Assembly: GCA_020850615.1 (NCBI GenBank)
Contig: JADZEI010000038.1
Coordinates: 1-64,000, forward strand
Reading direction: 5' to 3'
DNA from: Dehalococcoidia bacterium
GTDB lineage: Bacteria; Chloroflexota; Dehalococcoidia; Tepidiformales; Tepidiformaceae
DNA: 64,000 bases
Shown here: one piece after another, positions 1-64,000 of the stretch
How the letters are laid out: each line of letters begins with the position of its first letter
Position numbering within the stretch: position 1 is the stretch's first letter
Position numbers and translations under genes: made by a program
Notes under the pieces: generated by a model
What the model saw: only the letters and a program-made list of their open reading frames with translations
Database searches by the model: none
Told to the model about the DNA's origin: nothing

Positions 1-99
1 GCCGACCGTCTCCTCGCGCGCCTGGTTGCCTGCATACGTACCCGCCGCTGCTACGACCCCGACCTCTGGCAATGCCGGAAGGCCGCCTCTGCCGCTTGA
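1..99 (+). CDS. Possible C-terminal end of an unidentified gene, cut by the window edge
   Basis: Frame 1 is open from the first base to a TGA at 97-99 (32 codons), ending in a Cys/Arg-rich stretch (RTRRCYDPDLWQC). I do not recognise the family. A second plus frame is also open here until about base 120, so coding status is uncertain. It would need the upstream sequence to be confirmed. Confidence 0.25.
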   Translation, partial: ADRLLARLVACIRTRRCYDPDLWQCRKAASAA

Positions 100-514
100 C
101 GGACAACCACAGATGTCCTGATGGTCGGGCTACTGATGGCGGGAGCGGGCGGGGTGGCGGGCCGTCGGGGGGCTCCCGCCCTCCGGCGGCATGGGTGCTG
201 GTGGAGGGCTGACGCGGGGCATGGGTTGGGCTGGCGCGCCGCCGAGGCTGGGCTCGGCGGACTACCGCTTCGCGGCTGGGCTCGGCGGACTACCGCTTCG
301 CGGCTGGGCGGGCGTGAACCGTACGCTGCATGCGCCGGAACGCTGAACGCACGGGTGGCGGATGTACGCGGCGAGCCGGGCGGTCGCGGGCTCCCGCCCT
401 CGGGCGGGCTTGGCGGTGAGGCATGCGTTGGGCTGACGCCAGCGCCCACGAGGGGCGCGGCTACGCCTGCGGCGCGTCGTCGTGCGCCTGCGGCGCGGCC
501 ACGAGGGGCTGGGG
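100..514. other. Non-coding, repeat-rich spacer
   Basis: No convincing gene. Long open frames on both strands are low-complexity Arg/Pro/Ala or Gly translations of GC-rich DNA. The stretch holds a 28-bp tandem repeat (246-308) and a roughly 50-bp motif at about 419-470 (CATGCGTTGGGCTGACGC then CACGAGGGGC and GGCTACGCC) that recurs in variant form near 15133-15190. Confidence 0.6.
246..308. repeat. 28-bp tandem repeat, about 2.25 copies
   Basis: The unit begins GGCTGGGCTCGGCGGACTAC and ends CGCTTCGC; two identical full copies lie at 246-273 and 274-301, followed by a partial third. The GCTGGGCTCGGCGGACTACC core recurs once at about 15270-15295, next to a related flank, so this belongs to a dispersed family. 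Confidence 0.8.
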
Positions 515-2116
515 TCAGGGGCGGACGGCGCGTTTGGGGCGTTGGGCGAGCTTTGCGAGGGCGGGCTGGGCGAGCTTGACGAAGCGGCAGGCGAGCTGGC
601 GGGTGTCGCGCGGGTCGATGAGGTCGGTGACGTCGCCGTGGTGGGCGGCCTTGAAGGGGGAGCGGAGGCGGAGGAGGCGCTCTTCGATCGCTTCGCGGTG
701 GGCGTCGGGGTCCGGGGCGGCTTCGATTTCGCGCTTGTAGGCGGCGGCGACGCCGCCCTCGATCGGGATGCCGCCCCATTCGCCGGCGGGCCAGCCGAAG
801 CGGAGGTTCACCCCGTCGGGGTGGCCGAGGCTGTGGGGGGCGTCGGCGGCGACGCCGTAGGACTTGCGCACGCAGAACTCGATCTTCGGCACCTTGGCTT
901 CGGCGCTGGCGATGATGGCGCGGACGCCGCGGCGCATGGTGGCGGCGCGCTCGGCGGCGGAGCCGAGCATGAACCCGGGCATGTCGAGGAAGATGACGAC
1001 GGGCAGGTTGAAGGTGTCGCAGAGGTCGACGAAGTGGGTGTACTTGTCGGCGGCGTCGCCGTCCATGGCGCCGGCGATGCGCATGGGGTCGCTACCGATG
1101 ATGCCGGCGCTGTAGCCATCGAGCCGGGCGAAGCCGGTGATGAGGGCGCTGCCCCAGTGGCGGCGCATCTCGAAGAACTCGCCGTTGTCGACGACGTGGC
1201 GGATGAGCTTGCGGGGATCGTAGCCGCGCTTGCGGTTGGGCGGGATGATCGTGAGGAGCTCCTCCGGGCGGCGGTCGGGCGGGTCGCCGGTCTCGATGCG
1301 GGGTGCGACCTCGCTGGTGGTGTTGGGGAGGTAGGAGAGGAACTGCCTGATCTGGTTGAAGGCGTCCTCTTCGGACTCAGCTTCGTTGTCGACCTGGCCG
1401 CTCTGGTGGACGTGGACGTGGGAGCCGCCGAGGGCCTCCTTGTCCAGCGTCTCGCCGATGGCGCGGCGGACGACGGGCGGGCCGGAGGGGAAGATCTGGG
1501 ACTTGCCCTTCACCATGACGGTGAAGTGGGAGAGGAGCGCATAGGCGGCGGGGGCGCCGGCTACCGCCCCGAGGATGGCGGCGGCCACGGGCACGGTGCG
1601 CAGCATTTCGACCAGAGGAACCCACTGCTCGCCGCCGGGGAGGCCCATGTGGCCGGAGGTCTCATCGGATTTGGAGCTGTGGCCGACGCCTTCGACGAGC
1701 TGGATGTAGGGGATGCCGTACTGGAGGGCGAGGGGCTGAGTGAAGGCGCGGGGGTGCTTGTGAACGTTGTGTGGGCTGCCGCCGGAGATGGTGAAGTCGT
1801 CGCCGCCGATGGCGACGGGGCGGCCGTCGATTTCGCCGAGGCCCATGACATAAGCGCCGGGCGTGAAGGCGCGGAGGTTGCCGTCCTGGTCGTATTCGGC
1901 GGCGCCCATGAGGGGCTGGGCTTCCATGAAGCTGCCGGGGTCGACGATCTGGTCGATGCGCTCGCGGACGGTGTAGCGGCCCTGGCTGTGCTGGCGGTCG
2001 ATGCGCTCGGGGCCGCCGAGCTCGCGGGCGAGGCCGCGGATGTAGTCGATGTCGTCGAGGGCTTTGTCCCAGCCCATGCCGGGCTTCCAGCTTTCGCGCG
2101 TGGGGTCCACAGGCAT
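515..2116 (-). CDS. Biotin-dependent acyl-CoA carboxylase, carboxyltransferase (beta) subunit
   Basis: 533 aa, the usual length for PccB/AccD5-type subunits that move CO2 from carboxybiotin onto acetyl- or propionyl-CoA. Two crotonase-fold halves are visible: an N-terminal half with GGDDFTISGGS and the GPPVVRRAIGE segment near residues 225-235, and a C-terminal half with VVIFLDMPGFMLG, the acyl-CoA/oxyanion region (family consensus DxPGF). The ATG at 2116 is chosen because GGAAGGAG lies 6 nt upstream; an open frame continues much further but reads as low-complexity. No biotin carboxylase or BCCP gene is in the window, so the partner subunit is elsewhere; a biotin ligase is at 59191. It heads into a minus-strand group of acyl-CoA genes. 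Substrate (acetyl, propionyl or longer) cannot be told from sequence. Confidence 0.93.
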   Translation of the reverse strand: MPVDPTRESWKPGMGWDKALDDIDYIRGLARELGGPERIDRQHSQGRYTVRERIDQIVDPGSFMEAQPLMGAAEYDQDGNLRAFTPGAYVMGLGEIDGRPVAIGGDDFTISGGSPHNVHKHPRAFTQPLALQYGIPYIQLVEGVGHSSKSDETSGHMGLPGGEQWVPLVEMLRTVPVAAAILGAVAGAPAAYALLSHFTVMVKGKSQIFPSGPPVVRRAIGETLDKEALGGSHVHVHQSGQVDNEAESEEDAFNQIRQFLSYLPNTTSEVAPRIETGDPPDRRPEELLTIIPPNRKRGYDPRKLIRHVVDNGEFFEMRRHWGSALITGFARLDGYSAGIIGSDPMRIAGAMDGDAADKYTHFVDLCDTFNLPVVIFLDMPGFMLGSAAERAATMRRGVRAIIASAEAKVPKIEFCVRKSYGVAADAPHSLGHPDGVNLRFGWPAGEWGGIPIEGGVAAAYKREIEAAPDPDAHREAIEERLLRLRSPFKAAHHGDVTDLIDPRDTRQLACRFVKLAQPALAKLAQRPKRAVRP

Positions 2117-2235
2117 CACGTGCTCCTTCCCGGCGCGCGGCCGGGGAGCAGGCATCCCAATCCCGGCCGGTGGCAGGCGCCGACGGAGGCCAATCCTACG
2201 CGGGCTGTGCGTACGAGCATTCGCTCGGCTGGCGT

Positions 2236-3318
2236 TTAGCCGCGAAGGGCGGCGATCGAGGAGCCATCGGCGACGGCCATGGCGCGTTCGATGCCGAGGG
2301 ATACCCAGCGGCCGTACTGTTCGAAGCCTTCGCCGCGGGTGACGCCGGCACGGAAGCGGGCATCGATGCCGGCCCAGATGACGACGAGCTTGTAGAGGCC
2401 GAGGAGGTAGTAGTAGTCGACACCGCTGATGTCGCGGCCACTGACTTCGCCGTAGCGGGCGGCCATCTGGTTTCGCGTCCAGAAGCCGGGGAGGGCAGTC
2501 GCGCCGCGTGTGCCGGGCGGGGGCTGCTCGCCCGGTGCGCCGGTGCCCTTCGCCCAGAGCGCCATGAGCCAGCCGAGGTCGGCGAGGGGGTCGCCGATGG
2601 CGGCCATCTCCCAGTCGAGGACGGCGGTGATGGCGCCGGGTTCCTGTTCGGAGAGGAGGACGTTGTGAAGGCCGAAGTCGCCGTGGACGACGGAGACGTC
2701 CTGGTGGGCGGGGAGGGCGGCTTCGAGACGGCGGCGGAGCTCGGCCATGGCGGGGTCGGGGGCCTCGACGGAGCGTTCGTACTGGTCGCTGAGGCGCTTG
2801 AGCTGGCGCTCGATGAAACTGCCGGGGCGGGCGAAGTCGCCGAGGCCGGCGTCCTGCCAATCGGCGGCGTGGATGGCCGCGAGGGTGCGGACCATGCTCT
2901 CGCAGGTCGCGGAGCGGGCGTCGTCGCCGCCGAGGGAGGCGGGCCATTCGGCGCCGCTGACCACGACGCCGGGGCAGTCCTCCATGAGGTAGAAGGGCTG
3001 ACCGATGAGGTCGCTTTCGTCGCAGACGGCGAGGACGCGGGGGAGGGGGATGCCGCGGCCGGCGAGCCCGCGGATGAAGCGGGATTCGCGGACCATGTCG
3101 TGGGCGCTGGGGAGGATGTGGCCGAGGGGCGGGCGGCGGAGGATGGCGCTGCCGTGTTCGAGCTGGAGGCGGTAGGTGAGGTTGGAGCGTCCGCCGCCGA
3201 TGAGGGTCGCGCCGCGCAGTGCGCCGAGCTCGGGGACGTGCGCGGCGAGGAAGGCGGCGATCGGGCCGGGGGCGATGCCCTCGGGGAGGGTCAGTTCGTC
3301 GAGTGCGTCATTGGACAT
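2236..3318 (-). CDS. Phosphotransferase family protein (APH/ACAD10 kinase-like)
   Basis: 360 aa with the choline/aminoglycoside kinase fold. The catalytic loop VVHGDFGLHNVLL and the metal-binding segment AVLDWEMAAIGDPLADLGW are intact. This branch resembles the kinase-like domain of ACAD10/11, which phosphorylates hydroxyacyl-CoAs before dehydrogenation; that role is inferred and fits the neighbouring acyl-CoA carboxylase and acyl-CoA dehydrogenase on the same strand. Start at 3318 follows an AGGAGG 6 nt upstream; the open frame begins 7 codons earlier without a better site. A paralogue lies at 58015-58956. Confidence 0.88.
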   Translation of the reverse strand: MSNDALDELTLPEGIAPGPIAAFLAAHVPELGALRGATLIGGGRSNLTYRLQLEHGSAILRRPPLGHILPSAHDMVRESRFIRGLAGRGIPLPRVLAVCDESDLIGQPFYLMEDCPGVVVSGAEWPASLGGDDARSATCESMVRTLAAIHAADWQDAGLGDFARPGSFIERQLKRLSDQYERSVEAPDPAMAELRRRLEAALPAHQDVSVVHGDFGLHNVLLSEQEPGAITAVLDWEMAAIGDPLADLGWLMALWAKGTGAPGEQPPPGTRGATALPGFWTRNQMAARYGEVSGRDISGVDYYYLLGLYKLVVIWAGIDARFRAGVTRGEGFEQYGRWVSLGIERAMAVADGSSIAALRG

Positions 3319-3745
3319 GGGAAGCCTCCTGTCCCTCACCCCCCTGCCCCCTCTCCCGCTGCGGCGGGCGAGGGGGAGCTGGTGCTTGGGATTCGCTGGG
3401 AATGGCGTTTGGACGCCTCGTTCCCCGAGTGCCGGCGAGGGCCCTCACCCCCCTGCCCCCTCTCCCGCTGCGGCGGGCGAGGGGGAGCTGGTGTTTCGGA
3501 TTCGCCGGGGAAGGCGTTTGGGCCGTCGGTTCCCCGGGTGTGTTCGTGGGGTGCCGGCGAGGGCCCTCACCCCCCTGCCCCCTCTCCCGCTGCGGCGGGC
3601 GAGGGGGAGCTGGTGGTACAGGTGCGGGGCGAGGGAGTTTGGATGCCTCGTTCCCCGAGTGTCGTCGTGGGTTGCCGAGCGAGGGCCCTCACCCCCTGCC
3701 CCCTCTCCCGCTGCGGCGGGCGAGGGGGAGCTGGTGGCAGTCGCG
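3319..3745. other. Spacer filled by a four-copy hairpin repeat
   Basis: No gene is supported. The spacer consists of four copies of a GC-rich imperfect palindrome separated by about 60-70 bp of partly similar filler (TTCCCCGAGTG, GTTTGGACGCC and variants). Open frames across it on the plus strand simply translate the repeat. Confidence 0.8.
3332..3735. repeat. Four-copy REP-like palindromic repeat
   Basis: About 50-bp copies start near 3332, 3442, 3564 and 3686 (spacing 110-122 bp), each running CCCTCACCCCCCTGCCCC, then CTCTCCCGC TGCG GCGGGCGAGGG and ending GGAGCTGGT. The arms can fold as a hairpin with one mismatch. The last copy lacks one C. A relative (CCCCTTCTCCCG/CGGGAGAAGGGG) occurs at 15050-15077. 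Confidence 0.9.
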
Positions 3746-4909
3746 CTAATAGAGCGGGACGCCGGATTCGAGGCCGAGCATGACGCGGCCGGCGGCTTCG
3801 TAGGTGTGGAGGCCGACGGCGGCGTGGTGGGTGGCGACGTTGAGGTCGCGGAAGGCGCGGTCGATGGGGGCGCCGGCGACGATTGAGCCCATGCCGCAGA
3901 GGGTGTAGATGTCGGTGACGGCGCGTGCGCTGCGGTTGACGGCGTCGGTGAAGCTGAGGCGCATGACGGCGCGCTGGTGCGGGGTCACTTCGCGGCCGGC
4001 GCAGACGGTGTCCCAGACCTCGGCGGCGATCTCGCGGGTGTAGGCGCGGGCGGAGCGGACGGCGGCTTCGGCCTGGGCCAGCATGATCTGGACGGTGCCG
4101 CGGTCGCGGAGCTGCTCGCCGGTGGCGAAGCTCTTGGGGCCGCCGGCCATGAGGACGAACTCATCGAGGGCGCGGCGGGCGACGCCGACGGCGTGGGCGG
4201 CCTGTCCGAGCCAGGCCGCGCCGCGGACCGCGTAGAGCGGCCCGGGCTGGCAGGCGCGCTCCTGGTCGTTCGACCACGTGAACTCGTCGGCAACGAAGAC
4301 ATCGGTGACGGCGACGTCGTGGCTGCCGGTGCCGGCGAGGCCGATGGTGTTCCACGTATCGATGACTTCGAACTGGGAGCTGGGGATGACGAGCGTGCGG
4401 AGGATGGCCTTGCCGTCAGCGTCGCGGAGGGTGTGCTGGCCGTCAGTGACGACGCAGCCGCCCATGAACCAGGAGGCGTGCTGGCAGCCGCTGCCGAAGG
4501 GCCAACGGCCGGTGACGCGGTAGCCGCCGGGGACGCGAAGGGCGCGGCCGCGCGGGGGGAAGGCGCCGGCGGTGATGATGCTCGGGTCGGCGAAGATCTG
4601 CCGCGCGACGGATGGTTCGAGGTAGCCGCTGATGAACCAGGCCGTGGCGAGGCCGATCATCAGCACCCAGCCGGTGGAGCCGTCGGCGCGGGAGACCTCT
4701 TCGATGGTGTCGAAGTAGGGAAGGTATTCGGCCTCCATGCCGCCGAATTCCTTCGGGACGGTGATGCTGAAGAGCCCGGCGTCGGCCATCTTGCGGACCA
4801 GCGGGAGGGGCACCCGGCGCTCGCGCTCCGTGGTGTCCGCGGTCGCGATGATCTCGGGCGCAAGGGCCTTCGCTCGCGCGAGCGGGTCCGTGACGGTGCT
4901 GAAGTCCAT
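3746..4909 (-). CDS. Acyl-CoA dehydrogenase family flavoprotein (HpaB/DszC-like group)
   Basis: 387 aa. The N-terminal helical domain (VPKEFGGMEAEY), middle beta domain (GRWPFGSGCQHASW) and C-terminal four-helix domain of the acyl-CoA dehydrogenase fold are present. The GRWPFGSG signature and lack of a clear catalytic Glu place it nearer to the flavin-dependent monooxygenase branch (type-2 C-terminal domain, as in HsaA, DszC and SfnC) than to beta-oxidation enzymes; this is inference. ATG 4909 follows GGAGG 8 nt upstream. It lies 31 bp downstream of the LLM oxidoreductase gene on the same strand, so the two are probably cotranscribed, and the LLM family includes partners that work with reduced flavin. 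Confidence 0.88.
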   Translation of the reverse strand: MDFSTVTDPLARAKALAPEIIATADTTERERRVPLPLVRKMADAGLFSITVPKEFGGMEAEYLPYFDTIEEVSRADGSTGWVLMIGLATAWFISGYLEPSVARQIFADPSIITAGAFPPRGRALRVPGGYRVTGRWPFGSGCQHASWFMGGCVVTDGQHTLRDADGKAILRTLVIPSSQFEVIDTWNTIGLAGTGSHDVAVTDVFVADEFTWSNDQERACQPGPLYAVRGAAWLGQAAHAVGVARRALDEFVLMAGGPKSFATGEQLRDRGTVQIMLAQAEAAVRSARAYTREIAAEVWDTVCAGREVTPHQRAVMRLSFTDAVNRSARAVTDIYTLCGMGSIVAGAPIDRAFRDLNVATHHAAVGLHTYEAAGRVMLGLESGVPLY

Positions 4910-4940
4910 GGTGACCCTCCTGCTACCGGGCTCCGTTGGG

Positions 4941-5861
4941 CTAGAAGTTCAGCTTGGGGCGGACGTCGGAGACGAACCGCCGGAGGGATTCGAGGCGGGC
5001 ATCGACGCCGCCGCGGCCCATGATGTCGAGGATGATGTGTGAGACGCCGACCTCGGCGTATTCGCCGGCGCGGTTGACCATCTGGTCGACGTTCGACGAG
5101 AGCGACTTCGCTTCTTCGGCGGTGCCGTCCCAGTCGAGGTAGAGGCGGATCGAGAGCTCGAGCTTCGAGCCGTCGCGGCCCTCTTCGGCGCAGAGCTGCT
5201 GGACGCGCTGCCAGTGCTCGCCGAGCTCTTTCACCGGGGTGAAGGCGCCGTGGAGGCCGTCGCCGAAGCGGACCGTGCGGCGGAAGGCGGCTTCGGTGGT
5301 GCCGCCGACCCAGACCGGGATGTGGCCGTTGACCGGCTTCGGCTGGAACCCGATCTCGGGGAAGCTGTAGTACTTGCCGTTGTAGGACGGCAGGGGTTCG
5401 GTGAAGAGCTTTTCGAAGATCTCGAGCTGCTCGTCCGCGCGGGCACCGCGGTTGTCGTAGGGCATGCCGAGGATCTCGAACTCTTCGCGCATCCAGCCGA
5501 CGCCGACGCCGAGGATGGCGCGGCCGCCGGAGACGACATCGAGGGTCGACCAGAGCTTGGCGGTCTGCACCGGGGGCCGGTAGCCCATGATCATGACGGT
5601 GGTGCCGAGGCGGATGCGCTCGGTGCAGCCGGCGACAAAGAGCAGGGTGCCGATGGGGTCCAGCCAGGGGACGTTGAACGGCGCGGGGAAGCTGCCGTCC
5701 TTGGTGTAGGGATACTTCGAGTGGACCTCGGTGGGCCAGGCGATGTGGTCGCTGGTCCAGGCGGACTCGATGCCGAGCTGGTCTGCCTCGCGGGCGAAGC
5801 GGATGAGATGGTCGCGGTCCGCCTGGCGGCCGAGATGGGGCAAATGGACACCGATCTGCAC
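4941..5861 (-). CDS. LLM-class (luciferase-like) F420-dependent oxidoreductase
   Basis: 306 aa, typical of TIGR03619-type LLM proteins. The start QIGVHLPHLG, the segment ESAWTSDHI and the conserved LDVVSGGRAILGVGVGW region (around residues 95-115) identify a TIM-barrel flavin/F420 oxidoreductase. The start is the GTG at 5861, preceded by GGGAGG at 7 nt; the frame runs 28 codons further upstream but through a palindrome and -10-like sequence. A possible -10 (TAGTAT on the minus strand, 5917-5922) and a perfect 8-bp inverted repeat (5892-5913) lie just upstream. Substrate unknown. Confidence 0.88.
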   Translation of the reverse strand: MQIGVHLPHLGRQADRDHLIRFAREADQLGIESAWTSDHIAWPTEVHSKYPYTKDGSFPAPFNVPWLDPIGTLLFVAGCTERIRLGTTVMIMGYRPPVQTAKLWSTLDVVSGGRAILGVGVGWMREEFEILGMPYDNRGARADEQLEIFEKLFTEPLPSYNGKYYSFPEIGFQPKPVNGHIPVWVGGTTEAAFRRTVRFGDGLHGAFTPVKELGEHWQRVQQLCAEEGRDGSKLELSIRLYLDWDGTAEEAKSLSSNVDQMVNRAGEYAEVGVSHIILDIMGRGGVDARLESLRRFVSDVRPKLNF

Positions 5862-5891
5862 TGCACAACCTCCCGTGGGTGCGCCCGCCCG

Positions 5892-5913
5892 CGCGAACCC
5901 GTCACGGTTCGCG
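5892..5913. promoter_or_regulatory. Perfect inverted repeat at the LLM gene promoter (operator candidate)
   Basis: CGCGAACC (5892-5899) and GGTTCGCG (5906-5913) with a 6-bp spacer, immediately downstream of a minus-strand -10-like TAGTAT (5917-5922). The position near the expected transcription start fits a repressor site for the 5861 to 3746 gene pair. Confidence 0.45.
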
Positions 5914-5958
5914 ACCATACTACGCGGGGTCGCAACCGGCGACATGGTGCGCCGAAAT

Positions 5959-6003
5959 CCGTGTTTGGCACACCGGAAACGGTATTCCGTGTGCCGAACA
6001 CGG
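5959..6003. promoter_or_regulatory. Long near-perfect inverted repeat between divergent genes
   Basis: CCGTGTTTGGCACACCGGAA (5959-5978) and TTCCGTGTGCCGAACACGG (5985-6003) are inverted copies with one indel and one mismatch. It lies between the divergent LLM gene and the dikinase gene and could be an operator for either. Confidence 0.5.
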
Positions 6004-6028
6004 GACCGTCCGTTGTCCGGGAAAGACG

Positions 6029-6055
6029 CATTCCGCCGGTCAGTCCGTCGGAATG
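6029..6055. promoter_or_regulatory. Inverted repeat upstream of the dikinase gene
   Basis: CATTCCGCCGG (6029-6039) and CCGTCGGAATG (6045-6055), one mismatch in 11, 5-bp loop. About 70 bp before the GTG at 6126. It shares the ATTCCG core with the larger repeat at 5959-6003. Confidence 0.45.
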
Positions 6056-6125
6056 ACGGTGATCATATGGACCAGGGATACCGTGCGCCGTAGAGTTCCG
6101 CGGTCAAACACGAAGGGGGTTCGGC

Positions 6126-8315
6126 GTGGCGACAGTGCTGGGGCGTGCTACCGAGATCGTCCACTTCACGGACCCGCTGCCGCCGGGGACGGGGCTGCGC
6201 GAGCTGCTCGGCGGGAAGGCGGCCGGCCTGGTGGAGATGACGCGGGACCTCGCGTTGCCGGTGCCGCCGGGATTCGTGGTCACGACGGAGGTATGCCGGG
6301 AGTACCTGGCCAGCGGCTGGCCGGACTGGCTGGATGCGGGCCTCGGCGAGGCGATCGAGCGGCTCGGGAAGCAGCTGGGGCTCGGGTTCGGTGACCCGGC
6401 GGCGCCGCTGCTGGTTTCGGTGCGGTCCGGGGCGCCGGTTTCGATGCCGGGCATGATGGACACGTGCCTGAACGTGGGCATGACGCCCGCGATTGCCGCG
6501 GCGATGCGGTCGGCGGACGGGGACGCGGCGTTCGGGGCCGATTGCTGGCTGCGCTTCTGCCGGATGTACGCGGAGATCGTCTGCGGGTTGCCGCGGGACG
6601 CCGTGGGGGCGGCCGCCGTGCACGACGACTCGGCGGCATCGCGGATGGGCGCGGCGGCGCGGATCCAGCAGCTGGTGCACGAGGCCGGCGGCGACATCCC
6701 GACCGACCCGCGGGCGCAGCTCGGGGCGGCGACCGAAGCGGTGTTCCGGTCGTGGACGTCCGAGCGGGCGCGGCTGTTCCGCCAGCGCGAGGGGATCGCG
6801 GAGGAGATGGGCACGGCCGTGACGGTGCAGGCGATGGTGTTCGGCAACCGCGACGAGCGCTCCGGCACGGGGGTGGTGTTCACCCGGAACCCATCGACGG
6901 GCGAGGCGGCGCCATTCGGCGACTACCTGCGCTGCGCCCAGGGCGAAGACGTGGTGGCCGGGACGCACGTGGTCCACGGGCTGAGCGAGCTTGGCGCGCA
7001 GTTGCCGGGCGTACACGATGAGCTGCTCGGGATCCTGGGGCGGCTCGAACACCACTACCGGGACATGTGCGATGTCGAGTTCACCGTGAGCAGCGGCCGC
7101 CTCTACGTGCTACAGGTGCGGGTCGGGCGGCGGGCGCCGGTCGCGGCGGCACGCATCGCGGTCGAGATGGCGGAGGACCCAGAGTTCCCGGTGGACCGGG
7201 CGGAGGCTGTCGCGCGTGTGGGGCACGACGTGCTGGCGCAGCTCGCCGAAGCGACGCACGTGGACCAGTCGGCGGTGCCGCTGGGCCACGGACTGGCGGC
7301 GTCGCCGGGCGTGGGCGTTGGCGTGCTGTGTTGCGACCCCGACCGCGCGGCCGAGCTGGCGGGGGAGGGCGTGGCGGTGGTGCTGGCGCGGGAGGACACA
7401 TCGCCAGAGGACGTGCACGGGATGGTGAACGCGGCGGCGATCGTGACGACGCGGGGCGGGGTCGTGAGCCACGCTGCGGTGGTGGCGCGGAGCTGGGCGA
7501 TCCCGGCGGTGACGAGCCTGGCGGACACGCGGGTGGAAGGCGGCCTGCACGTCGCGGGCGCGTTCGTCCCCGAGGGGGCGGTCGTGACGGTCGATGGCAG
7601 CCATGGCGCCGTGTACCTGGGGGACTGCCGCGAATCGGGCGAGGCGGAAGTGCCGTGGGCGCTGACCATCCGGGAGTGGGCCGCGGAGCTCGGCGTCGAG
7701 CCCGGGACGCGGGTCGAGGCGGGCGCAGAGCAGGATGGCCGGCCGGTCGTGCTGTTCGAGTTGCTGCGGACGGTGCAGCTCAAGGGGCTGTGCGCGGTGG
7801 CGCGGGCGGCCGCGTACCTGGGGAGCTCGGAGGAGGCGGTCACGAGCTGCGTGGCCGGCGCGGCGGAGCTGTTCAAGGAGACGCCGCGGGGGCTGATGCT
7901 CACGCCACAGGGCCGGGCGCAGGTGGCTGCGGGGCTGGCCGCGGAGCATGCCGCGGCCGGCAGCCTCGACCCGTGCTACGAGGCGTTCCTGCCGCTGAAC
8001 GCGGGGTTCAAGGAGCTGGTCACGTGGTGGCAGACGGAGGGGCAGGCGAACGCGGCGGCGAACCTGCCACAGCTCATGGGCGGGCTTTCGCCGATACACG
8101 AGGCGCTGATGCCGCTGGTGGTGGCGAGCGCCGAGCAGGTCGCGCGGCTGGCGGCGTACCGGCGGCGGTTCGAACACGCGCTGGAGACGCTCGGCGGCGG
8201 TGACGTTTCGATGCTGGCATCGCCGCTGAAGGAGAGCTACCACACCGTGTGGTTCGACTACCACGAGGAGCTGATCGCGCTTTCCGGGCGCAACCGGGCG
8301 GACGAAGAGACGTGA
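6126..8315 (+). CDS. Pyruvate-phosphate-dikinase-like protein: ATP-grasp and phosphohistidine domain with winged-helix-like C-terminus, no PEP barrel
   Basis: 729 aa. Residues 1-350 match the PPDK nucleotide-binding half: GGKAAGLVEM near 30, SVRSGAPVSMPGMMDT near 100, VVFTRNPSTGE near 255 and CDVEFTV near 318. The swivel domain carries TRGGVVSHAAVVAR with the phosphorylated His at residue 449. The family's C-terminal PEP/pyruvate TIM barrel is absent. In its place residues about 540-600 look like a winged helix (LKGLCAVARAAAYLGSS, then LMLTPQGRAQVAAG) followed by a helical tail. GTG at 6126 follows AAGGGGG at 7 nt. The next gene, 87 bp on, encodes a second phosphohistidine protein, so the two may form one multi-subunit dikinase as in phenylphosphate synthase; the acceptor substrate is unknown. 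Confidence 0.85.
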   Translation: MATVLGRATEIVHFTDPLPPGTGLRELLGGKAAGLVEMTRDLALPVPPGFVVTTEVCREYLASGWPDWLDAGLGEAIERLGKQLGLGFGDPAAPLLVSVRSGAPVSMPGMMDTCLNVGMTPAIAAAMRSADGDAAFGADCWLRFCRMYAEIVCGLPRDAVGAAAVHDDSAASRMGAAARIQQLVHEAGGDIPTDPRAQLGAATEAVFRSWTSERARLFRQREGIAEEMGTAVTVQAMVFGNRDERSGTGVVFTRNPSTGEAAPFGDYLRCAQGEDVVAGTHVVHGLSELGAQLPGVHDELLGILGRLEHHYRDMCDVEFTVSSGRLYVLQVRVGRRAPVAAARIAVEMAEDPEFPVDRAEAVARVGHDVLAQLAEATHVDQSAVPLGHGLAASPGVGVGVLCCDPDRAAELAGEGVAVVLAREDTSPEDVHGMVNAAAIVTTRGGVVSHAAVVARSWAIPAVTSLADTRVEGGLHVAGAFVPEGAVVTVDGSHGAVYLGDCRESGEAEVPWALTIREWAAELGVEPGTRVEAGAEQDGRPVVLFELLRTVQLKGLCAVARAAAYLGSSEEAVTSCVAGAAELFKETPRGLMLTPQGRAQVAAGLAAEHAAAGSLDPCYEAFLPLNAGFKELVTWWQTEGQANAAANLPQLMGGLSPIHEALMPLVVASAEQVARLAAYRRRFEHALETLGGGDVSMLASPLKESYHTVWFDYHEELIALSGRNRADEET

Positions 8316-8402
8316 GCGAGGACGCATCTATCGCGGTGATTGACACGACGCCGGTTCGCACTACCATTCGGCCTTCTTTCATCCTGTCCTGTGAGGTCTG
8401 AC

Positions 8403-10154
8403 ATGCCTGGTATCCGCTGGATCGAAGACCAGCCCTTCATCGCGAAGGTGCCGTTCATGACGCGCGCGAACGTGGGGGAGGTGATCCCCGAGCCGCCGAG
8501 CCCGCTGGGCTGGGACCTGGTGTTCGCGAACGGGGGCACGATCCGCGGCTGGCGGGACTGCGCCACGGTGCGACTGGGCATCGGCGAGGAGGAGCTGGAC
8601 CCGGACCCGAACCGGCACGAATGGATCGGCCTGCAGGGCGGGTATGGCTACCTGAACGCGGCCTGGATCCGGATCTGGGGCGAGCGGACACCCGGGATGA
8701 GCGCGGCGGCGATCGACGCGGCCTACTTCGGCGACCACCCGGACGTCCCGCCATACGTGGCGGAGCCGTGGCACCAGAACCCGGCGACGACGGAGAAGAT
8801 GACGGAGTGGCTCGGCTGGGTGATGGGCACCATGGAGCAGGACGAGCTGAACGAGAGCCGGGAGGAGTCGCGGCGGGTGCGGGCGAGCCGGCCGAACCTC
8901 GCGACGGCGACGGACCGGGAGCTGCTGGACCGGGCAATCAGCATGCGGCCGCTCTGCCGGAAGATGTTCGATATCCACATCAACCAGAGCGGGGCGGCGG
9001 CGATCGGGCCGGGGACGATCACGGCGGTCTGCGCGGCGATCGGGAAGCCGGAGGCGGCGATGCGGCTGATCGTGGGCCTCGGGGGCGTGGATTCGGCGGC
9101 GCCTTCGTATGCGATGTGGGAGCTGAGCCGGAAGGTGCGGGCTTCGGCGGCGCTGATGGCGATGTTCGACGCGGGGCCGGCTGGGCTGAACGCGCGGTTG
9201 CGTGCATCCGATGCGCCGGACGCGCAGGCGTTCGTCAGCGCGTTCGACGAGTTCCTGGCGGAGTTCGGCTCGCGCGGGCCGAACGAGTGGGACCTCATCG
9301 CGGCGACGTGGGAGACGACCCCGGACATCGCCCTGGCGGCGATCGACCGGATGCGGCTGGCGGCGGACAGCGAATCGCCGCGCGGGCACACGGAGAGCCG
9401 CGAGGCGGAGCGGAAGGCGGTCGAAGCGGAGGTGCTGGAAGCGCTCGCAGGCGACCCGGAGACACAGGCGACGTTCCGCGCGGCGATGGCGAGCTCGGCG
9501 ACGTACGTGCCGGGGCGCGAGCGCGCGAAGACGACGATCGTGCGGGTGATCGAGGAATCGCGCGTGGCGGTGTGGGAGATTGGCCGGCGGGCGATGGAGC
9601 GCGGTGAGATCGACCACCCGAGCGAGATCTGCTACCTGTTCCAGGACGAGCTGAGCGACTACATCGACGGGAAGCTGACGGGCGTGAAGGAGCTGGTGGC
9701 GGCGCGGAAGGCGCACCGCGAGTGGCTGCAAACGCTGGAACCGCCGTTCATCATCAACGGGCCGCCGCCGCCGAACACGACCTGGCCGAAGCGTTCCGAC
9801 CGCACGGTGGCGCCAGTGAGCGCGGGAGAGGTGCTGGCGGGCGTGTCCGGGTGCCCCGGCACGGCGCGGGGCCGGGCGCGGGTGGTGCTGGACCCCTCGG
9901 ACCCGACGGTGCTCGAGCCGGGGGACATCCTGGTGGCGCCGATGACCGACCCGGCGTGGACGCCGCTGTTCGTGCCCGCGGCGGGCGTGGTGGTGGACGT
10001 GGGGGCGGCGCTGAGCCACGCGATCATCGTGAGCCGCGAGCTGGGCATCCCCTGCGCGGTCTCGGTGACCGGGGCGTCACAGCGCATCCCGGACGGGGCG
10101 CTCGTGGAGGTAAACGGCGACCAGGGGACGGTGACGGTCCTCGAGTTGCCCTGA
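8403..10154 (+). CDS. PEP-utilising-enzyme mobile-domain protein (second dikinase component)
   Basis: 583 aa. The last about 90 residues form a phosphohistidine swivel domain with GAALSHAIIVSRELGIP, His539 in the catalytic position. The first about 480 residues are helical, lack an ATP-grasp and are of the type found in the substrate-binding part of rifampicin phosphotransferase and in the 70-kDa subunit of phenylphosphate synthase (family knowledge; assignment by resemblance). ATG 8403 follows GAGG; the frame is open 21 codons earlier without a ribosome site. With the 6126 gene upstream it could transfer ATP-derived phosphate to an unknown alcohol or phenol. No CBS-domain third subunit is next to it. 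Confidence 0.8.
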   Translation: MPGIRWIEDQPFIAKVPFMTRANVGEVIPEPPSPLGWDLVFANGGTIRGWRDCATVRLGIGEEELDPDPNRHEWIGLQGGYGYLNAAWIRIWGERTPGMSAAAIDAAYFGDHPDVPPYVAEPWHQNPATTEKMTEWLGWVMGTMEQDELNESREESRRVRASRPNLATATDRELLDRAISMRPLCRKMFDIHINQSGAAAIGPGTITAVCAAIGKPEAAMRLIVGLGGVDSAAPSYAMWELSRKVRASAALMAMFDAGPAGLNARLRASDAPDAQAFVSAFDEFLAEFGSRGPNEWDLIAATWETTPDIALAAIDRMRLAADSESPRGHTESREAERKAVEAEVLEALAGDPETQATFRAAMASSATYVPGRERAKTTIVRVIEESRVAVWEIGRRAMERGEIDHPSEICYLFQDELSDYIDGKLTGVKELVAARKAHREWLQTLEPPFIINGPPPPNTTWPKRSDRTVAPVSAGEVLAGVSGCPGTARGRARVVLDPSDPTVLEPGDILVAPMTDPAWTPLFVPAAGVVVDVGAALSHAIIVSRELGIPCAVSVTGASQRIPDGALVEVNGDQGTVTVLELP

Positions 10155-10184
10155 TCCTTTCCTGCGTGCTGCTCGCGAGCGAGC

Positions 10185-10190
10185 TATGCT
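10185..10190 (+). promoter_or_regulatory. -10 hexamer TATGCT for a leaderless start
   Basis: TATGCT ends 6 nt before the GTG at 10197, so transcription would start at or next to the start codon. No Shine-Dalgarno sequence is present. Confidence 0.5.
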
Positions 10191-10196
10191 CGTGCG

Positions 10197-10691
10197 GTGA
10201 CCGTGTTTACTCGCGCCTTCACGACATCGCCCGCGCGGCAGCTGGCCGAGCTGCGCGCCATGCTCGGCATGTTCGGCGCGCGCGGCTGGGCGCTGGCGGC
10301 GCTGGGCGCGGTCGCGACGCTGGTGGTCATCGGGCTGCCGGTCGCGCTCATCGATAACCCGGTGTTCGGGCGGCAGCTGGCGGCGCGCGACCAGGACTAC
10401 GTGTTCTGGGCGATCACGGCGGTGCTTGGCGGGCTGATCCTCGGCAGCTATGCGGTCGCGCCGGCGACGGGGCAGGTGCGGCTGATGTCCGGCGGGTTCC
10501 TTTCGACGCTGGCCGTGGGGTGCCCGATCTGCAACAAGGTGGCGGTGGGGCTGCTGGGCACGTCGGGCGCACTGAACGTATTCGGCCCGAGCCAGCTGTT
10601 CATCGGGATCGCGTCGGTGGCGCTGTTGGGGTGGACGCTGGTGCTGCGGGCGCAGTCGGTCGCGGGGGCGTGCGAGCCGCCGCGGCGGTAG
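10197..10691 (+). CDS. Four-helix membrane protein with a CPIC motif
   Basis: 164 aa with about four hydrophobic segments (near 29-53, 68-90, 100-120 and 130-153). Between the second and fourth lies VGCPICNKVAVGLLG, a Cys-x-x-Cys pair at a membrane-helix end. Short membrane proteins with a GCPxCN motif occur in actinobacteria and Chloroflexota; function unknown to me. A thiol-redox or metal-binding role is only inferred. GTG at 10197 is a leaderless-type start. Confidence 0.75.
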   Translation: MTVFTRAFTTSPARQLAELRAMLGMFGARGWALAALGAVATLVVIGLPVALIDNPVFGRQLAARDQDYVFWAITAVLGGLILGSYAVAPATGQVRLMSGGFLSTLAVGCPICNKVAVGLLGTSGALNVFGPSQLFIGIASVALLGWTLVLRAQSVAGACEPPRR

Positions 10692-10854
10692 CGGGTGCGG
10701 GGAGTGAGCGGCGGACCGGGGGCAGCACGGGTCACAGGGTGCGACGACAGGCTGCGAACGCAGTGCGGCAGGGGCTGTGTGTCGCTGGGGAACGGTTGGG
10801 AAGGGACCACCGCTCGCGGTCGGGGCTCCGGATTGCGGAGCGGGAGAAGAGGAA
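10692..10854. other. Spacer between CPIC protein gene and tRNA
   Basis: No gene seen. Only the small hairpin at 10825-10841, downstream of the tRNA on the minus strand, stands out. Confidence 0.5.
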
Positions 10855-10931
10855 TGGCGACCCCGAGCGGATTCGAACCGCCGATCTCCACCTTGACAGG
10901 GTGGCATGTTAGGCCGCTACACCACGGGGCC
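10855..10931 (-). tRNA. tRNA-Asp (anticodon GTC)
   Basis: Read on the minus strand the cloverleaf is complete: acceptor GGCCCCG with CGGGGTC, D arm GTGT/ACAT, anticodon stem CCACC/GGTGG with loop CTGTCAA (GTC anticodon), T arm around TTCGAAT, discriminator G, and an encoded CCA (10857-10855). A hairpin (GCTCCG/CGGAGC, 10825-10841) lies 14 nt past the 3' end without a U-tract. Confidence 0.97.
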
Positions 10932-11009
10932 GCGGTAGGACCACATTCATCCTAGCAGACTGGCTCTCCCGGGCAAGCGGAACACGGTCCGGTCCATCCC
11001 CCGGGACGC

Positions 11010-12032
11010 CTATCTCGTGCGTGTCCCGGAGTGGAGGGCTGCGATGTCGGGCTCTTCGGCGAGGACGATGACGATGTCGCCGTCGCGCAGCCTTTCGTCG
11101 CGCTGGGGGCCGACCACGAGGGTGCCGTCGACGCGGCGGATGCCGAGCAGTGTGGCGTTCGGAGTGCCGGCGAGGAGCTGACCGCAGGACTGACCGGCGA
11201 GGCCGGTCATCTCGGTGACGGCGAGCTCGGCGAGGACGAGGTCGCCGTGGCGGCCGGTGGCGAGGGTGTCCATGAAGTCGGCGGCGAGCGGCTGGAGCGC
11301 CATGAGGACCATGCGACGGCCGCCCATGCTGTAGAGCGAAAGGACGCGGTCGGCGCCGGCGAGCCGGAGCTTGTCTTCGTTCAGGGGGTGGGCGCACCGC
11401 GCGACGATGAAGCAGCGCGGGTTGATCGAGCGGGCGGTGAGCGTGATGTAGGTGTTGCCGGCGTCGCTGTCGCTGGCAGCGAGGAGGGAGCGGGCGACGG
11501 GCAGGCCGGCCTTGAGCAGGACGCGCTCCTCGGAGGCGTCGCCTTCGAGGACGAGGTAGCCGAAGGCGCGGGCGTGCTCGACTTCTTCGGGGGTTTGCTC
11601 GATGACGACGAAACCCTGGCGGCGCTCGTGGAGCTCGCGGGCGATCTCCTGTCCGACGCGGCCGAAGCCGCAGAGGATGTAGTGGTCGTGGAGCCGTTCG
11701 ATCTCCAACTGGGTCCTCCTGAGGTAGAAGCGGCTGCGGATGTCGCCTTCGAGGGCTTCCTGGACGACGAGGGTGAGGGTGTAGAGCGCGACGCCGACGC
11801 CAAGCAGCACCAGGACGATGGTGAAGAGCTTCTCGGCCGTGCCGAACGGCGCCAGTTCGCGGAACCCCACTGTGCTCAGGGTGGTGACCGTCTGGTAGAG
11901 CGCGTCGACGAAGCTGAGGCCGGACAGGAGCATGTAGCCCGCTGTCCCGACGGCCACTGTCGCCACAAGGAGGCCGAGTGCGGCCGAGAGCCTGGGGCTG
12001 AGCGGTGCGGCGCGGGAGAGCCTGGACGTCAC
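11010..12032 (-). CDS. Potassium channel with cytoplasmic RCK/TrkA domain
   Basis: 340 aa. Two transmembrane helices (about 17-40 and 68-92) flank a pore loop TVTTLSTVGF, where TVGF is the selectivity filter (usually TVGYG; F variants occur). The rest is an RCK-N Rossmann domain (YILCGFGRVGQEIARELHE, then EGDASEERVL) and an RCK-C domain ending in DIVIVLAEEPD. It is an MthK/TrkA-like ligand-gated K+ channel of the inner membrane. The GTG at 12032 is preceded at 6 nt by CATAAT (minus strand, 12039-12044), so it is probably leaderless. Confidence 0.92.
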   Translation of the reverse strand: MTSRLSRAAPLSPRLSAALGLLVATVAVGTAGYMLLSGLSFVDALYQTVTTLSTVGFRELAPFGTAEKLFTIVLVLLGVGVALYTLTLVVQEALEGDIRSRFYLRRTQLEIERLHDHYILCGFGRVGQEIARELHERRQGFVVIEQTPEEVEHARAFGYLVLEGDASEERVLLKAGLPVARSLLAASDSDAGNTYITLTARSINPRCFIVARCAHPLNEDKLRLAGADRVLSLYSMGGRRMVLMALQPLAADFMDTLATGRHGDLVLAELAVTEMTGLAGQSCGQLLAGTPNATLLGIRRVDGTLVVGPQRDERLRDGDIVIVLAEEPDIAALHSGTRTR

Positions 12033-12038
12033 GTCCGG

Positions 12039-12044
12039 ATTATG
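12039..12044 (-). promoter_or_regulatory. -10 hexamer CATAAT for the leaderless K+ channel gene
   Basis: CATAAT on the minus strand ends 6 nt before GTG 12032; no ribosome-binding site lies between. Confidence 0.5.
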
Positions 12045-12081
12045 CGGGGTTCCCTGCGTGCGGGTTAGTGCGGGACGGGCC

Positions 12082-13845
12082 CTAGCCGAGCATCGCGAGG
12101 TACTGGCGCTTCATCCAGTCGCCTTTGGCGGTGTACTCGGCCGGGGTGCTGAGGGCGCCGCGGCGGCCGGACTCGCGGGCGTAGGCGAGGTTCAGGGCGG
12201 CGTGGTGGTTTTCACCGGGCCCGCGGCGGTCGGCGCGGAGGCGTGCGGCGCGGTTCGTCCAGGTCTTGCAGTATTCGACGGCTTCGCGCATCTCGGCCGC
12301 GAGGTCGACGACGTCGGGGCCGGCGGGCGGGGCCGGGGCGGCGCCGGGGAGCTCGACCGCGCGGAGGGGCGCGGCCGGCGCGGGTGCGGGGACGCCGAAC
12401 ATGGTGAGCTGCTGGCCTTCGACGAACTGGCCGGTGTGGTCGAGGTGGACGTCGCCGGCCTCGACCACGTCGACGATCTCGGGGAGGGTCTCGTCGACGA
12501 GCTCATCGTCGAAGCCGGGTTCGTCCCGCTCGTCTTCGCCGGGCTCGAACAGCGGCTCGGTTGGGTCGTCCGCGCGGCGGGCGATCTGCGGCGGCGGGGC
12601 CTCGCGCTCGAGGTGCTCGATGATGCCGGCGAGGCGCGGGTCGCGGCCGATGAAGACGTTGAGCAGGTTCTGCGCTTCGGGGAGGCCGTGGTTGAAGCGG
12701 AGGCCGCGGCCGAGCTGCTGGATGACGGGTTCGCGGCTGAAGACGGCGTCGAGCTTGAGGAGGACGCTGACGGTGGGGGCGTCGAAGCCCTCGCTCGCCT
12801 TTTTCACCTGGATGAGGACGTCGTACTTGCGGGCGTGGAAGTCGCGGAGGCGGCGGTCGTTCTCGGCGTCGTTTATATCGACGGAGTGGACGACGACGCA
12901 GCGGAGCTCGGGGTGCCAGCGTTCGAAGACGCGGAGGAGGTGGTTCGCGTGCTCGGTGGTGGCGGCGAAGACGAGACCCTGGTGCTGGCCGGGCGCGAGG
13001 GCGAGCTTGGTCTGGAGCGTGATGGCGAACTCGCGGACGAGCGGCTGCACATAATCCTCGTTCCAGCGGAGCTGCTCGCGGACGCAGCGCTGGTCGAAGT
13101 CGGGGAGCTCGGCCATCTCGGATGCGGTGAACTCGCGCACGTCGCCGCTGGAGTCGCGGAGCTGGACGGCGTAGTCCTTCATCTGCATGTTGAGGTGCTT
13201 GAGGATGCGGCGTTCCTTCCAGGCCTGGCGCATGGAGACGTTCACGAGCGGGTCGATCGAGAGGCCGCCGACTTCCTCGACGTAGCGCGCGCCGGCGATG
13301 GCGTCGCGGTCGAGGCGGACGGGGGTGGCGGAGAGGAGGATGGTGGTGGCGGCGCCGAGGCCCGAGAGGGTGGCGGCCCAGCGGCCCTTTTCGCCGAGGT
13401 GGTGGGCTTCGTCGCAGACGAGGTGGACACGGCGGCTGGCGCAGAGCCGCTCGTACTGGGCCGGCGAGGCCATGACCTGCTGGTAGGTGGCGACGACGAA
13501 GTTGGCGCGCATGGCGCGGACGCGGTCGGGGGCGGCGTTCTCGGCGAGGAGCTTGCGGATTGGGCGGGTGCTGCCGACGACGCCGAGGGCCTTTTCGACG
13601 CCGTTGAAGACCTGGGTGCGAAGGACGTCGGTGGGGGTGAGGTAGAGGCAGGTATCGGCGCCCGCGACGCCGGCGGCGACTTCGAACGAGCCGACGCCGA
13701 TGACGGTCTTGCCGTATCCGACGGGCACGACCACGAGCTCGGAGCGGGAGCCGCGGCGGAGGGCTTCGGCCCACCGTTTCAGGGCTTCGGCCTGGCCGGG
13801 GCGAAGGCCGTGGCCCGAAGGTGCGCTGGTGGCTGCCGTCGTCAC
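12082..13845 (-). CDS. Superfamily II DEAD/DEAH-type helicase
   Basis: 587 aa. Motif I VPVGYGKTVIG (near 40-50), motif II VCDEAHH (near 145), motif III LLSATP (near 172), and helicase-C features VLIQVKKASEGFDAPTVSV and QQLGRGLRF are visible, so both RecA domains are intact. The C-terminal about 150 residues are Ala/Pro/Glu-rich with no known domain. It resembles type III restriction/DNA-repair style helicases acting alone; no methylase or nuclease gene is adjacent. GTG at 13845 follows AAGGAG at 8 nt. Confidence 0.9.
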   Translation of the reverse strand: MTTAATSAPSGHGLRPGQAEALKRWAEALRRGSRSELVVVPVGYGKTVIGVGSFEVAAGVAGADTCLYLTPTDVLRTQVFNGVEKALGVVGSTRPIRKLLAENAAPDRVRAMRANFVVATYQQVMASPAQYERLCASRRVHLVCDEAHHLGEKGRWAATLSGLGAATTILLSATPVRLDRDAIAGARYVEEVGGLSIDPLVNVSMRQAWKERRILKHLNMQMKDYAVQLRDSSGDVREFTASEMAELPDFDQRCVREQLRWNEDYVQPLVREFAITLQTKLALAPGQHQGLVFAATTEHANHLLRVFERWHPELRCVVVHSVDINDAENDRRLRDFHARKYDVLIQVKKASEGFDAPTVSVLLKLDAVFSREPVIQQLGRGLRFNHGLPEAQNLLNVFIGRDPRLAGIIEHLEREAPPPQIARRADDPTEPLFEPGEDERDEPGFDDELVDETLPEIVDVVEAGDVHLDHTGQFVEGQQLTMFGVPAPAPAAPLRAVELPGAAPAPPAGPDVVDLAAEMREAVEYCKTWTNRAARLRADRRGPGENHHAALNLAYARESGRRGALSTPAEYTAKGDWMKRQYLAMLG

Positions 13846-13890
13846 GGGCGCTCTCCTTGAAACGGATGTTCGGAACCAGCCTAAAGCGAA

Positions 13891-13914
13891 GTGGCCTCCC
13901 GGTCAGGAGGCCAC
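13891..13914 (-). terminator. Hairpin downstream of the SH3-domain protein gene
   Basis: GTGGCCTCC (13891-13899) and GGAGGCCAC (13906-13914), perfect 9-bp stem, 6-nt loop. On the minus strand it follows the 13941 stop and is succeeded by TTCGCTTTA, a weak U-rich run. Confidence 0.55.
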
Positions 13915-13940
13915 GTGTGGACGATCCGTGATGGCTGGTA

Positions 13941-14801
13941 TCAGTCGCCGGTGGCGATGCCGGGGACGTAGCCGCGGTAGATCAGGATGGGGCGGGAGTC
14001 GCCCGTGCCGCTGGCGGGCGCGGTCGCCGTCTGGCGGACGAGGTACTGGGCCGCGACGTAGCCGTCGCCGACATCCGTGCGGACCTTGACCCAGCTGTAG
14101 CTACCGATGGTCCGCGGCGCTTCGAGGACGGTGACCGGCGTGCCATCGGGGAGCCGGGCGAAGACATCGGAGCTGATGCCCGGGCCCGCGCGCAGGTTGA
14201 GCGTTTCGCCCGGGGTGTTCACGCGGGCGGCGTCGCCGGCCTTGAGCGGACCCGCCGGGGCAACGGGGGCGGCCGGGGCAGCGGCCCTGGCTTCGACCGG
14301 AGGCGTGCCGGCGAGGCGGTAGATGTGGTAGTTCAGCCCGCGGGCGGCGGCGATCGCCGAGGGGTTGTAGGAGTCGCGGACGCGGACGACTTCGTCCCAC
14401 TGGGAGTTGGAGTCGATGACCTTGAAGGCTCCGCCGCCGAGGTTCTCGAGGATGATGGCGGTGTGGAGGCCGTCGTATTCGGCGTCGGGTGAGGTCCAGG
14501 CGTCGTCGGCGATCTGGATGACGTCGCCGGGGCCGGCCTCTGCGTCGGTTACTTCGACGGCGCCGGCTTCGAAGAAGCCGAGGCGGTAGTCGTAGCCGAC
14601 CTTCTTGCCGGTTGCTTCGAAGACGACCTGTTGCATCCAGGTCCAGCACTGACCACCCCAGCCGTCGACGTTCTGGAGGGCGCGGTCGACGATGGGGCTG
14701 GAAGCGGGAGGAGCTGCCTTCGCGCTGCCGAACACGGCGAAGGCCGTGATAACGGAAAGCAGGATGCCGGCCAGGGCCAGCCGTGGTTGGGACAACGGCA
14801 T
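13941..14801 (-). CDS. Secreted CHAP/amidase-like protein with C-terminal SH3 domain
   Basis: 286 aa. Residues 1-29 form a signal peptide (hydrophobic core LAGILLSVITAFAVFGSAKA). Residues 35-165 resemble a CHAP/BBP7-type cysteine hydrolase fold: a single Cys in GGQCWTWMQ near 52 and His in GLHTAIILE near 113. Residues about 195-265 are an SH3_3 cell-wall-binding domain (LNLRAGPGISSDVFARLPDG, VKVRTDVGDGYVAAQYL). Likely secreted and cell-envelope associated. The hydrolase assignment is by pattern only. ATG 14801 follows AGGTG at 7 nt. Confidence 0.8.
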   Translation of the reverse strand: MPLSQPRLALAGILLSVITAFAVFGSAKAAPPASSPIVDRALQNVDGWGGQCWTWMQQVVFEATGKKVGYDYRLGFFEAGAVEVTDAEAGPGDVIQIADDAWTSPDAEYDGLHTAIILENLGGGAFKVIDSNSQWDEVVRVRDSYNPSAIAAARGLNYHIYRLAGTPPVEARAAAPAAPVAPAGPLKAGDAARVNTPGETLNLRAGPGISSDVFARLPDGTPVTVLEAPRTIGSYSWVKVRTDVGDGYVAAQYLVRQTATAPASGTGDSRPILIYRGYVPGIATGD

Positions 14802-15411
14802 GCGCTACACCTGAAGTCGGGTTCCGGGCACCGTAACGGAGGCATCGCTAAGTGGCAAACTTCACACACGGGGGCATTGCAGAGTGGGTGGGTAAAGTTG
14901 TCGAATCTGCCGTGGGCGCGTGAACGGCGGGTGGCGGTGGTCGACAGAAGGTGTGGGTTGGAGGTTGGATTCGTGGCGGAGGTGGACAATAGTCGGAGTA
15001 AGTGGGGCAAAAGGTGGACATGGTGTCTATTTGAGCCCTCATCCCCCGGCCCCTTCTCCCGTGCGCGGGAGAAGGGGAGGTCGCGCTGGCGTGGGGGGCG
15101 GTGGTGCTGGGGTGGGGCGGAGGCTGCCGCGGGGCATGGGTTGGGCTGACGCTCGTGCCCGCGAGGGGCACCGGCTACGCCATGGGTGCGGTGGTGAGGG
15201 CAGCCGCGGGGCCGTGGTGCCGGGTTGGGGCGTGGGCTGGCGCGGGGCATGGGTTGGGCTTAGACGCGCCGCCGAGGCTGGGCTCGGCGGACTACCCCGC
15301 TGCGCGGGGTGGTGCCGCTGTGCCTTGCGGTCGGCGGGCGGGACGGGCGGGCGTGGTGGTGGGGGCCGCATAGCCGTTGCGAAGGCGGGGGCGGGGGGCG
15401 AGCATTGGGGG
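14802..15411. other. 610-bp non-coding spacer with dispersed repeats
   Basis: No credible gene. It contains a perfect hairpin at 15050-15077 (CCCCTTCTCCCG/CGGGAGAAGGGG) within a CCCTCATCCCCCGGCCCC context, and two variants of the GC-rich repeat also found at 180-470 (CATGGGTTGGGCTGACGC with CGAGGGGC near 15133-15170; GCCGAGGCTGGGCTCGGCGG near 15272). Confidence 0.6.
15038..15080. repeat. REP-like hairpin repeat
   Basis: CCCTCATCCCCCGGCCCC followed by the palindrome CCCCTTCTCCCG-TGCG-CGGGAGAAGGGG. It is a variant of the element repeated four times at 3332-3735. Confidence 0.8.
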
Positions 15412-16803
15412 ATGACTGCTGCAGCTGCGTCTTCTGCCGTCCTCGAACAGTTCGCCGCGATGGTGGGGAAGGAGCATGTGCTCACGGACCCGCAGCTGCG
15501 GGCGGGTTATGAGCGCGACTGGACGGGGCGGTTCGGGAGTGACGCGCTCGCGGTGGTGCGGCCGGGGACGGTGGAGCAGGTGGCGGCGGTGGTGGCGCTC
15601 TGCGCGCGGGAGGGCGTGGCCATCGTGCCGCAGGGGGGCAACACGGGGCTGGTGGGCGGCTCGGTGCCGCGCGGGGGCGAGGTGGTGCTCAGCCTGCGGC
15701 GGTTGCGGGAGCTGGGCCCGGTGGACGCGACCGCGGGGCAGGTGGAGGTGGGGGCGGGCGTGACGCTCCACGAGCTGCAGGAGCATGCGCGCGCGGCGGG
15801 GATGGAATTCGGGATGGACATGGCATCCCGGGGGAGCGCGACGGTGGGCGGGATGATCGCGACGAACGCGGGCGGGTCGCAGGTGATGCGCTACGGGTCG
15901 ATGTGCGACCAGGTGTTGGGCGTGGAAGCGGTGCTTGGGAGTGGGCAGGTGATCCAGCGGCTTTCGGGGCTGCCCAAGGACAATGCGGGGTACGACCTTG
16001 TCGGGCTGCTCGCCGGGAGCGAGGGGACCCTTGGCGTGGTGACGCGGGCGCGGCTGCGGGTCGTGCCCCGGCCGCGGTACCGGGCGGTGGCGCTGCTCGG
16101 GTTCGCCAGCGTCGAAGGGGCGCTCGAAGCGCTGGCGGCGACGCGGGCGGCGATTTCGTCGCTGCTCTCGGCGGACGTGTTCTTCCGGGAGGGCATGGAG
16201 CTGGTGTGCGCGCACCTGGGCAGTGAGCGGCCGTTCACGGCGGCGGCGCAGGCGTACCTGCTGCTCGAAGCGGCGAGCACGCACGACGTGGCGCCGGACC
16301 TGTTCCACGTGCTGGACCGCGTGCCGGGCGTGCTGGGCAGCGCCGCGGCGACGGAACCCCGCGACCGCCAGCGGCTGTGGGCGTACCGGGAGCGGCACAC
16401 GGAGGCGATCAACGCGGCGGGGATCCCGCACAAGCTGGACATCGCGGTGCCGCCGGGGGCCGTGGCGGCGTTCGAACGCGAGCTGCGGGCGCTGCTCGCG
16501 GCGGAGGCCCCGGAAGCGCGGCTGTTCCTCTTCGGGCACCTGGCCGAGGGCAACTTCCACGTGAACATCATCGGGCTACCGCCGGAGGACGAGCGCGTGG
16601 ACGGGCTGGTGCTGGAGCTCGTGGCGCGGCATGGCGGCACGATCAGCTCGGAGCACGGCGTCGGGATTGCGAAGGCGCGCTGGCTGCCGTTGGTGCGGTC
16701 GGAGGCGGACATCGCGGCGATGGCGGCGGTGAAGCGCGCCCTGGATCCGGCGCTGGTGCTGAACCCGGGCGTCATCCTCGGGCCGCTCGACCGGCCGGCG
16801 TGA
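15412..16803 (+). CDS. FAD-linked oxidase (GlcD / D-2-hydroxyglutarate dehydrogenase-like)
   Basis: 463 aa. The PCMH-type FAD domain is marked by VPQGGNTGLVGGSVPRGG (near 62-80) and GMIATNAGGSQVMRYG (near 150); the C-terminal oxidase domain by GHLAEGNFHVNIIG (near 378) and GTISSEHGVGIAKARW (near 413). It should oxidise a D-2-hydroxy acid (lactate, glycolate or 2-hydroxyglutarate). The substrate is not decided by the sequence. No iron-sulfur GlcF partner is adjacent. Its stop overlaps the UbiA start by 4 bp (GTGA), implying cotranslation. ATG 15412 follows a G-rich stretch rather than a clear ribosome site. Confidence 0.92.
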   Translation: MTAAAASSAVLEQFAAMVGKEHVLTDPQLRAGYERDWTGRFGSDALAVVRPGTVEQVAAVVALCAREGVAIVPQGGNTGLVGGSVPRGGEVVLSLRRLRELGPVDATAGQVEVGAGVTLHELQEHARAAGMEFGMDMASRGSATVGGMIATNAGGSQVMRYGSMCDQVLGVEAVLGSGQVIQRLSGLPKDNAGYDLVGLLAGSEGTLGVVTRARLRVVPRPRYRAVALLGFASVEGALEALAATRAAISSLLSADVFFREGMELVCAHLGSERPFTAAAQAYLLLEAASTHDVAPDLFHVLDRVPGVLGSAAATEPRDRQRLWAYRERHTEAINAAGIPHKLDIAVPPGAVAAFERELRALLAAEAPEARLFLFGHLAEGNFHVNIIGLPPEDERVDGLVLELVARHGGTISSEHGVGIAKARWLPLVRSEADIAAMAAVKRALDPALVLNPGVILGPLDRPA

Positions 16804-17615
16804 GTGCCCGCGCGTTTGCCGGTGTGGTTCGGCTGGTACACCCGTTCCCGTCGCTGCTCGTGGCGCTCGTCACGGTAGGGATCGTGCCGCTGGCGGATGC
16901 GGATGCCCCGCTGAGCCGCTACCTCGTGCTCGGCGCCGGGATGCTGTACTTCCAGTTCGCGATCGGGGCGGCGAACGACGTGGTCGACGCGCGGGAGGAT
17001 GCGGCGGCGAAGCCGTGGAAGCCGATCCCGGCGGGAGCGGTGTCGCGGCGGCTGGCGATCGGGGTGGCGGCGGGGTTCGCGGCGGTGGGGCTCGCGGTCA
17101 CGGGCGGGTTGCCGGCGGGGGCGTGGTACGTGGGGCTCGCCGGGCTGGCGTGCGGGCTGCTCTACGACGTGCGGTTCAAGCGGACAGCGCTGAGCTGGTT
17201 GCCGCTCGCGGTGGCGCTGCCGCTGGTGCCGGCGTGGGTGTACCTGGCCTCGGACGCGTGGAGCCAGCTGCTCTGGTGGGCGTTCCCGCTGGGGGCGCTG
17301 CTCGGGCTCGCCGTGCACCTGGCCAACCAGGCGCCGGACGTCGATGCGAACCCCGGCGAGCCAGGCCTGGCCGCGGCGATCGGCGCGCGGGCGTCGGCGC
17401 GCCTGGCGCTGCTGGTGTTCGGGCTGGCGGCGTCGGGGGCGGTGGCCGTGCTGCTGTTCGAAAGCGCCGAGCGGGCGTGGGCGGTGGCAGCCCTGGCTGC
17501 GGCGACGCTGCTCCTCGCGCGGCGGGCGGTGCGCTTCTTCGGGCGGAACGGGCTGTTCGGGTTGCTGGCGACGGCCTCGGGAGTGCTGGGGCTGCTGTTC
17601 GTGTCAGCTGCCTGA
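16800..17615 (+). CDS. UbiA-family prenyltransferase
   Basis: 271 aa, about eight hydrophobic helices. The first aspartate-rich motif ANDVVDAREDAAAKPWKP (near 60-77) binds the prenyl diphosphate magnesium; the second is NQAPDVDANPGE (near 178-189). The family joins polyprenyl chains to quinone, haem or glycerol acceptors in the membrane. The acceptor is unknown; no other quinone gene lies nearby. GTG at 16800 overlaps the upstream oxidase stop; the 3' end overlaps the convergent small gene at 17604 by 12 bp. Confidence 0.88.
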   Translation: MSARAFAGVVRLVHPFPSLLVALVTVGIVPLADADAPLSRYLVLGAGMLYFQFAIGAANDVVDAREDAAAKPWKPIPAGAVSRRLAIGVAAGFAAVGLAVTGGLPAGAWYVGLAGLACGLLYDVRFKRTALSWLPLAVALPLVPAWVYLASDAWSQLLWWAFPLGALLGLAVHLANQAPDVDANPGEPGLAAAIGARASARLALLVFGLAASGAVAVLLFESAERAWAVAALAAATLLLARRAVRFFGRNGLFGLLATASGVLGLLFVSAA

Positions 17616-17831
17616 GGCGCGGGCGTCCTCGGCTTCGATGCGGCGAAGGCGGCGGTCGATGCTGCGGAGGGCGTGGCGGAGGATCGCCATCGTGATGAAG
17701 AAGTCGAGCCAGAGGAGGACGACACCGAGGCAGAGGAAGATGTCCTGGACGATGCGCTGGTTGATGAGCACGGCGAGCAGCACGAACAGCACGCCGATGC
17801 CTGAGACGATCGAAGGCAGGACGATCAGCAC
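17604..17831 (-). CDS. Small two-helix membrane protein
   Basis: 75 aa: two hydrophobic segments (about 2-22 and 28-50) followed by a charged tail HALRSIDRRLRRIEAEDARASGS, a typical short coiled-coil-like end. Family not recognised. Start is the GTG at 17831 with GGGGGAAA 5 nt upstream. It sits 19 bp after the phosphatase gene on the same strand and is likely cotranscribed. The hydrophobic profile and good start support reality. Confidence 0.6.
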   Translation of the reverse strand: MLIVLPSIVSGIGVLFVLLAVLINQRIVQDIFLCLGVVLLWLDFFITMAILRHALRSIDRRLRRIEAEDARASGS

Positions 17832-17850
17832 CGCGTTTCCCCCGGGCGCA

Positions 17851-18663
17851 TTATGCCTGCCCAGCGCGTGCGCGAACCAGCCGGAGGTAGTCGGCGTGGA
17901 CGGCGGGCGTGGCGGCGACGACGTCGGCGTCGAAGATGGTCGCGGGCGTGCCGTCAGGGCGGGTGACGAGGCCGCCGGCTTCGCGGACGAGGAGCAGGCC
18001 GGCCGCGAGATCCCAGGGCGCGAGGCTGGGCTGCAGGTAGATATCGGTGCGGCCGGCGGCGACGTACGCGAGGCCGAGCGCGGCGGAGCCCTGCACGCGC
18101 AGTGACTGCATGCCCGGCCAGAGCGCGAAGACGGTGTCGAGCTGGCGCTTCGCGGCCGCGTCGTCGTAGCCCATGTCCATCGCGAAGACGGAGGCGGCCA
18201 CGGAGGCGCAGCCCGAGACCGCGACCGGGCGGCCGTCGAGCTGCGCGCCCTCGCCGCGGATGGCGCTGAACTCCTCGCCGGTGAGCGGCTGGAGGGTGAG
18301 CGCGAGGACGGGTTCACCGCCGTGGCAGAGGGCCAGGTTTATCGCGAAATGCGGGATGCCCTGGGCGAAGTTCTTCGTGCCGTCGATGGGGTCCAGGACC
18401 CACATCCAACCCTCGGAGCGGGTGGTGGCGGCGGTCTCCTCGCTGAGGATGGCGTGGTCCGGGAAGGCGGCGCGGAGCGCGGCACTCATCGTGCGTTCGA
18501 CGGCGAGGTCGGCTTCGGTGAGGACGTTGCCGCGGCCCTTCACCGCGGCAACGCCGACGCGCCCGAAGGCCTCGCGGACGATGGCGCGGCCCTCAGCGAG
18601 GGCGGCACGGGCCACTTCGAGCGCACCGCGGCCATCCGCCGCGACGGGAAGCGAAAGCGTCAT
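17851..18663 (-). CDS. Inositol-monophosphatase family protein
   Basis: 270 aa. Metal-binding signature ILSEE (near 72) and WVLDPIDGTKNFAQG (near 87-101), plus the second signature APWDLAAGLLLVREAGG (near 215-230), are complete. The family dephosphorylates inositol-1-phosphate, histidinol phosphate, PAP or fructose-1,6-bisphosphate; this member is not assigned further. ATG 18663 is 6 nt after TACGCT (18670-18675, minus), a leaderless-type start. Confidence 0.92.
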   Translation of the reverse strand: MTLSLPVAADGRGALEVARAALAEGRAIVREAFGRVGVAAVKGRGNVLTEADLAVERTMSAALRAAFPDHAILSEETAATTRSEGWMWVLDPIDGTKNFAQGIPHFAINLALCHGGEPVLALTLQPLTGEEFSAIRGEGAQLDGRPVAVSGCASVAASVFAMDMGYDDAAAKRQLDTVFALWPGMQSLRVQGSAALGLAYVAAGRTDIYLQPSLAPWDLAAGLLLVREAGGLVTRPDGTPATIFDADVVAATPAVHADYLRLVRARAGQA

Positions 18664-18669
18664 GCTGCC

Positions 18670-18675
18670 AGCGTA
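18670..18675 (-). promoter_or_regulatory. -10 hexamer TACGCT for the leaderless phosphatase gene
   Basis: On the minus strand TACGCT ends 6 nt before ATG 18663; no Shine-Dalgarno sequence. Confidence 0.45.
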
Positions 18676-18687
18676 GCGCCGCGGGCG

Positions 18688-19311
18688 TTAGCGGCTCGCG
18701 CCGCCGCGTTCGCGGTACTCGCGGAAGGTGGTCGCGTTTTCGGCGGTCCAGCGGTCGTGGGCGACGAGGATCTCGACCGGGAGGCGGAGCTGGGGGGCGT
18801 CCTCGCGTCCGCGGAGGTCCTCGGGGAGGGATTCGGCGGCGCCGGGGTAGCCGGCGGCGACGACGACGAGCACGCGCACCTCGGTGGGGAGCTCGAAGAC
18901 GGCCCGCACGGCGGGCTCGTCGAAGCCGGCCATGGGGTGGGCGACGATGCCCATCTCAGTTGCCTGGGCGAGCAGGTTGCCGGTGGCGATGCCGCTGTTG
19001 AACGCCCACATCTCGCGCTCGGAGCCGTCGCGGTTGCGGGGGTTCGATTCGTGGGTGGTGATGGAGGCGACGGCGACGAGCAGCGGCGCGGCGGCGGCCC
19101 AGCCCCGGTTGCCCTCGTTCAGGGCGGCGATGAGCGCGTCGCGGGTGGCGGGCGCTTCGGCGACGAGGAGCCGGGTGGCCTGCGAGTTGCCGTGGCTCGG
19201 GGCGACCGAGACGGCGCGGTAGAGCAGCTCGACCTCCGCGGGGGCGACGGGGCGGGGGTCGAAGGCGCGGCGGGCGCGGCGGTCGGCGAGGGCGGGGAGG
19301 AGTTCGGGCAT
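18688..19311 (-). CDS. Nitroreductase family protein
   Basis: 207 aa, usual for FMN-dependent nitroreductases. The N-terminal RRARRAFDPRPV element (FMN phosphate contact), SVAPSHGNSQATRLLV (near 53) and GNLLAQATEMGIVAHPMAGFD (near 128-148) match the fold. Likely reduces a quinone, nitro compound or other electrophile with NAD(P)H. ATG 19311 has GGAGG in the C-rich context of the frame's 5' end only weakly placed. The frame continues far upstream through the 19321-19370 repeat, which is not coding. Confidence 0.87.
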   Translation of the reverse strand: MPELLPALADRRARRAFDPRPVAPAEVELLYRAVSVAPSHGNSQATRLLVAEAPATRDALIAALNEGNRGWAAAAPLLVAVASITTHESNPRNRDGSEREMWAFNSGIATGNLLAQATEMGIVAHPMAGFDEPAVRAVFELPTEVRVLVVVAAGYPGAAESLPEDLRGREDAPQLRLPVEILVAHDRWTAENATTFREYRERGGASR

Positions 19312-19320
19312 GGTGCGTAT

Positions 19321-19370
19321 TAAGGCGTAAAGGCGTGGAGGCGTAAAGGCGTGGAGTCGCGTCCGCGGCG
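19321..19370 (+). repeat. GCGTAAAGG dispersed repeat, copy 1
   Basis: TAAGGCGTAAAGGCGTGGAG then GCGTAAAGGCGTGGAGTCGC and GTCCGCGGCGGG. Further copies lie at about 20182-20218 (same orientation) and 20297-20346 (inverted), flanking the DUF429 gene. Confidence 0.75.
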
Positions 19371-19425
19371 GGGTTGGACGTTGCACTTTCGACTTCCGGC
19401 TTTCGGCGCGCTGGCGCTGCGTCGG

Positions 19426-19431
19426 TAGACT
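19426..19431 (+). promoter_or_regulatory. -10 hexamer TAGACT for the leaderless DUF429 gene
   Basis: TAGACT ends 6 nt before GTG 19438; the same hexamer and spacing occurs before 58015. Confidence 0.5.
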
Positions 19432-19437
19432 CCGCCG

Positions 19438-20184
19438 GTGCCGGTGTTTGTTGGGTTGGATTTGGCTTGGACCGTGGGGCGGGAGACTGGGGTGTGCGTG
19501 CTCGATGGGGGCGCGGCGGGGGAGGGACTGCGGGTCGCGGCGTTGGGGTGCGTCGTGGCGACGCCGGCGGGGTTCGCGGACTTGCTGGAGGGGCTGGGGG
19601 CGGATGTGGTGGTGGGGATCGATGCGCCGCTGATCGTGCACGAGGAGCGGTGGGCGGAGGGGGCGCTGGGGCGGGTCTACGGGCGGTATGGCGCGTTCGC
19701 GTATTCGGCGCGGCCGGCGTTCCTGGAAAAGATGGGCGGGATGGCGGGGCCGGAGTTCGGGTGCGAGCTGGCGCGGCGCGAGTGGGAGCTGGACCCGCGG
19801 CGGCTGGCCGCGGGGAGCGCGGGGCGGTTTGCCTTCGAGACGTACCCGCACGCGGTGCATGTCGCGCAGTTCGGCCTGGCGCGGATCCTGCGCTACAAGA
19901 AGGGGCGGGTGGCGGAGCGGTGCGCGGGGCTCGCGCAGTACCAGGTATTGCTGCGGGATTTGGCCGCGCGGGTGGCGCCGGGGCTAGCGGGGGACGCGCT
20001 GCTGGAGGGCGTGCTGAGCGTGGACGCCATGGTGCTGCGCGGGCGGGCGCGCAAGCAGCTCGAGGACCAGCTGGACGCGGTGACCTGCGCGCTTACGGCG
20101 TACATCGCCTGGCGCGACGGCATCGCGCCCGAGGAGGTCTTTGGGGACGCGGCTACGGGGTACATCGTTGTCCCAAGGCGTTGA
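19438..20184 (+). CDS. DUF429-family protein
   Basis: 248 aa. The N-terminus VFVGLDLAWTV and the segment VVGIDAPLIV (near 60) match the RNase-H-like fold of DUF429; other family features are AFAYSARPAFLEKMGG and FAFETYPHAVHVAQFG and the C-terminal LDAVTCALTAYIAW. Function is not established for the family; a nuclease or nucleotide role is only suggested by the fold. The GTG at 19438 is 6 nt after TAGACT (19426-19431), a leaderless start. The gene stands alone between direct copies of a GCGTAAAGG repeat. Confidence 0.8.
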   Translation: MPVFVGLDLAWTVGRETGVCVLDGGAAGEGLRVAALGCVVATPAGFADLLEGLGADVVVGIDAPLIVHEERWAEGALGRVYGRYGAFAYSARPAFLEKMGGMAGPEFGCELARREWELDPRRLAAGSAGRFAFETYPHAVHVAQFGLARILRYKKGRVAERCAGLAQYQVLLRDLAARVAPGLAGDALLEGVLSVDAMVLRGRARKQLEDQLDAVTCALTAYIAWRDGIAPEEVFGDAATGYIVVPRR

Positions 20185-20346
20185 GGCGTAAAGGCGTAGA
20201 GTCGCGTCCGCGGCGGGTTCGGGCCGGCTATCGCCACCGTCGCGGCTTGCCGTTCTTCGCACTTCGTTGCGCCTGAAGCGAACCACGTGCCGGTTCGCGG
20301 CGGACGCCCCACTTCACGCCTCTACGCCTTTACGCCTCTACGCCTT
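20182..20346. repeat. GCGTAAAGG dispersed repeat, copies 2 and 3 (inverted pair)
   Basis: Copy 2 (about 20182-20218) reads TGAGGCGTAAAGGCGTAGAG then TCGCGTCCGCGGCGGG. Copy 3 (about 20297-20346) is its inverse, ending CTCTACGCCTTTACGCCTCT. The intervening 80 bp hold no gene. Confidence 0.75.
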
Positions 20347-20349
20347 GCT

Positions 20350-22053
20350 CTACATCTTCTCGGGGGCGGACATGCCCATGAGGTGGAGGACGCGGGCGAG
20401 GGCGATCTTCGCGGCGAGGACGAGGCGGAGGCGGGCGCGGCTGAGGGCCTGGTCCTCCGTGATGACCTTCAGCGAGGAGTCGTTCTGCTGCTTGAAGGCG
20501 TCGTTGAAGGCGTGGAAGGCGTTCGCGAGCGACATCGCGTAGTGCGGCAGGTGCTGCGGTTCGAACGTGGTCGCGACGGTTTCGATGACGTCGGCGAGGC
20601 GCAGCATTTCGCGGACGAGGCCGAGCTCGTGGGCACCGGTGAGCAGCGCGACGTCACCGCCTTCGGGCGTGAGGCCCTGCTCGGCGGCGCGTTCGAGGAT
20701 GCTCGAGAGGCGGGCGTGGGCGTACTGCACATAAAACACGGGGTTCTCGCTCGACTGCTTCTTCGCGAGGTCGAGGTCGAACTCCATCTGGGCGCCGGGC
20801 GAGCGGAGGAGGAAGAAGAAGCGCGAGGCATCGGCGCCGACTTCTTCGACGAGCTCGTCGAGGGTGATGATCTCGCCGCCGCGCTTGGAGAGGCGCACGA
20901 CTTCGCCGCCGCGCTTGAGGACGACGAGCTGGTAGAGCAGCACGTGCAGCCCTTCGGGGTCGGCGCCGAGCGCGCGGGTGGCGGTCTTGAGGCGGGAGAC
21001 GTGGCCGTGGTGGTCGGCGCCCCAGACGTCGATGACGAGGTCGAAGCCGCGGCGGATGAACTTGTCGTAGTGGTAGGCGATGTCGCTGGCGTAGTAGGTG
21101 GGGCGGCCGTCGGAGCGGACGACGACGTTGTCCTTGTCTTCGCCGAGCTCGCTGGAGGTGAACCAGAGGGCGCCTTCGCGTTCGGCGAGCTGGCCGTTTT
21201 CGCGGAGGACGCCGATGGCGGTGTCGTAGATGCCTTCGCCGCCATAGAGCGACTTCTCGCTGAACCACTGGTCGTAGCGGACGCCGAAGGCGGCGAGGGT
21301 GTCGCGGATGTTGCGGACCATGAGCTCGATGCCGATGACGTTGAGCTCAGCGGGCGCGGGTTCGCCTTCGGGGCGAAGGAAGGCGTCGCCGCGTTCCGTC
21401 TTGATCGCGGCGGCGAGCTCCTTCATGTAGTCGCCGGGGTAGCCGTCCTTCGGGATTTCGACGGCGCGGCCGAAGAGCTGCTGGTAGCGGGCGTAGAGGG
21501 TGTCGCCGAAGGTGTCGGTCTGGGTGCCGGCGTCGTTGACGTAGTACTCGCGTTCGACGTCGTAGCCGGCGGCCTGGAGGACGGAGGCGAGGGCATCGCC
21601 GATGGCGGCGCCGCGGCCGTTGCCGACGTGGAGGGGCCCGGTGGGGTTCGCGGAGACGAATTCGACCTGGGCCTTCTTGCCGGCGCCGATCTGGAGGTCG
21701 GCATAGGCGGGGCCGAGGGCGATGACCTGTTCGACCTGTTGCTGGAGGAAGGCGGCGGAGAGGCGGAAATTAATGAAGCCGGGCGGCGCGACATCCGGCG
21801 GGTCGATGATGGCCGAATCGGCGGGGAGGTGGCCGGCGATGGCGCGGGCGATTTCGAGCGGGGGTTTCATGGCGGCGCGGGCGAGGCGCAGGGGGAGGGT
21901 GCTGGCGAAATCGCCCTGATCCGCGTCCTTGGGGCGCTCGATGGCGGCGCCAGGGACCGCGACATCGGGGAGGTCGCCAGCGGCGATGGCAGCGCGGACG
22001 GCCTCGGCGACGAGGGACTCAAGGGAGGAGCGGACGGAGCGGGCGTCGACCAT
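20350..22053 (-). CDS. argS: Arginyl-tRNA synthetase
   Basis: 567 aa class I synthetase that charges tRNA-Arg. An N-terminal Add1 domain (1-100), the HIGH-type motif in FVSANPTGPLHVGNGRGAAIGD (HVGN, near 130-150), the insert with YASDIAYHYDKFIRRGFDLVIDVWGADHHGH, and the C-terminal DALR anticodon domain (LTGAHELGLVREMLRLADVIE, near 475) are present. The upstream 22 nt of the ATG are pyrimidine-rich (TACCCTTCCCTCCT) with no ribosome site; TACCCT 8 nt upstream suits a leaderless mRNA. Confidence 0.96.
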   Translation of the reverse strand: MVDARSVRSSLESLVAEAVRAAIAAGDLPDVAVPGAAIERPKDADQGDFASTLPLRLARAAMKPPLEIARAIAGHLPADSAIIDPPDVAPPGFINFRLSAAFLQQQVEQVIALGPAYADLQIGAGKKAQVEFVSANPTGPLHVGNGRGAAIGDALASVLQAAGYDVEREYYVNDAGTQTDTFGDTLYARYQQLFGRAVEIPKDGYPGDYMKELAAAIKTERGDAFLRPEGEPAPAELNVIGIELMVRNIRDTLAAFGVRYDQWFSEKSLYGGEGIYDTAIGVLRENGQLAEREGALWFTSSELGEDKDNVVVRSDGRPTYYASDIAYHYDKFIRRGFDLVIDVWGADHHGHVSRLKTATRALGADPEGLHVLLYQLVVLKRGGEVVRLSKRGGEIITLDELVEEVGADASRFFFLLRSPGAQMEFDLDLAKKQSSENPVFYVQYAHARLSSILERAAEQGLTPEGGDVALLTGAHELGLVREMLRLADVIETVATTFEPQHLPHYAMSLANAFHAFNDAFKQQNDSSLKVITEDQALSRARLRLVLAAKIALARVLHLMGMSAPEKM

Positions 22054-22105
22054 AGGAGGGAAGGGTAGGGGGAAATGGGGGTTTGTGCGATGGGGCGGGG
22101 GGGCG

Positions 22106-22240
22106 AGTCCGTAGTCCTTAGTCCTTAGTCCTTAGTCCTTGGCGCGTGGGGGCTGGAGTCCTCAGTCCTTAGTCTCCAGTCCCTGGCGCATGGGGCGGAA
22201 GGACTCGGGACTTGGGGCTGAGGACTGCCGGACTGAGCAA
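22106..22240. repeat. AGTCCTTAG repeat array, left of the TasA-like cassette
   Basis: GAGTCCGTAGTCCTTAGTCC followed by more TTAGTCC units, then diverged units (GAGTCCTCAGTCCTTAGTCT) and an inverted stretch (GGACTCGGGACTTGGGGCTG AGGACTG). The same architecture occurs at 25593-25760 on the other side of the cassette. Confidence 0.85.
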
Positions 22241-22354
22241 CCGCCCAGTACCCAACCACCCCCTCCGCGACACCTGCTGACGAGTTTGTTGAATTGGGTT
22301 GCATGTCGGTGAAAGAAGTATTGACAGGGGGTTGACGTTTTTGTCATTGTGCGC

Positions 22355-22549
22355 AGGCGCCATTCCCGGATGGGAAACCGGGAGGGGTAGCCCTTCAAAG
22401 AAAGGCCCTGGCACGGCGGCAACCGGACCAGGGCTGGTCGCAAGGGATCTGGGGTCACCTTGCTGCAGTAATGCTACCAATCTGACGGTAAGCATTACGA
22501 GCATGTGTTCCGAACGGTGGCAGTGCCATCGGGGGGAACCCTCCCTTTT
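22355..22549 (+). promoter_or_regulatory. Unassigned structured leader RNA, possible riboswitch or attenuator
   Basis: A chain of hairpins precedes the TasA-like gene: CCCGG/CCGGG, GAGGG/CCCTTC, the 7-bp GCCCTGG/CCAGGGC stem with an inner CGG-CGGCAA-CCG hairpin, and GCAAGG/CCTTGC. A weak terminator-like hairpin (GGGGG, CCCTCCC) followed by TTTT ends it. I could not match it to SAM, c-di-GMP, c-di-AMP, cobalamin or TPP aptamer consensus. Confidence 0.4.
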
Positions 22550-22698
22550 GCGGCCCGGAAAGGAGCGGTCCTGCCGGGAATAGAGCGGACTTCAGACCAC
22601 AGCTGCCAACCAACGGACTGAAGCATTGCCACGCACATCCCAGTGCAGTGGCCCATACAAGTGCGTCTATTGGATAGATGCACAGGGAGAGAAACAAC

Positions 22699-23190
22699 AT
22701 GCTTAAGAAGCGCACGCTTCTCCTCGGCGCTGCCCTCGCCGCCTTCGGCGCGATGATGGTCGGCGGCGCCTTCGCGATCGACACTGCGACGAAGACCTCA
22801 GGTCAGAGCGGCACGGTGGGCATCACCGGCATCAACGCAGGCAACCTCGCGGTTCAGATTGGCGGGGTGAACGACGTTGTCGCAAGCGGCAACCCCGAAA
22901 AGGCTGCGGACGTGCAAGCCAACGATGCGGACACGAACTACGTGTACAGTGTCAGCGGGCTTGACATCGACCAGCCCGGTTCCTTCACCGGGACCTGTGA
23001 TCCTGGGAATGCTGTGTCGGTCAGCGGCCCCGCGGTCGCCGGAAGTGTCCCGATCAACGGGAACACCGGGGACTGGGAGAACATTGGCGACTTCAACGTG
23101 AAGTTCGCCTTCGCGGACCTCGCCGGCCCGGGCTGCTCGCATGCCGACGCGACGGTTGAGCTCGTCTTCACTGCGACCGCTGCCGAGTAG
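22699..23190 (+). CDS. TasA/CalY-like secreted protein (first copy)
   Basis: 163 aa. A signal peptide (KKR then hydrophobic core, cleavage after GGAFA near residue 26) is followed by a small, Thr/Gly/Asn-rich beta domain. Two Cys (TGTCDPG and GPGCSHAD) are shared in position with the next gene's product. Proteins of this kind with a nearby SipW peptidase form matrix fibres in firmicutes (TasA, CalY); similarity here is in architecture and context more than sequence. ATG 22699 follows AGGGAGAG at 9 nt. Codon use is less GC-biased than neighbours. First gene of a four-gene cassette. Confidence 0.72.
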   Translation: MLKKRTLLLGAALAAFGAMMVGGAFAIDTATKTSGQSGTVGITGINAGNLAVQIGGVNDVVASGNPEKAADVQANDADTNYVYSVSGLDIDQPGSFTGTCDPGNAVSVSGPAVAGSVPINGNTGDWENIGDFNVKFAFADLAGPGCSHADATVELVFTATAAE

Positions 23191-23198
23191 CGCTCAGG

Positions 23199-23220
23199 GG
23201 TCTCTTGCTAACAAGAGGCC
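23199..23220 (+). promoter_or_regulatory. Intercistronic hairpin between the two TasA-like genes
   Basis: GGTCTCTTG (23199-23207), loop CTAA, CAAGAGGCC (23212-23220). It ends 4 nt before the ribosome site of the next gene (GGAAAGGA). Could set relative expression or protect mRNA ends. Confidence 0.5.
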
Positions 23221-23237
23221 GGCGGAAAGGAACTCCA

Positions 23238-23738
23238 ATGTTCCATAATCCTCGGGTTCTGCTTCTGACGGGGCTGGCAGCTGTTTTCGTTGGTGGTCTC
23301 GGTTCGGCCTGGGCCACCAACACTGCGACTGTTACGTCACCGCTCGGAAGCGGGAGCGTTGGAATCGAACCAATTCAACCGGGCGGCCTCGTGCTCGACA
23401 TCGTGAATGAGCAGAACGTTGCAGCCGGTGGTTGGGAGAAGGCGGCTGACGTCCTCGCGACAGAGGCTGACGACAACTACAGCTACAAGGTGCATAGCCT
23501 TGTCATGTGGGCCAATGGCACGTTCACTCCCGCCTGTGGTGGCGGCAGTGTCCACGTCGTTGGCCCTGCAACTACAGGAGATGTCTACCTCCCGACGGGA
23601 TCGTTGGCGGGACAGCAAACGGATGTTGGGGATTTCGAGGTGAACTTCCCTATCACGGCGCTGCTGTCACCGCCGGGCACTTGCACCCACAGCGGAGCTC
23701 GTGTCCAAGCGATCTTCCAGGCGGTTGGCGTCAACTAA
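23238..23738 (+). CDS. TasA/CalY-like secreted protein (second copy)
   Basis: 166 aa paralogue of the preceding gene: signal peptide ending GSAWA near residue 26, then TNTATVTSPLGSGSVGIEPI, parallel to IDTATKTSGQSGTVGITGI of copy one, the shared EKAADV-A-(E/N)A-D(D/T)NY block, and two Cys (TPACGGG, GTCTHSG). Paralogy with copy one is seen directly; function as a surface fibre or matrix protein is inferred from the adjoining SipW-type peptidase. ATG 23238 follows AAAGGA at 7 nt. Confidence 0.72.
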   Translation: MFHNPRVLLLTGLAAVFVGGLGSAWATNTATVTSPLGSGSVGIEPIQPGGLVLDIVNEQNVAAGGWEKAADVLATEADDNYSYKVHSLVMWANGTFTPACGGGSVHVVGPATTGDVYLPTGSLAGQQTDVGDFEVNFPITALLSPPGTCTHSGARVQAIFQAVGVN

Positions 23739-23750
23739 GCCGTATCAACG

Positions 23751-23788
23751 CCCCGGCACCGGCCAGGTCAAAGGGGTCGGTGCCGGGG
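23751..23788 (+). terminator. Strong hairpin after the second TasA-like gene
   Basis: CCCCGGCACCG (23751-23761) and CGGTGCCGGGG (23778-23788), perfect 11-bp stem with a 16-nt loop, no U-tract. It precedes the signal peptidase gene by 24 nt, so it may act as partial terminator or processing barrier that keeps peptidase expression below substrate level. Confidence 0.5.
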
Positions 23789-23812
23789 AATTGCCTATAG
23801 GGAGGGCTGGGC

Positions 23813-24454
23813 ATGACGTCTATGAACGAGTCGATGTCGCGCGATGATGTCGCGATGGGTACTCCATCCCGAGCCCTCCAGCTTGTAGGCCAGATTGCCA
23901 TATCCATGGTCGCGATCTTCGTGGTCGGGAGTGCGCTTATTTATGCGGGACTGCAAGTCTACGGGGTCCGGTTTTATGAAATACAGTCCGAAAGTATGCA
24001 GCCGACGTTCTCCCGAGGGGACGTGATAGCCGTGAAGTCCAAGAATCCTCGAGATATCTCAGTCGGAGATGTTTTGCTGTACAAGCACCCGCCGCTGGCT
24101 GAACCCATCGCCCATCGCGTGGTGGCGATCGAAAGCGCTCCAGATGTGCACTCCATCTACAAGAATCAGCAGGGCGAAATCATCGATGAGAAGTGGAACT
24201 ACGCCGAGCGATTCTTCTTCACCCAGGGCGACGGCAATAATGTTAGGGACCAGTACAAGACAAGCCAAAATGATGTAATTGGTGTGCAGCGGTTTGTGGT
24301 GCCATGGCCGTTCGGCTTGATCGCGACTTCGTTCTCGCGACAGACGCTGTTCTTCTTGGGCGGGGCGGCCGTCCTTTGTTACATCGTCTGGGAACTGGTC
24401 GATGCATCGCTTTCCTTCAACCGCCGACGGAGGTCCCGTCAAAGTGAAGTGTAG
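23813..24454 (+). CDS. SipW-type (ER-like) signal peptidase I
   Basis: 213 aa membrane protease. An N-terminal helix (about 26-48) leads to the catalytic Ser61 in SESMQPTFSRGD. The second catalytic residue is His101 in IAHRVV rather than the Lys of bacterial LepB, which defines the archaeal/ER/SipW branch. Conserved FTQGDGNNVRD follows, and a second helix lies near 183-202. In Bacillus such a peptidase processes TasA-type proteins; here the two TasA-like genes lie just upstream. ATG 23813 is preceded by AGGGAGGG at 7 nt. The gene has noticeably lower GC than its surroundings. Confidence 0.9.
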   Translation: MTSMNESMSRDDVAMGTPSRALQLVGQIAISMVAIFVVGSALIYAGLQVYGVRFYEIQSESMQPTFSRGDVIAVKSKNPRDISVGDVLLYKHPPLAEPIAHRVVAIESAPDVHSIYKNQQGEIIDEKWNYAERFFFTQGDGNNVRDQYKTSQNDVIGVQRFVVPWPFGLIATSFSRQTLFFLGGAAVLCYIVWELVDASLSFNRRRRSRQSEV

Positions 24455-25487
24455 GCTTCTGAAGCTCGCGGTTTTGGTGCTCGGCATCGTGGCCTTGCAA
24501 GGGGCCCTGGTGTCGGATCACCCATCCGGAGTGCGGGCGAGCAAGGTCGCGGTAGCCACGAGCTCTGGTAGTGGCATCGTCCGGGCGATCGGCTCGTCCA
24601 TCCCGCAGGAGTGCGCCGACCGCAACATGGGGCCGTTTGATGATTCGAACACCATCACGGGGACGAAGTACGGGGACTGGTTGATTGCGTGGCATGCGAC
24701 GGGGCCGCAACTCATCCTGGGGTTGGGTGGGTATGACCTGGTGGTGGGGTGGACTTCGGCGGACTGCCTGGTGGGCGGGACGCAGGGCGACGTGATGGAG
24801 GGCGGGAGCGGGGACGACGTGGTCCTGGGCGGGGACGGCTGGGACATCATCTCGGGCGGCCTGGGCGCGGATTACATCGATGGTGGCGACGGCTGGGACA
24901 AGTGCTTCGTGACGCCGGGCGACACTGTCGTGAACTGCGAGGTCGAGCTGCCGGGGTGGGGCGACTGGGGCCACATCGGCTGCAACGATGAGGGCGGCGG
25001 GCACGACCGGCACGATGGCGGCGGCGGGAGTGGTGGCGGCTCCGGTAATAAGGACGGGACAAGGAACAGCAGCGAGCCCGACGACGACGGCGGGGAAGAG
25101 GACGACGACCGCCGGGGCCGCCCGGGCGCGAGCATGAGCCCGAGCTCGGTGGAGGAGGCGGAGTCGCCGGAGGGCGTGGACTCGCCCACGGCCGGCGCGA
25201 CGGAGGACGACGAGGAGTCGGACACGGCCGGCGCGACGGAGGATGCCGCGGAGTCGGACTCGCCGGATGCGACGGAGGCGGTCGAGGAGTCGCCGGCTCC
25301 GGACGCGACGGAAGACGCCGGGCCGGGCGAGGAATCGGACGGCGGGCCGGCGCGGCTGACGGTGAGTGGCTCGCAGCCGGCCCTGGTGGTCACGGGGTCC
25401 GGTGCGGCGGTGTCGAGCGCGACGGCTGTGCCGAGCGCGACGGCGACGCCGACGGTGGTAGCGGCACCGCGGCGGATTTCGCCCTGA
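24444..25487 (+). CDS. Secreted calcium-binding (RTX/hemolysin-type repeat) protein with acidic low-complexity tail
   Basis: 347 aa. A signal peptide is followed by RTX-type nonapeptide repeats between about residues 80 and 145: GLGGYDLVVG, GGSGDDVVLGGDGWDIISGG and LGADYIDGGDGWDKC. After a Gly/His/Asp linker comes a repetitive acidic segment (units like AGATEDDEESD, TAGATEDAAESD, SPDATEAVEESP) and a Thr/Ala/Val-rich end. It is probably exported and stabilised by Ca2+. The start is the GTG at 24444, with GGAGG 10 nt upstream inside the peptidase gene; the two genes overlap by 11 bp, so they are translationally coupled. The open frame extends to 24402 without a better site. Confidence 0.82.
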   Translation: MKCRLLKLAVLVLGIVALQGALVSDHPSGVRASKVAVATSSGSGIVRAIGSSIPQECADRNMGPFDDSNTITGTKYGDWLIAWHATGPQLILGLGGYDLVVGWTSADCLVGGTQGDVMEGGSGDDVVLGGDGWDIISGGLGADYIDGGDGWDKCFVTPGDTVVNCEVELPGWGDWGHIGCNDEGGGHDRHDGGGGSGGGSGNKDGTRNSSEPDDDGGEEDDDRRGRPGASMSPSSVEEAESPEGVDSPTAGATEDDEESDTAGATEDAAESDSPDATEAVEESPAPDATEDAGPGEESDGGPARLTVSGSQPALVVTGSGAAVSSATAVPSATATPTVVAAPRRISP

Positions 25488-25592
25488 GGTAGGGCGCCCC
25501 AGCGCCCAGCGCAGTTGGCGCGCTGTTCCCGGCCCGGCGGCGGGCTCGTCCCGCCTGCCGGTGCCAATGTGCCCCACCCCCCCGGCCCCACC

Positions 25593-25760
25593 GGAGTCCT
25601 TAGTCCGAAGTCCTTGGTCCTTGGGCAGCGGACCCGGGGAGTCCTTAGTCCGTAGTGCTTGGTCCTTGGGCAGCGGACCCGGAGTCCTTAGTCCGTAGTC
25701 CTTAGTCCTTGGGCAGCTGATCCGGGACGAGGGACTAAGGACTGAGGACCAGGGACTCCC
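25593..25760. repeat. AGTCCTTAG repeat array, right of the TasA-like cassette
   Basis: Three tandem units of 43-46 bp start at 25593, 25638 and 25681 (GGAGTCCTTAGTCCGTAGTC then CTTGGTCCTTGGGCAGCGGA and CCCGG), followed by an inverted partial unit (GGGACTAAGGACTGAGGACC, 25732-25751). The direct and inverted parts can pair into a long hairpin. Confidence 0.88.
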
Positions 25761-25821
25761 GCGGCGCTTTGCGCGGCGGGGGTAGGTCGCCTACTATGGC
25801 GGGAACACCGCTCGAGTGGCC

Positions 25822-25953
25822 GCACTTATCGAGATGGGGTGAAGGGAACCGGCCCGATGAAGCCCCGGCAACCTGCGGAGCGCGGAGCTGCGATGGCGGC
25901 TCCGGTGCGCGTAAGGTGCCAATTCCGGCCCCCGATGGGGGAAGATGAGAGCG
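25822..25953 (+). promoter_or_regulatory. SAM-I (S-box) riboswitch
   Basis: The S-box core is clear: ACTTATCGAGA at 25824-25834, GGTGAAGGGAACCGGCCCGA and TGAAGCCCCGGCAACC at 25838-25873, GGTGCCAATTCC at 25915-25926, and the P1-closing GAAGATGAGAG at 25941-25951. It senses S-adenosylmethionine and should switch off the downstream threonine-synthase-like operon when SAM is abundant. Confidence 0.95.
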
Positions 25954-26003
25954 CCAGCGCTCCAGACTCACGACGGCCCACGCGGAAACAGGAGAACGGA
26001 ACG

Positions 26004-26033
26004 ATGTCCCTGGGCCGAATGTCCATGCTCTAG
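26004..26033 (+). CDS. Nine-residue Met-rich leader peptide
   Basis: ATG at 26004 with GGAG 9 nt upstream opens a reading frame MSLGRMSML ending at TAG 26031-26033. Three of nine codons are ATG. The stop codon overlaps the base of a hairpin (26032-26051). Its position after a SAM riboswitch suggests a second, methionyl-tRNA-sensing step; that is inference from layout. Confidence 0.4.
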   Translation: MSLGRMSML

Positions 26034-26051
26034 CCCCTCGCCGAAGGGGCT
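26032..26051 (+). terminator. Hairpin in the thrC leader (expression platform candidate)
   Basis: AGCCCCT (26032-26038), loop CGCCGA, AGGGGCT (26045-26051). It lacks a U-tract. Lies 80 nt past the SAM aptamer and 81 nt before the thrC ATG. Confidence 0.5.
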
Positions 26052-26132
26052 CTCCGGTCAACCCTACCGCCTCGCGGGCCGCCCACCGGGCCCGCCCAGC
26101 GGCCGGCTGTCGCCGGCGAACGGAGCACGAGC

Positions 26133-27380
26133 ATGTCTTATGCGATCAACCTGCGCTGTCGCGAGTGTCACCGCGACTATCCCCTGGCGGCGATCCACGT
26201 CTGCGAGTTCTGCTTTGGCCCGCTCGAAGTGGCGTACGACTACGAGGGCATCCGGCGGAACGTGACGCGTTCGAGCATCGAGGCGGGGCCGGCGAGCCTC
26301 TGGCGGTACCGGGACTTCCTGCCGTGCGATGCGCCGAGTGCGATCGACATCGGGGCGGGGTTCACGCCGCTGATCCACGCGAAGAACCTGGGCAAGGCGC
26401 TGGGGCTGAAGAACCTCTACATCAAGAACGACACGATGAACCCGACCTGGTCGTTCAAGGACCGAGTGGTGGCGGTGGCGGCGAGCCGGGCGCGGGAGCT
26501 GGGGTTCGAGAAGCTGGCCTGCGCGAGCACGGGCAACCTGGCGAACAGCGTGAGCGCGCACGCGGCGGCGGCGGGGATGGAGGCGGTGGTGTTCATCCCG
26601 CACGACCTGGAGCTGGGCAAGGTGCTGGGTTCGAGCATCTATGCGCCGACGCTGGTGAAGGTGCGGGGCAACTACGACGCGGTGAACCGGCTCTGCGCGG
26701 AGCTGGCGGGCGCGTACAACTGGGCGTTCGTGAACGTAAACGTGCGGCCGTACTACAGCGAGGGTTCGAAGACGCTGGGGTTCGAAGTGGCGGAGCAGCT
26801 GGGCTGGCGGGCGCCGGACCATTGCGTGGTGCCGATCGCGAGCGGGTCGCTGTTCGTGAAGATCCGGAAGGGCTTCGAGGAGCTGTACAAGGCGGGGATC
26901 ATCGAGGAGCCGAAGACGCGGATGAGCGGGGCGCAGGCGACGGGGTGCTCGCCGGTGGCGACGGCCTGGCAGGAGGGTTCGATGAACTTCCGGCCGCAGC
27001 GGCCGAACACGATCGCGAAGTCGCTGGCGATTGGGAACCCGGCGGATGGGTACTACAGCCTGGTGCAGCTGCGGGACACGAACGGGGCCTGCGGGATGGT
27101 GGACGACGACGCGATCGTGGCCGGGATGAAGCTGCTGGCGGAGACGGAGGGGATCTTCGGCGAAACGGCGGGCGGAGTCACGGTGGCGACGGTCAAGCAA
27201 CTGGCGGAACAGGGTAGAATTGGGGCGGACGAGCTCACCGTGGCGTTCATCACGGGCGCGGGGTTCAAGACCGTGGAAGCGGTCGCGGATTCGCTGAAGC
27301 CCCCGCTCGAAATTGATGCGACCGTCGAAAGTTTCGACGAGGCGTACGCCCCGGTCCGGGCCGCGGAGGCAGTGGCTTAA
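26133..27380 (+). CDS. thrC: Threonine synthase (or threonine-synthase-like PLP enzyme)
   Basis: 415 aa fold-type II PLP enzyme. A short zinc-ribbon-like start has four Cys (CRECHRDYP, VCEFCFG). The PLP Lys lies in NPTWSFKDRV (near 108-117) and the phosphate-binding ACASTGNLANSVSAHAAAAG (near 129) is intact. ThrC converts O-phosphohomoserine to threonine. Control by a SAM riboswitch, not a threonine signal, and cotranscription with NIL and CysO-like genes raise the possibility that it uses O-phosphohomoserine to make homocysteine, by analogy with the related CysM/CysO pair; this is inference. First gene of the operon; the NIL gene starts 1 nt after its stop. Confidence 0.88.
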   Translation: MSYAINLRCRECHRDYPLAAIHVCEFCFGPLEVAYDYEGIRRNVTRSSIEAGPASLWRYRDFLPCDAPSAIDIGAGFTPLIHAKNLGKALGLKNLYIKNDTMNPTWSFKDRVVAVAASRARELGFEKLACASTGNLANSVSAHAAAAGMEAVVFIPHDLELGKVLGSSIYAPTLVKVRGNYDAVNRLCAELAGAYNWAFVNVNVRPYYSEGSKTLGFEVAEQLGWRAPDHCVVPIASGSLFVKIRKGFEELYKAGIIEEPKTRMSGAQATGCSPVATAWQEGSMNFRPQRPNTIAKSLAIGNPADGYYSLVQLRDTNGACGMVDDDAIVAGMKLLAETEGIFGETAGGVTVATVKQLAEQGRIGADELTVAFITGAGFKTVEAVADSLKPPLEIDATVESFDEAYAPVRAAEAVA

Positions 27381-27381
27381 C

Positions 27382-27624
27382 ATGAGCGTCAAGCGCGTAC
27401 GGCTGACCTTTCCGGAGGACCTGATCCGCGAGCCGGTGATCTACCAGCTCGGGCAGCAGTTCCGGGTGATTACGAACGTCCGGATGGCGGATGTGGACGA
27501 ACACACGGGCTGGGTGCTGCTCGAACTGGAAGGCGAGCAGGACGAAATCGAGCGGAGCCTGGCCTGGGCGCAGTCCCGGGGGGTGCGCATCGACCCGGTG
27601 ACCGGGGACGTGGTGGAGGGCTAG
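27382..27624 (+). CDS. NIL-domain protein
   Basis: 80 aa, a single ferredoxin-like NIL domain (RLTFPEDLIREPVIYQLGQQ, then the VDEHTGWVLLELEG strand and GVRIDPV end). NIL domains occur at the end of the methionine ABC transporter ATPase MetN and, in methanogens, in a protein needed for homocysteine formation. Here it stands alone between thrC and a CysO-like gene behind a SAM riboswitch, supporting a sulfur amino acid role. ATG 27382 is 1 nt past the thrC stop. Confidence 0.88.
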   Translation: MSVKRVRLTFPEDLIREPVIYQLGQQFRVITNVRMADVDEHTGWVLLELEGEQDEIERSLAWAQSRGVRIDPVTGDVVEG

Positions 27625-27681
27625 GGCCCGCACACCCGAACAGGAACGACACGCGGGCAGGTCCCGCTCGACGACGCGATG

Positions 27682-27721
27682 GCGCGGCCCCGGGGCCGCG
27701 CGTTGCCGCACGGGAGTGCGG
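27682..27721 (+). promoter_or_regulatory. Two perfect intercistronic hairpins before the CysO-like gene
   Basis: GCGCGGCCCC/GGGGCCGCGC is an uninterrupted 20-bp palindrome (27682-27701), followed by CCGCAC/GTGCGG (27706-27711 and 27716-27721, 4-nt loop). They sit in the 126-nt gap between NIL and the sulfur carrier gene and may adjust its expression. Confidence 0.55.
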
Positions 27722-27750
27722 CCCTGAAATACACACGAGGTACCGCCACC

Positions 27751-28026
27751 ATGGCCAATGTCCGCATCCCCCAGCCGCTCCGCAACCTCACCGGCGACAA
27801 GTCGACGGTGACGGCGGGCGGGGCGACGCTCAGCGAAGTGATCATCGACCTGGAAGCCACGTACCCGGGCATGAAGGACCGGCTGCTGGATGACGGCGGC
27901 GAGCTGCGGCGGTTCGTGAACATCTATGTGAACGGCGAGGACGTGCGCTTCCTCGATGGGCTCGGGACGGCGATCGATGCGGGGTCCGAGGTGAGCATCG
28001 TGCCCGCGGTGGCGGGCGGGAGCTGA
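27751..28026 (+). CDS. CysO/MoaD/ThiS-like sulfur carrier protein with C-terminal Ser after GG
   Basis: 91 aa ubiquitin-like carrier. The segments IPQPLRNLTGDKSTV, LEATYPGMKDRLLD, RRFVNIYVNGEDVRF and the end IVPAVAGGS closely resemble mycobacterial CysO (end AVAGG, from memory). In CysO the terminal Gly becomes a thiocarboxylate that donates sulfur to O-phosphoserine. Here one Ser follows the diglycine, so a JAMM/Mec-type protease would have to trim it first, as for the HcyS carrier of Wolinella. No MoeB or Mec gene is in the window. ATG 27751 has CACGAGG 14 nt upstream, not an ideal site. Confidence 0.88.
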   Translation: MANVRIPQPLRNLTGDKSTVTAGGATLSEVIIDLEATYPGMKDRLLDDGGELRRFVNIYVNGEDVRFLDGLGTAIDAGSEVSIVPAVAGGS

Positions 28027-28188
28027 TCCCGCGAGGTCGACCCTTCGGCGACCGGTGACACCCGCGCCAGCGGCGGGGCGGTATGGCCCTGTCGAGCAGG
28101 ACGTTGGGAGGCGTAGGAGCGAGTGGCACCGGCGTGCCGCCCGCTCCCCTCGTGGCCGCCCCGGCGTTGTCCGGAGACAGACACAGTG

Positions 28189-28216
28189 AAGCCCCGGTCA
28201 GCGATGACCGGGGCTT
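28189..28216 (+). terminator. Rho-independent terminator after the SAM-riboswitch operon
   Basis: AAGCCCCGGTC (28189-28199), loop AGCGAT, GACCGGGGCTT (28206-28216) then TCGTGTT. Perfect 11-bp stem; it lies between convergent operons and can serve secF from the other side as well. Confidence 0.85.
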
Positions 28217-28232
28217 TCGTGTTGGTTGCGGG

Positions 28233-29216
28233 TCAGGCGGCTTCGACGGCGGCGGGGGTGTCGCCCTTGCCGGTGATGCGGCGGAAGAAGCGGCCGATGT
28301 CGTTGTTCTCCCAGGCGACGAGCAGCTGGCTGGCGATGCCGATCGAGCTGTAGGTGCCGCTGAGGATGCCGACGAGCAGGACCAGGAGGAAGTTGCGGAT
28401 CGTGTCGCCGCCGATCAGCAGCATCGAGACGACGGTGAGGACCACAACGAACGAGGTGTTGATGGACCGCGCGAGCGTCTCCATCATGCTGGCGTTGACG
28501 GCTTCCTCGTAGGGGACGTAGGGGTCCTGCTGCACCTTCTCGCGGATGCGGTCGAACACGACGATGGTGTCGTGGACGGAGAAGCCGATGATGGTGAGGA
28601 GGGCGGTGATGAAGGCGGTATCGACCTCGGTGCCGTTGAATTCACCGAGGATGGCGAAGAGGCCGAGGATGATGACCGCGTCGTGGAGGACGGCGACGAC
28701 GGCGCAGGTGCCGTAGCGCCAGGGACGGGGCAGCCTGCGGAATGCCAGGCTGATGTAGACGAGGATCGCAGCCGAGGCGGCGATGACGGCCCAGAACGAG
28801 TACCAGGCGATTTCGGACGAGACGGTGCCCGAGACGGTCGAGAAGTCGATGCGGTTCATGGCGCCGAAGCGTTCGCGGAGGCCGGCCTCGATCGTGTCGA
28901 TTTCGCCCTGGGTGGGTTCGGCGGGGCCGGTGGGCGCGTCGGCGGCCTGGGAGACTTCGAGCTCATCGGTGCGGATGATCCACTGGTTTGTGCCGGAGCC
29001 CTGGACGCGCGCCTCGGGGTGGCCGAGGTCGGACAGGGCGGAGTGGATGTCGGACTGGGACGGGGCCTGTTCGGTGAACTCGACGGTGAAGGATGAGCCG
29101 GAGGTGAATTCGATGCCGGGTTCGAGGCGCCAAAGGACCAGCGCACCACCGAAGACGACGAAGAGGACGGCCGAGATGGAGAGGTACCACCAGCGCTTGC
29201 CTGCGAAGTCGAACAT
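28233..29216 (-). CDS. secF: Protein translocase subunit SecF
   Basis: 327 aa with six predicted helices. The N-terminal helix is followed by GIEFTSGSSFTVEF (SecF domain 1) and the RND-type core YISLAFRRLPRPWRYGTCAV, LLTIIGFSVHDTIVVFDRIRE (near 205-226). With SecD it uses the proton gradient to pull exported proteins across the membrane. ATG 29216 is 3 nt after the secD stop on the same strand; operon yajC-secD-secF. Confidence 0.95.
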   Translation of the reverse strand: MFDFAGKRWWYLSISAVLFVVFGGALVLWRLEPGIEFTSGSSFTVEFTEQAPSQSDIHSALSDLGHPEARVQGSGTNQWIIRTDELEVSQAADAPTGPAEPTQGEIDTIEAGLRERFGAMNRIDFSTVSGTVSSEIAWYSFWAVIAASAAILVYISLAFRRLPRPWRYGTCAVVAVLHDAVIILGLFAILGEFNGTEVDTAFITALLTIIGFSVHDTIVVFDRIREKVQQDPYVPYEEAVNASMMETLARSINTSFVVVLTVVSMLLIGGDTIRNFLLVLLVGILSGTYSSIGIASQLLVAWENNDIGRFFRRITGKGDTPAAVEAA

Positions 29217-29219
29217 AAC

Positions 29220-30638
29220 CTAGGCCCCCGTGCTTCCCGCGGTGCGGCCGGCGGGCAGTGTCGTGCGCGTTTCGGTGGCGTTGAAGAGCCAGCGGTTCTT
29301 GGCCAGGGGGGTGCCGACGACCATCTTGAGGAAGGTCCGGCTCACGGTGATGGCGGAGAACATGCTGACGGCGACGCCGATGGCGAGCGTGAGCGAGAAG
29401 CCCTTCACGAGCGAGGCGCCGAACTGGTCGCCGAACCAGTAGAGGATGGCGCAGGTGATGAAGGTGGAGATGTTCGAGTCGCGGATGGAGGACCAGGCGC
29501 GGTGGAAGCCGATGTCGATGGCGCGGTTGAGGGTGTGGCCGCGGCGGAGCTCCTCTTTCATGCGCTCGAAGATGAGGATGTTGGCGTCGACGGCCATGCC
29601 GACGGAGAGGACAAATGCGGCGATGCCGGAGAGGGTGAGCGTGATGGGCTCACCGCCGGGGATGCCAAGCTTGAAGATCATGAGGGTGATGGCCGTGTAG
29701 ACACCGAGGGCGCAGGCCGCGAGGAAACCGAGGAGCCGGTAGTAGAGGATCATGAACAGGGCGACGGCGAGGAGGCCGACCTCGCCGGCGTGGACGGACT
29801 GCTGGACGGAGTCCTCGCCGAGGGTGGCGCTCACTTCGCTCGAGGCGATGACGCGGAAGGGGATGGGCAGGGCGCCGGCGTTGAGCTGGCGGGAGAGGTC
29901 GCGGGCGGCGCCGAAGCTGTCCTGGCCGGTGAGCTGGCCCTGGTCGGAGATGATGCTCTGGACAACGGCGGGGTTGCCGATGGCCTGGTCGTCGAGGAAG
30001 AAAACGAGCTGGCGGCGGGGGTCGCTGGCGCCGAACTGGACGGCTTTCGCGGTGATCTGCTCGAAGAGGTCCGAGCCGCGGCCGGTGGTTTCGAAGTTGA
30101 CGACGAAGTCGGTGCCCTGGCGGGCGGGGTAGGTGTTGCTCTTGAGGTGCTCGCCGGTGAACTGGATCTCTTCGCCGTTGATGTTGCCGGTCGCGGGGAC
30201 GAGCTGGCCGGTTTCGTCGAAGGTGAAGAGGCGCAGCTGGGCGGTCGTGCCGATCAGGTTCTGGGCGTCGGTGAGCGAGATGCCGGGCACCTGGACTTCG
30301 ATGCGGTTGCCGCTGACCTTCGAGATCTCGGCTTCGGAGGTGCCGAGGGAGTTCACGCGGCGCTCGAAGACATCGCGGGCGGATTCGACGGCCTGGCCGA
30401 TGTCACCTTCGTAGTCCTCGGGCGGGTCGGCTTCGACGACGAGGCGAGAGCCGCCGCGAAGGTCGAGGCCGAGGCGCATGGTCTCCCGTTCCCAGTCGCC
30501 GATCTTGATGCCGCGGCCTTCAGGCCAGAAGTCGCCGGGGAGGTAGCGATTGGGCGTGCTGGGCCAGACGGCCACGACGGCGAAGCCGGTGAGCACGACG
30601 ACGAACAGGAACAGGGCCAGGGTGGATGGACTACGCAC
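29220..30638 (-). CDS. secD: Protein translocase subunit SecD
   Basis: 472 aa. Helix 1 (about 7-26), the P1 periplasmic region beginning with LGLDLRGGSRLVVEAD (near 57) and VPGISLTDAQNLIG, and the C-terminal five-helix block including LSVGMAVDANILIFERMKEELRRG (near 348) are all present. Works with SecF and YajC in protein export. GTG at 30638 overlaps the yajC stop by 8 bp, implying coupled translation. Confidence 0.95.
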   Translation of the reverse strand: MRSPSTLALFLFVVVLTGFAVVAVWPSTPNRYLPGDFWPEGRGIKIGDWERETMRLGLDLRGGSRLVVEADPPEDYEGDIGQAVESARDVFERRVNSLGTSEAEISKVSGNRIEVQVPGISLTDAQNLIGTTAQLRLFTFDETGQLVPATGNINGEEIQFTGEHLKSNTYPARQGTDFVVNFETTGRGSDLFEQITAKAVQFGASDPRRQLVFFLDDQAIGNPAVVQSIISDQGQLTGQDSFGAARDLSRQLNAGALPIPFRVIASSEVSATLGEDSVQQSVHAGEVGLLAVALFMILYYRLLGFLAACALGVYTAITLMIFKLGIPGGEPITLTLSGIAAFVLSVGMAVDANILIFERMKEELRRGHTLNRAIDIGFHRAWSSIRDSNISTFITCAILYWFGDQFGASLVKGFSLTLAIGVAVSMFSAITVSRTFLKMVVGTPLAKNRWLFNATETRTTLPAGRTAGSTGA

Positions 30639-30969
30639 TCGGCTGTGAAACCTCCGGCTTCGCCGTATCGGTTGGTGTTGGGGCCGGCTCCAGGGTGGTC
30701 AGGCGCCGGTGGATCGCCTCGGTGACGGCGCGGACGCGGACGCCGGGAGCGACCTGGAGGATGATCTCGGTGGGACCATCGACGGGCTGGACGATGTCGA
30801 CGACTTCGCCGATGAGACCGCCGGTGGTGACGACTTCGTCGCCGACCTGGAGCGCCTGCTGGGCCTTGCGCTGCTGCTTTTTCTCTTTGAGCACGGGCTG
30901 GAGCAGGATGAAGTAGAACGCCGCCACCGCGAGGACGGTGTAGAAGATGACGCTCCACATGACAGCCAT
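30631..30969 (-). CDS. yajC: Preprotein translocase subunit YajC
   Basis: 112 aa. One N-terminal helix (4-24, ending FYFILLQPVLKEKK) followed by the small cytoplasmic domain LQVGDEVVTTGGLIGEVVDI, both diagnostic of YajC. C-terminal tail is Pro/Thr-rich. ATG 30969 follows GGAG. First gene of the yajC-secD-secF operon. Confidence 0.94.
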   Translation of the reverse strand: MAVMWSVIFYTVLAVAAFYFILLQPVLKEKKQQRKAQQALQVGDEVVTTGGLIGEVVDIVQPVDGPTEIILQVAPGVRVRAVTEAIHRRLTTLEPAPTPTDTAKPEVSQPSA

Positions 30970-31001
30970 TGGGGAGTCTCCTGCCGGGGTGGGACGTTTC
31001 G

Positions 31002-31886
31002 TCAGGTAGCGGCGCCGCGAAGGGTGGCCAGCGTCTCCCGGGCCAGCTCCATCGCTTCAGCCTCCGTGGAGACGGCGCCGGCGGCCTGCGCCCGGCGAAC
31101 CGATGTTAGGACGGCACCCAACAATCGTCCACTTTCGAGGTCAAGCTCGCGGATGAGGTCTTCGCCGGTGATGAGGGGCGGTTCGCCTTCGTCGGAGACG
31201 GCCCAGGAGCGGGCGAGGACGTAGTTGAGGAAGCCGACGTGGCGGCGGAAGTTCTCGCGGGTGTAGCCGGGGCCGCGGGTGGCCCAGCCGTCGGAGAGGT
31301 TCACGAGCATGAGAGGGAGGACGTGCCCATCGAGGTCGGACACGAACTTGCGGACGGCACGGTCGGTTGGGGGCCAGGTGCGGACGAGCTCGCCGGGCCG
31401 GAGGTGGTAGCGAATCATCTTCGCGACGAACTCGATGGCGTCGTCGCCGAAGCGGAGGAGGGCGAGGCGGTCGCGCATCATGTCAGCGCCTTCGGGGCCG
31501 TGGCGAGGGAAGCGGAGGGCGCCGTCGACCATCGTGGCGGTGTGCGGCTTGGCGACATCGTGGAGGAGGGTGGCGAGCCGGAGGAGGCTCATCAGCGGGA
31601 GCCCGTCGAGTTCGCGGTCTAGGGAGGCGTCGACGTCGATCCAGTGGAGGCTGTCGCGGAGCTCGCGGGCGGTCTCGCCGGCGCCGGTGGCGGCGTCGAG
31701 GGCTTCGACGGCGCGGAGGTTGTGTTCGAGGACGGTGTAGTGGTGCAGCTCGGGCTGGACGAAGCCGCGGCCGACCTCGAGCTCGGGGATGAGGGCGGTG
31801 AGGCGGCCGCTTTCGTCGAGGGCGGTGAGTGCCGCGAAGGCCGAGGGCGCCGCCAGGGCATCGAGGAGCTCGGCGGGTGGTTGCAT
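31002..31886 (-). CDS. HD-domain protein resembling the C-terminal half of tRNA nucleotidyltransferase
   Basis: 294 aa. HD metal motifs: LHHYTVLEHNLRAVEAL (near 47-63), TLLHDVAKPHT (HD near 106-113), FPRHGPEGADMM and MIRYHLRPGEL. The order and spacing match the HD domain plus RNA-binding C-terminus of bacterial CCA-adding/poly(A) polymerase-like enzymes, but there is no N-terminal nucleotidyltransferase domain with its GGxxRD motif and none is encoded upstream. It may be a free phosphohydrolase or a repair-type partner. ATG 31886 is 6 nt after TAAACT (31893-31898 minus), a leaderless-type start. Followed upstream on the same strand by the histidine phosphatase gene. Confidence 0.8.
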   Translation of the reverse strand: MQPPAELLDALAAPSAFAALTALDESGRLTALIPELEVGRGFVQPELHHYTVLEHNLRAVEALDAATGAGETARELRDSLHWIDVDASLDRELDGLPLMSLLRLATLLHDVAKPHTATMVDGALRFPRHGPEGADMMRDRLALLRFGDDAIEFVAKMIRYHLRPGELVRTWPPTDRAVRKFVSDLDGHVLPLMLVNLSDGWATRGPGYTRENFRRHVGFLNYVLARSWAVSDEGEPPLITGEDLIRELDLESGRLLGAVLTSVRRAQAAGAVSTEAEAMELARETLATLRGAAT

Positions 31887-31892
31887 CCCGGG

Positions 31893-31898
31893 AGTTTA
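31893..31898 (-). promoter_or_regulatory. -10 hexamer TAAACT for the leaderless HD-protein gene
   Basis: On the minus strand TAAACT ends 6 nt before ATG 31886. Confidence 0.5.
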
Positions 31899-31917
31899 CT
31901 CCGCCGGGAGCGGCGGG

Positions 31918-32607
31918 TCAGGTCATCTGGGTGCGGCCGGCCAGGTCCTCGCTGAGGTGCGCGTAATCGTTGTACGAGCGGACGATGATCTTGCCGGCGG
32001 ACATGACGACGCGGGTGATTGAGCCGTTTTCGCAGCCGTTGAAGGCGAACGGTGTGGCGCCGGTGGCGTGGGCGACGATGTGTCCGATGACGCCGCCGTG
32101 GACGAACGCGGCGACGAGCTGGTCCGGGTGGCGGGCGGCGATGCGGTCGAGGGCGCCGGTGACGCGGGCGTTGAAGGCGGCGTGGGGCTCGGCGCCGGGG
32201 ATGACGTCCCAGCGCTGCTCGGCCTGCATGCGGAGGAAGAGGGGGTCCTGTTCGAACGCTTTGATGCGGAAGAGGCCGCCTTCCCACTCGCCGAGGTGGA
32301 CCTCGCGGAGGTCGCGCTCGGTCACGGGCTCGAGGTCGAGGTGCTTGCAGAGCGGCGCGGCGGTCTCGGCGGTGCGGCGGAGGCTGGTGACGTAGACGGC
32401 AGCGATGGGCTGGTGGCGGAGGCGCTCGGCGACTAGGCGGGCCTGTTCGCGGCCGTTGGGGTGGAGCTCGGGGTCACCGTGCCCGTCGACGAGGGGGAAG
32501 GGCGAGTCGGCGGTGGCCGCCCGCGATTCTCCGTGGCGCACGAGGATGATCTCGGTGGCGCCCGGGGGCAGCGCGAAGCGGACCTGGCGGTATTCCTGTT
32601 GGGTCAT
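31918..32607 (-). CDS. Histidine phosphatase family (phosphoglycerate-mutase-like) protein
   Basis: 229 aa. Catalytic RHG motif in EIILVRHGESR (near 20-28), Arg in VTSLRRTAETA (near 75), Glu in GEWEGG and second His in AAFVHGGVIGHIVAHA (near 170) are all present, so it should be an active phosphatase. Substrate unknown. ATG 32607 is 3 nt after the stop of the recombinase gene, so the two are cotranscribed. Confidence 0.92.
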   Translation of the reverse strand: MTQQEYRQVRFALPPGATEIILVRHGESRAATADSPFPLVDGHGDPELHPNGREQARLVAERLRHQPIAAVYVTSLRRTAETAAPLCKHLDLEPVTERDLREVHLGEWEGGLFRIKAFEQDPLFLRMQAEQRWDVIPGAEPHAAFNARVTGALDRIAARHPDQLVAAFVHGGVIGHIVAHATGATPFAFNGCENGSITRVVMSAGKIIVRSYNDYAHLSEDLAGRTQMT

Positions 32608-32610
32608 GGG

Positions 32611-33513
32611 TCAGGCGCGCGGGTGGGCTTTGTCGTATTCGACGCGCTTCTGGCCGTCGGTGAGTTGGGTGTAGATCTGGGTCGTGGAGATGCTGGCGTG
32701 GCCGAGGGCGTCCTGGACGTGGCGCAGGGACATGCCGCCGGAGAGCATGTGGGTGGCGTAGGTGTGGCGCAGGGTATGGGGCGTGATCGCCTTGTCGAGC
32801 CCGGCCTCGCGCGCGTAGTTCTTGAGGATGAGCCAGAAGCCCTGGCGGGTGAGCCGTTCGCCGCGGCGATTGACGAAGAGGGCGGGCTCGCGGCGGTTGC
32901 GGACCAGCCGCGGGCGGACGTGGAAGATGTACTGGCGGAGCTCGTCGACGGGGCGCTGGACGAGGGGGAGGACGCGTTCGCGTTCGCCCTTGCCGAGGCA
33001 GCGGACAGTGACGGGGTCGCTTTCGAGGGCGATGTCGGTGACGTCGAGGCTGACGAGCTCGGTGACGCGGAGGCCGGTGGCGTAGAGGAGCTCGAGCATG
33101 GCCTTGTCGCGCCGGGATTCGGGCGTGTTGCGGCGGGCGGGCTGCTCGAGGAGCTCGTCGACTTCGCGCGGGGTGAGGGCGCGGGGGAGCTGCTTGCCGA
33201 CCTGGGGCGACTTGAGCTGCTCGGTGGGGTCGTTTTCGATCGCTGCTTCCGCGGCGAGGAAGCCGAAGAACGACTTCACAGCCGCGATTTTGCGGGCAAC
33301 GGTTGCGTCCTTGTACTGGCGCTTGCGGAGATCTTCGACGAAGGCCACGACGTGGTCTCCGATGATCGACTTCCATGCGCCAGTTTTTGACGTATCTACA
33401 CCGGCGAACTTTTCGAATTGAGCGAGGTCGTTTCGGTACGCAGCAATGGTGTTATTCGATGCGTTCTTTTCGACCGCCAAAAAGTTCAAGAATTGGGCGA
33501 TTGACTCGTCCAT
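32611..33513 (-). CDS. Tyrosine recombinase, XerC/XerD type
   Basis: 300 aa. N-terminal SAM-like core-binding domain (FLNFLAVEKNASNNTIAAYR) and catalytic domain with Arg in YATGLRVTELVSLD (near 165), HTLRHTYATHML (H-x-x-R, near 245), LGHASISTTQIYTQ with the nucleophile Tyr near 283. Full length for Xer proteins that resolve chromosome dimers at dif. ATG 33513 follows GAGGTGA at 8 nt. The first about 100 codons are clearly more AT-rich than the rest and than neighbouring genes. Confidence 0.93.
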   Translation of the reverse strand: MDESIAQFLNFLAVEKNASNNTIAAYRNDLAQFEKFAGVDTSKTGAWKSIIGDHVVAFVEDLRKRQYKDATVARKIAAVKSFFGFLAAEAAIENDPTEQLKSPQVGKQLPRALTPREVDELLEQPARRNTPESRRDKAMLELLYATGLRVTELVSLDVTDIALESDPVTVRCLGKGERERVLPLVQRPVDELRQYIFHVRPRLVRNRREPALFVNRRGERLTRQGFWLILKNYAREAGLDKAITPHTLRHTYATHMLSGGMSLRHVQDALGHASISTTQIYTQLTDGQKRVEYDKAHPRA

Positions 33514-33881
33514 TCGTCGGTCACCTCGGCAGTTCGGCGTAGGGTGCTGGGGCGGCGACATCATAGCCACGGCCGATCTGGCGTGTCCACAGCATTTGCC
33601 ATCGTGGATTGTGAAGATAATGCGCTACGGGTGTGGCGCTGCGTGATGTGTCGGAAACGTGCAAGGCGGCCCTCCCCGGCTGGGTCTCGGGGCCATGGCG
33701 CGAGCGCCCGGCCGCCCTTCGGCCAAGCCATCTTGCCGGGCGGTTTCCTTCGGATCCAGACCCTTAGGGGTTGGTTTGGGGGTGCTGCGCAGGGCGTGCG
33801 GAGGGCTGGTAGCCCCGCCGGAGCGTTGTCTCGGGATACCCCCCGCCTGTAGGCTCGGAGTACACAGCGAAGGAGGGGCGC
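33514..33881. other. 368-bp spacer between divergent genes
   Basis: I see no gene or RNA. The left 150 bp are AT-richer than average and carry a promoter region for the recombinase; TAGGCT at 33850-33855 about 26 nt before ATG 33882 may be the -10 of the thioredoxin-like gene. Confidence 0.5.
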
Positions 33882-34520
33882 ATGGCCCAGGTGAAGGACT
33901 CGGTGATCACGTTGGAGCGTTTCGGGAAAGGAAAGACGTTCCAGCAGTACCTGGAGAGCGGCATCCGCAACCGCGAGCTCTTCGAGCAGAACTACACGGG
34001 GCTGACGGTCTCGCCGGAGCAGACGGAGCGGCTGAAGGCGCTGGCCGCCCGGCCGGACGGGCCGCAGCGTGTGGTCGTGATCGGCGAGGACTGGTGCCCG
34101 GACGTGTACCGGGGGGCAGGCGTGGCCCAGAAGATCGCGGATGCCGCGGGCATCGAGCTGCGCTACTTCGAGCGGGACCAGAACAAGGACATGATCGCCG
34201 AGTACCTGAACAACGGGGAGTTCGAGTCGATCCCGGTGCTCATCTTCTACGACCGGGAGCAGCGGGAGATCGCACACTTCATCGAGCGGCCGAGGCTGGC
34301 GAACGAGCAGATCCACCTCACCCGGGAGGTGCTGGGCGACACATCGCCGGAGGGGATCGCGCGGAAGCTGGGCCACGAGCCGACGGAAGAGGAGATCGCG
34401 ACGGCCCGGCGGGAAGCGCGCGACAAGTACCTGGAGTGGCAGAAGGGCGAGACCTGGGCCGGCTGGCGCGTGGCGACGGTGGACGAGGTGATCGAGCTGC
34501 TGGAGGCGGCGCTGGCCTGA
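33882..34520 (+). CDS. Thioredoxin-family protein (Thioredoxin_9-like)
   Basis: 212 aa. Central thioredoxin fold: VVVIGEDWCPDVYRGAGVAQKIA (active-site turn near 70), ELRYFERDQNKDMIAEYL, and the cis-Pro SIPVLIFYD (near 115). The active site is C-P-D, keeping only the first Cys, so a classical disulfide exchange is not possible; a bacillithiol/mycothiol-like or peroxidase role is conceivable but unproven. ATG 33882 has GAAGGAGG at 5 nt, a strong site. Confidence 0.85.
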   Translation: MAQVKDSVITLERFGKGKTFQQYLESGIRNRELFEQNYTGLTVSPEQTERLKALAARPDGPQRVVVIGEDWCPDVYRGAGVAQKIADAAGIELRYFERDQNKDMIAEYLNNGEFESIPVLIFYDREQREIAHFIERPRLANEQIHLTREVLGDTSPEGIARKLGHEPTEEEIATARREARDKYLEWQKGETWAGWRVATVDEVIELLEAALA

Positions 34521-34562
34521 GGCTTGTCCAACTGCCGGGTTCGTGCGTAGATTCGAGGCCCG

Positions 34563-34928
34563 ATGCCCGGAGCTGAGCGCGCGAAACCGGCCTGGTTACA
34601 CCTCCTGTCCGCGGTGAGTGGCATCGTGCTGCTCACCGCGTTGTACGTCCTGCTGATGAGCTTCACGGTAGACCTCAGCCGGGTGGACGCGGACACGTCG
34701 GCTTCGGACCGGGATGCGGTGTACTTCGCGCTCCATTTGGGGCTGGTCGTGGCGGCGGCGGGTATCGGCTTCGCGATGGGGAAGTGGCTCAACGGGCTGG
34801 GCTTCGCCTACGCGGTGCTGTTCGTGACGGTGCTGATCGTGCTGATGCTGGCGATCCAGCTGGGGTCGTTCAGCCTGGCGTGCGAGGGGCACAACGACAT
34901 CATCCGCCACTGGCAATGTGAGGGCTGA
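34563..34928 (+). CDS. Small membrane protein, three predicted helices
   Basis: 121 aa: hydrophobic segments about 15-36, 53-72 and 79-101, ending FSLACEGHNDIIRHWQCEG with two Cys. Family unknown. ATG 34563 is 9 nt after TAGATT (34548-34553), with TTGTCC 18 nt before that, so a near-leaderless promoter fits. No Shine-Dalgarno sequence. Confidence 0.6.
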   Translation: MPGAERAKPAWLHLLSAVSGIVLLTALYVLLMSFTVDLSRVDADTSASDRDAVYFALHLGLVVAAAGIGFAMGKWLNGLGFAYAVLFVTVLIVLMLAIQLGSFSLACEGHNDIIRHWQCEG

Positions 34929-34954
34929 GGGCCCGGTCATTCAGTTTCCACCCT

Positions 34955-34967
34955 GACATTTAATGTC
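34955..34967. promoter_or_regulatory. Palindrome GACATTTAATGTC at the WYL regulator promoter
   Basis: GACAT-TTA-ATGTC is a perfect 5-bp inverted repeat, 25 bp before the favoured ATG 34993 and next to the -10-like CATACT (34980-34985). Likely an autoregulatory operator. Confidence 0.5.
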
Positions 34968-34979
34968 GTACCCGTGGTG

Positions 34980-34985
34980 CATACT
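34980..34985 (+). promoter_or_regulatory. -10 hexamer CATACT for the leaderless WYL regulator gene
   Basis: CATACT ends 7 nt before ATG 34993; the almost identical CATACTGCG context occurs before the MFS gene (57843-57848, minus). Confidence 0.5.
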
Positions 34986-34992
34986 GCGCGCC

Positions 34993-36045
34993 ATGGAAAC
35001 GTGCATCGAACAGAAGGTCATGAGGCGCTGGCGGGAGCTGGCGCGGTTGCTCCACGAGCGGCACTGGACGCAGGCCGAGCTGGCCGATTACTTCGACGTG
35101 ACGACGCGGACGATCCAGCGCGACTTCGCCTGCTTCGCGGTGGAGCTGCGCGAGCCCGTCCCGCGCGAGAAGGGCCGGTTCTACCTCAAGCCGGGCATGC
35201 ACCCGGTGCCGACGGTGGACCTGACGCACGGGGAGGCGCGGACGCTGCTGTTCGCGATGCGGTTGCTGCTCCGGGGGAGCACGGAGCAGGACCGTGACGC
35301 CGCGACGCTCATCGAGAAGCTCGCGACGGTGTTCCCGGGGCCGATCTCGCAGCAGGTGGCGATCACGCGGGCGGAGATGGCGGCGCGGCCGGTTGACGCG
35401 GCGCGGCAGGGGATGCTGGCACGGCTGACGAACGCGTGGATCCAGGGGCAGCTCGTGACGATGGCCTACCGGGCGGTGGACCGGCGGAGCCGGCGCGGGT
35501 TCTGCTTCGAGCCGTGGGTGCTGGAGCCGAGCCGGGGCTCGGGCGAGGCCTACGTGGTGGGATACGACCACTCCGAGGGGAAGGTCGGGACGTACAAGCT
35601 CGCGCGGGTGGGGTCGGTGGAGGCGCACCCGGCGGTGTGCCCGATGACGCGGCAGGTGCATCCGCCGGTTTCGCGCGAAGAGGCGGAGCCGCTGATGGCG
35701 CACCTGGGGCGGAGCTGGAGCGGCATCGTGCTGGGCAAGAACCCGTGCCGGGCGGTGGTCGACTTCGCGGGCGATGCGGCGATCCGGGTGCGGGAGGGGA
35801 GCTGGCACGCCACGCGGACGTTCGAGGAGCTGGAGGGTGGCCGCGTGCGGATGACCATCGACCTGGACGAGACGTTCGACTTCGCGCCGTGGGTGCTGAG
35901 CTGGGGGAAGGATGCGGTGGTGGTGGAGCCGCCGGAGCTGCGGGCGCGGGTAGCGGAGGAGCTGGCCGCGGGCGCGGCGGCGTACGGGGCTCAGGCGCTG
36001 GCCGGCTCGGGGAGCGCGGGGGATGGTGCGGCAGCGGCTTCCTGA
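34993..36045 (+). CDS. WYL-domain transcriptional regulator (DeoR-like helix-turn-helix)
   Basis: 350 aa. N-terminal helix-turn-helix HWTQAELADYFDVTTRTIQRDF (near 24-45), central WYL domain (VTMAYRAVDRRSRRGFCFEPWVL near 150, EAYVVGYDHSEGKVGTYKLARV near 180), and a C-terminal WCX-like region (VLSWGKDAVVVEPPELRARV). WYL regulators sense nucleic-acid or other ligands, often in DNA-damage response. I prefer ATG 34993, 7 nt after CATACT, over the in-frame ATG 34963, which lies inside the palindrome GACATTTAATGTC and has no ribosome site. Its end overlaps the convergent gene by 55 bp. Confidence 0.9.
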   Translation: METCIEQKVMRRWRELARLLHERHWTQAELADYFDVTTRTIQRDFACFAVELREPVPREKGRFYLKPGMHPVPTVDLTHGEARTLLFAMRLLLRGSTEQDRDAATLIEKLATVFPGPISQQVAITRAEMAARPVDAARQGMLARLTNAWIQGQLVTMAYRAVDRRSRRGFCFEPWVLEPSRGSGEAYVVGYDHSEGKVGTYKLARVGSVEAHPAVCPMTRQVHPPVSREEAEPLMAHLGRSWSGIVLGKNPCRAVVDFAGDAAIRVREGSWHATRTFEELEGGRVRMTIDLDETFDFAPWVLSWGKDAVVVEPPELRARVAEELAAGAAAYGAQALAGSGSAGDGAAAAS

Positions 36046-36590
36046 CGGCGCACGGCGCGCCAGATGAAGAACACCGTGACCGCGAGCATCACCCCCGTGA
36101 GGGGGAGGTTGAAGACGCGGCTGAGGATCACGTACTCGGTGACGCTGAGCTCGCGGAGGAGGTAGGTGCGAAGGATGCCCTGGGCGAAGTTGTAGATGGC
36201 CCAGCCCAGGGAGAGCCAGCGGAAGACGGCGGCGCGCTCGGGGATGCGGCCGGCGACGGCGGGGACGAGCTCGCGGGCGAGGCCGCCGACGAGCGGCTTG
36301 CCGATGAACACGCTGCCGGCATAGAGCGGGACGAAGAGGAAGTCGCCGATGGGGCCTGCCGCGAGGTAGGCCTTTTCGTTGTTCCAGGCGATGCCGACGA
36401 CGCTGCAGATCGCGAGGATGGCGAAGCCGTAGGCTGTGAGCACGCCGATGGTGCGGTCGCGGCGGTTGAAGAGCATGACCGCGGTCGTGACGGCGAAGCC
36501 GCCGAGGATGGCGCTCCAGGCGGGGCCGACCTGCCGCAGCGCCAGGAAGACGAGGACGGGCCAGGCGCTGTGGATGACGCGGGTGTTCAC
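35991..36590 (-). CDS. Membrane protein of the VC0807/DUF3159-like group
   Basis: 199 aa with five or six hydrophobic helices (about 8-40, 48-68, 74-94, 125-142, 155-175). The segment FLFVPLYAGSVFIGKPLVGGLARELVP is typical of the intracellular-septation-A-like VC0807 family. Function unknown. GTG at 36590 is 6 nt after TACAGT (36597-36602, minus), a leaderless start. The Ala/Pro-rich C-terminus is encoded opposite the tail of the WYL gene. Confidence 0.75.
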   Translation of the reverse strand: MNTRVIHSAWPVLVFLALRQVGPAWSAILGGFAVTTAVMLFNRRDRTIGVLTAYGFAILAICSVVGIAWNNEKAYLAAGPIGDFLFVPLYAGSVFIGKPLVGGLARELVPAVAGRIPERAAVFRWLSLGWAIYNFAQGILRTYLLRELSVTEYVILSRVFNLPLTGVMLAVTVFFIWRAVRRQEAAAAPSPALPEPASA

Positions 36591-36596
36591 CGGCGT

Positions 36597-36602
36597 ACTG
36601 TA
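36597..36602 (-). promoter_or_regulatory. -10 hexamer TACAGT for a leaderless start
   Basis: On the minus strand TACAGT ends 6 nt before GTG 36590. Confidence 0.45.
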
Positions 36603-36612
36603 CCAGCGTGGC

Positions 36613-37173
36613 TCAGGGCATCGGATCGGGCGCCTTGACCTCGGCGCGGGCGAGCTCGCGGAGGCCGTCGCGGTGTTCGACGGCGAGGCGGGCGTAGCCC
36701 AGCGGGTTGTTCGCGACCCATTCCCCGGCGGGTGTGCCGGCGACGGGGCGCTTCACCTGGGCGGGGATGCCGACGGCGAGCATGCCGGCCGGGACCTGGC
36801 CATCGGTGAGTACGACGGAGCCGGCTGCGACCAGCGCGCCTTCGCCGACGGAGGCGCCGTCGAGCACCTGGGCGCCGTTCGCGACCATGGCACGGGCGCC
36901 GATGTTGGCGGCATGGACGATGCAGTTGTGGGCGAGGGTGGCGCCTTCGCCGATGAGCGCGGGCTGGCCGAAGCGGCTGTGGACGACGGCCCCATCCTGG
37001 ACGTTCGCGCCAGCGCCGATGACGACGGAGCCGGTATCGCCGCGGACGACGGCGCCGTACCAGATCGAGGCGCCTTCGTGGATGTCGACATCGCCGACGA
37101 CGGTGGCGGTGGGCGCGATGAACGCGGTCGGATGGATGCGGGGGACCTTGTCCCCAACGGCGAAGATCGGCAT
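36613..37173 (-). CDS. Gamma-carbonic-anhydrase family protein (left-handed beta-helix)
   Basis: 186 aa. Hexapeptide repeats run from about 14 to 135 (IAPTATVVGDVDIHEGASIW and onward). Three His at positions 65 (AVVHSRFG), 82 (LAHN) and 87 (IVHAA) match the zinc ligands of YrdA/PaaY/CaiE-type proteins. May hydrate CO2 or act as thioesterase; unproven. ATG 37173 follows GGGAGGG at 5 nt. Confidence 0.92.
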   Translation of the reverse strand: MPIFAVGDKVPRIHPTAFIAPTATVVGDVDIHEGASIWYGAVVRGDTGSVVIGAGANVQDGAVVHSRFGQPALIGEGATLAHNCIVHAANIGARAMVANGAQVLDGASVGEGALVAAGSVVLTDGQVPAGMLAVGIPAQVKRPVAGTPAGEWVANNPLGYARLAVEHRDGLRELARAEVKAPDPMP

Positions 37174-37223
37174 GGATCCCTCCCTCCGCCGTATCGTTAC
37201 CGGCGCCGTGGTCAGCGGCAACG

Positions 37224-38678
37224 TCAGGGAAGCCAGGCGACGGCGCCGCCGGAGGTGAACGGCCGCGCATCGCCGTTGCGGAGGTCGAGGAGCCAGGCGA
37301 CTTCGAAGACCATGTCGCCGACGTACTCCTGGGTGCTGAAGGTGGCCGTGTTGGGGCCGACGGCGCGGATGTCGCGGACGCTGAAGTACGGGACGATGCG
37401 ACGGGTGCCGTTGGAGAGCTCGGCGATGGTGATGCCGTTTTCGCCCTTGCGTGCGTAGGACTCGTGGTAGATGAGCGTGTCGGCGTCGACCCATGCGGCG
37501 AGGTTGCCGATGGAGCCGCCGCACTTGCCGCCGACGGGGATCTGCTCGGCGCGCGGGACCTGGCGGATGGCCCCGGTTTCGAGGTCGAGGATGCGGAGGG
37601 GGCCGAGGAACGCGTTCATGAGCAGCGAGCGGCCGTCCGGGCCGAGGACGAGCTGGCCGACGCCGCCTTCGTCGAAGGCATTGGCGATGGGCGAGGCGGT
37701 GCCGTCGGGCGAGACGCGGTAGAGGGAGCGGTAGTCGGTGCCGACGGCGATGATCGTGCGGCCATCGGCGTCCCAGATGCCCTGCGGGGAGATGGTCTCG
37801 GGGAGCGGGATGGTGGTCAGCTCGCCGGTGGCGGGATCGATGATCGCGAAGGCGGGCTTGCAGGGGCCGGAGCAGGCCCAACCGTAGGAGGCGAGAAGGC
37901 GGCCGCCGGCGGACCAGTCGAGCGGGTAGGCGTCGCGGTACTCCTGCTGGACGCCGGAGATGGTGTCAGCGAGGACGATGCTGCTGCCGCGCTCGGTGGT
38001 GTTGAACCCCGTGGCCCAGCGGCCGCCGGGGGAGAAGTGGGGGATGACGCCGCCGATGCCCTGCTGGACGTTCGGCAGTTCGAACCCGGGGCGCAGCGGG
38101 CGGCCATCGCCGTCGACGCGGAGGATCTCCATCGCGATGTCGCTGGTGCTGTGGAGGACGATGGCTTCGCCGGAGGGCGGCGCAACGGGGACGACGGAGG
38201 GGTCGGGGCGGGTGTAGGCGATGGCGACCCAGCCCTGGCCGAGGGCGTAGCGCCACTGTTCGCCGTCGACGGTGACCGGGTCGCCGAAGAGCCAGAGGAG
38301 GGTGCGGTCCGGGACGCAGACGCGGGGGTCGCCGCCGAAGGTGGTGCCAGGCGTGAGGCGGACGTTCAGGCAGTCGCCGTCGCCGGTGGCCACGCGGACG
38401 GGGTCTGCGGCGATGGGGCCGGCGGGGAGGCGAGGGGGCCCGGAAGGAATGAGCTCTTTGGGCGGCGGCGTCGCGGTGGAGGTGGGGATCGGGGTGGGGG
38501 ACGGGGTCGCGGGCTCGGCTGTGGGCGATGGCGACGGTGTGGTTACGGCGGTGGGCGTGGGTTCGTTGCCGCGATTGGGCGACTGGGCGGGCGCCATGAG
38601 CGCGCCCGCGAGGATACCCGCGGCAGCACCCCCCACGACGACGCTCGCCCGGATCGCGCGGATATCGAGATGCCGCAT
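37224..38678 (-). CDS. Secreted beta-propeller protein with Pro/Thr-rich linker
   Basis: 484 aa. A signal-anchor (about 9-31), a low-complexity linker of Pro/Thr/Ser (38-75), an SH3-like segment (LNVRLTPGTTFGGDPRVCVP, near 103-122) and a series of TolB/WD-like blades (PHFSPGGRWATGFN, YPLDWSAGGRLLASYG, GIWDADGRTIIAVG, LVLGPDGRSLLMNAF). It is probably outside the membrane, binding an unknown partner. ATG 38678 follows GGGAGGG at 6 nt. Confidence 0.8.
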   Translation of the reverse strand: MRHLDIRAIRASVVVGGAAAGILAGALMAPAQSPNRGNEPTPTAVTTPSPSPTAEPATPSPTPIPTSTATPPPKELIPSGPPRLPAGPIAADPVRVATGDGDCLNVRLTPGTTFGGDPRVCVPDRTLLWLFGDPVTVDGEQWRYALGQGWVAIAYTRPDPSVVPVAPPSGEAIVLHSTSDIAMEILRVDGDGRPLRPGFELPNVQQGIGGVIPHFSPGGRWATGFNTTERGSSIVLADTISGVQQEYRDAYPLDWSAGGRLLASYGWACSGPCKPAFAIIDPATGELTTIPLPETISPQGIWDADGRTIIAVGTDYRSLYRVSPDGTASPIANAFDEGGVGQLVLGPDGRSLLMNAFLGPLRILDLETGAIRQVPRAEQIPVGGKCGGSIGNLAAWVDADTLIYHESYARKGENGITIAELSNGTRRIVPYFSVRDIRAVGPNTATFSTQEYVGDMVFEVAWLLDLRNGDARPFTSGGAVAWLP

Positions 38679-38749
38679 GGCGCCCTCCCGTCGGCGTCGT
38701 CGCTATTCTGCCCTGTTCGACGACGGGAGTGGCGGAAAAGTTCCGGCCT

Positions 38750-39994
38750 TTACGTACCGGCGGGGCCGACGAAGGTGATCGGCATGCCGAGCGCGCCCTG
38801 GCCGAGGGAGAGGAGCAGCTCGTCGGTCTTCCAGGCCATGACGTTGCCGCCGACCATGTCGCGGAAGATGCGCTCGAGCTCGCGAGCCTTCACGTAGGCG
38901 TGTGCGCCGCAGACCTTCATGGCACCCTGGGAGACCTCCTCGCTCATGCGGCGGAGGTGGTAGACGGTGCGGGAGATGTGCCGGGTGAACGCCTGCGGGT
39001 CGGGGAAGGGCTCGTCGAGGCGGCGGACGGTGTCGTAGAGCACGATGCGGGCGGTTTCGAGCCAGTGCTCCATGTTGCCGATGCCGAACTGGGCCCAGGC
39101 CTGGTCGCTGCGGAAGCCGGGGCCGGGGCCGGTTCCGATCGTGATGGTGGGGCCGGCGAGGTAGCCGTGGCGGTGCTTGACGTAATCGATGGTGAAGTCG
39201 AACGCGGCCTGGGCGAGGCCGAGCCAGATGGCGGCGATGCCGAGGCCGCCCTTGGCACGGTTCTGCGTCATGGGGGTCGAGACGGAGCCCTGGGCCTGGA
39301 TGATCACGCGGAGCATCGCCTGGGGGATGATCAGCGTCTCGGACTTCGGGATGCGGGCCTCTTCGGCGACGATGTCGTGGCTGGCGGTGCCGCGCAGGCC
39401 GAGGGCGTCCCAGTTGTAGAGGAGCTTGATGCCGGGGGTGCTCAGCTCGGGCAGGGTGAGGGCGAGGTCCGGCTCCTGGTCGTCGTCGCGCTCGATGAGA
39501 CCGGCCATGATGGTGTACTTCGCGCCTTCGGACATGGAGGCGAAACCGGCCTTGCCGTTGATGACGATGTGGTCGCCGTCGTCGCGCATGCGGAAGCCGG
39601 CCTTGCGGTTGTCGAGCTCGCCGGTGGGGACGGAGGCGGGGCCGCACATGAGCGCGCCGTTCTTGCCGATGTCCTCGAGGACGGCGTTGCGCCGGGGGAA
39701 GGGGGGCATGAAGGAAAGGAAGTCGGCGCCGAGGACGTGCATGTTCAGGGCGACAGCCGTGGAGGCGTCGCCGTAGCCGATCTCCTCCATGATGCGGATC
39801 TGGGTGGTGGGGCTGACGCCGAGGCCGCCCAGGTCCTTCGCGAGGGCCATGCCGGGGATGCCGAGCTCCTTGAGCTCGGCGATGTTCTCGGTGGGGAAGC
39901 GGCCCTTTTCGTCGACGTCCCGGGCGCGGGACGCGAACTTGGTCCGCGAGAGTTCAGATACAGCGGCAATGAGCTCCTGCTCGGTCATTCCCAT
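38750..39994 (-). CDS. Acyl-CoA dehydrogenase
   Basis: 414 aa with the full three-domain fold: LGIPGMALAKDLGGLGVSPT near 45, FAD/acyl region GFRMRDDGDHIVINGKAGFA near 132, NWDALGLRGTASHDI near 190 and helical C-domain ending GGNVMAWKTDELLLSLGQ. It should oxidise an acyl-CoA; the chain or branching is not evident. Start ATG 39994, with GGAGG about 11 nt upstream; an ATG two codons later is also possible. Stands alone on the minus strand before the HAD gene. Confidence 0.9.
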   Translation of the reverse strand: MGMTEQELIAAVSELSRTKFASRARDVDEKGRFPTENIAELKELGIPGMALAKDLGGLGVSPTTQIRIMEEIGYGDASTAVALNMHVLGADFLSFMPPFPRRNAVLEDIGKNGALMCGPASVPTGELDNRKAGFRMRDDGDHIVINGKAGFASMSEGAKYTIMAGLIERDDDQEPDLALTLPELSTPGIKLLYNWDALGLRGTASHDIVAEEARIPKSETLIIPQAMLRVIIQAQGSVSTPMTQNRAKGGLGIAAIWLGLAQAAFDFTIDYVKHRHGYLAGPTITIGTGPGPGFRSDQAWAQFGIGNMEHWLETARIVLYDTVRRLDEPFPDPQAFTRHISRTVYHLRRMSEEVSQGAMKVCGAHAYVKARELERIFRDMVGGNVMAWKTDELLLSLGQGALGMPITFVGPAGT

Positions 39995-40123
39995 GGATTG
40001 TGCATGCCTCCGGTGTGTTTCGTGGGGTGCGAAAGCCTAGCACGCACGAGCGGGATGCGCTGGTGAGCGGGAACCGGCACGGAACCGGATTCGAAACGTT
40101 GGCCGAATCGGCGGAATGGGCGC

Positions 40124-40762
40124 CTATGGTTTCGGGAGCGGGAAGCCGAGGACGGCCTCGAGCTCGTCGATGGCGCTCCAGGTGTGGTCGACCTTGATCG
40201 TGGTCATGCCGAGGGCCTTCGCGCCCTTGAGGTTGGCGCCGAGGTCATCGAGGAAGACGGCCTCGTGCGGGTGGACGCCAAGGAGCTCGCAGGTCATCTC
40301 GTAGATACGGGGCTCGGGCTTCCGCATCCCGACGATGGCGGATTCGACGACGACGTCGAAGAGGCTGTGCACGTCGACGCCGCTGGTGCGCTTCTGGGCG
40401 CTCGGTTCGTCGCGGGAGACGTTGTTGGTGATGCTGCCGAGCTTGACGCGGCCGCGGAGGAAGTTGACGACGTCGATCATGGGCTGGCGGGGCTCGAAGC
40501 CCTGGAAGAACCACTGCATGAAGTACTCGCCGCAGGGGGTGCAGCCGCGCTCGGAGAGGAGTTCGTCGAACTGGCTGGCGAAGTCGACCGGGGAGAACTC
40601 GCTGCGTTCGAAGCGCGACCAGAGGCCGTCGTGGCCGGCGAAGATCTCGAACCGCACCTCTTCGGGGATGCCGTTTTCGGAGCAGAAGTTGATGATCCGG
40701 TGGACAGGGGAAACGGTGAGCACGCCGCCGATATCGAAGATGGCGGCACGGATCTCGGGCAT
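40124..40762 (-). CDS. HAD-family hydrolase (HAD-IA, ACAD10-like)
   Basis: 212 aa. Motif I AIFDIGGVLT (D9), motif II GSITNN (near 112), Lys in GMRKPEPRIYEM (near 147) and motif IV FLDDLGANLKGAKALGMTTI (near 170) are intact. The FDIGGV and DDLGANLKGA signatures resemble the HAD domain of ACAD10. Phosphatase or epoxide/dehalogenase role unknown. Start ATG 40762 has GGAGG within the palindrome GGAGGCCTCC directly upstream. Confidence 0.9.
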   Translation of the reverse strand: MPEIRAAIFDIGGVLTVSPVHRIINFCSENGIPEEVRFEIFAGHDGLWSRFERSEFSPVDFASQFDELLSERGCTPCGEYFMQWFFQGFEPRQPMIDVVNFLRGRVKLGSITNNVSRDEPSAQKRTSGVDVHSLFDVVVESAIVGMRKPEPRIYEMTCELLGVHPHEAVFLDDLGANLKGAKALGMTTIKVDHTWSAIDELEAVLGFPLPKP

Positions 40763-40825
40763 GGAGGCCTCCAGCAGGTATCGATCCAGTCTATCGGCTT
40801 CGGGGGCAGCGAACAGCGGCGCGCG

Positions 40826-41407
40826 TCAGCTGCGCGGGGCGCGCGGGCAGCCGGCGAGGTGGTCGTTCACCATGCCGACGCTCTGCATGAAGGCGTAGCA
40901 GATGGTGGGGCCGACGAAGGTCATCCCGGCCTGCTTGAGCGCCTTCGACATGGCGATGGACTCGGGTGTGGAGGCGGGGACGTCGCCGATGCTGGCGCGC
41001 GGCAGCCAGGGCTTCGGGGCGCCGCCAACGAAGGACCAGATGTAGCGGTCGAACGTGCCGTGTTCTTGCTGGAGGCGGAGGAACGCCGCGGCGTTGCGGA
41101 CGGCGCCGTTGACCTTGAGGCGGTTGCGGATGATGCCGGGGTCGGCCATCAGGCGGGCGATGTCGGCGTCGCCATAGGCAGCGATGCGGGTGGGGTCCCA
41201 GGCGTCGAAGGCGCGGGAGAAGTGCTCGCGGCGGGCGAGGATGGTGGACCAGGAGAGCCCGGCCTGGAAGCCCTCGAGCATGAGCCGCTCGAACAGCTCG
41301 CGGTCGTCGTGGCAGGGCACGCTCCACTCCGTGTCGTGGTAGGCGGCATCGAGCGGGCCAACCAGGCCCCAGCAGACCTGGACGCGTTCGGTGGTTGCGG
41401 TTGGCAT
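40826..41407 (-). CDS. tag: DNA-3-methyladenine glycosylase I
   Basis: 193 aa base-excision enzyme that removes 3-methyladenine. VCWGLVGPLDAAYHDTEWSVPCHDDRELFERLMLEGFQAGLSWSTIL at the start (seen in parts: YHDTEWSVP, LEGFQAGLSW) and GGAPKPWLP, VGPTICYAFMQSVGMVNDHL, are typical; the C-terminal His/Cys zinc ligands (NDHLAGC) are present. ATG 41407 is 7 nt after TAGGCT (41415-41420, minus): leaderless start. Confidence 0.94.
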   Translation of the reverse strand: MPTATTERVQVCWGLVGPLDAAYHDTEWSVPCHDDRELFERLMLEGFQAGLSWSTILARREHFSRAFDAWDPTRIAAYGDADIARLMADPGIIRNRLKVNGAVRNAAAFLRLQQEHGTFDRYIWSFVGGAPKPWLPRASIGDVPASTPESIAMSKALKQAGMTFVGPTICYAFMQSVGMVNDHLAGCPRAPRS

Positions 41408-41414
41408 GGCGCCC

Positions 41415-41420
41415 AGCCTA
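41415..41420 (-). promoter_or_regulatory. -10 hexamer TAGGCT for the leaderless tag gene
   Basis: On the minus strand TAGGCT ends 7 nt before ATG 41407. Confidence 0.5.
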
Positions 41421-41445
41421 GCAGCGCGCACCTGTCAGCGTGGTG

Positions 41446-41955
41446 TCAGGACGACGGGCCGACGTCGCGGCCGAACCCGGCGGCTGCTGCGAACGACCAG
41501 CCGTCGAGGTCCGGTGTTTCGATGCCCAGCTGGTTGAGGGCGACCTTGAGCTCGGTGCGGTGCTCGACGCCATGTTCGACGGCGTGGACCAGGAAGAAGC
41601 TCACGGGGAAGCGAAAGACGCGGCCCATGTAGGCGAGCTCGACTTCGCGGTCGGTGTCGAGGCCCTCGGCGAGCGCGATGAGCCCTTCGCCGGAGATGCG
41701 CGCGACTTCGGCGAGACGTTCGAACCCGGGCCAGGGGCTGCCGCGGCCGAGCGGCTGGTCTTCGGAAAGTCCCTGCGCGCGGCAGAGGAACGTCTGCTGC
41801 CCGCCGGCGAGGTGGGCGAGCAGCTCGCCGATGGTGCCGGACATGCTGGGCGGTTGGGCGGCGAGGGTGGCCGAGTCGAGCGACGCGCAGGTGCGGAGGA
41901 GGGTCTCGGTGGCCCAGTGGTTGTAGCGGAGCATGCCGGCGAGGGGCTCGTTCAT
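41446..41955 (-). CDS. DinB-family protein
   Basis: 169 aa four-helix bundle. MLRYNHWATETLL (His near 13), LLAHLAGGQQTFL (His near 48) and FFLVHAVEHGVEHRTEL (His near 124-132) supply the metal triad of DinB/YfiT proteins, many of which are thiol transferases using bacillithiol or mycothiol. Substrate unknown. ATG 41955. Confidence 0.9.
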   Translation of the reverse strand: MNEPLAGMLRYNHWATETLLRTCASLDSATLAAQPPSMSGTIGELLAHLAGGQQTFLCRAQGLSEDQPLGRGSPWPGFERLAEVARISGEGLIALAEGLDTDREVELAYMGRVFRFPVSFFLVHAVEHGVEHRTELKVALNQLGIETPDLDGWSFAAAAGFGRDVGPSS

Positions 41956-42018
41956 GGTGCTCCCGTCCGAACGCGAGCCGGCCCCGTGCGCGAACGTACG
42001 GGGCCGGCCGATGGGTGG

Positions 42019-42318
42019 CTAGCCGAGGACGTCGAAGAGCTTGTGGTTCCGCATCATCGGGTTGTCCTTGTAGCTGTCGAAGCTCTCGCCGCGGTGGCCC
42101 TTGGTGAAGTTGTCCGAGGTGATCCAGGCTTCGAACGACTTCTCGTCTTCGAAGCGGGTGAGGACGACGTACTCATCGCGGCCGGGGAGGGCGAGGAGCT
42201 CGGTCGAGATGAAGCCGGGGAAGGTGTCGACGGCGCCGACGCGGTTCTTCCAGGTCTTCTCGAAGCCTTCGCGGGCTTCCGGGGGGAGGGAGATCGGGAA
42301 GTAAGAAACAACGGCCAT
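42019..42318 (-). CDS. Antibiotic-biosynthesis-monooxygenase-like (ABM/heme-degrading fold) protein
   Basis: 99 aa ferredoxin-like domain: VVSYFPISLPPEAREGFEKTWKNR, GFISTELLALPGRDEYVVLTRFEDEKSFEAW and the C-terminal SDNFTKGHRG helix. The His-rich end and the FxDEKSFxAW segment resemble IsdG/HmoB-type proteins; substrate unknown. ATG 42318 chosen because GGAGGG is 5 nt upstream; an ATG four codons earlier has none. Confidence 0.88.
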   Translation of the reverse strand: MAVVSYFPISLPPEAREGFEKTWKNRVGAVDTFPGFISTELLALPGRDEYVVLTRFEDEKSFEAWITSDNFTKGHRGESFDSYKDNPMMRNHKLFDVLG

Positions 42319-42384
42319 GTGGCCCTCCATTGTGGTGGTCTTCCGGCGATCGTAGCGCAGGTACGGTTACAGGCTCAGCCGCGG

Positions 42385-43143
42385 TCACTCCCAGCGGAAG
42401 AAGCGGACGGCGAGGAAGCCCGCCACGACGGTGATCGCGACGACCACGAGCGCCTGGCCGGTGTTCCAGCCGAAGCCGAGCCAGGCGTCCTGGACGAGGA
42501 GGTTGAGGTGCGTCAGCGGGAGCCCGTCGCTGACCGTCTGCATGACAGTGGTGAGCACCTCGCGCGGCGGGCCGGAGCCGGAGATCATCATCATCACGAT
42601 GAAGAGCGTGAGGCCGGCGCCCTGCACGGCTCGTGAGGTTGGCAGGATGGCGCCGAGGAGGAGGCCGATGGCGGCGAACATGGCGAGGCCCATCGCGCTG
42701 CCCACGAGGACGAGCGGCCAGCTCTCCGGCATCTGCGCGCCGTATGCGGCTCGCCCGGCGACGACGATGCCTGCGGCGCCGATGATGGCCATGCCGATCG
42801 CGACGAGCACCTGGGCGCCGAGGACCACGCCCAGGGGTACGCCAGCCGCGCGGAAGCGGCGTAGCACGCCGGTCTCGCGGTAGCTCGCGAGGCGCAGGGG
42901 AAGGGTGATGAGCCCCGCGGAGGCCATGACCAGGCCGACGTAGGTGGAGATGTAGTAGTCGGTCGGGCCGACACCCCGCCAGACGCGCAGGTTCTCCTCG
43001 TCGGTGGGGTCCACGTCGTTGCCGAAGACGCCGGCGAGCACGAAGAGCATGAAGAAGGGGAACGCGAAGGCGAAGAGGAGCGCCAGCGGTTCGCGCACGA
43101 AGAGCTTGGTCTCGATCCAGGCGAGCTTGCCGACGCCTCTCAT
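42385..43143 (-). CDS. ABC-2 type exporter permease
   Basis: 252 aa with six helices (about 20-38, 62-82, 104-128, 136-160, 172-190 and 225-245) and the ABC-2 signature around GLTLFIVMMMISGSGPPREVLTTVMQ. Works with the ATPase encoded just upstream on the strand; ATGA overlap of 4 bp means coupled translation. Likely exports a lipid, drug or polysaccharide; substrate unknown. Confidence 0.92.
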   Translation of the reverse strand: MRGVGKLAWIETKLFVREPLALLFAFAFPFFMLFVLAGVFGNDVDPTDEENLRVWRGVGPTDYYISTYVGLVMASAGLITLPLRLASYRETGVLRRFRAAGVPLGVVLGAQVLVAIGMAIIGAAGIVVAGRAAYGAQMPESWPLVLVGSAMGLAMFAAIGLLLGAILPTSRAVQGAGLTLFIVMMMISGSGPPREVLTTVMQTVSDGLPLTHLNLLVQDAWLGFGWNTGQALVVVAITVVAGFLAVRFFRWE

Positions 43144-44060
43144 GGCGCACCCTCCCCGGTCATGGCCATGAAGGCGTCTTCGAGGGTGGCGCGCTCGACG
43201 CGGAGGTCCGCGGGGGCGATGCCGTGGGCGACGAGCGCCGCGCCGACGTGGGCCAGGAGCGGCCCGGTGCCGCGCACCTCTACGCGGGGCCCTTCGCGCG
43301 CCACCTCCTCGGCGCCCGGGCAGTCCCGCAGCCAGTCGAGGTCCTCGGTGTTGTCGGTGAAGCGGACGAGGCTGCGGCCGGCGTAGCGGGCGACGAGCTC
43401 CGGGGGCGTGCCGAGGGCGACGACCGTCCCGGCGCGGAAGACGGCGATGCGGTCGCAGAGCTCTTCGGCCTCGTCCATGAAGTGGGTGACGAGGACGATG
43501 GTGGTGCCCCGGCGGCGGACCTGGCGGACGAGCTCCCAGGCGCCGCGGCGGGCGGCGGGGTCGAGGCCGGTGGCCATCTCATCGAGGAAGACGATCTCGG
43601 GTTCGTTCACCAGGGCGAGGGCAACAAAGAGACGCTGGCGCTGGCCACCGGAGAGGTCGGCGAAGGCGGTGTCGCGCTTTTCGGTGAGGTCCCACTCTTC
43701 GAGCAGTTCGCGCCAGTTGCGGGAGTGGGGGGACATCGCCGCGAAGAGGTCCAGGGCCTCCCAGACGCGGAGGCGCTCGGGGAGCGCGGACTCCTGGAGC
43801 TGGCTGCCGATGCGGTGGCGGAGGGCATTGCGCTGAGCCTGCGGGTCGAGCCCGAGCACGCGGACCTCCCCGCTATCGCGGGTGCGCAGGCCCTGGAGGC
43901 ACTCGACGGTGGTGGTCTTGCCGGAGCCGTTGGGGCCGATGATGCCGAAGATCTCGCCGGTCTCGACTTCGAGCGAGGCGCCGCCGACGGCCACGGTGCG
44001 GCCGTAGCGCTTGACCAGCTGGTTGACGAAGACGGCGCGGCCGGGCGAAGCGAGAGTCAC
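43140..44060 (-). CDS. ABC transporter ATP-binding protein (drug/lipid exporter type)
   Basis: 306 aa. Walker A IIGPNGSGKTTT (near 40), Q-loop GSQLQESALP, signature LSGGQRQRLFVA (near 137), Walker B IVFLDEMATGLDP (near 157) and the switch His THFMDEAEEL are all present. The C-terminal domain of about 70 aa resembles CcmA/DrrA exporters. GTG at 44060 has GGGAGG 9 nt upstream; the frame runs 37 codons further through Pro/Arg-rich sequence that is unlikely to be coding. Confidence 0.95.
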   Translation of the reverse strand: MTLASPGRAVFVNQLVKRYGRTVAVGGASLEVETGEIFGIIGPNGSGKTTTVECLQGLRTRDSGEVRVLGLDPQAQRNALRHRIGSQLQESALPERLRVWEALDLFAAMSPHSRNWRELLEEWDLTEKRDTAFADLSGGQRQRLFVALALVNEPEIVFLDEMATGLDPAARRGAWELVRQVRRRGTTIVLVTHFMDEAEELCDRIAVFRAGTVVALGTPPELVARYAGRSLVRFTDNTEDLDWLRDCPGAEEVAREGPRVEVRGTGPLLAHVGAALVAHGIAPADLRVERATLEDAFMAMTGEGAP

Positions 44061-44220
44061 GAATGCGGCCTCCCGGCGCGGAGTATGCCCCGGGGGGCCG
44101 GGTTCGAACAGGGCCGGGCGATGCCGTGGTGGTGGGCCGGGTGGCGCACGACGAGCCACCGGCGCGGTCATGTCCTATCGTGGACGATGAGGCGCACTGC
44201 CCGGCGCAAGGAGGGGATGT

Positions 44221-44859
44221 ATGGACGACCTGTCACACCGGCTGCGCGTGATTGCCGAGATGGAGGGCAACGCCCAGGAGCGGGAGCTCGTCAAGATCGT
44301 CGCGGAGCTGCTGGGGGCCGAGCTTTCGGACGACTACGACGAAGACGACCGCAGGCCGGGCGAGCGGCGCTTCAGCATCCTGGATGACCTTCCGGACGAG
44401 GACGAGGACGACGAGGACGAGCAAAGCGGGCTGGACATCGTGGTGGTCGGGATTCCCGTCGATGACGATGGGGATCCCGACGCCGAGCCGGTGCTCGTCC
44501 GGGCGTCACTCGTCGACACGCTTGCATCCATCATGGGTGACCAGTCTTTCCTCGGAGACGACTCCGCCCCTGAGCAGGAGGAGATCGACCTCGGCATCGT
44601 GATGCTGCTGGGTTCGCTGCTGTCAGCCAGGGCGCTGATCGGTGACCGGCCGGACGAAGAGCCGGGGCCAATCATCGCGAACGCGTTGGCCGATGTGCTG
44701 GATGGCCTGGGGCACAGCACGATGGCGACCGCCGACCAGCTCGAGGCGGAATCGCCGGCGGTGGCGATCGGGCTCCATGATGTCGCGCGGTCGCTCGACA
44801 AGCTCTCGAAGCGGGCGCGCCAGCTTTCGCGGGGCCCGCGGCGCATGATCCGGAAATGA
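44221..44859 (+). CDS. Acidic protein of unknown function
   Basis: 212 aa. The middle is extremely acidic (DDYDEDDRRPGERRF, LPDEDEDDEDEQ), followed by a hydrophobic-patterned helix region (IDLGIVMLLGSLLSARALIG, ANALADVLDGLGHS) and a basic C-terminus (KLSKRARQLSRGPRRMIRK). No family recognised. ATG 44221 has AAGGAGGGG 4 nt upstream, a strong site, and a strong terminator follows the stop. Confidence 0.75.
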   Translation: MDDLSHRLRVIAEMEGNAQERELVKIVAELLGAELSDDYDEDDRRPGERRFSILDDLPDEDEDDEDEQSGLDIVVVGIPVDDDGDPDAEPVLVRASLVDTLASIMGDQSFLGDDSAPEQEEIDLGIVMLLGSLLSARALIGDRPDEEPGPIIANALADVLDGLGHSTMATADQLEAESPAVAIGLHDVARSLDKLSKRARQLSRGPRRMIRK

Positions 44860-44891
44860 GCAGGGGCCCGGCGATGCCGCCGGGCCCCTGC
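44860..44891. terminator. Bidirectional terminator hairpin between convergent genes
   Basis: GCAGGGGCCCGGC (44860-44872), loop GATGCC, GCCGGGCCCCTGC (44879-44891). A perfect 13-bp stem between the acidic-protein gene and clpC; U-runs are absent on both sides. Confidence 0.8.
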
Positions 44892-44914
44892 GGGATGACG
44901 TTGGGTGCGCGCGA

Positions 44915-47374
44915 TCAGGCCGCGGCCGAGTGCTCGCCTGAGCCGGGCTGGCGGTCTCGCGCGGTGAAGGTGAACTCGCCGGCGGCGAAGTCGACGACGA
45001 CGCACTGGCCATCCTTCACCTCGCCGGCAAGGACGCGGCGGGCGAGCTCGTTCTCGATCCGGCGCTGGACGGTGCGGCGGAGCGGGCGGGCGCCGTAGGC
45101 GGGGTCGTAGCCTTCGCGGACGACCTCCTCCTTGGCGGCGGGGGTGAGCTCGAAGTCGACGTTGCGCTCTTCGAGGCGTTCGCGGACTTCGTTGGCGAGG
45201 ATGTCGACGATCTTCTCGAGCTCGGGCCGGGTGAGTGGCTGGAAGACGATGGTCTCGTCGATGCGGTTGAGGAACTCGGGGCGGAAGAACTCGCGGAGCG
45301 CCTTCTCGACGGACTCCTGGAGCTTCTCGCGGTCGCCGGCAGATTCGGTGCGCTTCGTGAAGCCGAGGGTGGCGCGTTCCTGGACGCCGGTGCCGAGGTT
45401 GCTGGTCATCACGATGACGGTGTTCCGGAAGTCGACGGTACGGCCGTGGCCGTCAGTCAGGCGGCCGTCGTCGAGGATCTGGAGGAGGGTGTTGAAAACG
45501 TCCGGGTGCGCCTTTTCGATCTCGTCGAAGAGGATGAGCCGGTAGGGGCGGCGGCGGACCATCTCGGTGAGCCCGCCGCCTTCGTCGTAGCCGACGTAGC
45601 CGGGCGGCGAGCCGATGAGCCGGCTCACGGTGTGCCGCTCCTGGTATTCGGACATGTCGAGCCGGATCATCGCGTCTTCGTCGTCGAAGAGGTATTCGGC
45701 GAGCGCCTTGGCGAGCTCCGTCTTCCCGACGCCGGTGGGGCCGAGGAAGATGAACGAGCCGATCGGGCGGGTCGGGTCCTTGAGGCCGGCGCGAGCGCGG
45801 CGGATGGCGTCGGCCACGGCGACGATGGCCTGGTCCTGGCCGATGACGCGCTCGTGGAGGACGTCCTCCATGCGGAGGAGCTTCTCGCCCTCGGTCTCTT
45901 CGAGCTTCGCGACGGGGATGCCGGTCATGAGGCCGACGAGGGAGGCGATGTCTTCCGCGGTGACCCGCAGGTCGATGTTGTGCTCCTTCGCCCACTGCTC
46001 GCGCTCGGTGGCGTAGTGTTCCTGGAGCTGGAGCACTTCCTGGCGGATGCGGGCGGAGGCTTCGTAGTCTTCCTTCTGGACGGCGGCCTCGGCTTGGAGG
46101 GCGAGCTCGTCGAGCCGCTTCTTCACGTCGCGGATGCCGTCGGGGAAGGTCTGGGCGTCGATGACGTGCTTGCTCGCGGCCTCGTCGATGAGGTCGATGG
46201 CCTTGTCGGGGAGGTGGCGCTCGGTGATGTAGCGGGAGGAGAGGTGGGCGGCGGCTTCGAGCGCCTCGTCGGTGATCTCGACCTTGTGGTGCGCTTCGTA
46301 CTTCGGGCGCAGGCCACGGAGGATGAGGATCGTGTCGTCGACGCTCGGCTCCTCGACGTAGACGGGGGCGAAGCGGCGCTCGAGGGCGGGGTCCTTCTCG
46401 ATGCGGGTGCGGTACTCGTCGAGGGTGGTCGCGCCGATGGCGTGGAGCTCGCCGCGGGCGAGGGCGGGCTTCATCAGGTTCGAGGCATCGATCGCGCCGT
46501 CGGCGCCGCCGGCGCCCATGACGGTGTGGAGCTCGTCGATGAAGAGGATGACCTCGCCGGCGGACTGCTTCACTTCCTCCATCACGGCCTTGAGCCGCTC
46601 TTCGAATTCGCCGCGGAACTTGGAACCGGCGACGAGCGCGCCCATGTCGAGCGCGAGGATGCGCTTCTCCTGGAGGTTCTCGGGGACGTCGCCGGCGGCG
46701 ATGCGCTGGGCGAGCCCTTCGACGATCGCGGTCTTGCCGACGCCGGCCTCGCCGATGATGACGGGGTTGTTCTTGGTGCGGCGGTTGAGGATCTGCATGA
46801 CGCGGCGAACTTCGACGTCCCGGCCGATGACGGGGTCGAGCTTGCCGTCGTGGGCGAGCTCCGTGAGGTCGGTCGCGTACTTTTCGAGGCTCTGGTAGCG
46901 GCTCTCGGCGCTGGGACTGGTCACGCGCTGCTTCCCCCGGATCTCGTGGAGGGCACGGTAGATGCCCTCCTTGGTGACGCCGAACTCGGCGAGCAGGCGG
47001 GTGGAGCCGCTCTCCTCGTTGTCGGCGATTGCGATGAGGAGGTGCTCAACGCCGACGTATTCGTCCTTGAGGCGCTCGGCCTCGGCGTTGGCGACTTCGA
47101 GCATCCGGACGACTTCGGGGGTGGTGTAGACCTGGACGACGTCGTACTGGAGCTTGGGCATCTTCTGGAGGTCGGCGCCGACGCGCTGGCGAAGGCGGCC
47201 GAGGTCGACGTTGAGGCGCTGGAGGACCTGCTGGGCGAGGCCGCCCTGCAGGCCGATGAGGGCGGCGAGCACGTGGGGGACGCCCCACTGGGAGTTGCGC
47301 TGCTGGCGCACGATCTCCTGGGACTGGGAGAGCACGGCCTGTGCCTGCTCGGTGAAACGGTCCTGACGCATCAT
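44915..47374 (-). CDS. clpC: ATP-dependent chaperone/protease ATPase ClpC
   Basis: 819 aa. N-domain repeats ([19 protein letters not shown] and [18 protein letters not shown]), AAA-1 Walker [14 protein letters not shown] (near 208) with Walker [13 protein letters not shown], a short middle coil with UVR-like [14 protein letters not shown] (near 428), AAA-2 Walker [12 protein letters not shown] (near 540) and [15 protein letters not shown]. The short middle region makes it ClpC rather than ClpB. Unfolds proteins for ClpP or disaggregates them. It is the last gene of a dnaJ-hspR-clpC string on the minus strand, so it is likely under HspR control. Confidence 0.94.
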
Positions 47375-47476
47375 GGGGGCTACTCCTGCCAGGAGAGATG
47401 GCGGACGGGCCGGCCACTCTCGTCGTTGTTCGCCCGGCGCTACCGGGATGCCGCTCGCTCGCTGGTGGGTGGGGCC

Positions 47477-47863
47477 TCAGCCCGGGCCCGTTGTTTGGCT
47501 GCGCCCGGTGTAGGGGGCGGGGAGGCGGGTGGAGCGGAGGCGGTCGAGCTCAGCGCGGGTGACGTGGAGCTCTTCCGTCAGCAGGCGGATCTGTTCGCCC
47601 ATGCGGAGGATGATCTCGACGCCGGCGAGGTTGACGCCGAGCTCATCGACGAGGCGCTGGGCCTGGCGGATCCGCTGGATGTCGCGGCGGCTGTACATGC
47701 GGATGTTGCCGTTGGTCCGGCGGGGTTCGACGAGGCCGGCGCGTTCGTAGTAACGAAGGGTCTGCTGGTGCATGCCGACCATGCGCGCGGCGATCGAGAT
47801 GACGTAACAGGGCTCGTCGTCTTCGGGGTCGCCGTCGGATGGCTGGGAGCGGTTGGGGCCCAT
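47477..47863 (-). CDS. hspR: HspR-type MerR-family heat-shock repressor
   Basis: 128 aa. MerR helix-turn-helix CYVISIAARMVGMHQQTLRYYERAGLVEPRRTNGNIRMYSRRDIQRI spans 19-65 (seen as ISIAARMVGMHQQTLRYYER and NIRMYSRRD), followed by a dimerisation coil (IILRMGEQIRLLTEELHVT). HspR represses dnaK, clpB and hsp20 operons in actinobacteria. ATG 47863 has GGAAGGAGGTGA at 6 nt. It lies 41 bp downstream of dnaJ and 102 bp upstream of clpC on the same strand. Confidence 0.93.
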   Translation of the reverse strand: MGPNRSQPSDGDPEDDEPCYVISIAARMVGMHQQTLRYYERAGLVEPRRTNGNIRMYSRRDIQRIRQAQRLVDELGVNLAGVEIILRMGEQIRLLTEELHVTRAELDRLRSTRLPAPYTGRSQTTGPG

Positions 47864-47904
47864 GCGCGTCACCTCCTTCCGATGTTCGTTGTGGGCGGTT
47901 GGGG

Positions 47905-48909
47905 TCAGCTGGTCTGCGCGGTCTTCACGCGTGCCAGGTCGCGGAGGGCTTCGAAGTGCTTCCGTTCTTCGTCGGTCAGGCGCTCGGGGAGCTGGACGCG
48001 GATGCGGGCGTAGAGGTCGCCGCGGGCCGAGCCGCCGAGGACGGGCATGCCCTTGCCGGCGAGGCGGACCTGGCGGCCGTTCTGGGTGAGCTCCGGGACG
48101 CGGAGGGCGACGCGGCCCTCGACCGTGGGTACTTCGACTTCGCCGCCGAGGACGGCGTCCACGTAGGGGACCGTCACGTCGGCGTAGAGGTCGTCGCCTT
48201 TGCGTTCGAAGCGCGGGTGGGCCTGGACGGTGACGACGAGGTAGAGGTCGCCGCTGGAGCCGCCGCCAACGCCGGGGCGCCCTTCGTTGGCGATGCGGAC
48301 GCGGGAGCCGGTCTTGACGCCGGCGGGGACCTTCACTTCGAGGCGGCGGTCTTTGGTGAGCTGGCCGATGCCGCCGCAGGCGTGGCAGGTGGCCCCGGCG
48401 ACATCGCCGCTGCCGCCGCATGTGCCGCAGGGTTCGGGCGACTGGAGGCGGACGACGCGGGTGGTGCCGCGGAAGGCCTCTTCGAGCGAGACCTCGACGG
48501 GGGTCTCGACATCCTGGCCGCGGCGGCTGGCGGGCTGGCTGCGGGGGCCGCCCCGTTCGCGGCGGAAGAGGTTATCGAAGATGGAGCCGAAGTCGCCGAA
48601 GCCGGCGCCCTGTTCAAAGGTGTAGCCGTTGCCGGGTGCGCGACCAAAGCCGCCGCCGCGGCGCTGCATCTCTTCGATCTGGTCGGCCTGTTCCCAGCGA
48701 TCGCCGTACTTGTCGTATTTCTTCCGCTTGTCGTCATCCGAAAGGACCTCGAAGGCCGCGGTGATCTCCTTGAAACGGGCCTCGGCGGCACGATCGTTGG
48801 GGGTCACGTCGGGGTGGTACTTGCGGGCGAGCTTGCGGTACGCGCTGCGGATTTCCTTATCCGCGGCGGTGCGGGGCACGCCAAGCACGTCGTAGAGGTT
48901 CTTCGGCAT
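47905..48909 (-). CDS. dnaJ: DnaJ-family co-chaperone with a reduced zinc centre
   Basis: 334 aa. J-domain 1-65 with HPD in RKYHPDVTPND, then a Gly/Phe-rich linker (FGRAPGNGYTFEQGAGFGDFG). The zinc region has only two CxxCxG units (PCGTCGGSG and CHACGGIG) instead of four, so a single zinc centre is expected. C-terminal peptide-binding domains and dimerisation end follow. No dnaK or grpE is next to it. ATG 48909. First gene of the dnaJ-hspR-clpC group, divergent from hsp20. Confidence 0.93.
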   Translation of the reverse strand: MPKNLYDVLGVPRTAADKEIRSAYRKLARKYHPDVTPNDRAAEARFKEITAAFEVLSDDDKRKKYDKYGDRWEQADQIEEMQRRGGGFGRAPGNGYTFEQGAGFGDFGSIFDNLFRRERGGPRSQPASRRGQDVETPVEVSLEEAFRGTTRVVRLQSPEPCGTCGGSGDVAGATCHACGGIGQLTKDRRLEVKVPAGVKTGSRVRIANEGRPGVGGGSSGDLYLVVTVQAHPRFERKGDDLYADVTVPYVDAVLGGEVEVPTVEGRVALRVPELTQNGRQVRLAGKGMPVLGGSARGDLYARIRVQLPERLTDEERKHFEALRDLARVKTAQTS

Positions 48910-48968
48910 TGCCTGCTCAGCGTAGCAAGTGGTTCGAAGGATCGCAATCGATTCTGCGGCAAGAACTC

Positions 48969-49021
48969 TGATAATCCTTTACTAAGACCTCTTGCAAGCG
49001 TCGCGGGCATATGGCTACGCT
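48969..49021. promoter_or_regulatory. Divergent dnaJ/hsp20 promoter region with shared CTTGCAAG
   Basis: The palindrome CTTGCAAG (48991-48998) contains TTGCAA, which can be read as -35 on both strands. On the minus strand TTATCA (48974-48969) lies 17 nt away as -10; on the plus strand TACGCT (49016-49021) lies 18 nt away. I do not see a full HAIR site (CTTGAGT-N7-ACTCAAG) or CIRCE. The palindrome may itself be a repressor contact. Confidence 0.4.
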
Positions 49022-49067
49022 GATCGCGGCATCAGATTCCAGGCCATCACCAAGGGAGGTCAACCCA

Positions 49068-49571
49068 ATGCCTACAACCCTCACTCGCTGGGACCCCACC
49101 GCGGAAGTCGCGAGCATGCGCGGTCTGATGGACCGCCTGTTCGAGCAGAGCTTCGGCCGCTTCCCGGCCTTCCGACCTACTGGCGAAGAGTTGGGCGCAT
49201 CAACGCTCGGGCTCGATGTCTTCGAGACCAACGACGGCTACGTGGTCAAGGCCGCTGTGCCGGGCGTGGACCCGAAGGACGTGGACGTCTCCGTCGAGGA
49301 CGATGTCCTGACGATCAAGGGCGAGTTCCAACAGCGCGACGAAGCGAACGACGAGCAGTACCTCCGCCGGGAGCTGCGCTACGGCTCGTTCCAGCGGTCG
49401 CTGCGGCTCCCGCCCACCGTCGACGCGGAGCGCGCGGAGGCACAGTTCGAGCACGGCGTGCTCAAGCTGACCCTGCCGAAGAAGCCCGAGGCGCGCGCCC
49501 GGAGCATCAAGATCACGCCGCAGGGCGTGGTCGATGGGACCGCGACGGACGGCAGCACCCCGAACGCCTGA
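49068..49571 (+). CDS. Small heat-shock protein Hsp20
   Basis: 167 aa. Alpha-crystallin domain from about 47 to 145: LDVFETNDGYVVKAAVPGVDPKDVDVSVED, LTIKGEF, FQRSLRLPPTVDAERAEAQFEHGVLKLTLPKK and the I-x-I tail SIKITP. Oligomeric holdase. ATG 49068 has AAGGGAGG at 9 nt; an upstream ATG at 49011 lies in the promoter region and is unlikely. Divergent from dnaJ and followed by a terminator. Confidence 0.95.
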   Translation: MPTTLTRWDPTAEVASMRGLMDRLFEQSFGRFPAFRPTGEELGASTLGLDVFETNDGYVVKAAVPGVDPKDVDVSVEDDVLTIKGEFQQRDEANDEQYLRRELRYGSFQRSLRLPPTVDAERAEAQFEHGVLKLTLPKKPEARARSIKITPQGVVDGTATDGSTPNA

Positions 49572-49596
49572 GCCAGTCGCCCAGGCACCGCGTCAG

Positions 49597-49620
49597 CCGG
49601 CCTCATTCGAGGCCGGTTTT
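49597..49620 (+). terminator. Rho-independent terminator after hsp20
   Basis: CCGGCCTC (49597-49604), loop ATTC, GAGGCCGG (49609-49616) followed by TTTTCATTT. The clearest intrinsic terminator in the window. Confidence 0.92.
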
Positions 49621-49720
49621 CATTTAACCACCCGGTCTCCACCGCGAGCTGGAACATTCCCGCCCACACCTGCGTCTGAGGACGTATCCCCCGCGTATTG
49701 ATCTTCAAAGGGAGGGGAAC

Positions 49721-50635
49721 ATGAAGGGCACACTGGCGGTGGTCATCCTCGCGCTCGCGGCGGTGCTGGCCGCGTGCGGCGGCGACACTGGCGACGACGA
49801 CGACTCGGGCAGCGCGCGCTCGGAGTCGCGGACGGACAGCGATCGGGCGGCGGGCGAGGCGGCGCCGGCCGGGACCGCGACGAGCGGGGGCGGAACGGCG
49901 GGCGACGTCGCGAGCCAGGACTCGAGCTTCCAGCGCAAGGTCATCTTCACGTCGACGATCGCGCTGCAGGTCGATGACGTGGCGATGTCGTTCACGGCCG
50001 TGCAGCGGCTCGCGCGCGAATCCGGCGGCTACGTCGAGGAGTCGTCGATGTCGCGGTCGAACGACGAGGAGGGGCCGAAGTCGGCGACGCTGACGCTGCG
50101 GGTGCCGGCAGACCGGAACGGTGACGTCATCGCATCGCTGCGGACCATCCCTGGCGCCACGGTGGCGAGCGAGAGTTCGCGGTCGACGGAAGTGACCGAG
50201 GAGTACACGGACCTGCAGAGCCGGTTGCGGAACCTGGAGCGGACGGAAGCGCAGTACCTGGAGCTGCTCGCGAAGGCGACGTCGATCGAGGACATCCTGA
50301 CGGTTTCGGACCGGCTGAACACGGTGCGCGGGCAGATCGAGCAGGCGCAGGGCCGGGTCGCGGTCCTGGACGACCTGGTCGACCTCGCGACGATCGACGT
50401 GTCGCTGGCGGCGGTGGTGGCGCGGGCGCAGGGTTCGGGCGATTCCGGGCCGAGCAGCTTCGTGGAGGCGTTCGAAGGCGCGTGGGAGGCTGCCACCGAG
50501 GCGGGCCGGTACGCGCTCGCGGCGTCGGCGGTGCTGCTGGTGGCGGCGATCTGGCTCGCGGGGCCGGCGATCATCGTCGTGGCGGGCGTCGTCGTCGCGC
50601 GGCGCCTGGGGCGGCGGACGGTGGCGAGCGAGTGA
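49721..50635 (+). CDS. DUF4349 lipoprotein
   Basis: 304 aa. Lipoprotein signal: LAVVILALAAVLAACGG with Cys19 as lipidation site. Then an acidic/Ser linker, the DUF4349 domain (KVIFTSTIALQVDDVAMSFTAV, TLTLRVPADRNGDVIASL), a coiled-coil (LQSRLRNLERTEAQYLELLAKA, DRLNTVRGQIEQAQGRVAVL) and a C-terminal helix (about 265-295). Anchored envelope protein; function unknown. ATG 49721 has AAAGGGAGGGG at 5 nt. Confidence 0.9.
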   Translation: MKGTLAVVILALAAVLAACGGDTGDDDDSGSARSESRTDSDRAAGEAAPAGTATSGGGTAGDVASQDSSFQRKVIFTSTIALQVDDVAMSFTAVQRLARESGGYVEESSMSRSNDEEGPKSATLTLRVPADRNGDVIASLRTIPGATVASESSRSTEVTEEYTDLQSRLRNLERTEAQYLELLAKATSIEDILTVSDRLNTVRGQIEQAQGRVAVLDDLVDLATIDVSLAAVVARAQGSGDSGPSSFVEAFEGAWEAATEAGRYALAASAVLLVAAIWLAGPAIIVVAGVVVARRLGRRTVASE

Positions 50636-50691
50636 CGGGCTGGCGGTGCCCAGGCGGCGGGCGCAGATAGCGGCGGGGGGCGCCGCGCGGG

Positions 50692-51567
50692 CTATTCCGG
50701 CGTGACGCCGAGCACCTGGAGGAACGCCTGGCGGGCCGCGTCGGGGTCGGCAGGCGCGGCGGCGGGCTGTTGGGCGCCGATGAGCCCGCCCTGGTGCAGC
50801 GTGATGCCGCCATCGATGACCAGCGCGTGCCCGGTGATGAACCGGGCGGCGTCGCTGGAGAGCCAGAGGACGCCGTTCGCGATATCTTCCGGCATACCGG
50901 CCATCTTCAGCGGCTGGGAGTTCTGAAAGACGAGCGGGAGCGTCTTGAGCGTCTGGTCGGCCTGCGAGTCGGTGAGCTCGAGGCCCTGGGCGAAGATGCG
51001 CGTGGTGATGGCGCCGGGGCAGACGCAGTTCACGCGGATGTTCCAGGCGGCCAGCTCGACCGCGACCGACTTGGTGAGGTGGATGACCGCCGCCTTGGCG
51101 GCGCTGTAGACGTGCGGGCCGGCGGTCGTGCGGATGCCGGCCACGCTGGCCGTGCTCACGATGGAGCCGGAGCGTTGCTGCTTCATGATCGGCGCGGCGT
51201 GCTTCATGCCCATGATCGGCGCCTTCAGGAGGACGTCCATCGTGCGGTCATAGCCGTCCATGTCGGTCTCGTCGATGGGCCCGCCGACACCGCCGAAGCC
51301 CGCGTTGTTGAACAGCGTGTCAAGCCGCCCGAAGCGCTGGACGGCCGCGTGGACGGCGTTCTTCACGTCCTCTTCGCTCGAAACGTCGGTCTTGACGAAG
51401 GTCGCGCTGCTGGAACCGAGCTCCTCGGCAAGCGCGTGGCCGCGGCCTTCGTGCAGGTCGGAGATGACGACGCGCGCGCCCTCTTCGACGAACCGGCGGA
51501 CCGTGCCTTCGCCGATGCCACTGGCGCCGCCAGTGATGACGGCGACCTTCCCATCCATGATGCCCAC
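50692..51567 (-). CDS. Short-chain dehydrogenase/reductase
   Basis: 291 aa classical SDR. NAD(P) motif VITGGASGIGEGTV (near 10-20), NNAG (near 88), catalytic SIVSTASVAG and Tyr/Lys in HVYSAAKAAVIHL (near 155-160), and the PG motif VCPGAITTRI. The C-terminal 40 residues are an Ala/Pro extension (AAAPADPDAARQAFLQVLG). Substrate unknown. Start GTG 51567 or ATG 51558. Confidence 0.92.
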   Translation of the reverse strand: MGIMDGKVAVITGGASGIGEGTVRRFVEEGARVVISDLHEGRGHALAEELGSSSATFVKTDVSSEEDVKNAVHAAVQRFGRLDTLFNNAGFGGVGGPIDETDMDGYDRTMDVLLKAPIMGMKHAAPIMKQQRSGSIVSTASVAGIRTTAGPHVYSAAKAAVIHLTKSVAVELAAWNIRVNCVCPGAITTRIFAQGLELTDSQADQTLKTLPLVFQNSQPLKMAGMPEDIANGVLWLSSDAARFITGHALVIDGGITLHQGGLIGAQQPAAAPADPDAARQAFLQVLGVTPE

Positions 51568-51625
51568 GCGCCCACCCCAGTCCCGAATATGGTTCGGCGA
51601 ATCATAGGCGCGGGCGGCGTGCGGT

Positions 51626-52015
51626 CTACTGCGGCGGGCGGACCATTGTCGCCATGAGCTGCTCGAGCTCGGCCGCGGGGTCGTCGCTGCAGCCGGAATG
51701 CACGGGCGAGACCTGGATGATGGTGCTGCGGGGGGCGGTCATCCAGTGGAAGCGCTCGGCCTGGGTAAGCTCGCCGAGCGGGCCTGCGTCCTTGCCGCCC
51801 CTGGCGAGCAGGGGGAACACCTCGAGGTGCTGTTCGATGGCGTCGAGGTCCGCGGTGGGGGCGAGCGCCTGGATGCGGCCGCGGTCGAGCTCGACCTGCG
51901 CGCCGAGGTAGCGTTTCTCCCGCGAGAAGACGACGACGCCGGCGTTCACGAATTCGCCGCGTTCGACGGACGGCACGACGCGGATGATCGCGTAGTCAAA
52001 CGAGCAGGCGGGCAC
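51626..52015 (-). CDS. DUF3037 protein
   Basis: 129 aa. FDYAIIRVVPSVERGEFVNAGVVVFSREKRYLGAQVELD is the hallmark DUF3037 start (seen in pieces: FDYAIIRVVP, GEFVNAGVVVF). GTG at 52015 follows GGAGGAGG at 6 nt; the start lies inside the upstream kinase gene (20-bp overlap), so the pair is translationally coupled. DUF3037 proteins regularly accompany HipA-like kinases; function unknown. Confidence 0.85.
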   Translation of the reverse strand: MPACSFDYAIIRVVPSVERGEFVNAGVVVFSREKRYLGAQVELDRGRIQALAPTADLDAIEQHLEVFPLLARGGKDAGPLGELTQAERFHWMTAPRSTIIQVSPVHSGCSDDPAAELEQLMATMVRPPQ

Positions 52016-52775
52016 GGTCGGCCTCCTCCACGAACGCGGCGCGGGCTGCGAGCCGCAGGCACAGGTACTCGACATAGGCGGCGCGCTCGGCGCCCTCGTC
52101 GTCGAATGGCGGGCCGCCGAGCCATTCGCCGGGGACGGCGGCGACGATGTCTTCGAACACCGCGCGGTCGAGCTTTGCCGCCAGGTCCGCATCGGCATCT
52201 GCGACCGACGATGCGCGATCAAGCAGCACGTGCTGCTTGATCGCAGGGAACGGCGAGGCCGCGCGCGCGGCGTAGTCCTTCCAGTCGTGGTGAACGTAGA
52301 GGGCGGCGCCGTTGTCGATGAGCCAGGGTTCGCGGTGCCAGTAGAGGATGTTCGGGTTGCGCACGGTGCGGTCGACGTTGGTCACGAAGGCGTCGAACCA
52401 GACGACGCGGGCCGCGAAGCCGGGGTCGATGCCGCGGGCGGCCACGGGGTCGAAGCCGAGGGCTCCGGGGAGGAAGTCCATGCCGAGGTTCGGGCCGCCG
52501 CTCGCCAGGACCGTGGCGGCGATCTCCGGGTCCGGCTCGGAGCGCCCGAGCACGGGGTCGAGCTCGACGATGACCAGCTCGGGCACCGGCAGGCCGAGTC
52601 GCCGGCCGATCTCGCCGGCGATGACTTCGGCCACGAGCGTCTTCGCGCCCTGGGCGGCTGCGTGGAACTTGAGGACGTAGAGCCCGTCGTCGTCGGCCTC
52701 GACGAGCGCGGGGACGGAGCCGCCTTCACGCAGGGGCGTGACGTAACGCGTGGCGGCGACGCGGCGGAGCTCCAT
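51996..52775 (-). CDS. HipA-like kinase
   Basis: 259 aa. A compact version of HipA: LYVLKFHAAAQGAKTLVAEVIAGEIGRRLGLPVPE (Lys near 37), the catalytic segment VVWFDAFVTNVDRTVRNPNILYW (Asp/Asn near 140-150) and metal-binding LIDNGAALYVHHDW (near 158). It lacks the N-terminal HipA subdomain of about 100 aa. ATG 52775 follows GGAGAA. Partner DUF3037 overlaps at its 3' end. The usual HipB antitoxin is not present. Confidence 0.85.
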   Translation of the reverse strand: MELRRVAATRYVTPLREGGSVPALVEADDDGLYVLKFHAAAQGAKTLVAEVIAGEIGRRLGLPVPELVIVELDPVLGRSEPDPEIAATVLASGGPNLGMDFLPGALGFDPVAARGIDPGFAARVVWFDAFVTNVDRTVRNPNILYWHREPWLIDNGAALYVHHDWKDYAARAASPFPAIKQHVLLDRASSVADADADLAAKLDRAVFEDIVAAVPGEWLGGPPFDDEGAERAAYVEYLCLRLAARAAFVEEADRARLLV

Positions 52776-52841
52776 GCCGCCATTCTCCGGCTGGCCCGGC
52801 CCACGAACCAACCGGGGAGTTGCGGTGCGCGGCGGCGGCCG

Positions 52842-52847
52842 TAAGAT
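52842..52847 (+). promoter_or_regulatory. -10 hexamer TAAGAT for the leaderless CoA-transferase gene
   Basis: TAAGAT ends 8 nt before ATG 52856; no ribosome-binding site intervenes. Confidence 0.5.
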
Positions 52848-52855
52848 TCGCCGCT

Positions 52856-55225
52856 ATGCCGCTCGCCACCTCGCTCCAGGGCCTCCGGGTCATCGAATGT
52901 GCCGGCTGGGACGCCGTCTACGCCGGCCGCCTCCTCGCCGATGCCGGCGCCGACGTCGTCCGCGTCGTGCCACCAACGGGCGACCCGCTCGACCGCGAGG
53001 GCCCGTTCCTCGGCGACACGGACGTGTCGATCCAGGGCACCTGGTACAACGCGGGCAAGCGCATCGTTGCGCTGGACCTCGCGACTGGGGATGGCCGCGC
53101 CGCGCTGCGCGAGCTGGTCGCGGCGGCGGACATCCTGCTCGAAGACTGGCGGCCGGGCGCCGAGCCGCTTGCGGCGGAGGAGCTGGCCGCGGCGAACCCG
53201 CGCCTGGTGCGCGTGTCGGTCACGCCGGCGGGCCGCGATGCGGCGGAGCAGTGGGTGACGAACGACCTGGTCGCGAACGCGCTCTCGGGTTCGGCATCGG
53301 TCACGGGGGACCGGGACACGCCGCCGCTGACCGGCTGGGGGAACCAGACGCACCACACCGTGGGGTTCTACGTCGCGATCTCGGCGCTGGCCGCGCTGCA
53401 CGCGGCGCGGGCCACAGGCGTCGCGCAGCACGTCGACCTCTCGTCGCACGAGGCGCTGGTCTCGTGCACCGAGCAGGTCCTCATGGAGTGGTTCTTCCCG
53501 GGCACGTGGGGGCCGGCGCAGACGGTCGCGCCGCGGCAGGGGCCGCTCCACTGGACCGGCGCCTACTCGATCTACCCCGGCAAGAACGGCCAGGGCGCGC
53601 AGGTCACGGTGGCACTCCGCCCGGACACGGTCATCGGGTGGATGGCGGGTGAGGGGATGGCCGGCGAGCTCCTGGACGCGGAGCGCTTCCCGGACGTGAT
53701 CGCGCTGATCAAGGAGCTGCCGCTGGTGATGGACACGGTCCGCCAGTGGATCGCCACGAAGGACCCGGTCCAGTTCTTTTTCGACGCCCAGGAGCGGCGG
53801 CTCCCGTTCGGGGTGGTGCTCGACGTGCCGGATGCGATGGCGAGCCCGCAGATCGCGGCGCGCGAGTTCGTCCGCGAGGTGGAGGTGCCTGGGGCGGGGA
53901 TGGTGCCGATGCCGGGGCGGTCCGTGGGCAACGAGCCGGGAACACCCCACCTGCCGGCGCCGGTGCGCGTCGCGGTCCGGGACCTCGGCTGGGAACCGCG
54001 TGCGGCGGCCGGGGGCGATGCGTCGCCGGCGACGCCGCACCGACCGCTCGCTGGGATACGCGTGCTCGACTTCACACACGTGCTCGCGGGGCCGTTTGGC
54101 ACGCGGGTCCTCGGCGACCTTGGTGCCGAGGTCATCAAGATCAACACGGCTGCGCGGGCGGGCGGGGCGAACAGCCCGGTGCACCCGTATTACGTGATGT
54201 GGAACCGCAGCAAGCGCGGCGTGAACGTGAACGTGGCGCTGCCGGAGGGCCTCGCCGTGGCGCGGCGCCTCGCCGAGCGGTCGGACGTGATCAGCGAGAA
54301 CTTCAGCGCGGGCGTGCTGCGCAAGTGGGGGCTCGACCGGACCTCGATGGCAGCTGCCAACCCCGGGCTGACCACGGTCTCGATGGGCGGGATGGGCCAG
54401 ACCGGGCCGTGGCGCAGCTTCCTCACGTTCGCGCCGACGATCCACGCGCTCGTGGGGCTGACGCACCTGACGAACCCGCCCGGGGAGTCGCTGCTCGGGT
54501 ACGGCTTCTCGCTGACCGACCACCTCAGCGGGCTCGCGGGCGCGCTGGCGGCGCTGGAGGGCGTGGAACATCGCCGCCGCACGGGCGAGGGGCTCGAAAT
54601 CGACCTTTCGCAGTACGAGCTGGGCCTGGGGATCATGGCGCCGACGCTCATCGACTACCTCGCGAACGGCACGAAGCACGAGCCGGTGGGCAACCGCCAC
54701 CCCTTCGGGACCTGGGCGCCGCATGGCATCTACCGCGCGGCCGGCGAGGACCACTGGGTAGCGATCGCGGCGCGGGGCGACGCGCAGTTCGCGGCGCTCT
54801 GCCGGACGATGGGGCGCGAGGAGCTCGCCGCCGACGCGCGCTTCGCCACCCACGACGCGCGGCTCGCGAACCAGGACGCGCTCGACGCGGCGGTCGAGGA
54901 CTGGACGCGCACCCGGGACCGGTACGCCGTGATGGCGGTGTGCCAGGCTGCGGGCGTCCCCGCGGGCGCGGTCCAGCGCGCGCCGGACCTGGTCGAGCAC
55001 GACCCGAACACGCGGCATCGCCGGCTCTTCACGACGTACAACGAGGCCGGGATCTATGGCGACTACGGCGCCGACCAGTACCCCGCGCTGGTCAACGGCG
55101 CGCGGCCGTCGGCGGCGTTCGGGGTCCGGCAACCGGGCGAGGACACGTTCGATGTCCTGGCGTCGGTGCTCGGGATGGGCGACGAGGAGATCGCCGGGCT
55201 CATGGCCGCGGGCGCGTTGTCCTGA
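52856..55225 (+). CDS. Fused double family III CoA-transferase (CaiB/BaiF)
   Basis: 789 aa, twice the normal size. Residues about 1-385 and 400-789 are both CaiB/BaiF-like (starts LQGLRVIECAGWDAVYAGRLLADAGADVVRV and LAGIRVLDFTHVLAGPFGTRVLGDLGAEVIKI, each seen in part). The catalytic Asp of the family is found in the second half (Asp555 in SLTDHLSG), but the aligned position in the first half is His166 (THHTVG). So the first half is probably inactive or structural. CoA moves between carboxylic acids; substrates unknown. TAAGAT 8 nt before ATG 52856 suggests a leaderless mRNA. The cysS-like gene begins 50 bp on. Confidence 0.9.
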   Translation: MPLATSLQGLRVIECAGWDAVYAGRLLADAGADVVRVVPPTGDPLDREGPFLGDTDVSIQGTWYNAGKRIVALDLATGDGRAALRELVAAADILLEDWRPGAEPLAAEELAAANPRLVRVSVTPAGRDAAEQWVTNDLVANALSGSASVTGDRDTPPLTGWGNQTHHTVGFYVAISALAALHAARATGVAQHVDLSSHEALVSCTEQVLMEWFFPGTWGPAQTVAPRQGPLHWTGAYSIYPGKNGQGAQVTVALRPDTVIGWMAGEGMAGELLDAERFPDVIALIKELPLVMDTVRQWIATKDPVQFFFDAQERRLPFGVVLDVPDAMASPQIAAREFVREVEVPGAGMVPMPGRSVGNEPGTPHLPAPVRVAVRDLGWEPRAAAGGDASPATPHRPLAGIRVLDFTHVLAGPFGTRVLGDLGAEVIKINTAARAGGANSPVHPYYVMWNRSKRGVNVNVALPEGLAVARRLAERSDVISENFSAGVLRKWGLDRTSMAAANPGLTTVSMGGMGQTGPWRSFLTFAPTIHALVGLTHLTNPPGESLLGYGFSLTDHLSGLAGALAALEGVEHRRRTGEGLEIDLSQYELGLGIMAPTLIDYLANGTKHEPVGNRHPFGTWAPHGIYRAAGEDHWVAIAARGDAQFAALCRTMGREELAADARFATHDARLANQDALDAAVEDWTRTRDRYAVMAVCQAAGVPAGAVQRAPDLVEHDPNTRHRRLFTTYNEAGIYGDYGADQYPALVNGARPSAAFGVRQPGEDTFDVLASVLGMGDEEIAGLMAAGALS

Positions 55226-55274
55226 GCCGGATCGCCTCTGCTACGCTGGTTCGACGCCGTTCGGGGAGGGATGC

Positions 55275-56498
55275 GTGACACTACGCCTGTATTCGACGCT
55301 GGGCCGGGAGGTGCGCGAGCTCAGGCCCGTGGCGCCGCCGGAAGTGCGGATCTACGTCTGCGGTGTCACGCCCTACGACGTCACGCACCTGGGCCACGCG
55401 TTCTCGTACGTGCAGTTCGATGCCCTCCGGCGCTACCTCCACTACAAGGGCTTCAAGCCGAAGTACGTCCAGAACATCACGGACATCGACGACGACATGA
55501 TCATGGTCTCGAAGCGGCAGGGCGGGCGGCCGATCCCCGAGATCCGCGACGAGAATGACGCCATCTTCCGCGCCGACCTCGACCGCCTGAACGTGTTGCG
55601 CCCGCACGTCTACCCGCGGGCCACTGACCACATCCCGCAGATCATCGAGGCGACGGAAGCGATCATCCGGAACGGCTGCGGCTACGTGGTCGACGGCGAC
55701 GTGTTCTTCGAAGCGGCCAACTTCCCTGGGTATGGCAAGCTCAACGGCGTGACCATTGCCGAGCTGGCGAAGCGCGAGAACCCCGAATCGAAGCGCGAGT
55801 GGAAGAAGCGCGGGCCGTTGGACTTCCTCCTCTGGCAGCGGACCGAGCCGGACGAGCCGAGCTGGGAGAGCCCCTGGGGCCCCGGCCGCCCGGGCTGGAG
55901 CATCGAGTGCACGGCGATGTCGACCACGCACCTGGGGTCGCAGCTCGACATCCACGGCGGGGGCAGCGACCTCGTCTTCCCGCACCACGAAAACGAGATC
56001 GCCCAGGCCGAGGTGATGACCGGGCAGGCGCCGTTCTGCGGCTTCTGGATGCACAACGGCATGCTCCAGCTCGAAGGCGTGAAGATGAGCAAGTCGCTCG
56101 GGAACCTGGTGCTGGCGCGGGTGCTGATGCAGGAGTTCGACCCGGATCACCTGCGGCTCTACCTGCTCAGCCACCACTACCGGGAGAACGCGGACTACCA
56201 CTCCTACGGGCTGCCGGCGCTCGGTGCGCGCTACGAGCAGCTCATGCTTGCCGTGCGGGCCGAGTCTGCGCCCGCGGAGCCGTCGGCGGTGTTGCGAGCG
56301 AAGTGGGAAGCGGCGATGGACGAGGACTTCGGCCTGCCCCAGGCGCTCGACGTGCTGGACGAAGCGGCCGTGCGCGTGCTGCATGGCACGGCCGAGCCGG
56401 GCGAGCAGCAGCTCCTCCGCGAGGCGCTGTCGGTGCTCGGGTTCGCATTCGCCGGTTCGCCGGGGCCCGCGAACGGGCACCTCTCGCCGGACCTGTAG
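55275..56498 (+). CDS. cysS: Cysteinyl-tRNA synthetase (MshC-like features)
   Basis: 407 aa class I ligase. N-terminal YVCGVTPYDVTHLGHAFSYVQFD holds the HLGH form of HIGH (near 32), zinc/substrate Cys in IECTAMSTTHLG (near 214), FPHHENEIAQAE and KMSKSLGN (near 270). TPYDxTHLGHA is frequent in MshC, the mycothiol ligase; HHENEIAQ and WMHNG are CysS-like. The protein is about 60 aa shorter than typical CysS. Both possibilities stay open. GTG at 55275 with GGGGAGGG at 5 nt. Confidence 0.85.
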   Translation: MTLRLYSTLGREVRELRPVAPPEVRIYVCGVTPYDVTHLGHAFSYVQFDALRRYLHYKGFKPKYVQNITDIDDDMIMVSKRQGGRPIPEIRDENDAIFRADLDRLNVLRPHVYPRATDHIPQIIEATEAIIRNGCGYVVDGDVFFEAANFPGYGKLNGVTIAELAKRENPESKREWKKRGPLDFLLWQRTEPDEPSWESPWGPGRPGWSIECTAMSTTHLGSQLDIHGGGSDLVFPHHENEIAQAEVMTGQAPFCGFWMHNGMLQLEGVKMSKSLGNLVLARVLMQEFDPDHLRLYLLSHHYRENADYHSYGLPALGARYEQLMLAVRAESAPAEPSAVLRAKWEAAMDEDFGLPQALDVLDEAAVRVLHGTAEPGEQQLLREALSVLGFAFAGSPGPANGHLSPDL

Positions 56499-56500
56499 CC

Positions 56501-57835
56501 CTACGTGCCGCCACCCGGGGACGCCGCGGGCGCGACGCCCGGCGCCTGCTGTTCACGCGCCTTCCGGGAGGGCCGCGCGAAGAGTACCGCGCCGGCGGCC
56601 GCGTAGGTGAGCACGGCCGTGACGGTGAAGGGGACGGTGTAGCCGTCGGTCGCGTCGTGCAGGTAGCCGACGCCGATGGGGCCGATGCCGCTGCCCACCT
56701 GGCCGGCGAGGCTGATGAGCCCGAACACGGTGCCGAACGACACCATCCCGAAGATCTCGCCGACGAGGAGCGACTGCATCATGTAGATGTTGCCGATGGT
56801 GAGCCCGAAGACGAGCGTGAGCGCCCAGGTGGCGGCGATGTTCTCGGTGTGGACGATGACCATGATGGCGCTGGCCTGGACGACGAAGAGGACGGCCGTG
56901 AGGAGCCGCTTGTCGAGGTTGTCCGCGAAGATGCCGACGCCGAGCCGGGCGATGATGCTGCCGAGGGCGGTGACGCTGAGGGTGAAGGCGGCTTCGTTGC
57001 GCGAGCCCAGGCGCTCTTCGAGGAAGCTCACCTGGTGGATGACGTAGCCGGTCTGGGCCACCAGCACCAGCAGGAAGGCGACGAAGATGGCCCAGAAGCC
57101 GACCGTGCCCATGGCTTCGCTGCGCGTCCAGACCCGCGTCTGGGTGTCGGCGAGCGCGGGGCCGCCGGCGGCGCCGGGCGCAGGCGCCGGGTCGCCATCG
57201 GGCGAGAGGCCGAGCTCGCGGGGGTCCCAGGCGATGGCGAAGAGCGTGACTGGCAGCGACACCACCAGGACCAGCGCACCCAGGAGCGGGGTCGCGGTCT
57301 CGAGCCCGCCGGCGTCGATCAGCCGGCTCGCGAGCGGTGCGAGGAGCACGCCGCCGAGCGACACGCCCGTGAACGACACGCTCATGGCGAGCGCGCGCTT
57401 GCGGACGAACCAGCGGGTGAGGATGGCGTTCACGGCGACCGAGCTGGAGATGCCAAAGGCGATGGCGAAGACGAAGTAGACGGCGTAGAGCTGCCAGAGC
57501 TCGTTCACCAGGCCGATGAGGCCCGCGCTCACGCCGTTGATCACGCTGCCGACGATCATGAACTTTCGGGGGCCGTTCCGGTCGATGTAGGGCCCGACCA
57601 CGGCGGAGGCGAGGCCGGAGACACAGAAGTAGATGGCGGGCGCCCAGCTCACCTGGGTGGTGGACCAGCCGTGCTCGTCCTTGAGCGGCTTGAGGAAGAC
57701 GGGCAGCCCGTAGTACCCGACGCCGACGCCGACCAGCATCAGGAGCGAACAGGCGATCGCGATGTACCAGCCGTAGAACACGCGGTCCGGGAGGACCCGG
57801 GCGGCGAGGGGAGTGGTTCGAGTGGTGCCAACCAT
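56501..57835 (-). CDS. MFS transporter (monocarboxylate/OFA type)
   Basis: 444 aa, 12 helices. The YGWYIAIACSLLMLVGVGVGYYGLPVFL start and YIDRNGPRKFMIVGS loop resemble oxalate/formate and monocarboxylate antiporters of the MFS. A cytoplasmic linker around 200-225 is Pro/Ala-rich. Substrate probably a small carboxylate; inferred. ATG 57835 is 7 nt after CATACT (57843-57848, minus), a leaderless-type start. Confidence 0.88.
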   Translation of the reverse strand: MVGTTRTTPLAARVLPDRVFYGWYIAIACSLLMLVGVGVGYYGLPVFLKPLKDEHGWSTTQVSWAPAIYFCVSGLASAVVGPYIDRNGPRKFMIVGSVINGVSAGLIGLVNELWQLYAVYFVFAIAFGISSSVAVNAILTRWFVRKRALAMSVSFTGVSLGGVLLAPLASRLIDAGGLETATPLLGALVLVVSLPVTLFAIAWDPRELGLSPDGDPAPAPGAAGGPALADTQTRVWTRSEAMGTVGFWAIFVAFLLVLVAQTGYVIHQVSFLEERLGSRNEAAFTLSVTALGSIIARLGVGIFADNLDKRLLTAVLFVVQASAIMVIVHTENIAATWALTLVFGLTIGNIYMMQSLLVGEIFGMVSFGTVFGLISLAGQVGSGIGPIGVGYLHDATDGYTVPFTVTAVLTYAAAGAVLFARPSRKAREQQAPGVAPAASPGGGT

Positions 57836-57842
57836 CGCCCGC

Positions 57843-57848
57843 AGTATG
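57843..57848 (-). promoter_or_regulatory. -10 hexamer CATACT for the leaderless MFS gene
   Basis: On the minus strand CATACT ends 7 nt before ATG 57835. Confidence 0.5.
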
Positions 57849-58002
57849 GCCACCGCACCGGCGGGAGGCAACGAGCCGCTTTCGGCCCCGAACGGGGTAC
57901 CGCACGGCGTCGCGTTGGCCGGCGAGCTGGGCGCGCTCGGACGGTGCGGCGCATGTCACGATGTCCGTTCGGTGTGTCGTGCTCGGTGCTGGCGAACGGG
58001 CG

Positions 58003-58008
58003 TAGACT
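58003..58008 (+). promoter_or_regulatory. -10 hexamer TAGACT for the leaderless phosphotransferase gene
   Basis: TAGACT ends 6 nt before ATG 58015 and abuts the alternative GTG 58009, which is therefore unlikely to be the start. Confidence 0.5.
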
Positions 58009-58014
58009 GTGGCG

Positions 58015-58956
58015 ATGTCAGGAAGCATCCCGGCACCGGGGCGGGTCGAGGCGTGGCTGCGCGAGCGCCTGCCCGCGTTCGCGGCCGCGCGGGTCACGCG
58101 CGTCACCGCGCTGGATGGCGGCGCTTCGAACATTACCTGCCGGGTGGACCTCGCCGGTGCGCCGTCGCTGGTGGTGCGCGTGCAGCGGGAGCGGGGCATC
58201 TTCGAGCCGTACGACGTCCTCCGCGAGGGCGAGGTGCTTCGGCGGCTGGCGAAGTCGAGCGTGCCCGTGCCCGCGGTCATCGCGAGCGAGGCGGACCCGG
58301 CGTGGCTCGGGGCGCCGTTCATCGTGCTCGAGTACGTGAACGCGCCGCACATGGGCGTGGCCGGCCCGGAGGCGAGCTTCGCGGCGTTCGTCGCCGCGGT
58401 CGCGAACATCCACGCCCAGGACTGGCGGGCGCTTGACCTGGGCTTCCTCGGCGTGCCCGCGAGCGCGCGCGATGCGGTGCGCGGCGAGGTGACTGCGGTC
58501 GCCGCGCGCATGCCGTCGTTTGGCATCGGCGACGATGCGCGGCTGGTGGCGGCGCGCGACCTGTTGCTCGCGGCGGCGCCGGATGACGGCGAGCTGGCGC
58601 TCTGCCAGGGCGACATCAACGTCTTCAATTACCTCTTCCGCGCGGGCGAGGTGGTGTGCGTGGTCGACTGGGAGCAGGCGCGTATTGGCGACCCGCGCTC
58701 GGACATCGGGCAGCTGGTCGCGCTCGGGCACCTCAAGGGCGCGCCGTTCGGGCCGGCCGGTGCGCAGCCGTTCGTGCTGGCCTACCAGCAGGCGGCGGGC
58801 CGCGAACTGCGCAACATGGCGTACTTCCGCGCCTTCTGGCTCTGGCAGCTGGCGATCATCCACCACGGGTGGGTCGCGTTCAGCGGTTCGCAGCCGTGGT
58901 ACACGCTCGACCACGTCACGGAGCTGCTCGGGCTCGCGCTCGCGGAGCTGGGCTGA
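58015..58956 (+). CDS. Phosphotransferase family protein (second copy, HGD variant)
   Basis: 313 aa of the APH/ACAD10 kinase-like fold. The catalytic loop is LCQGDINVFNYLF: the Asp and Asn are retained but the usual His is Gln. The metal segment is VVDWEQARIGDPRSDIG. Related to the 2236-3318 gene. Likely phosphorylates a small alcohol or hydroxyacyl-CoA; unproven. Confidence 0.87.
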   Translation: MSGSIPAPGRVEAWLRERLPAFAAARVTRVTALDGGASNITCRVDLAGAPSLVVRVQRERGIFEPYDVLREGEVLRRLAKSSVPVPAVIASEADPAWLGAPFIVLEYVNAPHMGVAGPEASFAAFVAAVANIHAQDWRALDLGFLGVPASARDAVRGEVTAVAARMPSFGIGDDARLVAARDLLLAAAPDDGELALCQGDINVFNYLFRAGEVVCVVDWEQARIGDPRSDIGQLVALGHLKGAPFGPAGAQPFVLAYQQAAGRELRNMAYFRAFWLWQLAIIHHGWVAFSGSQPWYTLDHVTELLGLALAELG

Positions 58957-58998
58957 GCAAACGGCTCACCCTCGTTATCGAATCGTAAACTTCACCTA

Positions 58999-59027
58999 TT
59001 GACGCGGCTCGCGGCACTGTCTACTGT
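58999..59027 (+). promoter_or_regulatory. Strong promoter upstream of the birA leader peptide
   Basis: TTGACG (58999-59004), 17-nt spacer, TACTGT (59022-59027): the best sigma-70-like promoter in the window. Expected start about 59034, 20 nt before the leader ORF. Confidence 0.75.
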
Positions 59028-59053
59028 TCAGGGCAGAAAAGGAGGTGATGCGC

Positions 59054-59113
59054 ATGGACGATCATAGTCGTAGTTCGGGTCGGATATCTGCGCTGGAGGT
59101 GACCTCCACCTAG
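59054..59113 (+). CDS. Leader peptide ORF upstream of birA
   Basis: 19 aa: MDDHSRSSGRISALEVTST, ending at TAG 59111-59113. AAAAGGAGGTG (59037-59047) is an exceptionally strong ribosome site 7 nt upstream. Five of 19 codons are Ser. The last codons overlap a palindrome GGAGGTGACCTCC (59094-59106). It is followed by a terminator 27 nt later. A peptide-based attenuator is the simplest reading; the sensed signal is unknown. An ATG at 59048 is closer to the ribosome site than usual. Confidence 0.55.
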   Translation: MDDHSRSSGRISALEVTST

Positions 59114-59140
59114 GGCTCCGGCCTGAGGCTACGGACTTTC

Positions 59141-59174
59141 GGGGCCGGGAATCTACACCCGGCCCCTTCTTCTT
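59141..59174 (+). terminator. Rho-independent terminator between leader peptide and birA
   Basis: GGGGCCGGG (59141-59149), loop AATCTACA, CCCGGCCCC (59158-59166), then TTCTTCTTG. CCGGCC at 59118-59123 upstream could pair instead with GGCCGG inside the 5' arm (59143-59148), forming an anti-terminator. Confidence 0.75.
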
Positions 59175-59190
59175 GCCCGCGAAAACCACG

Positions 59191-59970
59191 ATGCAGTCTC
59201 CGCCATTCCACCCCGCGCTCTTCCATTCCGCCCTCGCGACACGGCTCGTCGGGCGGTTTTTCGTGTACCGGCCGGTGGTCGAAAGCACGATGGAGCTGGC
59301 GCGGCGGGAAGCGGCGGAAGGGGCGCCGCACGGCACGCTCGTGCTCGCGGAGGAGCAGACGGCCGGGCGCGGGCGCCGGGGGCGGGCGTTCCACAGCCCC
59401 GCGGGCGAGAACCTGTACTTCACCCTGGTGCTGCGGTTGCCGTTCGAGCGGCAGCGGGTGCTGCCGGTGGCGCTGCCGCTGGCGGTGTGCCGCGCGATCG
59501 AGGCGGCGGGCGTGGATGCGCGGATCAAGTGGCCGAACGACATCTGGTCTGGCGAGCGCAAGCTCTGCGGGATGCTGATCGACGCCGAGACGGCCGACGG
59601 CGGCGCGATCGCCTACCCGGGCATCGGGATCAACGTGAACGGCGACCCGACCGGCAACCCGGAATTGCGCGACATCGCCACGAGCATCGCGCGGGAGCTC
59701 GGTGCGCCGGTGAAGCGCGAGGAGCTGCTCGCGGACATCTGCAACGAGCTCGAAGCCGCGCTGGGGATGGACGAAGCCGCACTGGTCGCCGCCTACCGGC
59801 CGCTGAACCTGCTCCTGGGGCGCGCGGTGACCGTGACGCCAGCGGGCGCCGGCGATCCCTACCCGGCGACAGCGCGGGAGATCGCGCCGGATGGCTCGCT
59901 CATCGTGGAGCTGCCGGGCGGGGGCACGGAGCTGCTCACCGCGGCCGAGGTCTCGATCCGCCCGGCCTGA
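59191..59970 (+). CDS. birA: Biotin--[acetyl-CoA carboxylase] ligase (BirA)
   Basis: 259 aa, catalytic and C-terminal domains only, without the N-terminal DNA-binding domain of E. coli BirA. Biotin/ATP site in AGRGRRGRAFHSPAGENLYFT (GRGRRG near 59) and KWPNDIWSGERKLCGMLID (near 112-130). Attaches biotin to BCCP; matches the carboxyltransferase gene at 515-2116. ATG 59191 is preferred over a TTG at 59173, which lies just after the terminator's U-tract. Expression probably passes through the leader/terminator upstream. Confidence 0.92.
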   Translation: MQSPPFHPALFHSALATRLVGRFFVYRPVVESTMELARREAAEGAPHGTLVLAEEQTAGRGRRGRAFHSPAGENLYFTLVLRLPFERQRVLPVALPLAVCRAIEAAGVDARIKWPNDIWSGERKLCGMLIDAETADGGAIAYPGIGINVNGDPTGNPELRDIATSIARELGAPVKREELLADICNELEAALGMDEAALVAAYRPLNLLLGRAVTVTPAGAGDPYPATAREIAPDGSLIVELPGGGTELLTAAEVSIRPA

Positions 59971-59979
59971 GCGGCCGCG

Positions 59980-60807
59980 CTACTCCTCGTCCCGGTCGCG
60001 CATGAACATCTCGATGAGGTCGACGGGGATGGGGAAGACGATGGTGCTGTTGTTCTCGGCGGCCACCTCGGTCAGCGTCTGCAGGTAGCGGAGCTGGACG
60101 GTGATCGGCTCCTGGGCCATGACCACCGCGGCCTCCTTCAGGCGCTCGCTGGCCTGGTACTCGCCGTCGGCGGCGATGACCTTGGCGCGCCGTTCGCGTT
60201 CGGCCTCGGCCTGGCGGGCCATGGCGCGCTGCATCGCGGACGGGAGCTCGACGTCCTTGACCTCGACCGCGCTCACCTTCACGCCCCAGGGTTCGGTCTG
60301 GTCGTCGATGATCTGCTGGAGGCGGGAGTTGATCTGCTCGCGCTGCCCGAGCAGCTCGTCCAGGTCCGACTGGCCGAGCACCGAGCGGAGCGTCGTCTGG
60401 GCGATCTGCGACGTGGCGCGGACGTAGTCGATGACGCGGACGACGGCGAGCGTCGGTTCGAGGACGCGGAAGTAGAGCACTGCGTTGACCTTGACGGTCA
60501 CGTTGTCCCGCGTGATCGCCTCCTGCGAGGGCACGTCCAGGGTCACGGTGCGGAGGTCGACCTTGACCATGCGGTCGACGATCGGGATGAGGATGAAGAG
60601 GCCGGGGCCCTTGGCGCCGATCAGGCGGCCGAGGCGGAAGATCACGCCGCGCTCGTATTCGCTGACGATGCGGACCGAGAACGGGAGTAGCGGGACGAGG
60701 AGGATCCCGCCGAGGGCGAGCAGGATGATCCGCACGATCTTCGAACCGAGGCCCGAGGGGTACTCCTCCGGTGGGAGGTCGGAAGGCTTGCCGGGAGGTG
60801 TGGTCAC
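59980..60807 (-). CDS. Stomatin/SPFH-domain membrane protein
   Basis: 275 aa. One N-terminal membrane helix (about 25-45) then the SPFH domain ([55 protein letters not shown]) and a coiled C-terminus ([23 protein letters not shown]). Forms membrane rings or microdomains with NfeD proteins; the GTG at 60807 overlaps the NfeD-type gene stop by 4 bp, the classic pair. Confidence 0.94.
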
Positions 60808-62135
60808 GTGGGCTTTTCCTCGCTCTCGATTGGCTCGACCTGCAGGCGCAGGCCGTCGGCGCCCACAATACGCACCCGGTCGCCCTCGTGTGCAGTCCCG
60901 CGGGCGAGGTGGGCGCGCCAGCGTTCGCCCTGGACGAACACGTAGCCTTCGGGCGTGAGCGGCGTGCGCACCACGGCGAGCTTGCCGAGCATCGCCGCGC
61001 TGCCGGTGGTCACGTTCAGGTTGCGCAGCCGGGCGACCGCCGCGGCCATCGAGACGAACATGCCGCCCACCACGAACACCAGGATGGCGACGAGCCAGAG
61101 CGGCGGGCGCAGCTCGGCAGGAGTGTCGCGGAAGGCGATGATGCCGCCGAGCGCGAGGGCAACGAGCCCGCCGAGCCCGAGCAATCCTCCGGGGACGAAC
61201 AGCTCGGCGGCGATGAGGACGATGCCGAGTAGCATCAGGATGAGTCCGGTGGTCTCGACGGGCAGCACGCCGAAGGCCAGGAAGCCGAGCATGAGCGACA
61301 CCACACCGACGATGCCGGGGAGGAACATGCCGGGGTTCATCACCTCCGCGATGATGGCGAAGAAGCCCACGGCGATGAGGATCGAGGCGATCGTCGGGTC
61401 GGCGATGATGTCGAGGAAGCGCTCCCAGACGGTCATCTCGGTGGTCACGCGCGGCGCCTCGGGCAGGCCGCGGAGGGTGACCGGCTGGCCGGGCTTGAGG
61501 TCGAAGGTGCGTCCCTCGGCCTGGGCGAGAAGGTCATCGAGGTCGTTCGCGACGTAATCGACGACGTCGAGCTCGACCGCCTCGGCCTGGTTCACGGCCT
61601 CGGCGTCGCGGACGGCGGACTCGGCCCAGTCCGCGTTCCGCTCGCGGAGGAGGGCGATGCCGCGGATGAACGCGACCGCGTCTTCCTCGACTTTGCGCCC
61701 GAGGGTGCCTTCGATGTCGCTGCCATCGGAGTTGATGGCGGAGGCGGCGCCGATCGATGTGTTCGGGGCCATGACGGCGAGGTGTCCGGCCATCGTGATG
61801 AACGTGCCCGCGCTGGCCGCGCGACCGCCGGGCGGGTAGACGTAGATGGCGATCGGGACATCGGCGGATTCGATGCGCTGGACGATATCGCGCATCGAGC
61901 TGTCGAGCCCGCCGGGCGTGTCCAGTTCGATGACGACGAGCTTCGCCTCGCTGTCTTCGGCGCGGTCGATCCCGCGGTCGATGTAGCGGTCGAGGATGGG
62001 CCCGACGCTGGTGTCGACCTTCAGGATGTGGACGGCGTCGCGCTCGGTCTGCTCGGAACAGGCGACCAGCAGCCCCAGGCTCACGAGGAGGAGCCCGAAG
62101 GCGACACGTATTCGCCGGGCGAACAAGAGGTCCAT
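60804..62135 (-). CDS. NfeD-family protein with ClpP-class serine protease domain
   Basis: 443 aa. A lipoprotein-like signal ([12 protein letters not shown]), a periplasmic ClpP-like protease domain ([29 protein letters not shown] with the catalytic Ser near 106), four helices (about 235-350) and a C-terminal NfeD/OB domain ([23 protein letters not shown]). Resembles PH1510-type enzymes that cleave stomatin tails. ATG 62135 is 6 nt after TATACT (62142-62147, minus): leaderless. Confidence 0.92.
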
Positions 62136-62141
62136 CAACCC

Positions 62142-62147
62142 AGTATA
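62142..62147 (-). promoter_or_regulatory. -10 hexamer TATACT for the leaderless NfeD gene
   Basis: On the minus strand TATACT (5/6 match to consensus) ends 6 nt before ATG 62135. Confidence 0.6.
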
Positions 62148-62217
62148 CGTTCGCGGGGATGTGTCCCGATGGGCGGCGGCGGCTGAACCAAGCGGAGGGA
62201 TGGGATATCGTTCAGAC

Positions 62218-62478
62218 GTGACCTTCGACGAGATCTGCGAACTGACCGCCGCGCGCAAGCGGGAGATGCCCGAAGGGTCGTCCACGGCCGAGCTCTTTCG
62301 CGGCGGCCCCCACGCCATCGGCAAGAAGCTCGTCGAAGAGGCCGCCGAGAGCTGGATGGCGGCGCGCTACGAGACGCCGGACGCGCTCGCGGGCGAGCTC
62401 GCGCAGGTGCTCTACTACGTGGCCTGCATGATGGCCGAGAAGGGCCTGCGGCCCGAAGATGTGTATCGCACGCTATGA
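62218..62478 (+). CDS. hisE: Phosphoribosyl-ATP pyrophosphatase
   Basis: 86 aa. FDEICELTAARKREMPEGSSTAELFRGGPHAIGKKLVEEAAESW contains the MazG/HisE metal motif EExxE (KKLVEEAAE, near 40), and ELAQVLYYVACMMAEKGLRPEDVYRTL is the usual HisE end (both seen in part). Second step of histidine synthesis. GTG 62218 lies 6 nt after TATCGT (62206-62211): leaderless. Its TGA overlaps the hisG ATG by 4 bp. Confidence 0.93.
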   Translation: MTFDEICELTAARKREMPEGSSTAELFRGGPHAIGKKLVEEAAESWMAARYETPDALAGELAQVLYYVACMMAEKGLRPEDVYRTL

Positions 62479-63317
62479 TCAAAGTCGCTCTCCCGAATAA
62501 GGGCGTCCTCTTCGAACCGACGCTCGACCTGCTTTCGTCCTGTGGCTACCGGGCTGCCCGCGTGGGCGGCGCGCTTTCCGTGTTCGACCACGAAAACGAC
62601 GTCGAGTTCTACTTCCTCCGGCCGGGCGACATCCCGCTCTACGTCTCGAACGGCATCCTCGATGCCGGGATCACGGGCAAGGACTTCGTCGCGGAGAAGG
62701 GCCAGGACCCGTCGCTGCTGCTGGACCTGAACTACGGGCATTCGCGGCTCTGCGCGGCGGTGCCGGTGGATTCGAAGGTGACCACGCTGGATGACGTGGC
62801 GTCGCTCCGGATCGCGACTTCGCTGCCCACCATCGTGCGCGGCTACTTCCAGGGCCGGGAGATGGCGCTGGTGGAGCTCGAAGGCGCGGTCGAGATCTCG
62901 GTCCAGCTCGGCATCGCCGAGGCGGTGATCGACGTCGTCGACACGGGGCGGACGCTCACCGAGGCGGGCCTCCGGGTCATCGGCGAACCGCTCTTCCGTT
63001 CGAACGCGGCGCTGTACGCGAACCGGGGCCATGAGGAATCGGCCCAGGTGCTGACGATGCGCACGCGGATGGAGGGCAAGCTCGTCGCGCAGGAGTACCG
63101 GATGGTGGAGTACGACGTGCCGGCGGCGACGCTGGCGACGGCGTGCGCGATTACGCCGGGGATCGAGTCGCCGACGGTTTCGCCGCTGCGCACGGAGGGG
63201 TGGTATTCGGTGAAGGCGATGGTGCGAAAGCGCGAGGCGCACCGCATCATGGATGAACTGTCGCGCATCGGCTGCAAGGGCATCCTGCTGACGAGCATCG
63301 AGAGCGCGCGGATATAG
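62475..63317 (+). CDS. hisG: ATP phosphoribosyltransferase, long form
   Basis: 280 aa, long enough to include the C-terminal PII-like regulatory domain, so no HisZ is needed. Conserved VALPNKGVLFEPTLDLL start, DIPLYVSNGILDAGITGKDFVAE, and the PRPP loop GIAEAVIDVVDTGRTLTEAGL (near 150-172). First step of histidine synthesis, feedback-inhibited by His in this family. Coupled to hisE by an ATGA overlap. Confidence 0.96.
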   Translation: MIKVALPNKGVLFEPTLDLLSSCGYRAARVGGALSVFDHENDVEFYFLRPGDIPLYVSNGILDAGITGKDFVAEKGQDPSLLLDLNYGHSRLCAAVPVDSKVTTLDDVASLRIATSLPTIVRGYFQGREMALVELEGAVEISVQLGIAEAVIDVVDTGRTLTEAGLRVIGEPLFRSNAALYANRGHEESAQVLTMRTRMEGKLVAQEYRMVEYDVPAATLATACAITPGIESPTVSPLRTEGWYSVKAMVRKREAHRIMDELSRIGCKGILLTSIESARI

Positions 63318-63350
63318 TTCCGCCCCAGGACACACGCGGAGGACCCCCAC

Positions 63351-64000
63351 ATGCCGCCGATCACGCTCCACATGGTGCTCGCCCGGAACATCGCCCGGGA
63401 CCTGGGCATGCCGCAGCTGCCCCAGAACGACGGGCACTACCTGCTCGGCGCGACGACGCCGGACATCCGCGTGCTCACCCGGCAGGACCGCCAGAGCACG
63501 CACTACTTCGACCTCAACGGGCCGGACCACCAGGACTCGGTGGCGATGTTCCTCGCGGAGCACGGGCACCTGGCGGCGCCGGAGAACCTGAACGACCCGA
63601 CGCGGGCCTGGGCCTGCGGCTACATCAGCCACCTGGTGATGGACGAGCAGTACATCACCGGCATCTTCCGGCGGTTCTTCGCGGACGAGGACGCGCTCGG
63701 CGGGAAGATGCGCGCGGGCGTGATGGACCGGCTGCTCCAGTTCGACCTCGACCGCGTGTACGGGAACGACGTGGAGCTCACCCGCGAGGTGTGCGACGCG
63801 CTCGCCTGCACGGTGGCGGACATCGAATCCGGGTTCATCGACCACGAGACGATGGAGAAGTGGCGGAAGGTCTCGCTCGACGTGATGTCGAAGGACATGG
63901 ACTGGGACCGGATGCGTAGCATGATCTTCAACCACCTGCGCTTCAGCGGGCTCAAAGAAGGGGAGACGATGACGTCGTTCCTCGACTCGCTCCCGGAACT
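63351..64000 (+). CDS. Zinc-dependent phospholipase C-like protein, partial
   Basis: The frame from ATG 63351 is open to the window edge (216 codons seen). HMVLARNIARDLG, GHYLLGATTPDIRV, STHYFDLNG and WACGYISHLVMDEQY are the spaced His/Asp metal ligands of the Zn_dep_PLPC family. Also KWRKVSLDVMS and HLRFSGLKEGETMTSFL. Role in lipid or phosphodiester hydrolysis is inferred. GGAGG precedes the start at 8 nt. The C-terminus is outside the window. Confidence 0.8.
   Translation, partial: MPPITLHMVLARNIARDLGMPQLPQNDGHYLLGATTPDIRVLTRQDRQSTHYFDLNGPDHQDSVAMFLAEHGHLAAPENLNDPTRAWACGYISHLVMDEQYITGIFRRFFADEDALGGKMRAGVMDRLLQFDLDRVYGNDVELTREVCDALACTVADIESGFIDHETMEKWRKVSLDVMSKDMDWDRMRSMIFNHLRFSGLKEGETMTSFLDSLPE

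Follow-up and report, generated by a model that had tools for sequence, protein, structure and literature searches.

VadK (Rv1127c) of Mycobacterium tuberculosis is a truncated pyruvate phosphate dikinase (PPDK) that has been published as a regulatory kinase: it autophosphorylates on His422, was co-expressed with its operonic partner Rv1126c and co-immunoprecipitates with methylcitrate synthase and dehydratase, and without it the methylcitrate flux changes (PMC13400623). The role assigned to it is regulation of the methylcitrate cycle, and the available part of that report names no partner resembling rifampin phosphotransferase (RPH) (PMC13400623). VadK has stood without a dedicated phosphate receiver, for which we now propose a candidate. 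In the two-component phenol dikinases HpeHI, CreHI and PpsAB, ATP binding lies on one protein and acceptor binding plus swivel on another; the acceptor subunit is RPH-like, and the ATP subunit lacks a swivel and resembles PEP synthase (PMC12167813). Here, we describe two adjacent genes, P1 and P2, from a Dehalococcoidia bacterium (Chloroflexota; contig JADZEI010000038.1), which we consider fairly likely to encode a putative split small-molecule dikinase in which P1 charges P2. The window, i.e. the whole stretch of DNA analysed, is 64,000 nucleotides long and contains the following features:

6126..8315, forward strand: P1, a 729-residue protein with PPDK-type ATP-grasp, swivel and winged-helix/helical C-terminal domain (open reading frame list, domain searches)
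6198..7235, forward strand: P1 ATP-grasp of PPDK_N type, limits approximate; LGGK, SVRSG, QGEDVV and Q-R-G motifs retained in alignment with solved PPDKs
7377..7607, forward strand: P1 swivel domain (PEP-utilizers, residues 418-494)
7470..7472, forward strand: P1 His449 codon CAC, motif GGVVSHAA
7752..8312, forward strand: P1 C-terminal domain, residues about 543-729 (~190 residues), supported by homology to a stand-alone ~200-residue protein adjoining VadK and by a structure model
8403..10154, forward strand: P2, 583 residues from ATG 8403 (604 from the listed TTG 8340), with RPH-like acceptor-binding helical domain and swivel
8403..9812, forward strand: helical region of P2 for acceptor binding (RIF-binding-like), with approximate limits, from profile and structure comparison with RPH
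9915..10127, forward strand: P2 swivel domain (PEP-utilizers)
10017..10019, forward strand: P2 His539 codon CAC, motif VGAALSHAIIV, invariant across 22 aligned relatives

As the original prediction had it, P1 combines an ATP-grasp with a swivel domain carrying His449: Pfam returns PPDK_N (E 2.7e-40) and PEP-utilizers (E 1.3e-17), and domain searches found no PEP/pyruvate barrel in either P1 or P2. The alignment of P1 with full-length PPDK is confined to residues 23-504. P1 shares 45 % identity over residues 24-519 with the PPDK of its own genome, which might suggest that the pair is a PPDK, broken or rearranged, in which PEP formation survives. This we regard as barely conceivable, given the missing barrel, a separate 873-residue PPDK on another contig and a P1 C terminus conserved as a different domain; a PEP-forming split PPDK was rejected on the absent barrel and the separate full-length enzyme. 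At His449, a Val precedes the Ser, where PPDK has a Thr to which a regulatory role is ascribed (PMC12167813), and each of the 18 fused P1 sequences examined retains the GGxxSHAA motif.

A third part, which the original prediction had overlooked, is the conserved domain at the C terminus of P1. By homology, it is a relative of the ~200-residue protein that adjoins VadK in mycobacteria (Rv1126c), with E 8e-30 to a M. avium plasmid protein and with a K, a WQ and a SxHTxWFxxH motif invariant. The VadK neighbour at the mycobacterial loci L087-L089 and L091 is presumably Rv1126c itself, going by the gene order. A winged helix of ~70 residues within the domain resembles MarR-type folds (5hso: Z 11.9, rmsd 1.5, 70 residues aligned), these matches barely covering the helical remainder, and a Foldseek search with the C-terminal domain gave no match at E <= 0.001. 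Judged from its sequence, P1 is a fused VadK-Rv1126c architecture in a clade of its own: in the tree it falls outside the actinobacterial VadK clade, and against the VadK-type model NF004531 it scores 448.7 bits, the cut-off being 456. The same fusion of VadK-type protein and Rv1126c-type domain was found twice, in the P1 clade and at one mycobacterial locus (L149).

The description of the second protein as a helical domain plus a swivel with its own His, and with no ATP-grasp, is borne out as well. The only Pfam match of P2 is PEP-utilizers (E 1.1e-20); residues 34-602 align with the RedH type and 298-601 with RPH, the P2-family profile aligns with the RPH structure (163-587 versus 456-878, E 3.4e-66), and comparison with RPH structure 5fbt gave E 8.5e-20 and a query TM of 0.66. 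No ATP-grasp was found in P2 by domain or profile searches. On these alignments, P2 is the acceptor-binding and swivel half of RPH. The starts of its relatives favour ATG 8403, which we therefore prefer; the number His539 assumes this start, and from TTG 8340 the same residue is His560. Both subunits have a His, as predicted, each with the codon CAC, and the two proteins are complementary, a PPDK without barrel beside an RPH without ATP-grasp.

This complementarity is matched by the pairing of the genes across genomes. In all 18 P1-bearing Chloroflexota genomes (one at a contig end with the P2 tail visible), P1 adjoins a P2-family gene, in one order or the other, and the same holds for both P1-bearing Bradyrhizobium. 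The two open reading frames lie where the original prediction placed them and are not chance, because they are long and conserved and have orthologs at 57-74 % identity. Canonical PPDK genes, read by eye, had no P2-family match within ~25 kb among the matches listed. In the single-contig genomes G013, G029 and G032, PPDK_N occurs only in a ~780-residue protein, an RPH-like protein and P1; P1 is thus the only ATP-grasp there that is not already part of a longer chain whose second half is known. The Bradyrhizobium copies were probably acquired, since only 2 of the 397 genomes surveyed in that order have the winged-helix domain. P2-type genes do occur without a neighbouring P1, in Acidimicrobiia and Tepidiforma, and no VadK-type protein was seen in three P2-bearing metagenome-assembled genomes (G149, G150, G153). 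The P2 genes away from P1, together with the observation that HpeH alone moves phosphate from 4-phosphoacetophenone to acetovanillone (PMC12167813), could make P2 a transphosphorylase between phosphorylated alcohols, or a user of another donor, with P1 dispensable; the constant presence of a P2-family gene beside P1 in the Chloroflexota searched makes that very improbable. Two Acidimicrobiia loci with a P1-type fusion showed no P2 in the stretch examined (L119, and L121, which runs off its contig). The winged-helix family is frequently a stand-alone gene; among 30 Actinomycetota loci examined, a PPDK-type gene lies beside it in only 11 and a P2-family gene in 2, and at L115 the neighbour is a full-length PPDK.

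In the split dikinase that we favour, P1 would bind ATP and phosphorylate its own His449, as published for its relative VadK; applied to P1, this chemistry is inferred across clades. The PPDK type of the ATP-grasp makes ATP + Pi -> AMP + PPi the likelier first half-reaction. The phosphate would then move to His539 on the P2 swivel, or the P1 ATP-grasp might charge His539 directly; the swivel would turn towards P2's own RPH-like helical domain and, by analogy with RPH and HpeHI, phosphorylate a bound small molecule at a hydroxyl group. The P1 winged-helix domain, the equivalent of Rv1126c, recurs as an accessory to charging subunits and probably serves docking or control. Direct charging as in HpeI/HpeH, with His449 regulatory or vestigial, is a variant that we find rather unlikely, even though HpeHI and PpsAB function with a single His on the acceptor subunit (PMC12167813) and the P2 His is invariant: it fits poorly with the retained GGxxSHAA motif of P1 and with a VadK published as phosphorylating its own His (PMC13400623).

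The acceptor had been expected in aromatic, steroid or acyl-CoA catabolism, an expectation that the flanking genes, differing from locus to locus, do not sustain. Names judged by eye from first residues are PIG-L-, enoyl-CoA-hydratase- and CoA-transferase-like at some Chloroflexota loci and cell-wall- and release-factor-like in Bradyrhizobium; reading the acceptor from the window's neighbours was rejected. The absence of an adjoining CBS subunit was confirmed for the 10 neighbouring open reading frames tested. The stand-alone winged-helix genes of Acidimicrobiia have DHDPS, RNase J and FtsK genes as neighbours, which give no clue to their role. DUF7065/7064 proteins adjoin P2-like genes.

A second place to look for such a pairing is the mycobacteria, where Rv2047c-type proteins consist of an SDR and an RPH-like half and co-occur with VadK-type parts. 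Among 148 mycobacterial genomes, 61 have both an Rv1126c-type domain and an Rv2047c-type protein, and 12 have one of the two alone (raw counts, kinship ignored). Five genomes carry VadK, the Rv1126c-type domain and an Rv2047c-like gene at a single locus, together with a giant open reading frame, which is a PKS in both of the two scanned, with the layout of Pks12 (4151 residues; PMC7261415) where whole. In a published TnSeq table, rv1127c and rv2047c have similar profiles, and according to a 2012 review the kinase that acts in the synthesis of mannosyl phosphomycoketide had yet to be identified. Co-occurrence, shared PKS loci and TnSeq profiles suggest VadK/Rv1126c/Rv2047c as the candidate mycoketide kinase; a literature search of open-licence papers found none joining VadK, Rv2047c and mycoketide. 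We tentatively raise the possibility that P1-P2 is one version of a phosphotransfer system that is widespread but has escaped recognition. It would consist of a VadK-type charging enzyme, an Rv1126c-type domain and RPH-like acceptor subunits that can be exchanged; in mycobacteria, VadK/Rv1126c would charge the Rv2047c swivel to phosphorylate the Pks12 product mycoketide.

Against the split dikinase stands the VadK model itself, under which P1 would be a regulatory histidine kinase, phosphorylating itself, associating with metabolic enzymes and adjusting flux, with P2 co-regulated and mechanistically separate. The published autophosphorylation, co-immunoprecipitation and flux change speak for it (PMC13400623), as does the reduced 3.27-Mb mycobacterial genome G655, whose VadK frame is open while its Rv1126c- and Rv2047c-type genes are broken. 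We nevertheless judge it unlikely, as it leaves unexplained both the P1-P2 adjacency, in two phyla and both orders, and the loci combining VadK, an Rv2047c-like gene and a PKS.

The proposed split dikinase points to a combination of PPDK and RPH halves in trans, with which a single charging subunit might supply several subunits, each specific for its own acceptor. The mycobacterial relatives of P1-P2 suggest what the tuberculosis kinase VadK may do: the proposal, if true, would supply the missing kinase for a lipid antigen that CD1c presents.

Finally, we would place P1-P2 among the known systems. The predicted new multi-subunit dikinase is partly supported: it stands in its complementary halves and conserved adjacency, and it survives the check on co-occurrence in other genomes that the original prediction had set, but its ATP subunit is VadK-like and has VadK as a published relative. 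P1 shares with VadK/Rv1126c the barrel-less PPDK, the ATP-grasp, the swivel His and the ~200-residue partner domain, but these are two genes in mycobacteria and one fused gene here, in separate clades. With PPDK it has the ATP-grasp and swivel His in common, but not the PEP/pyruvate barrel. The suggested parallels with phenylphosphate synthase and RPH were right for P2's half, and P1-P2 has its split plan in common with HpeHI and PpsAB. P1 differs from the ATP subunits of those systems in being PPDK-type and from another lineage, with a swivel and His of its own and an extra Rv1126c-like domain; its assignment as HpeI/PpsB was rejected on type and swivel. At three loci, stand-alone ATP-grasps adjoin acceptor proteins; with the P2 helical model these acceptors reach 17-34 bits and full-length P2 proteins about 550-740 bits, the latter figure being biased because several of those proteins built the model. 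P2 resembles RPH in its acceptor-binding and swivel domains, but RPH also carries an ATP-grasp on the same chain. Rv2047c (NF004520 type) shares with P2 the RPH-like helical region and swivel and the lack of an ATP-grasp, but it is distant from P2 in sequence and has an N-terminal SDR/epimerase-like domain.

Both frames of the predicted pair appear in the ORF listing of the window, and the minus-strand protein genes tabulated with them lie beside P1.

Features of the window
518-2947, minus strand, carboxyl-transferase
2239-3339, minus strand, APH-type phosphotransferase
3749-4909, minus strand, acyl-CoA dehydrogenase
4944-5945, minus strand, luciferase-like monooxygenase
6126-8315, plus strand, P1 ORF
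8340-10154, plus strand, P2 ORF including an upstream start
10855-10931, minus strand, tRNA-Asp(gtc)
17538-17618, plus strand, tRNA-Ala(ggc)

The domain assignments of the original prediction held for both proteins. P1, said to combine an ATP-grasp with a swivel domain carrying His449, matches PPDK_N and PEP-utilizers; solved PPDKs cover it only from residue 13-23 to about 500-534 (best score 349 bits), and in these alignments the ATP-grasp motifs are retained and His449 lies in GGVVSHAA. P2, said to have its own swivel histidine, His539, and no ATP-grasp, has the swivel as its sole Pfam domain, and the protein aligns with RedH (residues 34-602) and rifampin phosphotransferase, RPH (298-601). 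Positions 163-587 of a P2-family profile built from 22 relatives align with the structure of RPH (E 3.4e-66), and the AlphaFold2 model of P2 (mean pLDDT 89.9) matches rifampin-bound RPH (5fbt; E 8.5e-20, TM 0.66 by query). The start is likely ATG 8403, giving 583 aa and the numbering His539. The observation of P1 and P2 is real: familiar parts are arranged here in a new way, and the pair is most likely a split dikinase. The same genome also encodes a single-chain RPH-like protein (833-aa frame; L033, G000:C61), 31 % identical to P2.

Among 148 genomes (the own genome and relatives), P1 occurs in 18, namely the own genome and 17 others whose orthologs are 57-62 % identical to it; a P2-family gene adjoins P1 in 18/18, counting G024 with a partial P1 and G027, whose contig stops inside P2 so that only the P2 tail is visible. 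All 17 relatives have the order P2-P1, the reverse of the P1-P2 order of the window and of 2/2 Bradyrhizobium loci; some partners are close homologs (about 70 %), the others paralogs (about 45-52 %). In G010, two tandem P2-family genes precede P1 (L063:8611-14401), which suggests that a single P1 might work with both acceptor subunits. Single-contig genomes G013, G029 and G032 have PPDK_N in three proteins each (one of about 780 aa, one RPH-like, and P1), an argument limited by the shorter ATP-grasp frames elsewhere in P1 genomes G010, G022, G062 and G092. Beside stand-alone ATP-grasp genes, a weakly P2-like acceptor-type protein adjoins in 3/7 loci (L123, L124, L131), and none was detected at the other four (L122, L125, L126, L127).

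P1 residues about 543-729 are kept in every fused relative aligned (17 rows), with invariant K, WQ and SxHTxWFxxH; in the model of this domain (pLDDT 89.2), long helices come after a winged helix. It is homologous to stand-alone proteins of ~200 aa adjoining barrel-less PPDKs in Diaphorobacter, Rhodococcus and on an M. avium plasmid (35 % identity, E 8e-30 for the last). On the Rhodococcus LW-XY12 plasmid it is fused to an AMP-binding protein (L055:12198-14369). In L087, L088, L089 and L091, from genomes judged mycobacterial, a copy (201 aa in L087 and L089) adjoins VadK (Rv1127c), the barrel-less PPDK of M. tuberculosis, in a gene order that we take to match the Rv1121-Rv1127c region, so the domain corresponds to Rv1126c. 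PMC13400623 names Rv1126c as VadK's operonic partner, whose co-expression raised VadK solubility, with 2 M NaCl used to part the two.

Fused P1 proteins from Chloroflexota, Acidimicrobiia and Bradyrhizobium (14 rows) form a single clade (support 100/98) outside the 22-row VadK clade (99/99) in a tree with an arbitrary root. P1 is VadK-like in architecture; the tree does not imply VadK orthology, and the barrel may have been lost more than once.

Exceptions to pairing exist. No P1 lies within the 8 kb flanks of Acidimicrobiia P2 relatives. The winged-helix domain occurs in 7/7 genomes searched (five Acidimicrobiia with P2 relatives, two Bradyrhizobium), and in G149, G150 and G153, all carrying it, no VadK-type ATP-grasp was seen. 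Across Actinomycetota the domain is present in 33/396 genomes; of 30 of these loci, 11 have a PPDK-type gene close by and two (L092, L095) a P2-family gene. Stand-alone Acidimicrobiia copies (L102, L103, L104, L105, L107, L117, L120) lie among genes of the DHDPS, RNase J and FtsK families, in surroundings that are conserved.

Of what follows from the finding, the link to mycobacteria is worth most, and it can be tested directly. Among 148 genomes of one mycobacterial genus, the Rv1126c-type domain occurs in 71 and full-length matches (400 bits or more) to NF004520, the Rv2047c-type model, in 63: both in 61, domain only in 10, NF004520 only in 2, neither in 75 (Fisher P 4.8e-28, counting genomes as independent despite shared ancestry). 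The VadK model NF004531 matches 72 genomes, G577, G578 and G586 only via frames >900 aa. In 6/10 domain-only genomes, a P2-like protein starts 0.7-3.8 kb from the start of the domain gene. Counter-cases are G593 and G630, with the Rv2047c type but neither winged-helix domain nor VadK, G655, with an open VadK frame and broken partner genes, and G615, in which VadK and the Rv2047c type are both broken. L150 and L151 are mycobacterial clusters of VadK with three P2-like proteins each. In clusters from actinobacteria and Diaphorobacter, P2-like genes are adjoined by DUF7065 proteins, one also with DUF7064 (L054:9311-10225; L056:25300-26190, 29702-30754, 38543-39505; L150:9668-10651).

NF004520 proteins have a Rossmann-like start, then P2-type helical and swivel regions with an SH motif, which matches Rv2047c as PMC7058343 describes it: a protein with NAD-epimerase and PEP-utilizing parts whose gene shares an operon with pks12. 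A mycobactin-specific requirement is common to rv1127c, rv2047c and pks12, and also to several other genes in Table 1 of that paper.

Calls from Table 1 of PMC7058343, in the order carboxymycobactin, high mycobactin, low mycobactin, hemin, hemoglobin, hemin/mycobactin
rv1127c: NE, ES, GD, NE, NE, ES
rv2047c: NE, ES, ES, NE, NE, GD
pks12: NE, GD, GD, NE, NE, GD

Against a VadK-Rv2047c link, PMC13400623 uses co-immunoprecipitation and flux to connect VadK with the methylcitrate cycle, does not list Rv2047c among the five proteins of its Table 1, and reports PDIM unchanged by 2D-TLC, in a section that does not mention mycoketides. M. smegmatis lacks VadK according to the same paper.

In L145, L146, L147 and L148, which form one clade, an Rv2047c-like gene, a 4,164-4,421-codon ORF, VadK and the winged-helix gene lie within 20 kb (the L146 winged-helix ORF and L147 VadK, missed by a simple gene caller, were placed by profile searches). 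L149, separate in the tree, has VadK fused to the winged-helix domain, with an Rv2047c-like gene and a PKS nearby. In a domain scan of the giant ORFs of L145 and L149, the partial L149 ORF has one set of KS, AT, DH, ER, KR and ACP domains and that of L145 has two, like Pks12, whose layout also comprises two domain sets (PMC3318773).

Follow-up and report, generated by a model that had tools for sequence, protein, structure and literature searches.

The element at positions 58999-59174 of the window (by which we mean the whole 64,000-nt stretch of DNA analysed) is probably a copy of an autonomous RNA gene, one that belongs to an undescribed RNA family of the Chloroflexota. From its own promoter to its own terminator, the gene would specify a mini-mRNA of about 130-140 nt here that can fold in two ways and for which the encoded peptide is irrelevant. 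Comparison among relatives establishes the conservation of the element, both of its pairings, the maintenance of its ORF, its terminator and its independence from birA, the biotin ligase gene that follows it in the window. The first-pass annotation had taken the same stretch for an attenuator-like leader of birA. Ribosome-coupled RNA regulation, with a conserved micro-ORF and competing pairings, survives from that proposal, but birA as the necessary target does not, given the situation in one Tepidiformaceae genome (G016), in one other family of the class Dehalococcoidia (f17) and outside the class. A tempting, probably wrong, reading as a birA attenuator is thereby corrected.

All parts of the element lie on the forward strand. 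A sigma-70-type promoter, TTGACG-17-TACTGT (58999-59027), was read directly from the DNA, with its boxes at 58999-59004 and 59022-59027. Segment 1 is a very strong Shine-Dalgarno sequence (SD), AAGGAGGTGAT (59039-59049), which is near-invariant across 27 families and has 8 nt between GGAGG and the ATG. The micro-ORF of 19 codons, MDDHSRSSGRISALEVTST, runs from the ATG at 59054 to the TAG stop at 59113, and its start, length and stop are conserved. Inside the ORF lie segment 2 (59066-59084, codons 5-11), a local hairpin GGAGGTGACCTCC of the form GGAGG-TGA-CCTCC (59095-59107), of which the SD-like GGAGG is 11 nt before the stop, and the 3' side of an SD-hiding helix (59090-59107, with GCGC at 59090-59093 and ACCTCC at 59102-59107), the 5' side of which is formed by GGAGGT and GCGC (59041-59053). 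Segment 3 (59117-59137), between the stop codon and the terminator, is the 3' strand of a long helix, helix A, with segment 2 as its 5' strand. The intrinsic terminator (59141-59174) has nine G-C pairs at 59141-59166 and then a T-rich tract. Promoter, strong ribosome site, 19-residue ORF, palindrome and terminator are all where the first-pass annotation had put them, and they recur in relatives. The RNA from about 59034 to 59174 has a predicted fold of -68.8 kcal/mol (z = -4.55 against shuffles). One copy of the leader is present in the window's genome. On the minus strand at 47859-47876 of the window, GGAGGTGACGCGCATGGG equals the SD/start core of the RNA with two mismatches.

A pattern search for the core GGAGGTGATGCGCATGGA, with at most one mismatch, found a birA-proximal copy in 35 of the 38 Tepidiformaceae genomes, and promoter, ORF, hairpin, pairing and terminator recur together with this core in the family. 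Among the 35 distinct Tepidiformaceae leaders compared, L085 is very divergent; the promoter is conserved, and the ORF has 18-20 codons, with indels in frame only and TAG or TAA as the stop. The transcription start is probably just 5' of the SD. The GGAGG-TGA-CCTCC hairpin can form in nearly all members of the family, and L085 retains its SD-like part only. A terminator-like hairpin is present in the relatives inspected, and TTGAC together with a TANNNT-type box precedes the element in most of them.

Five other families of the class also show the leader ahead of their birA genes, and a pattern search in 245 genomes of the class added further families (the reversed control pattern gave 0 matches). 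birA is the next gene in most class families found by this search, with f17 as the exception: there the terminator closes the RNA, and convergent genes, which vary between genomes, lie beyond it. Searches across the phylum show that the RNA stands alone in nearly all families outside the class, f111 having birA further downstream. In f90, a Chloroflexales-type family, BLASTN detected the RNA in 37 of 41 genomes, with one match each and with varying neighbours. Altogether 112 distinct sequences from 27 families were collected, covering nearly all Tepidiformaceae, 12 further families of the class and at least 14 outside it; judged by these sequences, the distribution of the RNA is phylum-wide in the Chloroflexota. 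Left out of the member count were two ordinary genes from the class search (L110 and L133), the coding genes L145, L147, L192, L194, L195, L231 and L239, and also L196, L240 and L241. The genomes are partly draft, and a member must have a near-perfect SD core to be detected by the pattern search, so little can be concluded from missing matches; in Dehalococcoides this pattern had none. Rfam 15 at the gathering cut-off gave no match at the element in the window and eight relatives. The open-licence literature contains no description of the RNA, and none of it joins biotin protein ligase, leader peptide and attenuation. A phage origin was considered and rejected, the exact f90-type pattern having no match in viral contigs. 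Several of the families outside the class have a LysM-domain gene on the same strand, about 80-300 nt upstream of the RNA (L168-L191, L226 and L230; f90, f124 and f127 loci).

All these RNAs share an anatomy of segment 1 (the SD), segment 2 in the ORF, which is complementary to segment 1, segment 3 after the stop, which is a rival for segment 2, and the terminator. It is clearest outside the class, where segment 1, GGTGATGCCC, stands directly before the ATG, segment 2, GGGCATCACC, lies in the ORF, and GGTGATGCCC appears again as segment 3 after the stop, followed by the terminator. In Tepidiformaceae, helix A joins codons 5-12 with the post-stop segment over up to 22 positions, with wobble and compensatory changes. 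The SD and the adjacent GCGC pair with GCGC...ACCTCC at the ORF end, and compensations in this SD-hiding helix were found as GTGC:GCAC in L026 and L037, GCAT:ATGC in L085 (where the ACCTCC part is lost) and GCGA:TCGC in L161. Cognate partners pair better than permuted ones for helix A in 21 representatives (mean -24.1 versus -17.9 ± 0.78 kcal/mol; 0 of 100,000 reach the observed value), and in 27 family representatives both for the ORF:post-stop helix (-28.4 versus -21.6 ± 0.86; 0 of 50,000) and for the SD:ORF helix (-16.5 versus -14.8 ± 0.35; 0 of 50,000), where the sequences are related and the permutation counts are thus not strict probabilities. Among 28 sequences of f90, the 10-bp SD:ORF (1:2) helix is paired in 100% of cells, with only wobble-compatible changes in segment 2, and the 2:3 helix is paired in 93.4%, with changes on both sides, including A-U to G-C in seven sequences. 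The f90 2:3 structure exceeds all 500 shuffles in cells paired and in covariation score; these shuffles ignore relatedness, and slid controls are far lower. In Tepidiformaceae the SD helix and helix A occupy adjoining stretches of the ORF and cross each other, which makes them either alternatives or a pseudoknot in this family. Taken over the alignments, these data demonstrate that one strand of the ORF has two mutually exclusive uses, one of which hides the SD, most clearly outside the class.

What is kept of the micro-ORF across families is its start codon, its mostly in-frame indels and the position of its stop. The peptides are hydrophilic by inspection, have 13-24 codons and are unlike between families, and their conserved residues coincide with RNA-paired positions. 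At codons 2-12 the residues vary across families; the only frequent codons in Tepidiformaceae are AGT and CGT, both in helix A. The first-pass annotation had proposed a search of relatives for a conserved leader peptide and pairing. The pairings and the start and stop of the ORF are conserved, but the peptide sequence is not, and control by serine or any other amino acid finds no support, since neither peptide nor codons are conserved. The stop is lost or shifted in L117 (G105), L169 (G438), L188 (G577) and L222 (G332), through a 1-nt deletion, TAG to CAG in two cases and a 1-nt insertion, with the pairing kept; these cases may be errors, or the stop position may not be essential. Constant spacing between an internal SD and the stop was rejected as a defining feature (11 nt in Tepidiformaceae, 5-11 nt elsewhere, no internal SD in f137). 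Termination-reinitiation near the internal SD-like site was also rejected, since the sequences read offer no start codon close enough.

A mechanism consistent with this anatomy would begin with transcription from the RNA's own promoter and end at its own terminator. In one fold, segment 1 would pair with the end or the middle of the ORF and ribosome loading would be blocked; in the other, the ORF would pair with the post-stop segment and the SD would be free. Because segment 3 is transcribed last, the SD-hiding fold would form first during transcription, and the 2:3 fold, the more stable one by the means of the 27 families, would then open the SD. Every ribosome translating the ORF would be expected to reset the fold choice. 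What counts would then be whether the RNA itself carries a ribosome or is free, with an effect in trans or as a sensor of translation status, and not read-through into one gene. We put forward, tentatively and as the less probable part of the model, that this phylum-wide, essentially single-copy RNA uses its SD switch and micro-ORF to sense translation status, meaning free ribosomes or the initiation rate, and that it acts in trans, perhaps being also wired to birA in Dehalococcoidia. We know of no RNA class that senses translation status by an SD switch and micro-ORF of its own and acts in trans. A conserved RNA gene that most of the examined genomes in two large Chloroflexota groups share, and of which the peptide is free to change, is unusual. 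A translated ORF with a changeable peptide suggests that translation itself, not the product, is under selection, and the element offers a hidden/open SD switch in a phylum of which the small-RNA biology is little studied.

Parts of this arrangement are familiar from other systems. The trp, his and ilv leaders have a short leader ORF, an ORF-internal strand with two rival partners and an intrinsic terminator, all of which the Chloroflexota RNA has as well; unlike them, it has no control codons, no fixed downstream gene and, on comparison by eye, no antiterminator overlapping the terminator. Attenuators of the ermC type act at translation: ribosomes on a micro-ORF determine the choice among several helices and, with it, the accessibility of an SD. 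The proposed switch would likewise set helix choice and SD access by micro-ORF translation, but the controlled SD is that of the micro-ORF itself and no resistance gene follows. SgrS and RNAIII are dual-function small RNAs that carry an ORF and end at an intrinsic terminator; the Chloroflexota RNA resembles them in both respects and differs in that its peptide is not conserved. The type I toxin mRNA aapA3 conceals its SD in mutually exclusive folds by means of anti-SD elements, one of which lies within the ORF, and hok follows the same principle (PMC6733600). As in aapA3 and hok, the Chloroflexota RNA would be a small standalone mRNA with its SD hidden by an anti-SD in its own transcript. However, aapA3 and hok encode conserved toxins, whereas its peptide is hydrophilic and not conserved, and the full-length aapA3 mRNA hides the SD, whereas exposure of the SD is predicted for the stable fold of the Chloroflexota RNA.

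This last likeness bears on the reading in which the gene encodes a small functional peptide, such as a type I toxin with its translation delayed by metastable hairpins that hide the SD. The anti-SD inside the ORF, as in the aapA3 toxin mRNA (PMC6733600), and the conservation of the ORF would fit, but hydrophilic peptides that differ between families, with conserved residues at RNA-paired sites, make it improbable. It is very improbable that the crossing helices form the pseudoknot of a riboswitch for a metabolite such as biotin: the crossing of the SD helix and helix A in Tepidiformaceae would permit a pseudoknot and birA is nearby, yet the alignments show no conserved unpaired core beyond the SD and start, the ORF indels are in frame, no one regulated gene is found phylum-wide, and Rfam has no match. 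That signal-like sequences came together by chance in a high-GC intergenic region might be suspected, since the promoter scan by itself did not report the site at 58999-59027 and one terminator scores near shuffle expectation; phylum-wide conservation with covariation refutes this reading, and it can be practically dismissed.

A ribosome-dependent birA attenuator, in which translation of the leader chooses between termination at 59141-59174 and read-through, has more in its favour, and we still consider it unlikely. The window birA (59191-59970, with a possible TTG start at 59173) encodes a BPL/LplA-type ligase (Pfam PF03099, E = 2.2e-17) in which Pfam found no DNA-binding domain, in agreement with the first-pass annotation; a convergent gene follows. 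The terminator ends 17 nt before the birA ATG, the competing pairings include the ORF, and the order RNA-then-birA is found in Tepidiformaceae and 11 other Dehalococcoidia families, an adjacency that exceeds chance neighbourhood. Against this, helix A and the terminator do not overlap and are present together in the predicted fold. The possible anti-terminator pairing of the first-pass annotation holds as a long helix with covariation (59066-59084/59117-59137), but this helix does not overlap the terminator. An antiterminator made of the post-stop segment and a terminator arm seems unlikely, no conserved pairing being found by eye in several relatives. Control codons are not conserved, and the RNA stands alone in f17 and in families outside the class. 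In G016, birA follows directly on another gene and lacks the leader. The leader, with promoter, ORF MDCHSRSYGRTFSLEVTSS and terminator, sits at a different locus, upstream of an alpha-amylase-like gene with a TACACT box of its own 6 nt ahead of the GTG start.

Many relatives' birA genes also have a -10 box of their own. Past the terminator, a TANNNT box 5-9 nt ahead of the birA start occurs in 13 of 17 other Dehalococcoidia (control rate 0.029) and in 6 of 32 Tepidiformaceae (control 0.011), and -10 boxes at such a position are the sign of leaderless genes in bacteria, among them Chloroflexi (PMC3160421). An internal birA promoter, which the first-pass annotation had named (for the window, after 59170) as evidence against its reading, is supported in these relatives, but the window copy has no such box at 5-9 nt and no obvious birA promoter there; with this copy, cis control of birA is possible. 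Because the RNA occurs without birA and birA without the RNA, and birA has -10 boxes of its own, control of birA is not the conserved function. The maintenance of the RNA where birA sits elsewhere argues that the RNA is probably the product of a separate gene and not a birA switch. For the autonomous RNA gene, birA would be chiefly an adjacent gene that in many relatives has a promoter of its own; in Dehalococcoidia the RNA may in addition act on birA in cis, as a secondary and possibly added function.

Three observations concern the surroundings of birA and its relatives. In L121-L131 (f53, f59 and f70), and also in f26, the gene ahead of the RNA-birA pair is murE-like. A second biotin-ligase-like stretch of 38% identity (G000:C38:120806-121510) is part of a 789-codon minus-strand open frame in the genome of the window, at a position outside the window. 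Finally, in L091 (G044) and L103 (G060), birA apparently has an N-terminal helix-turn-helix, judged by eye only, and no RNA upstream.
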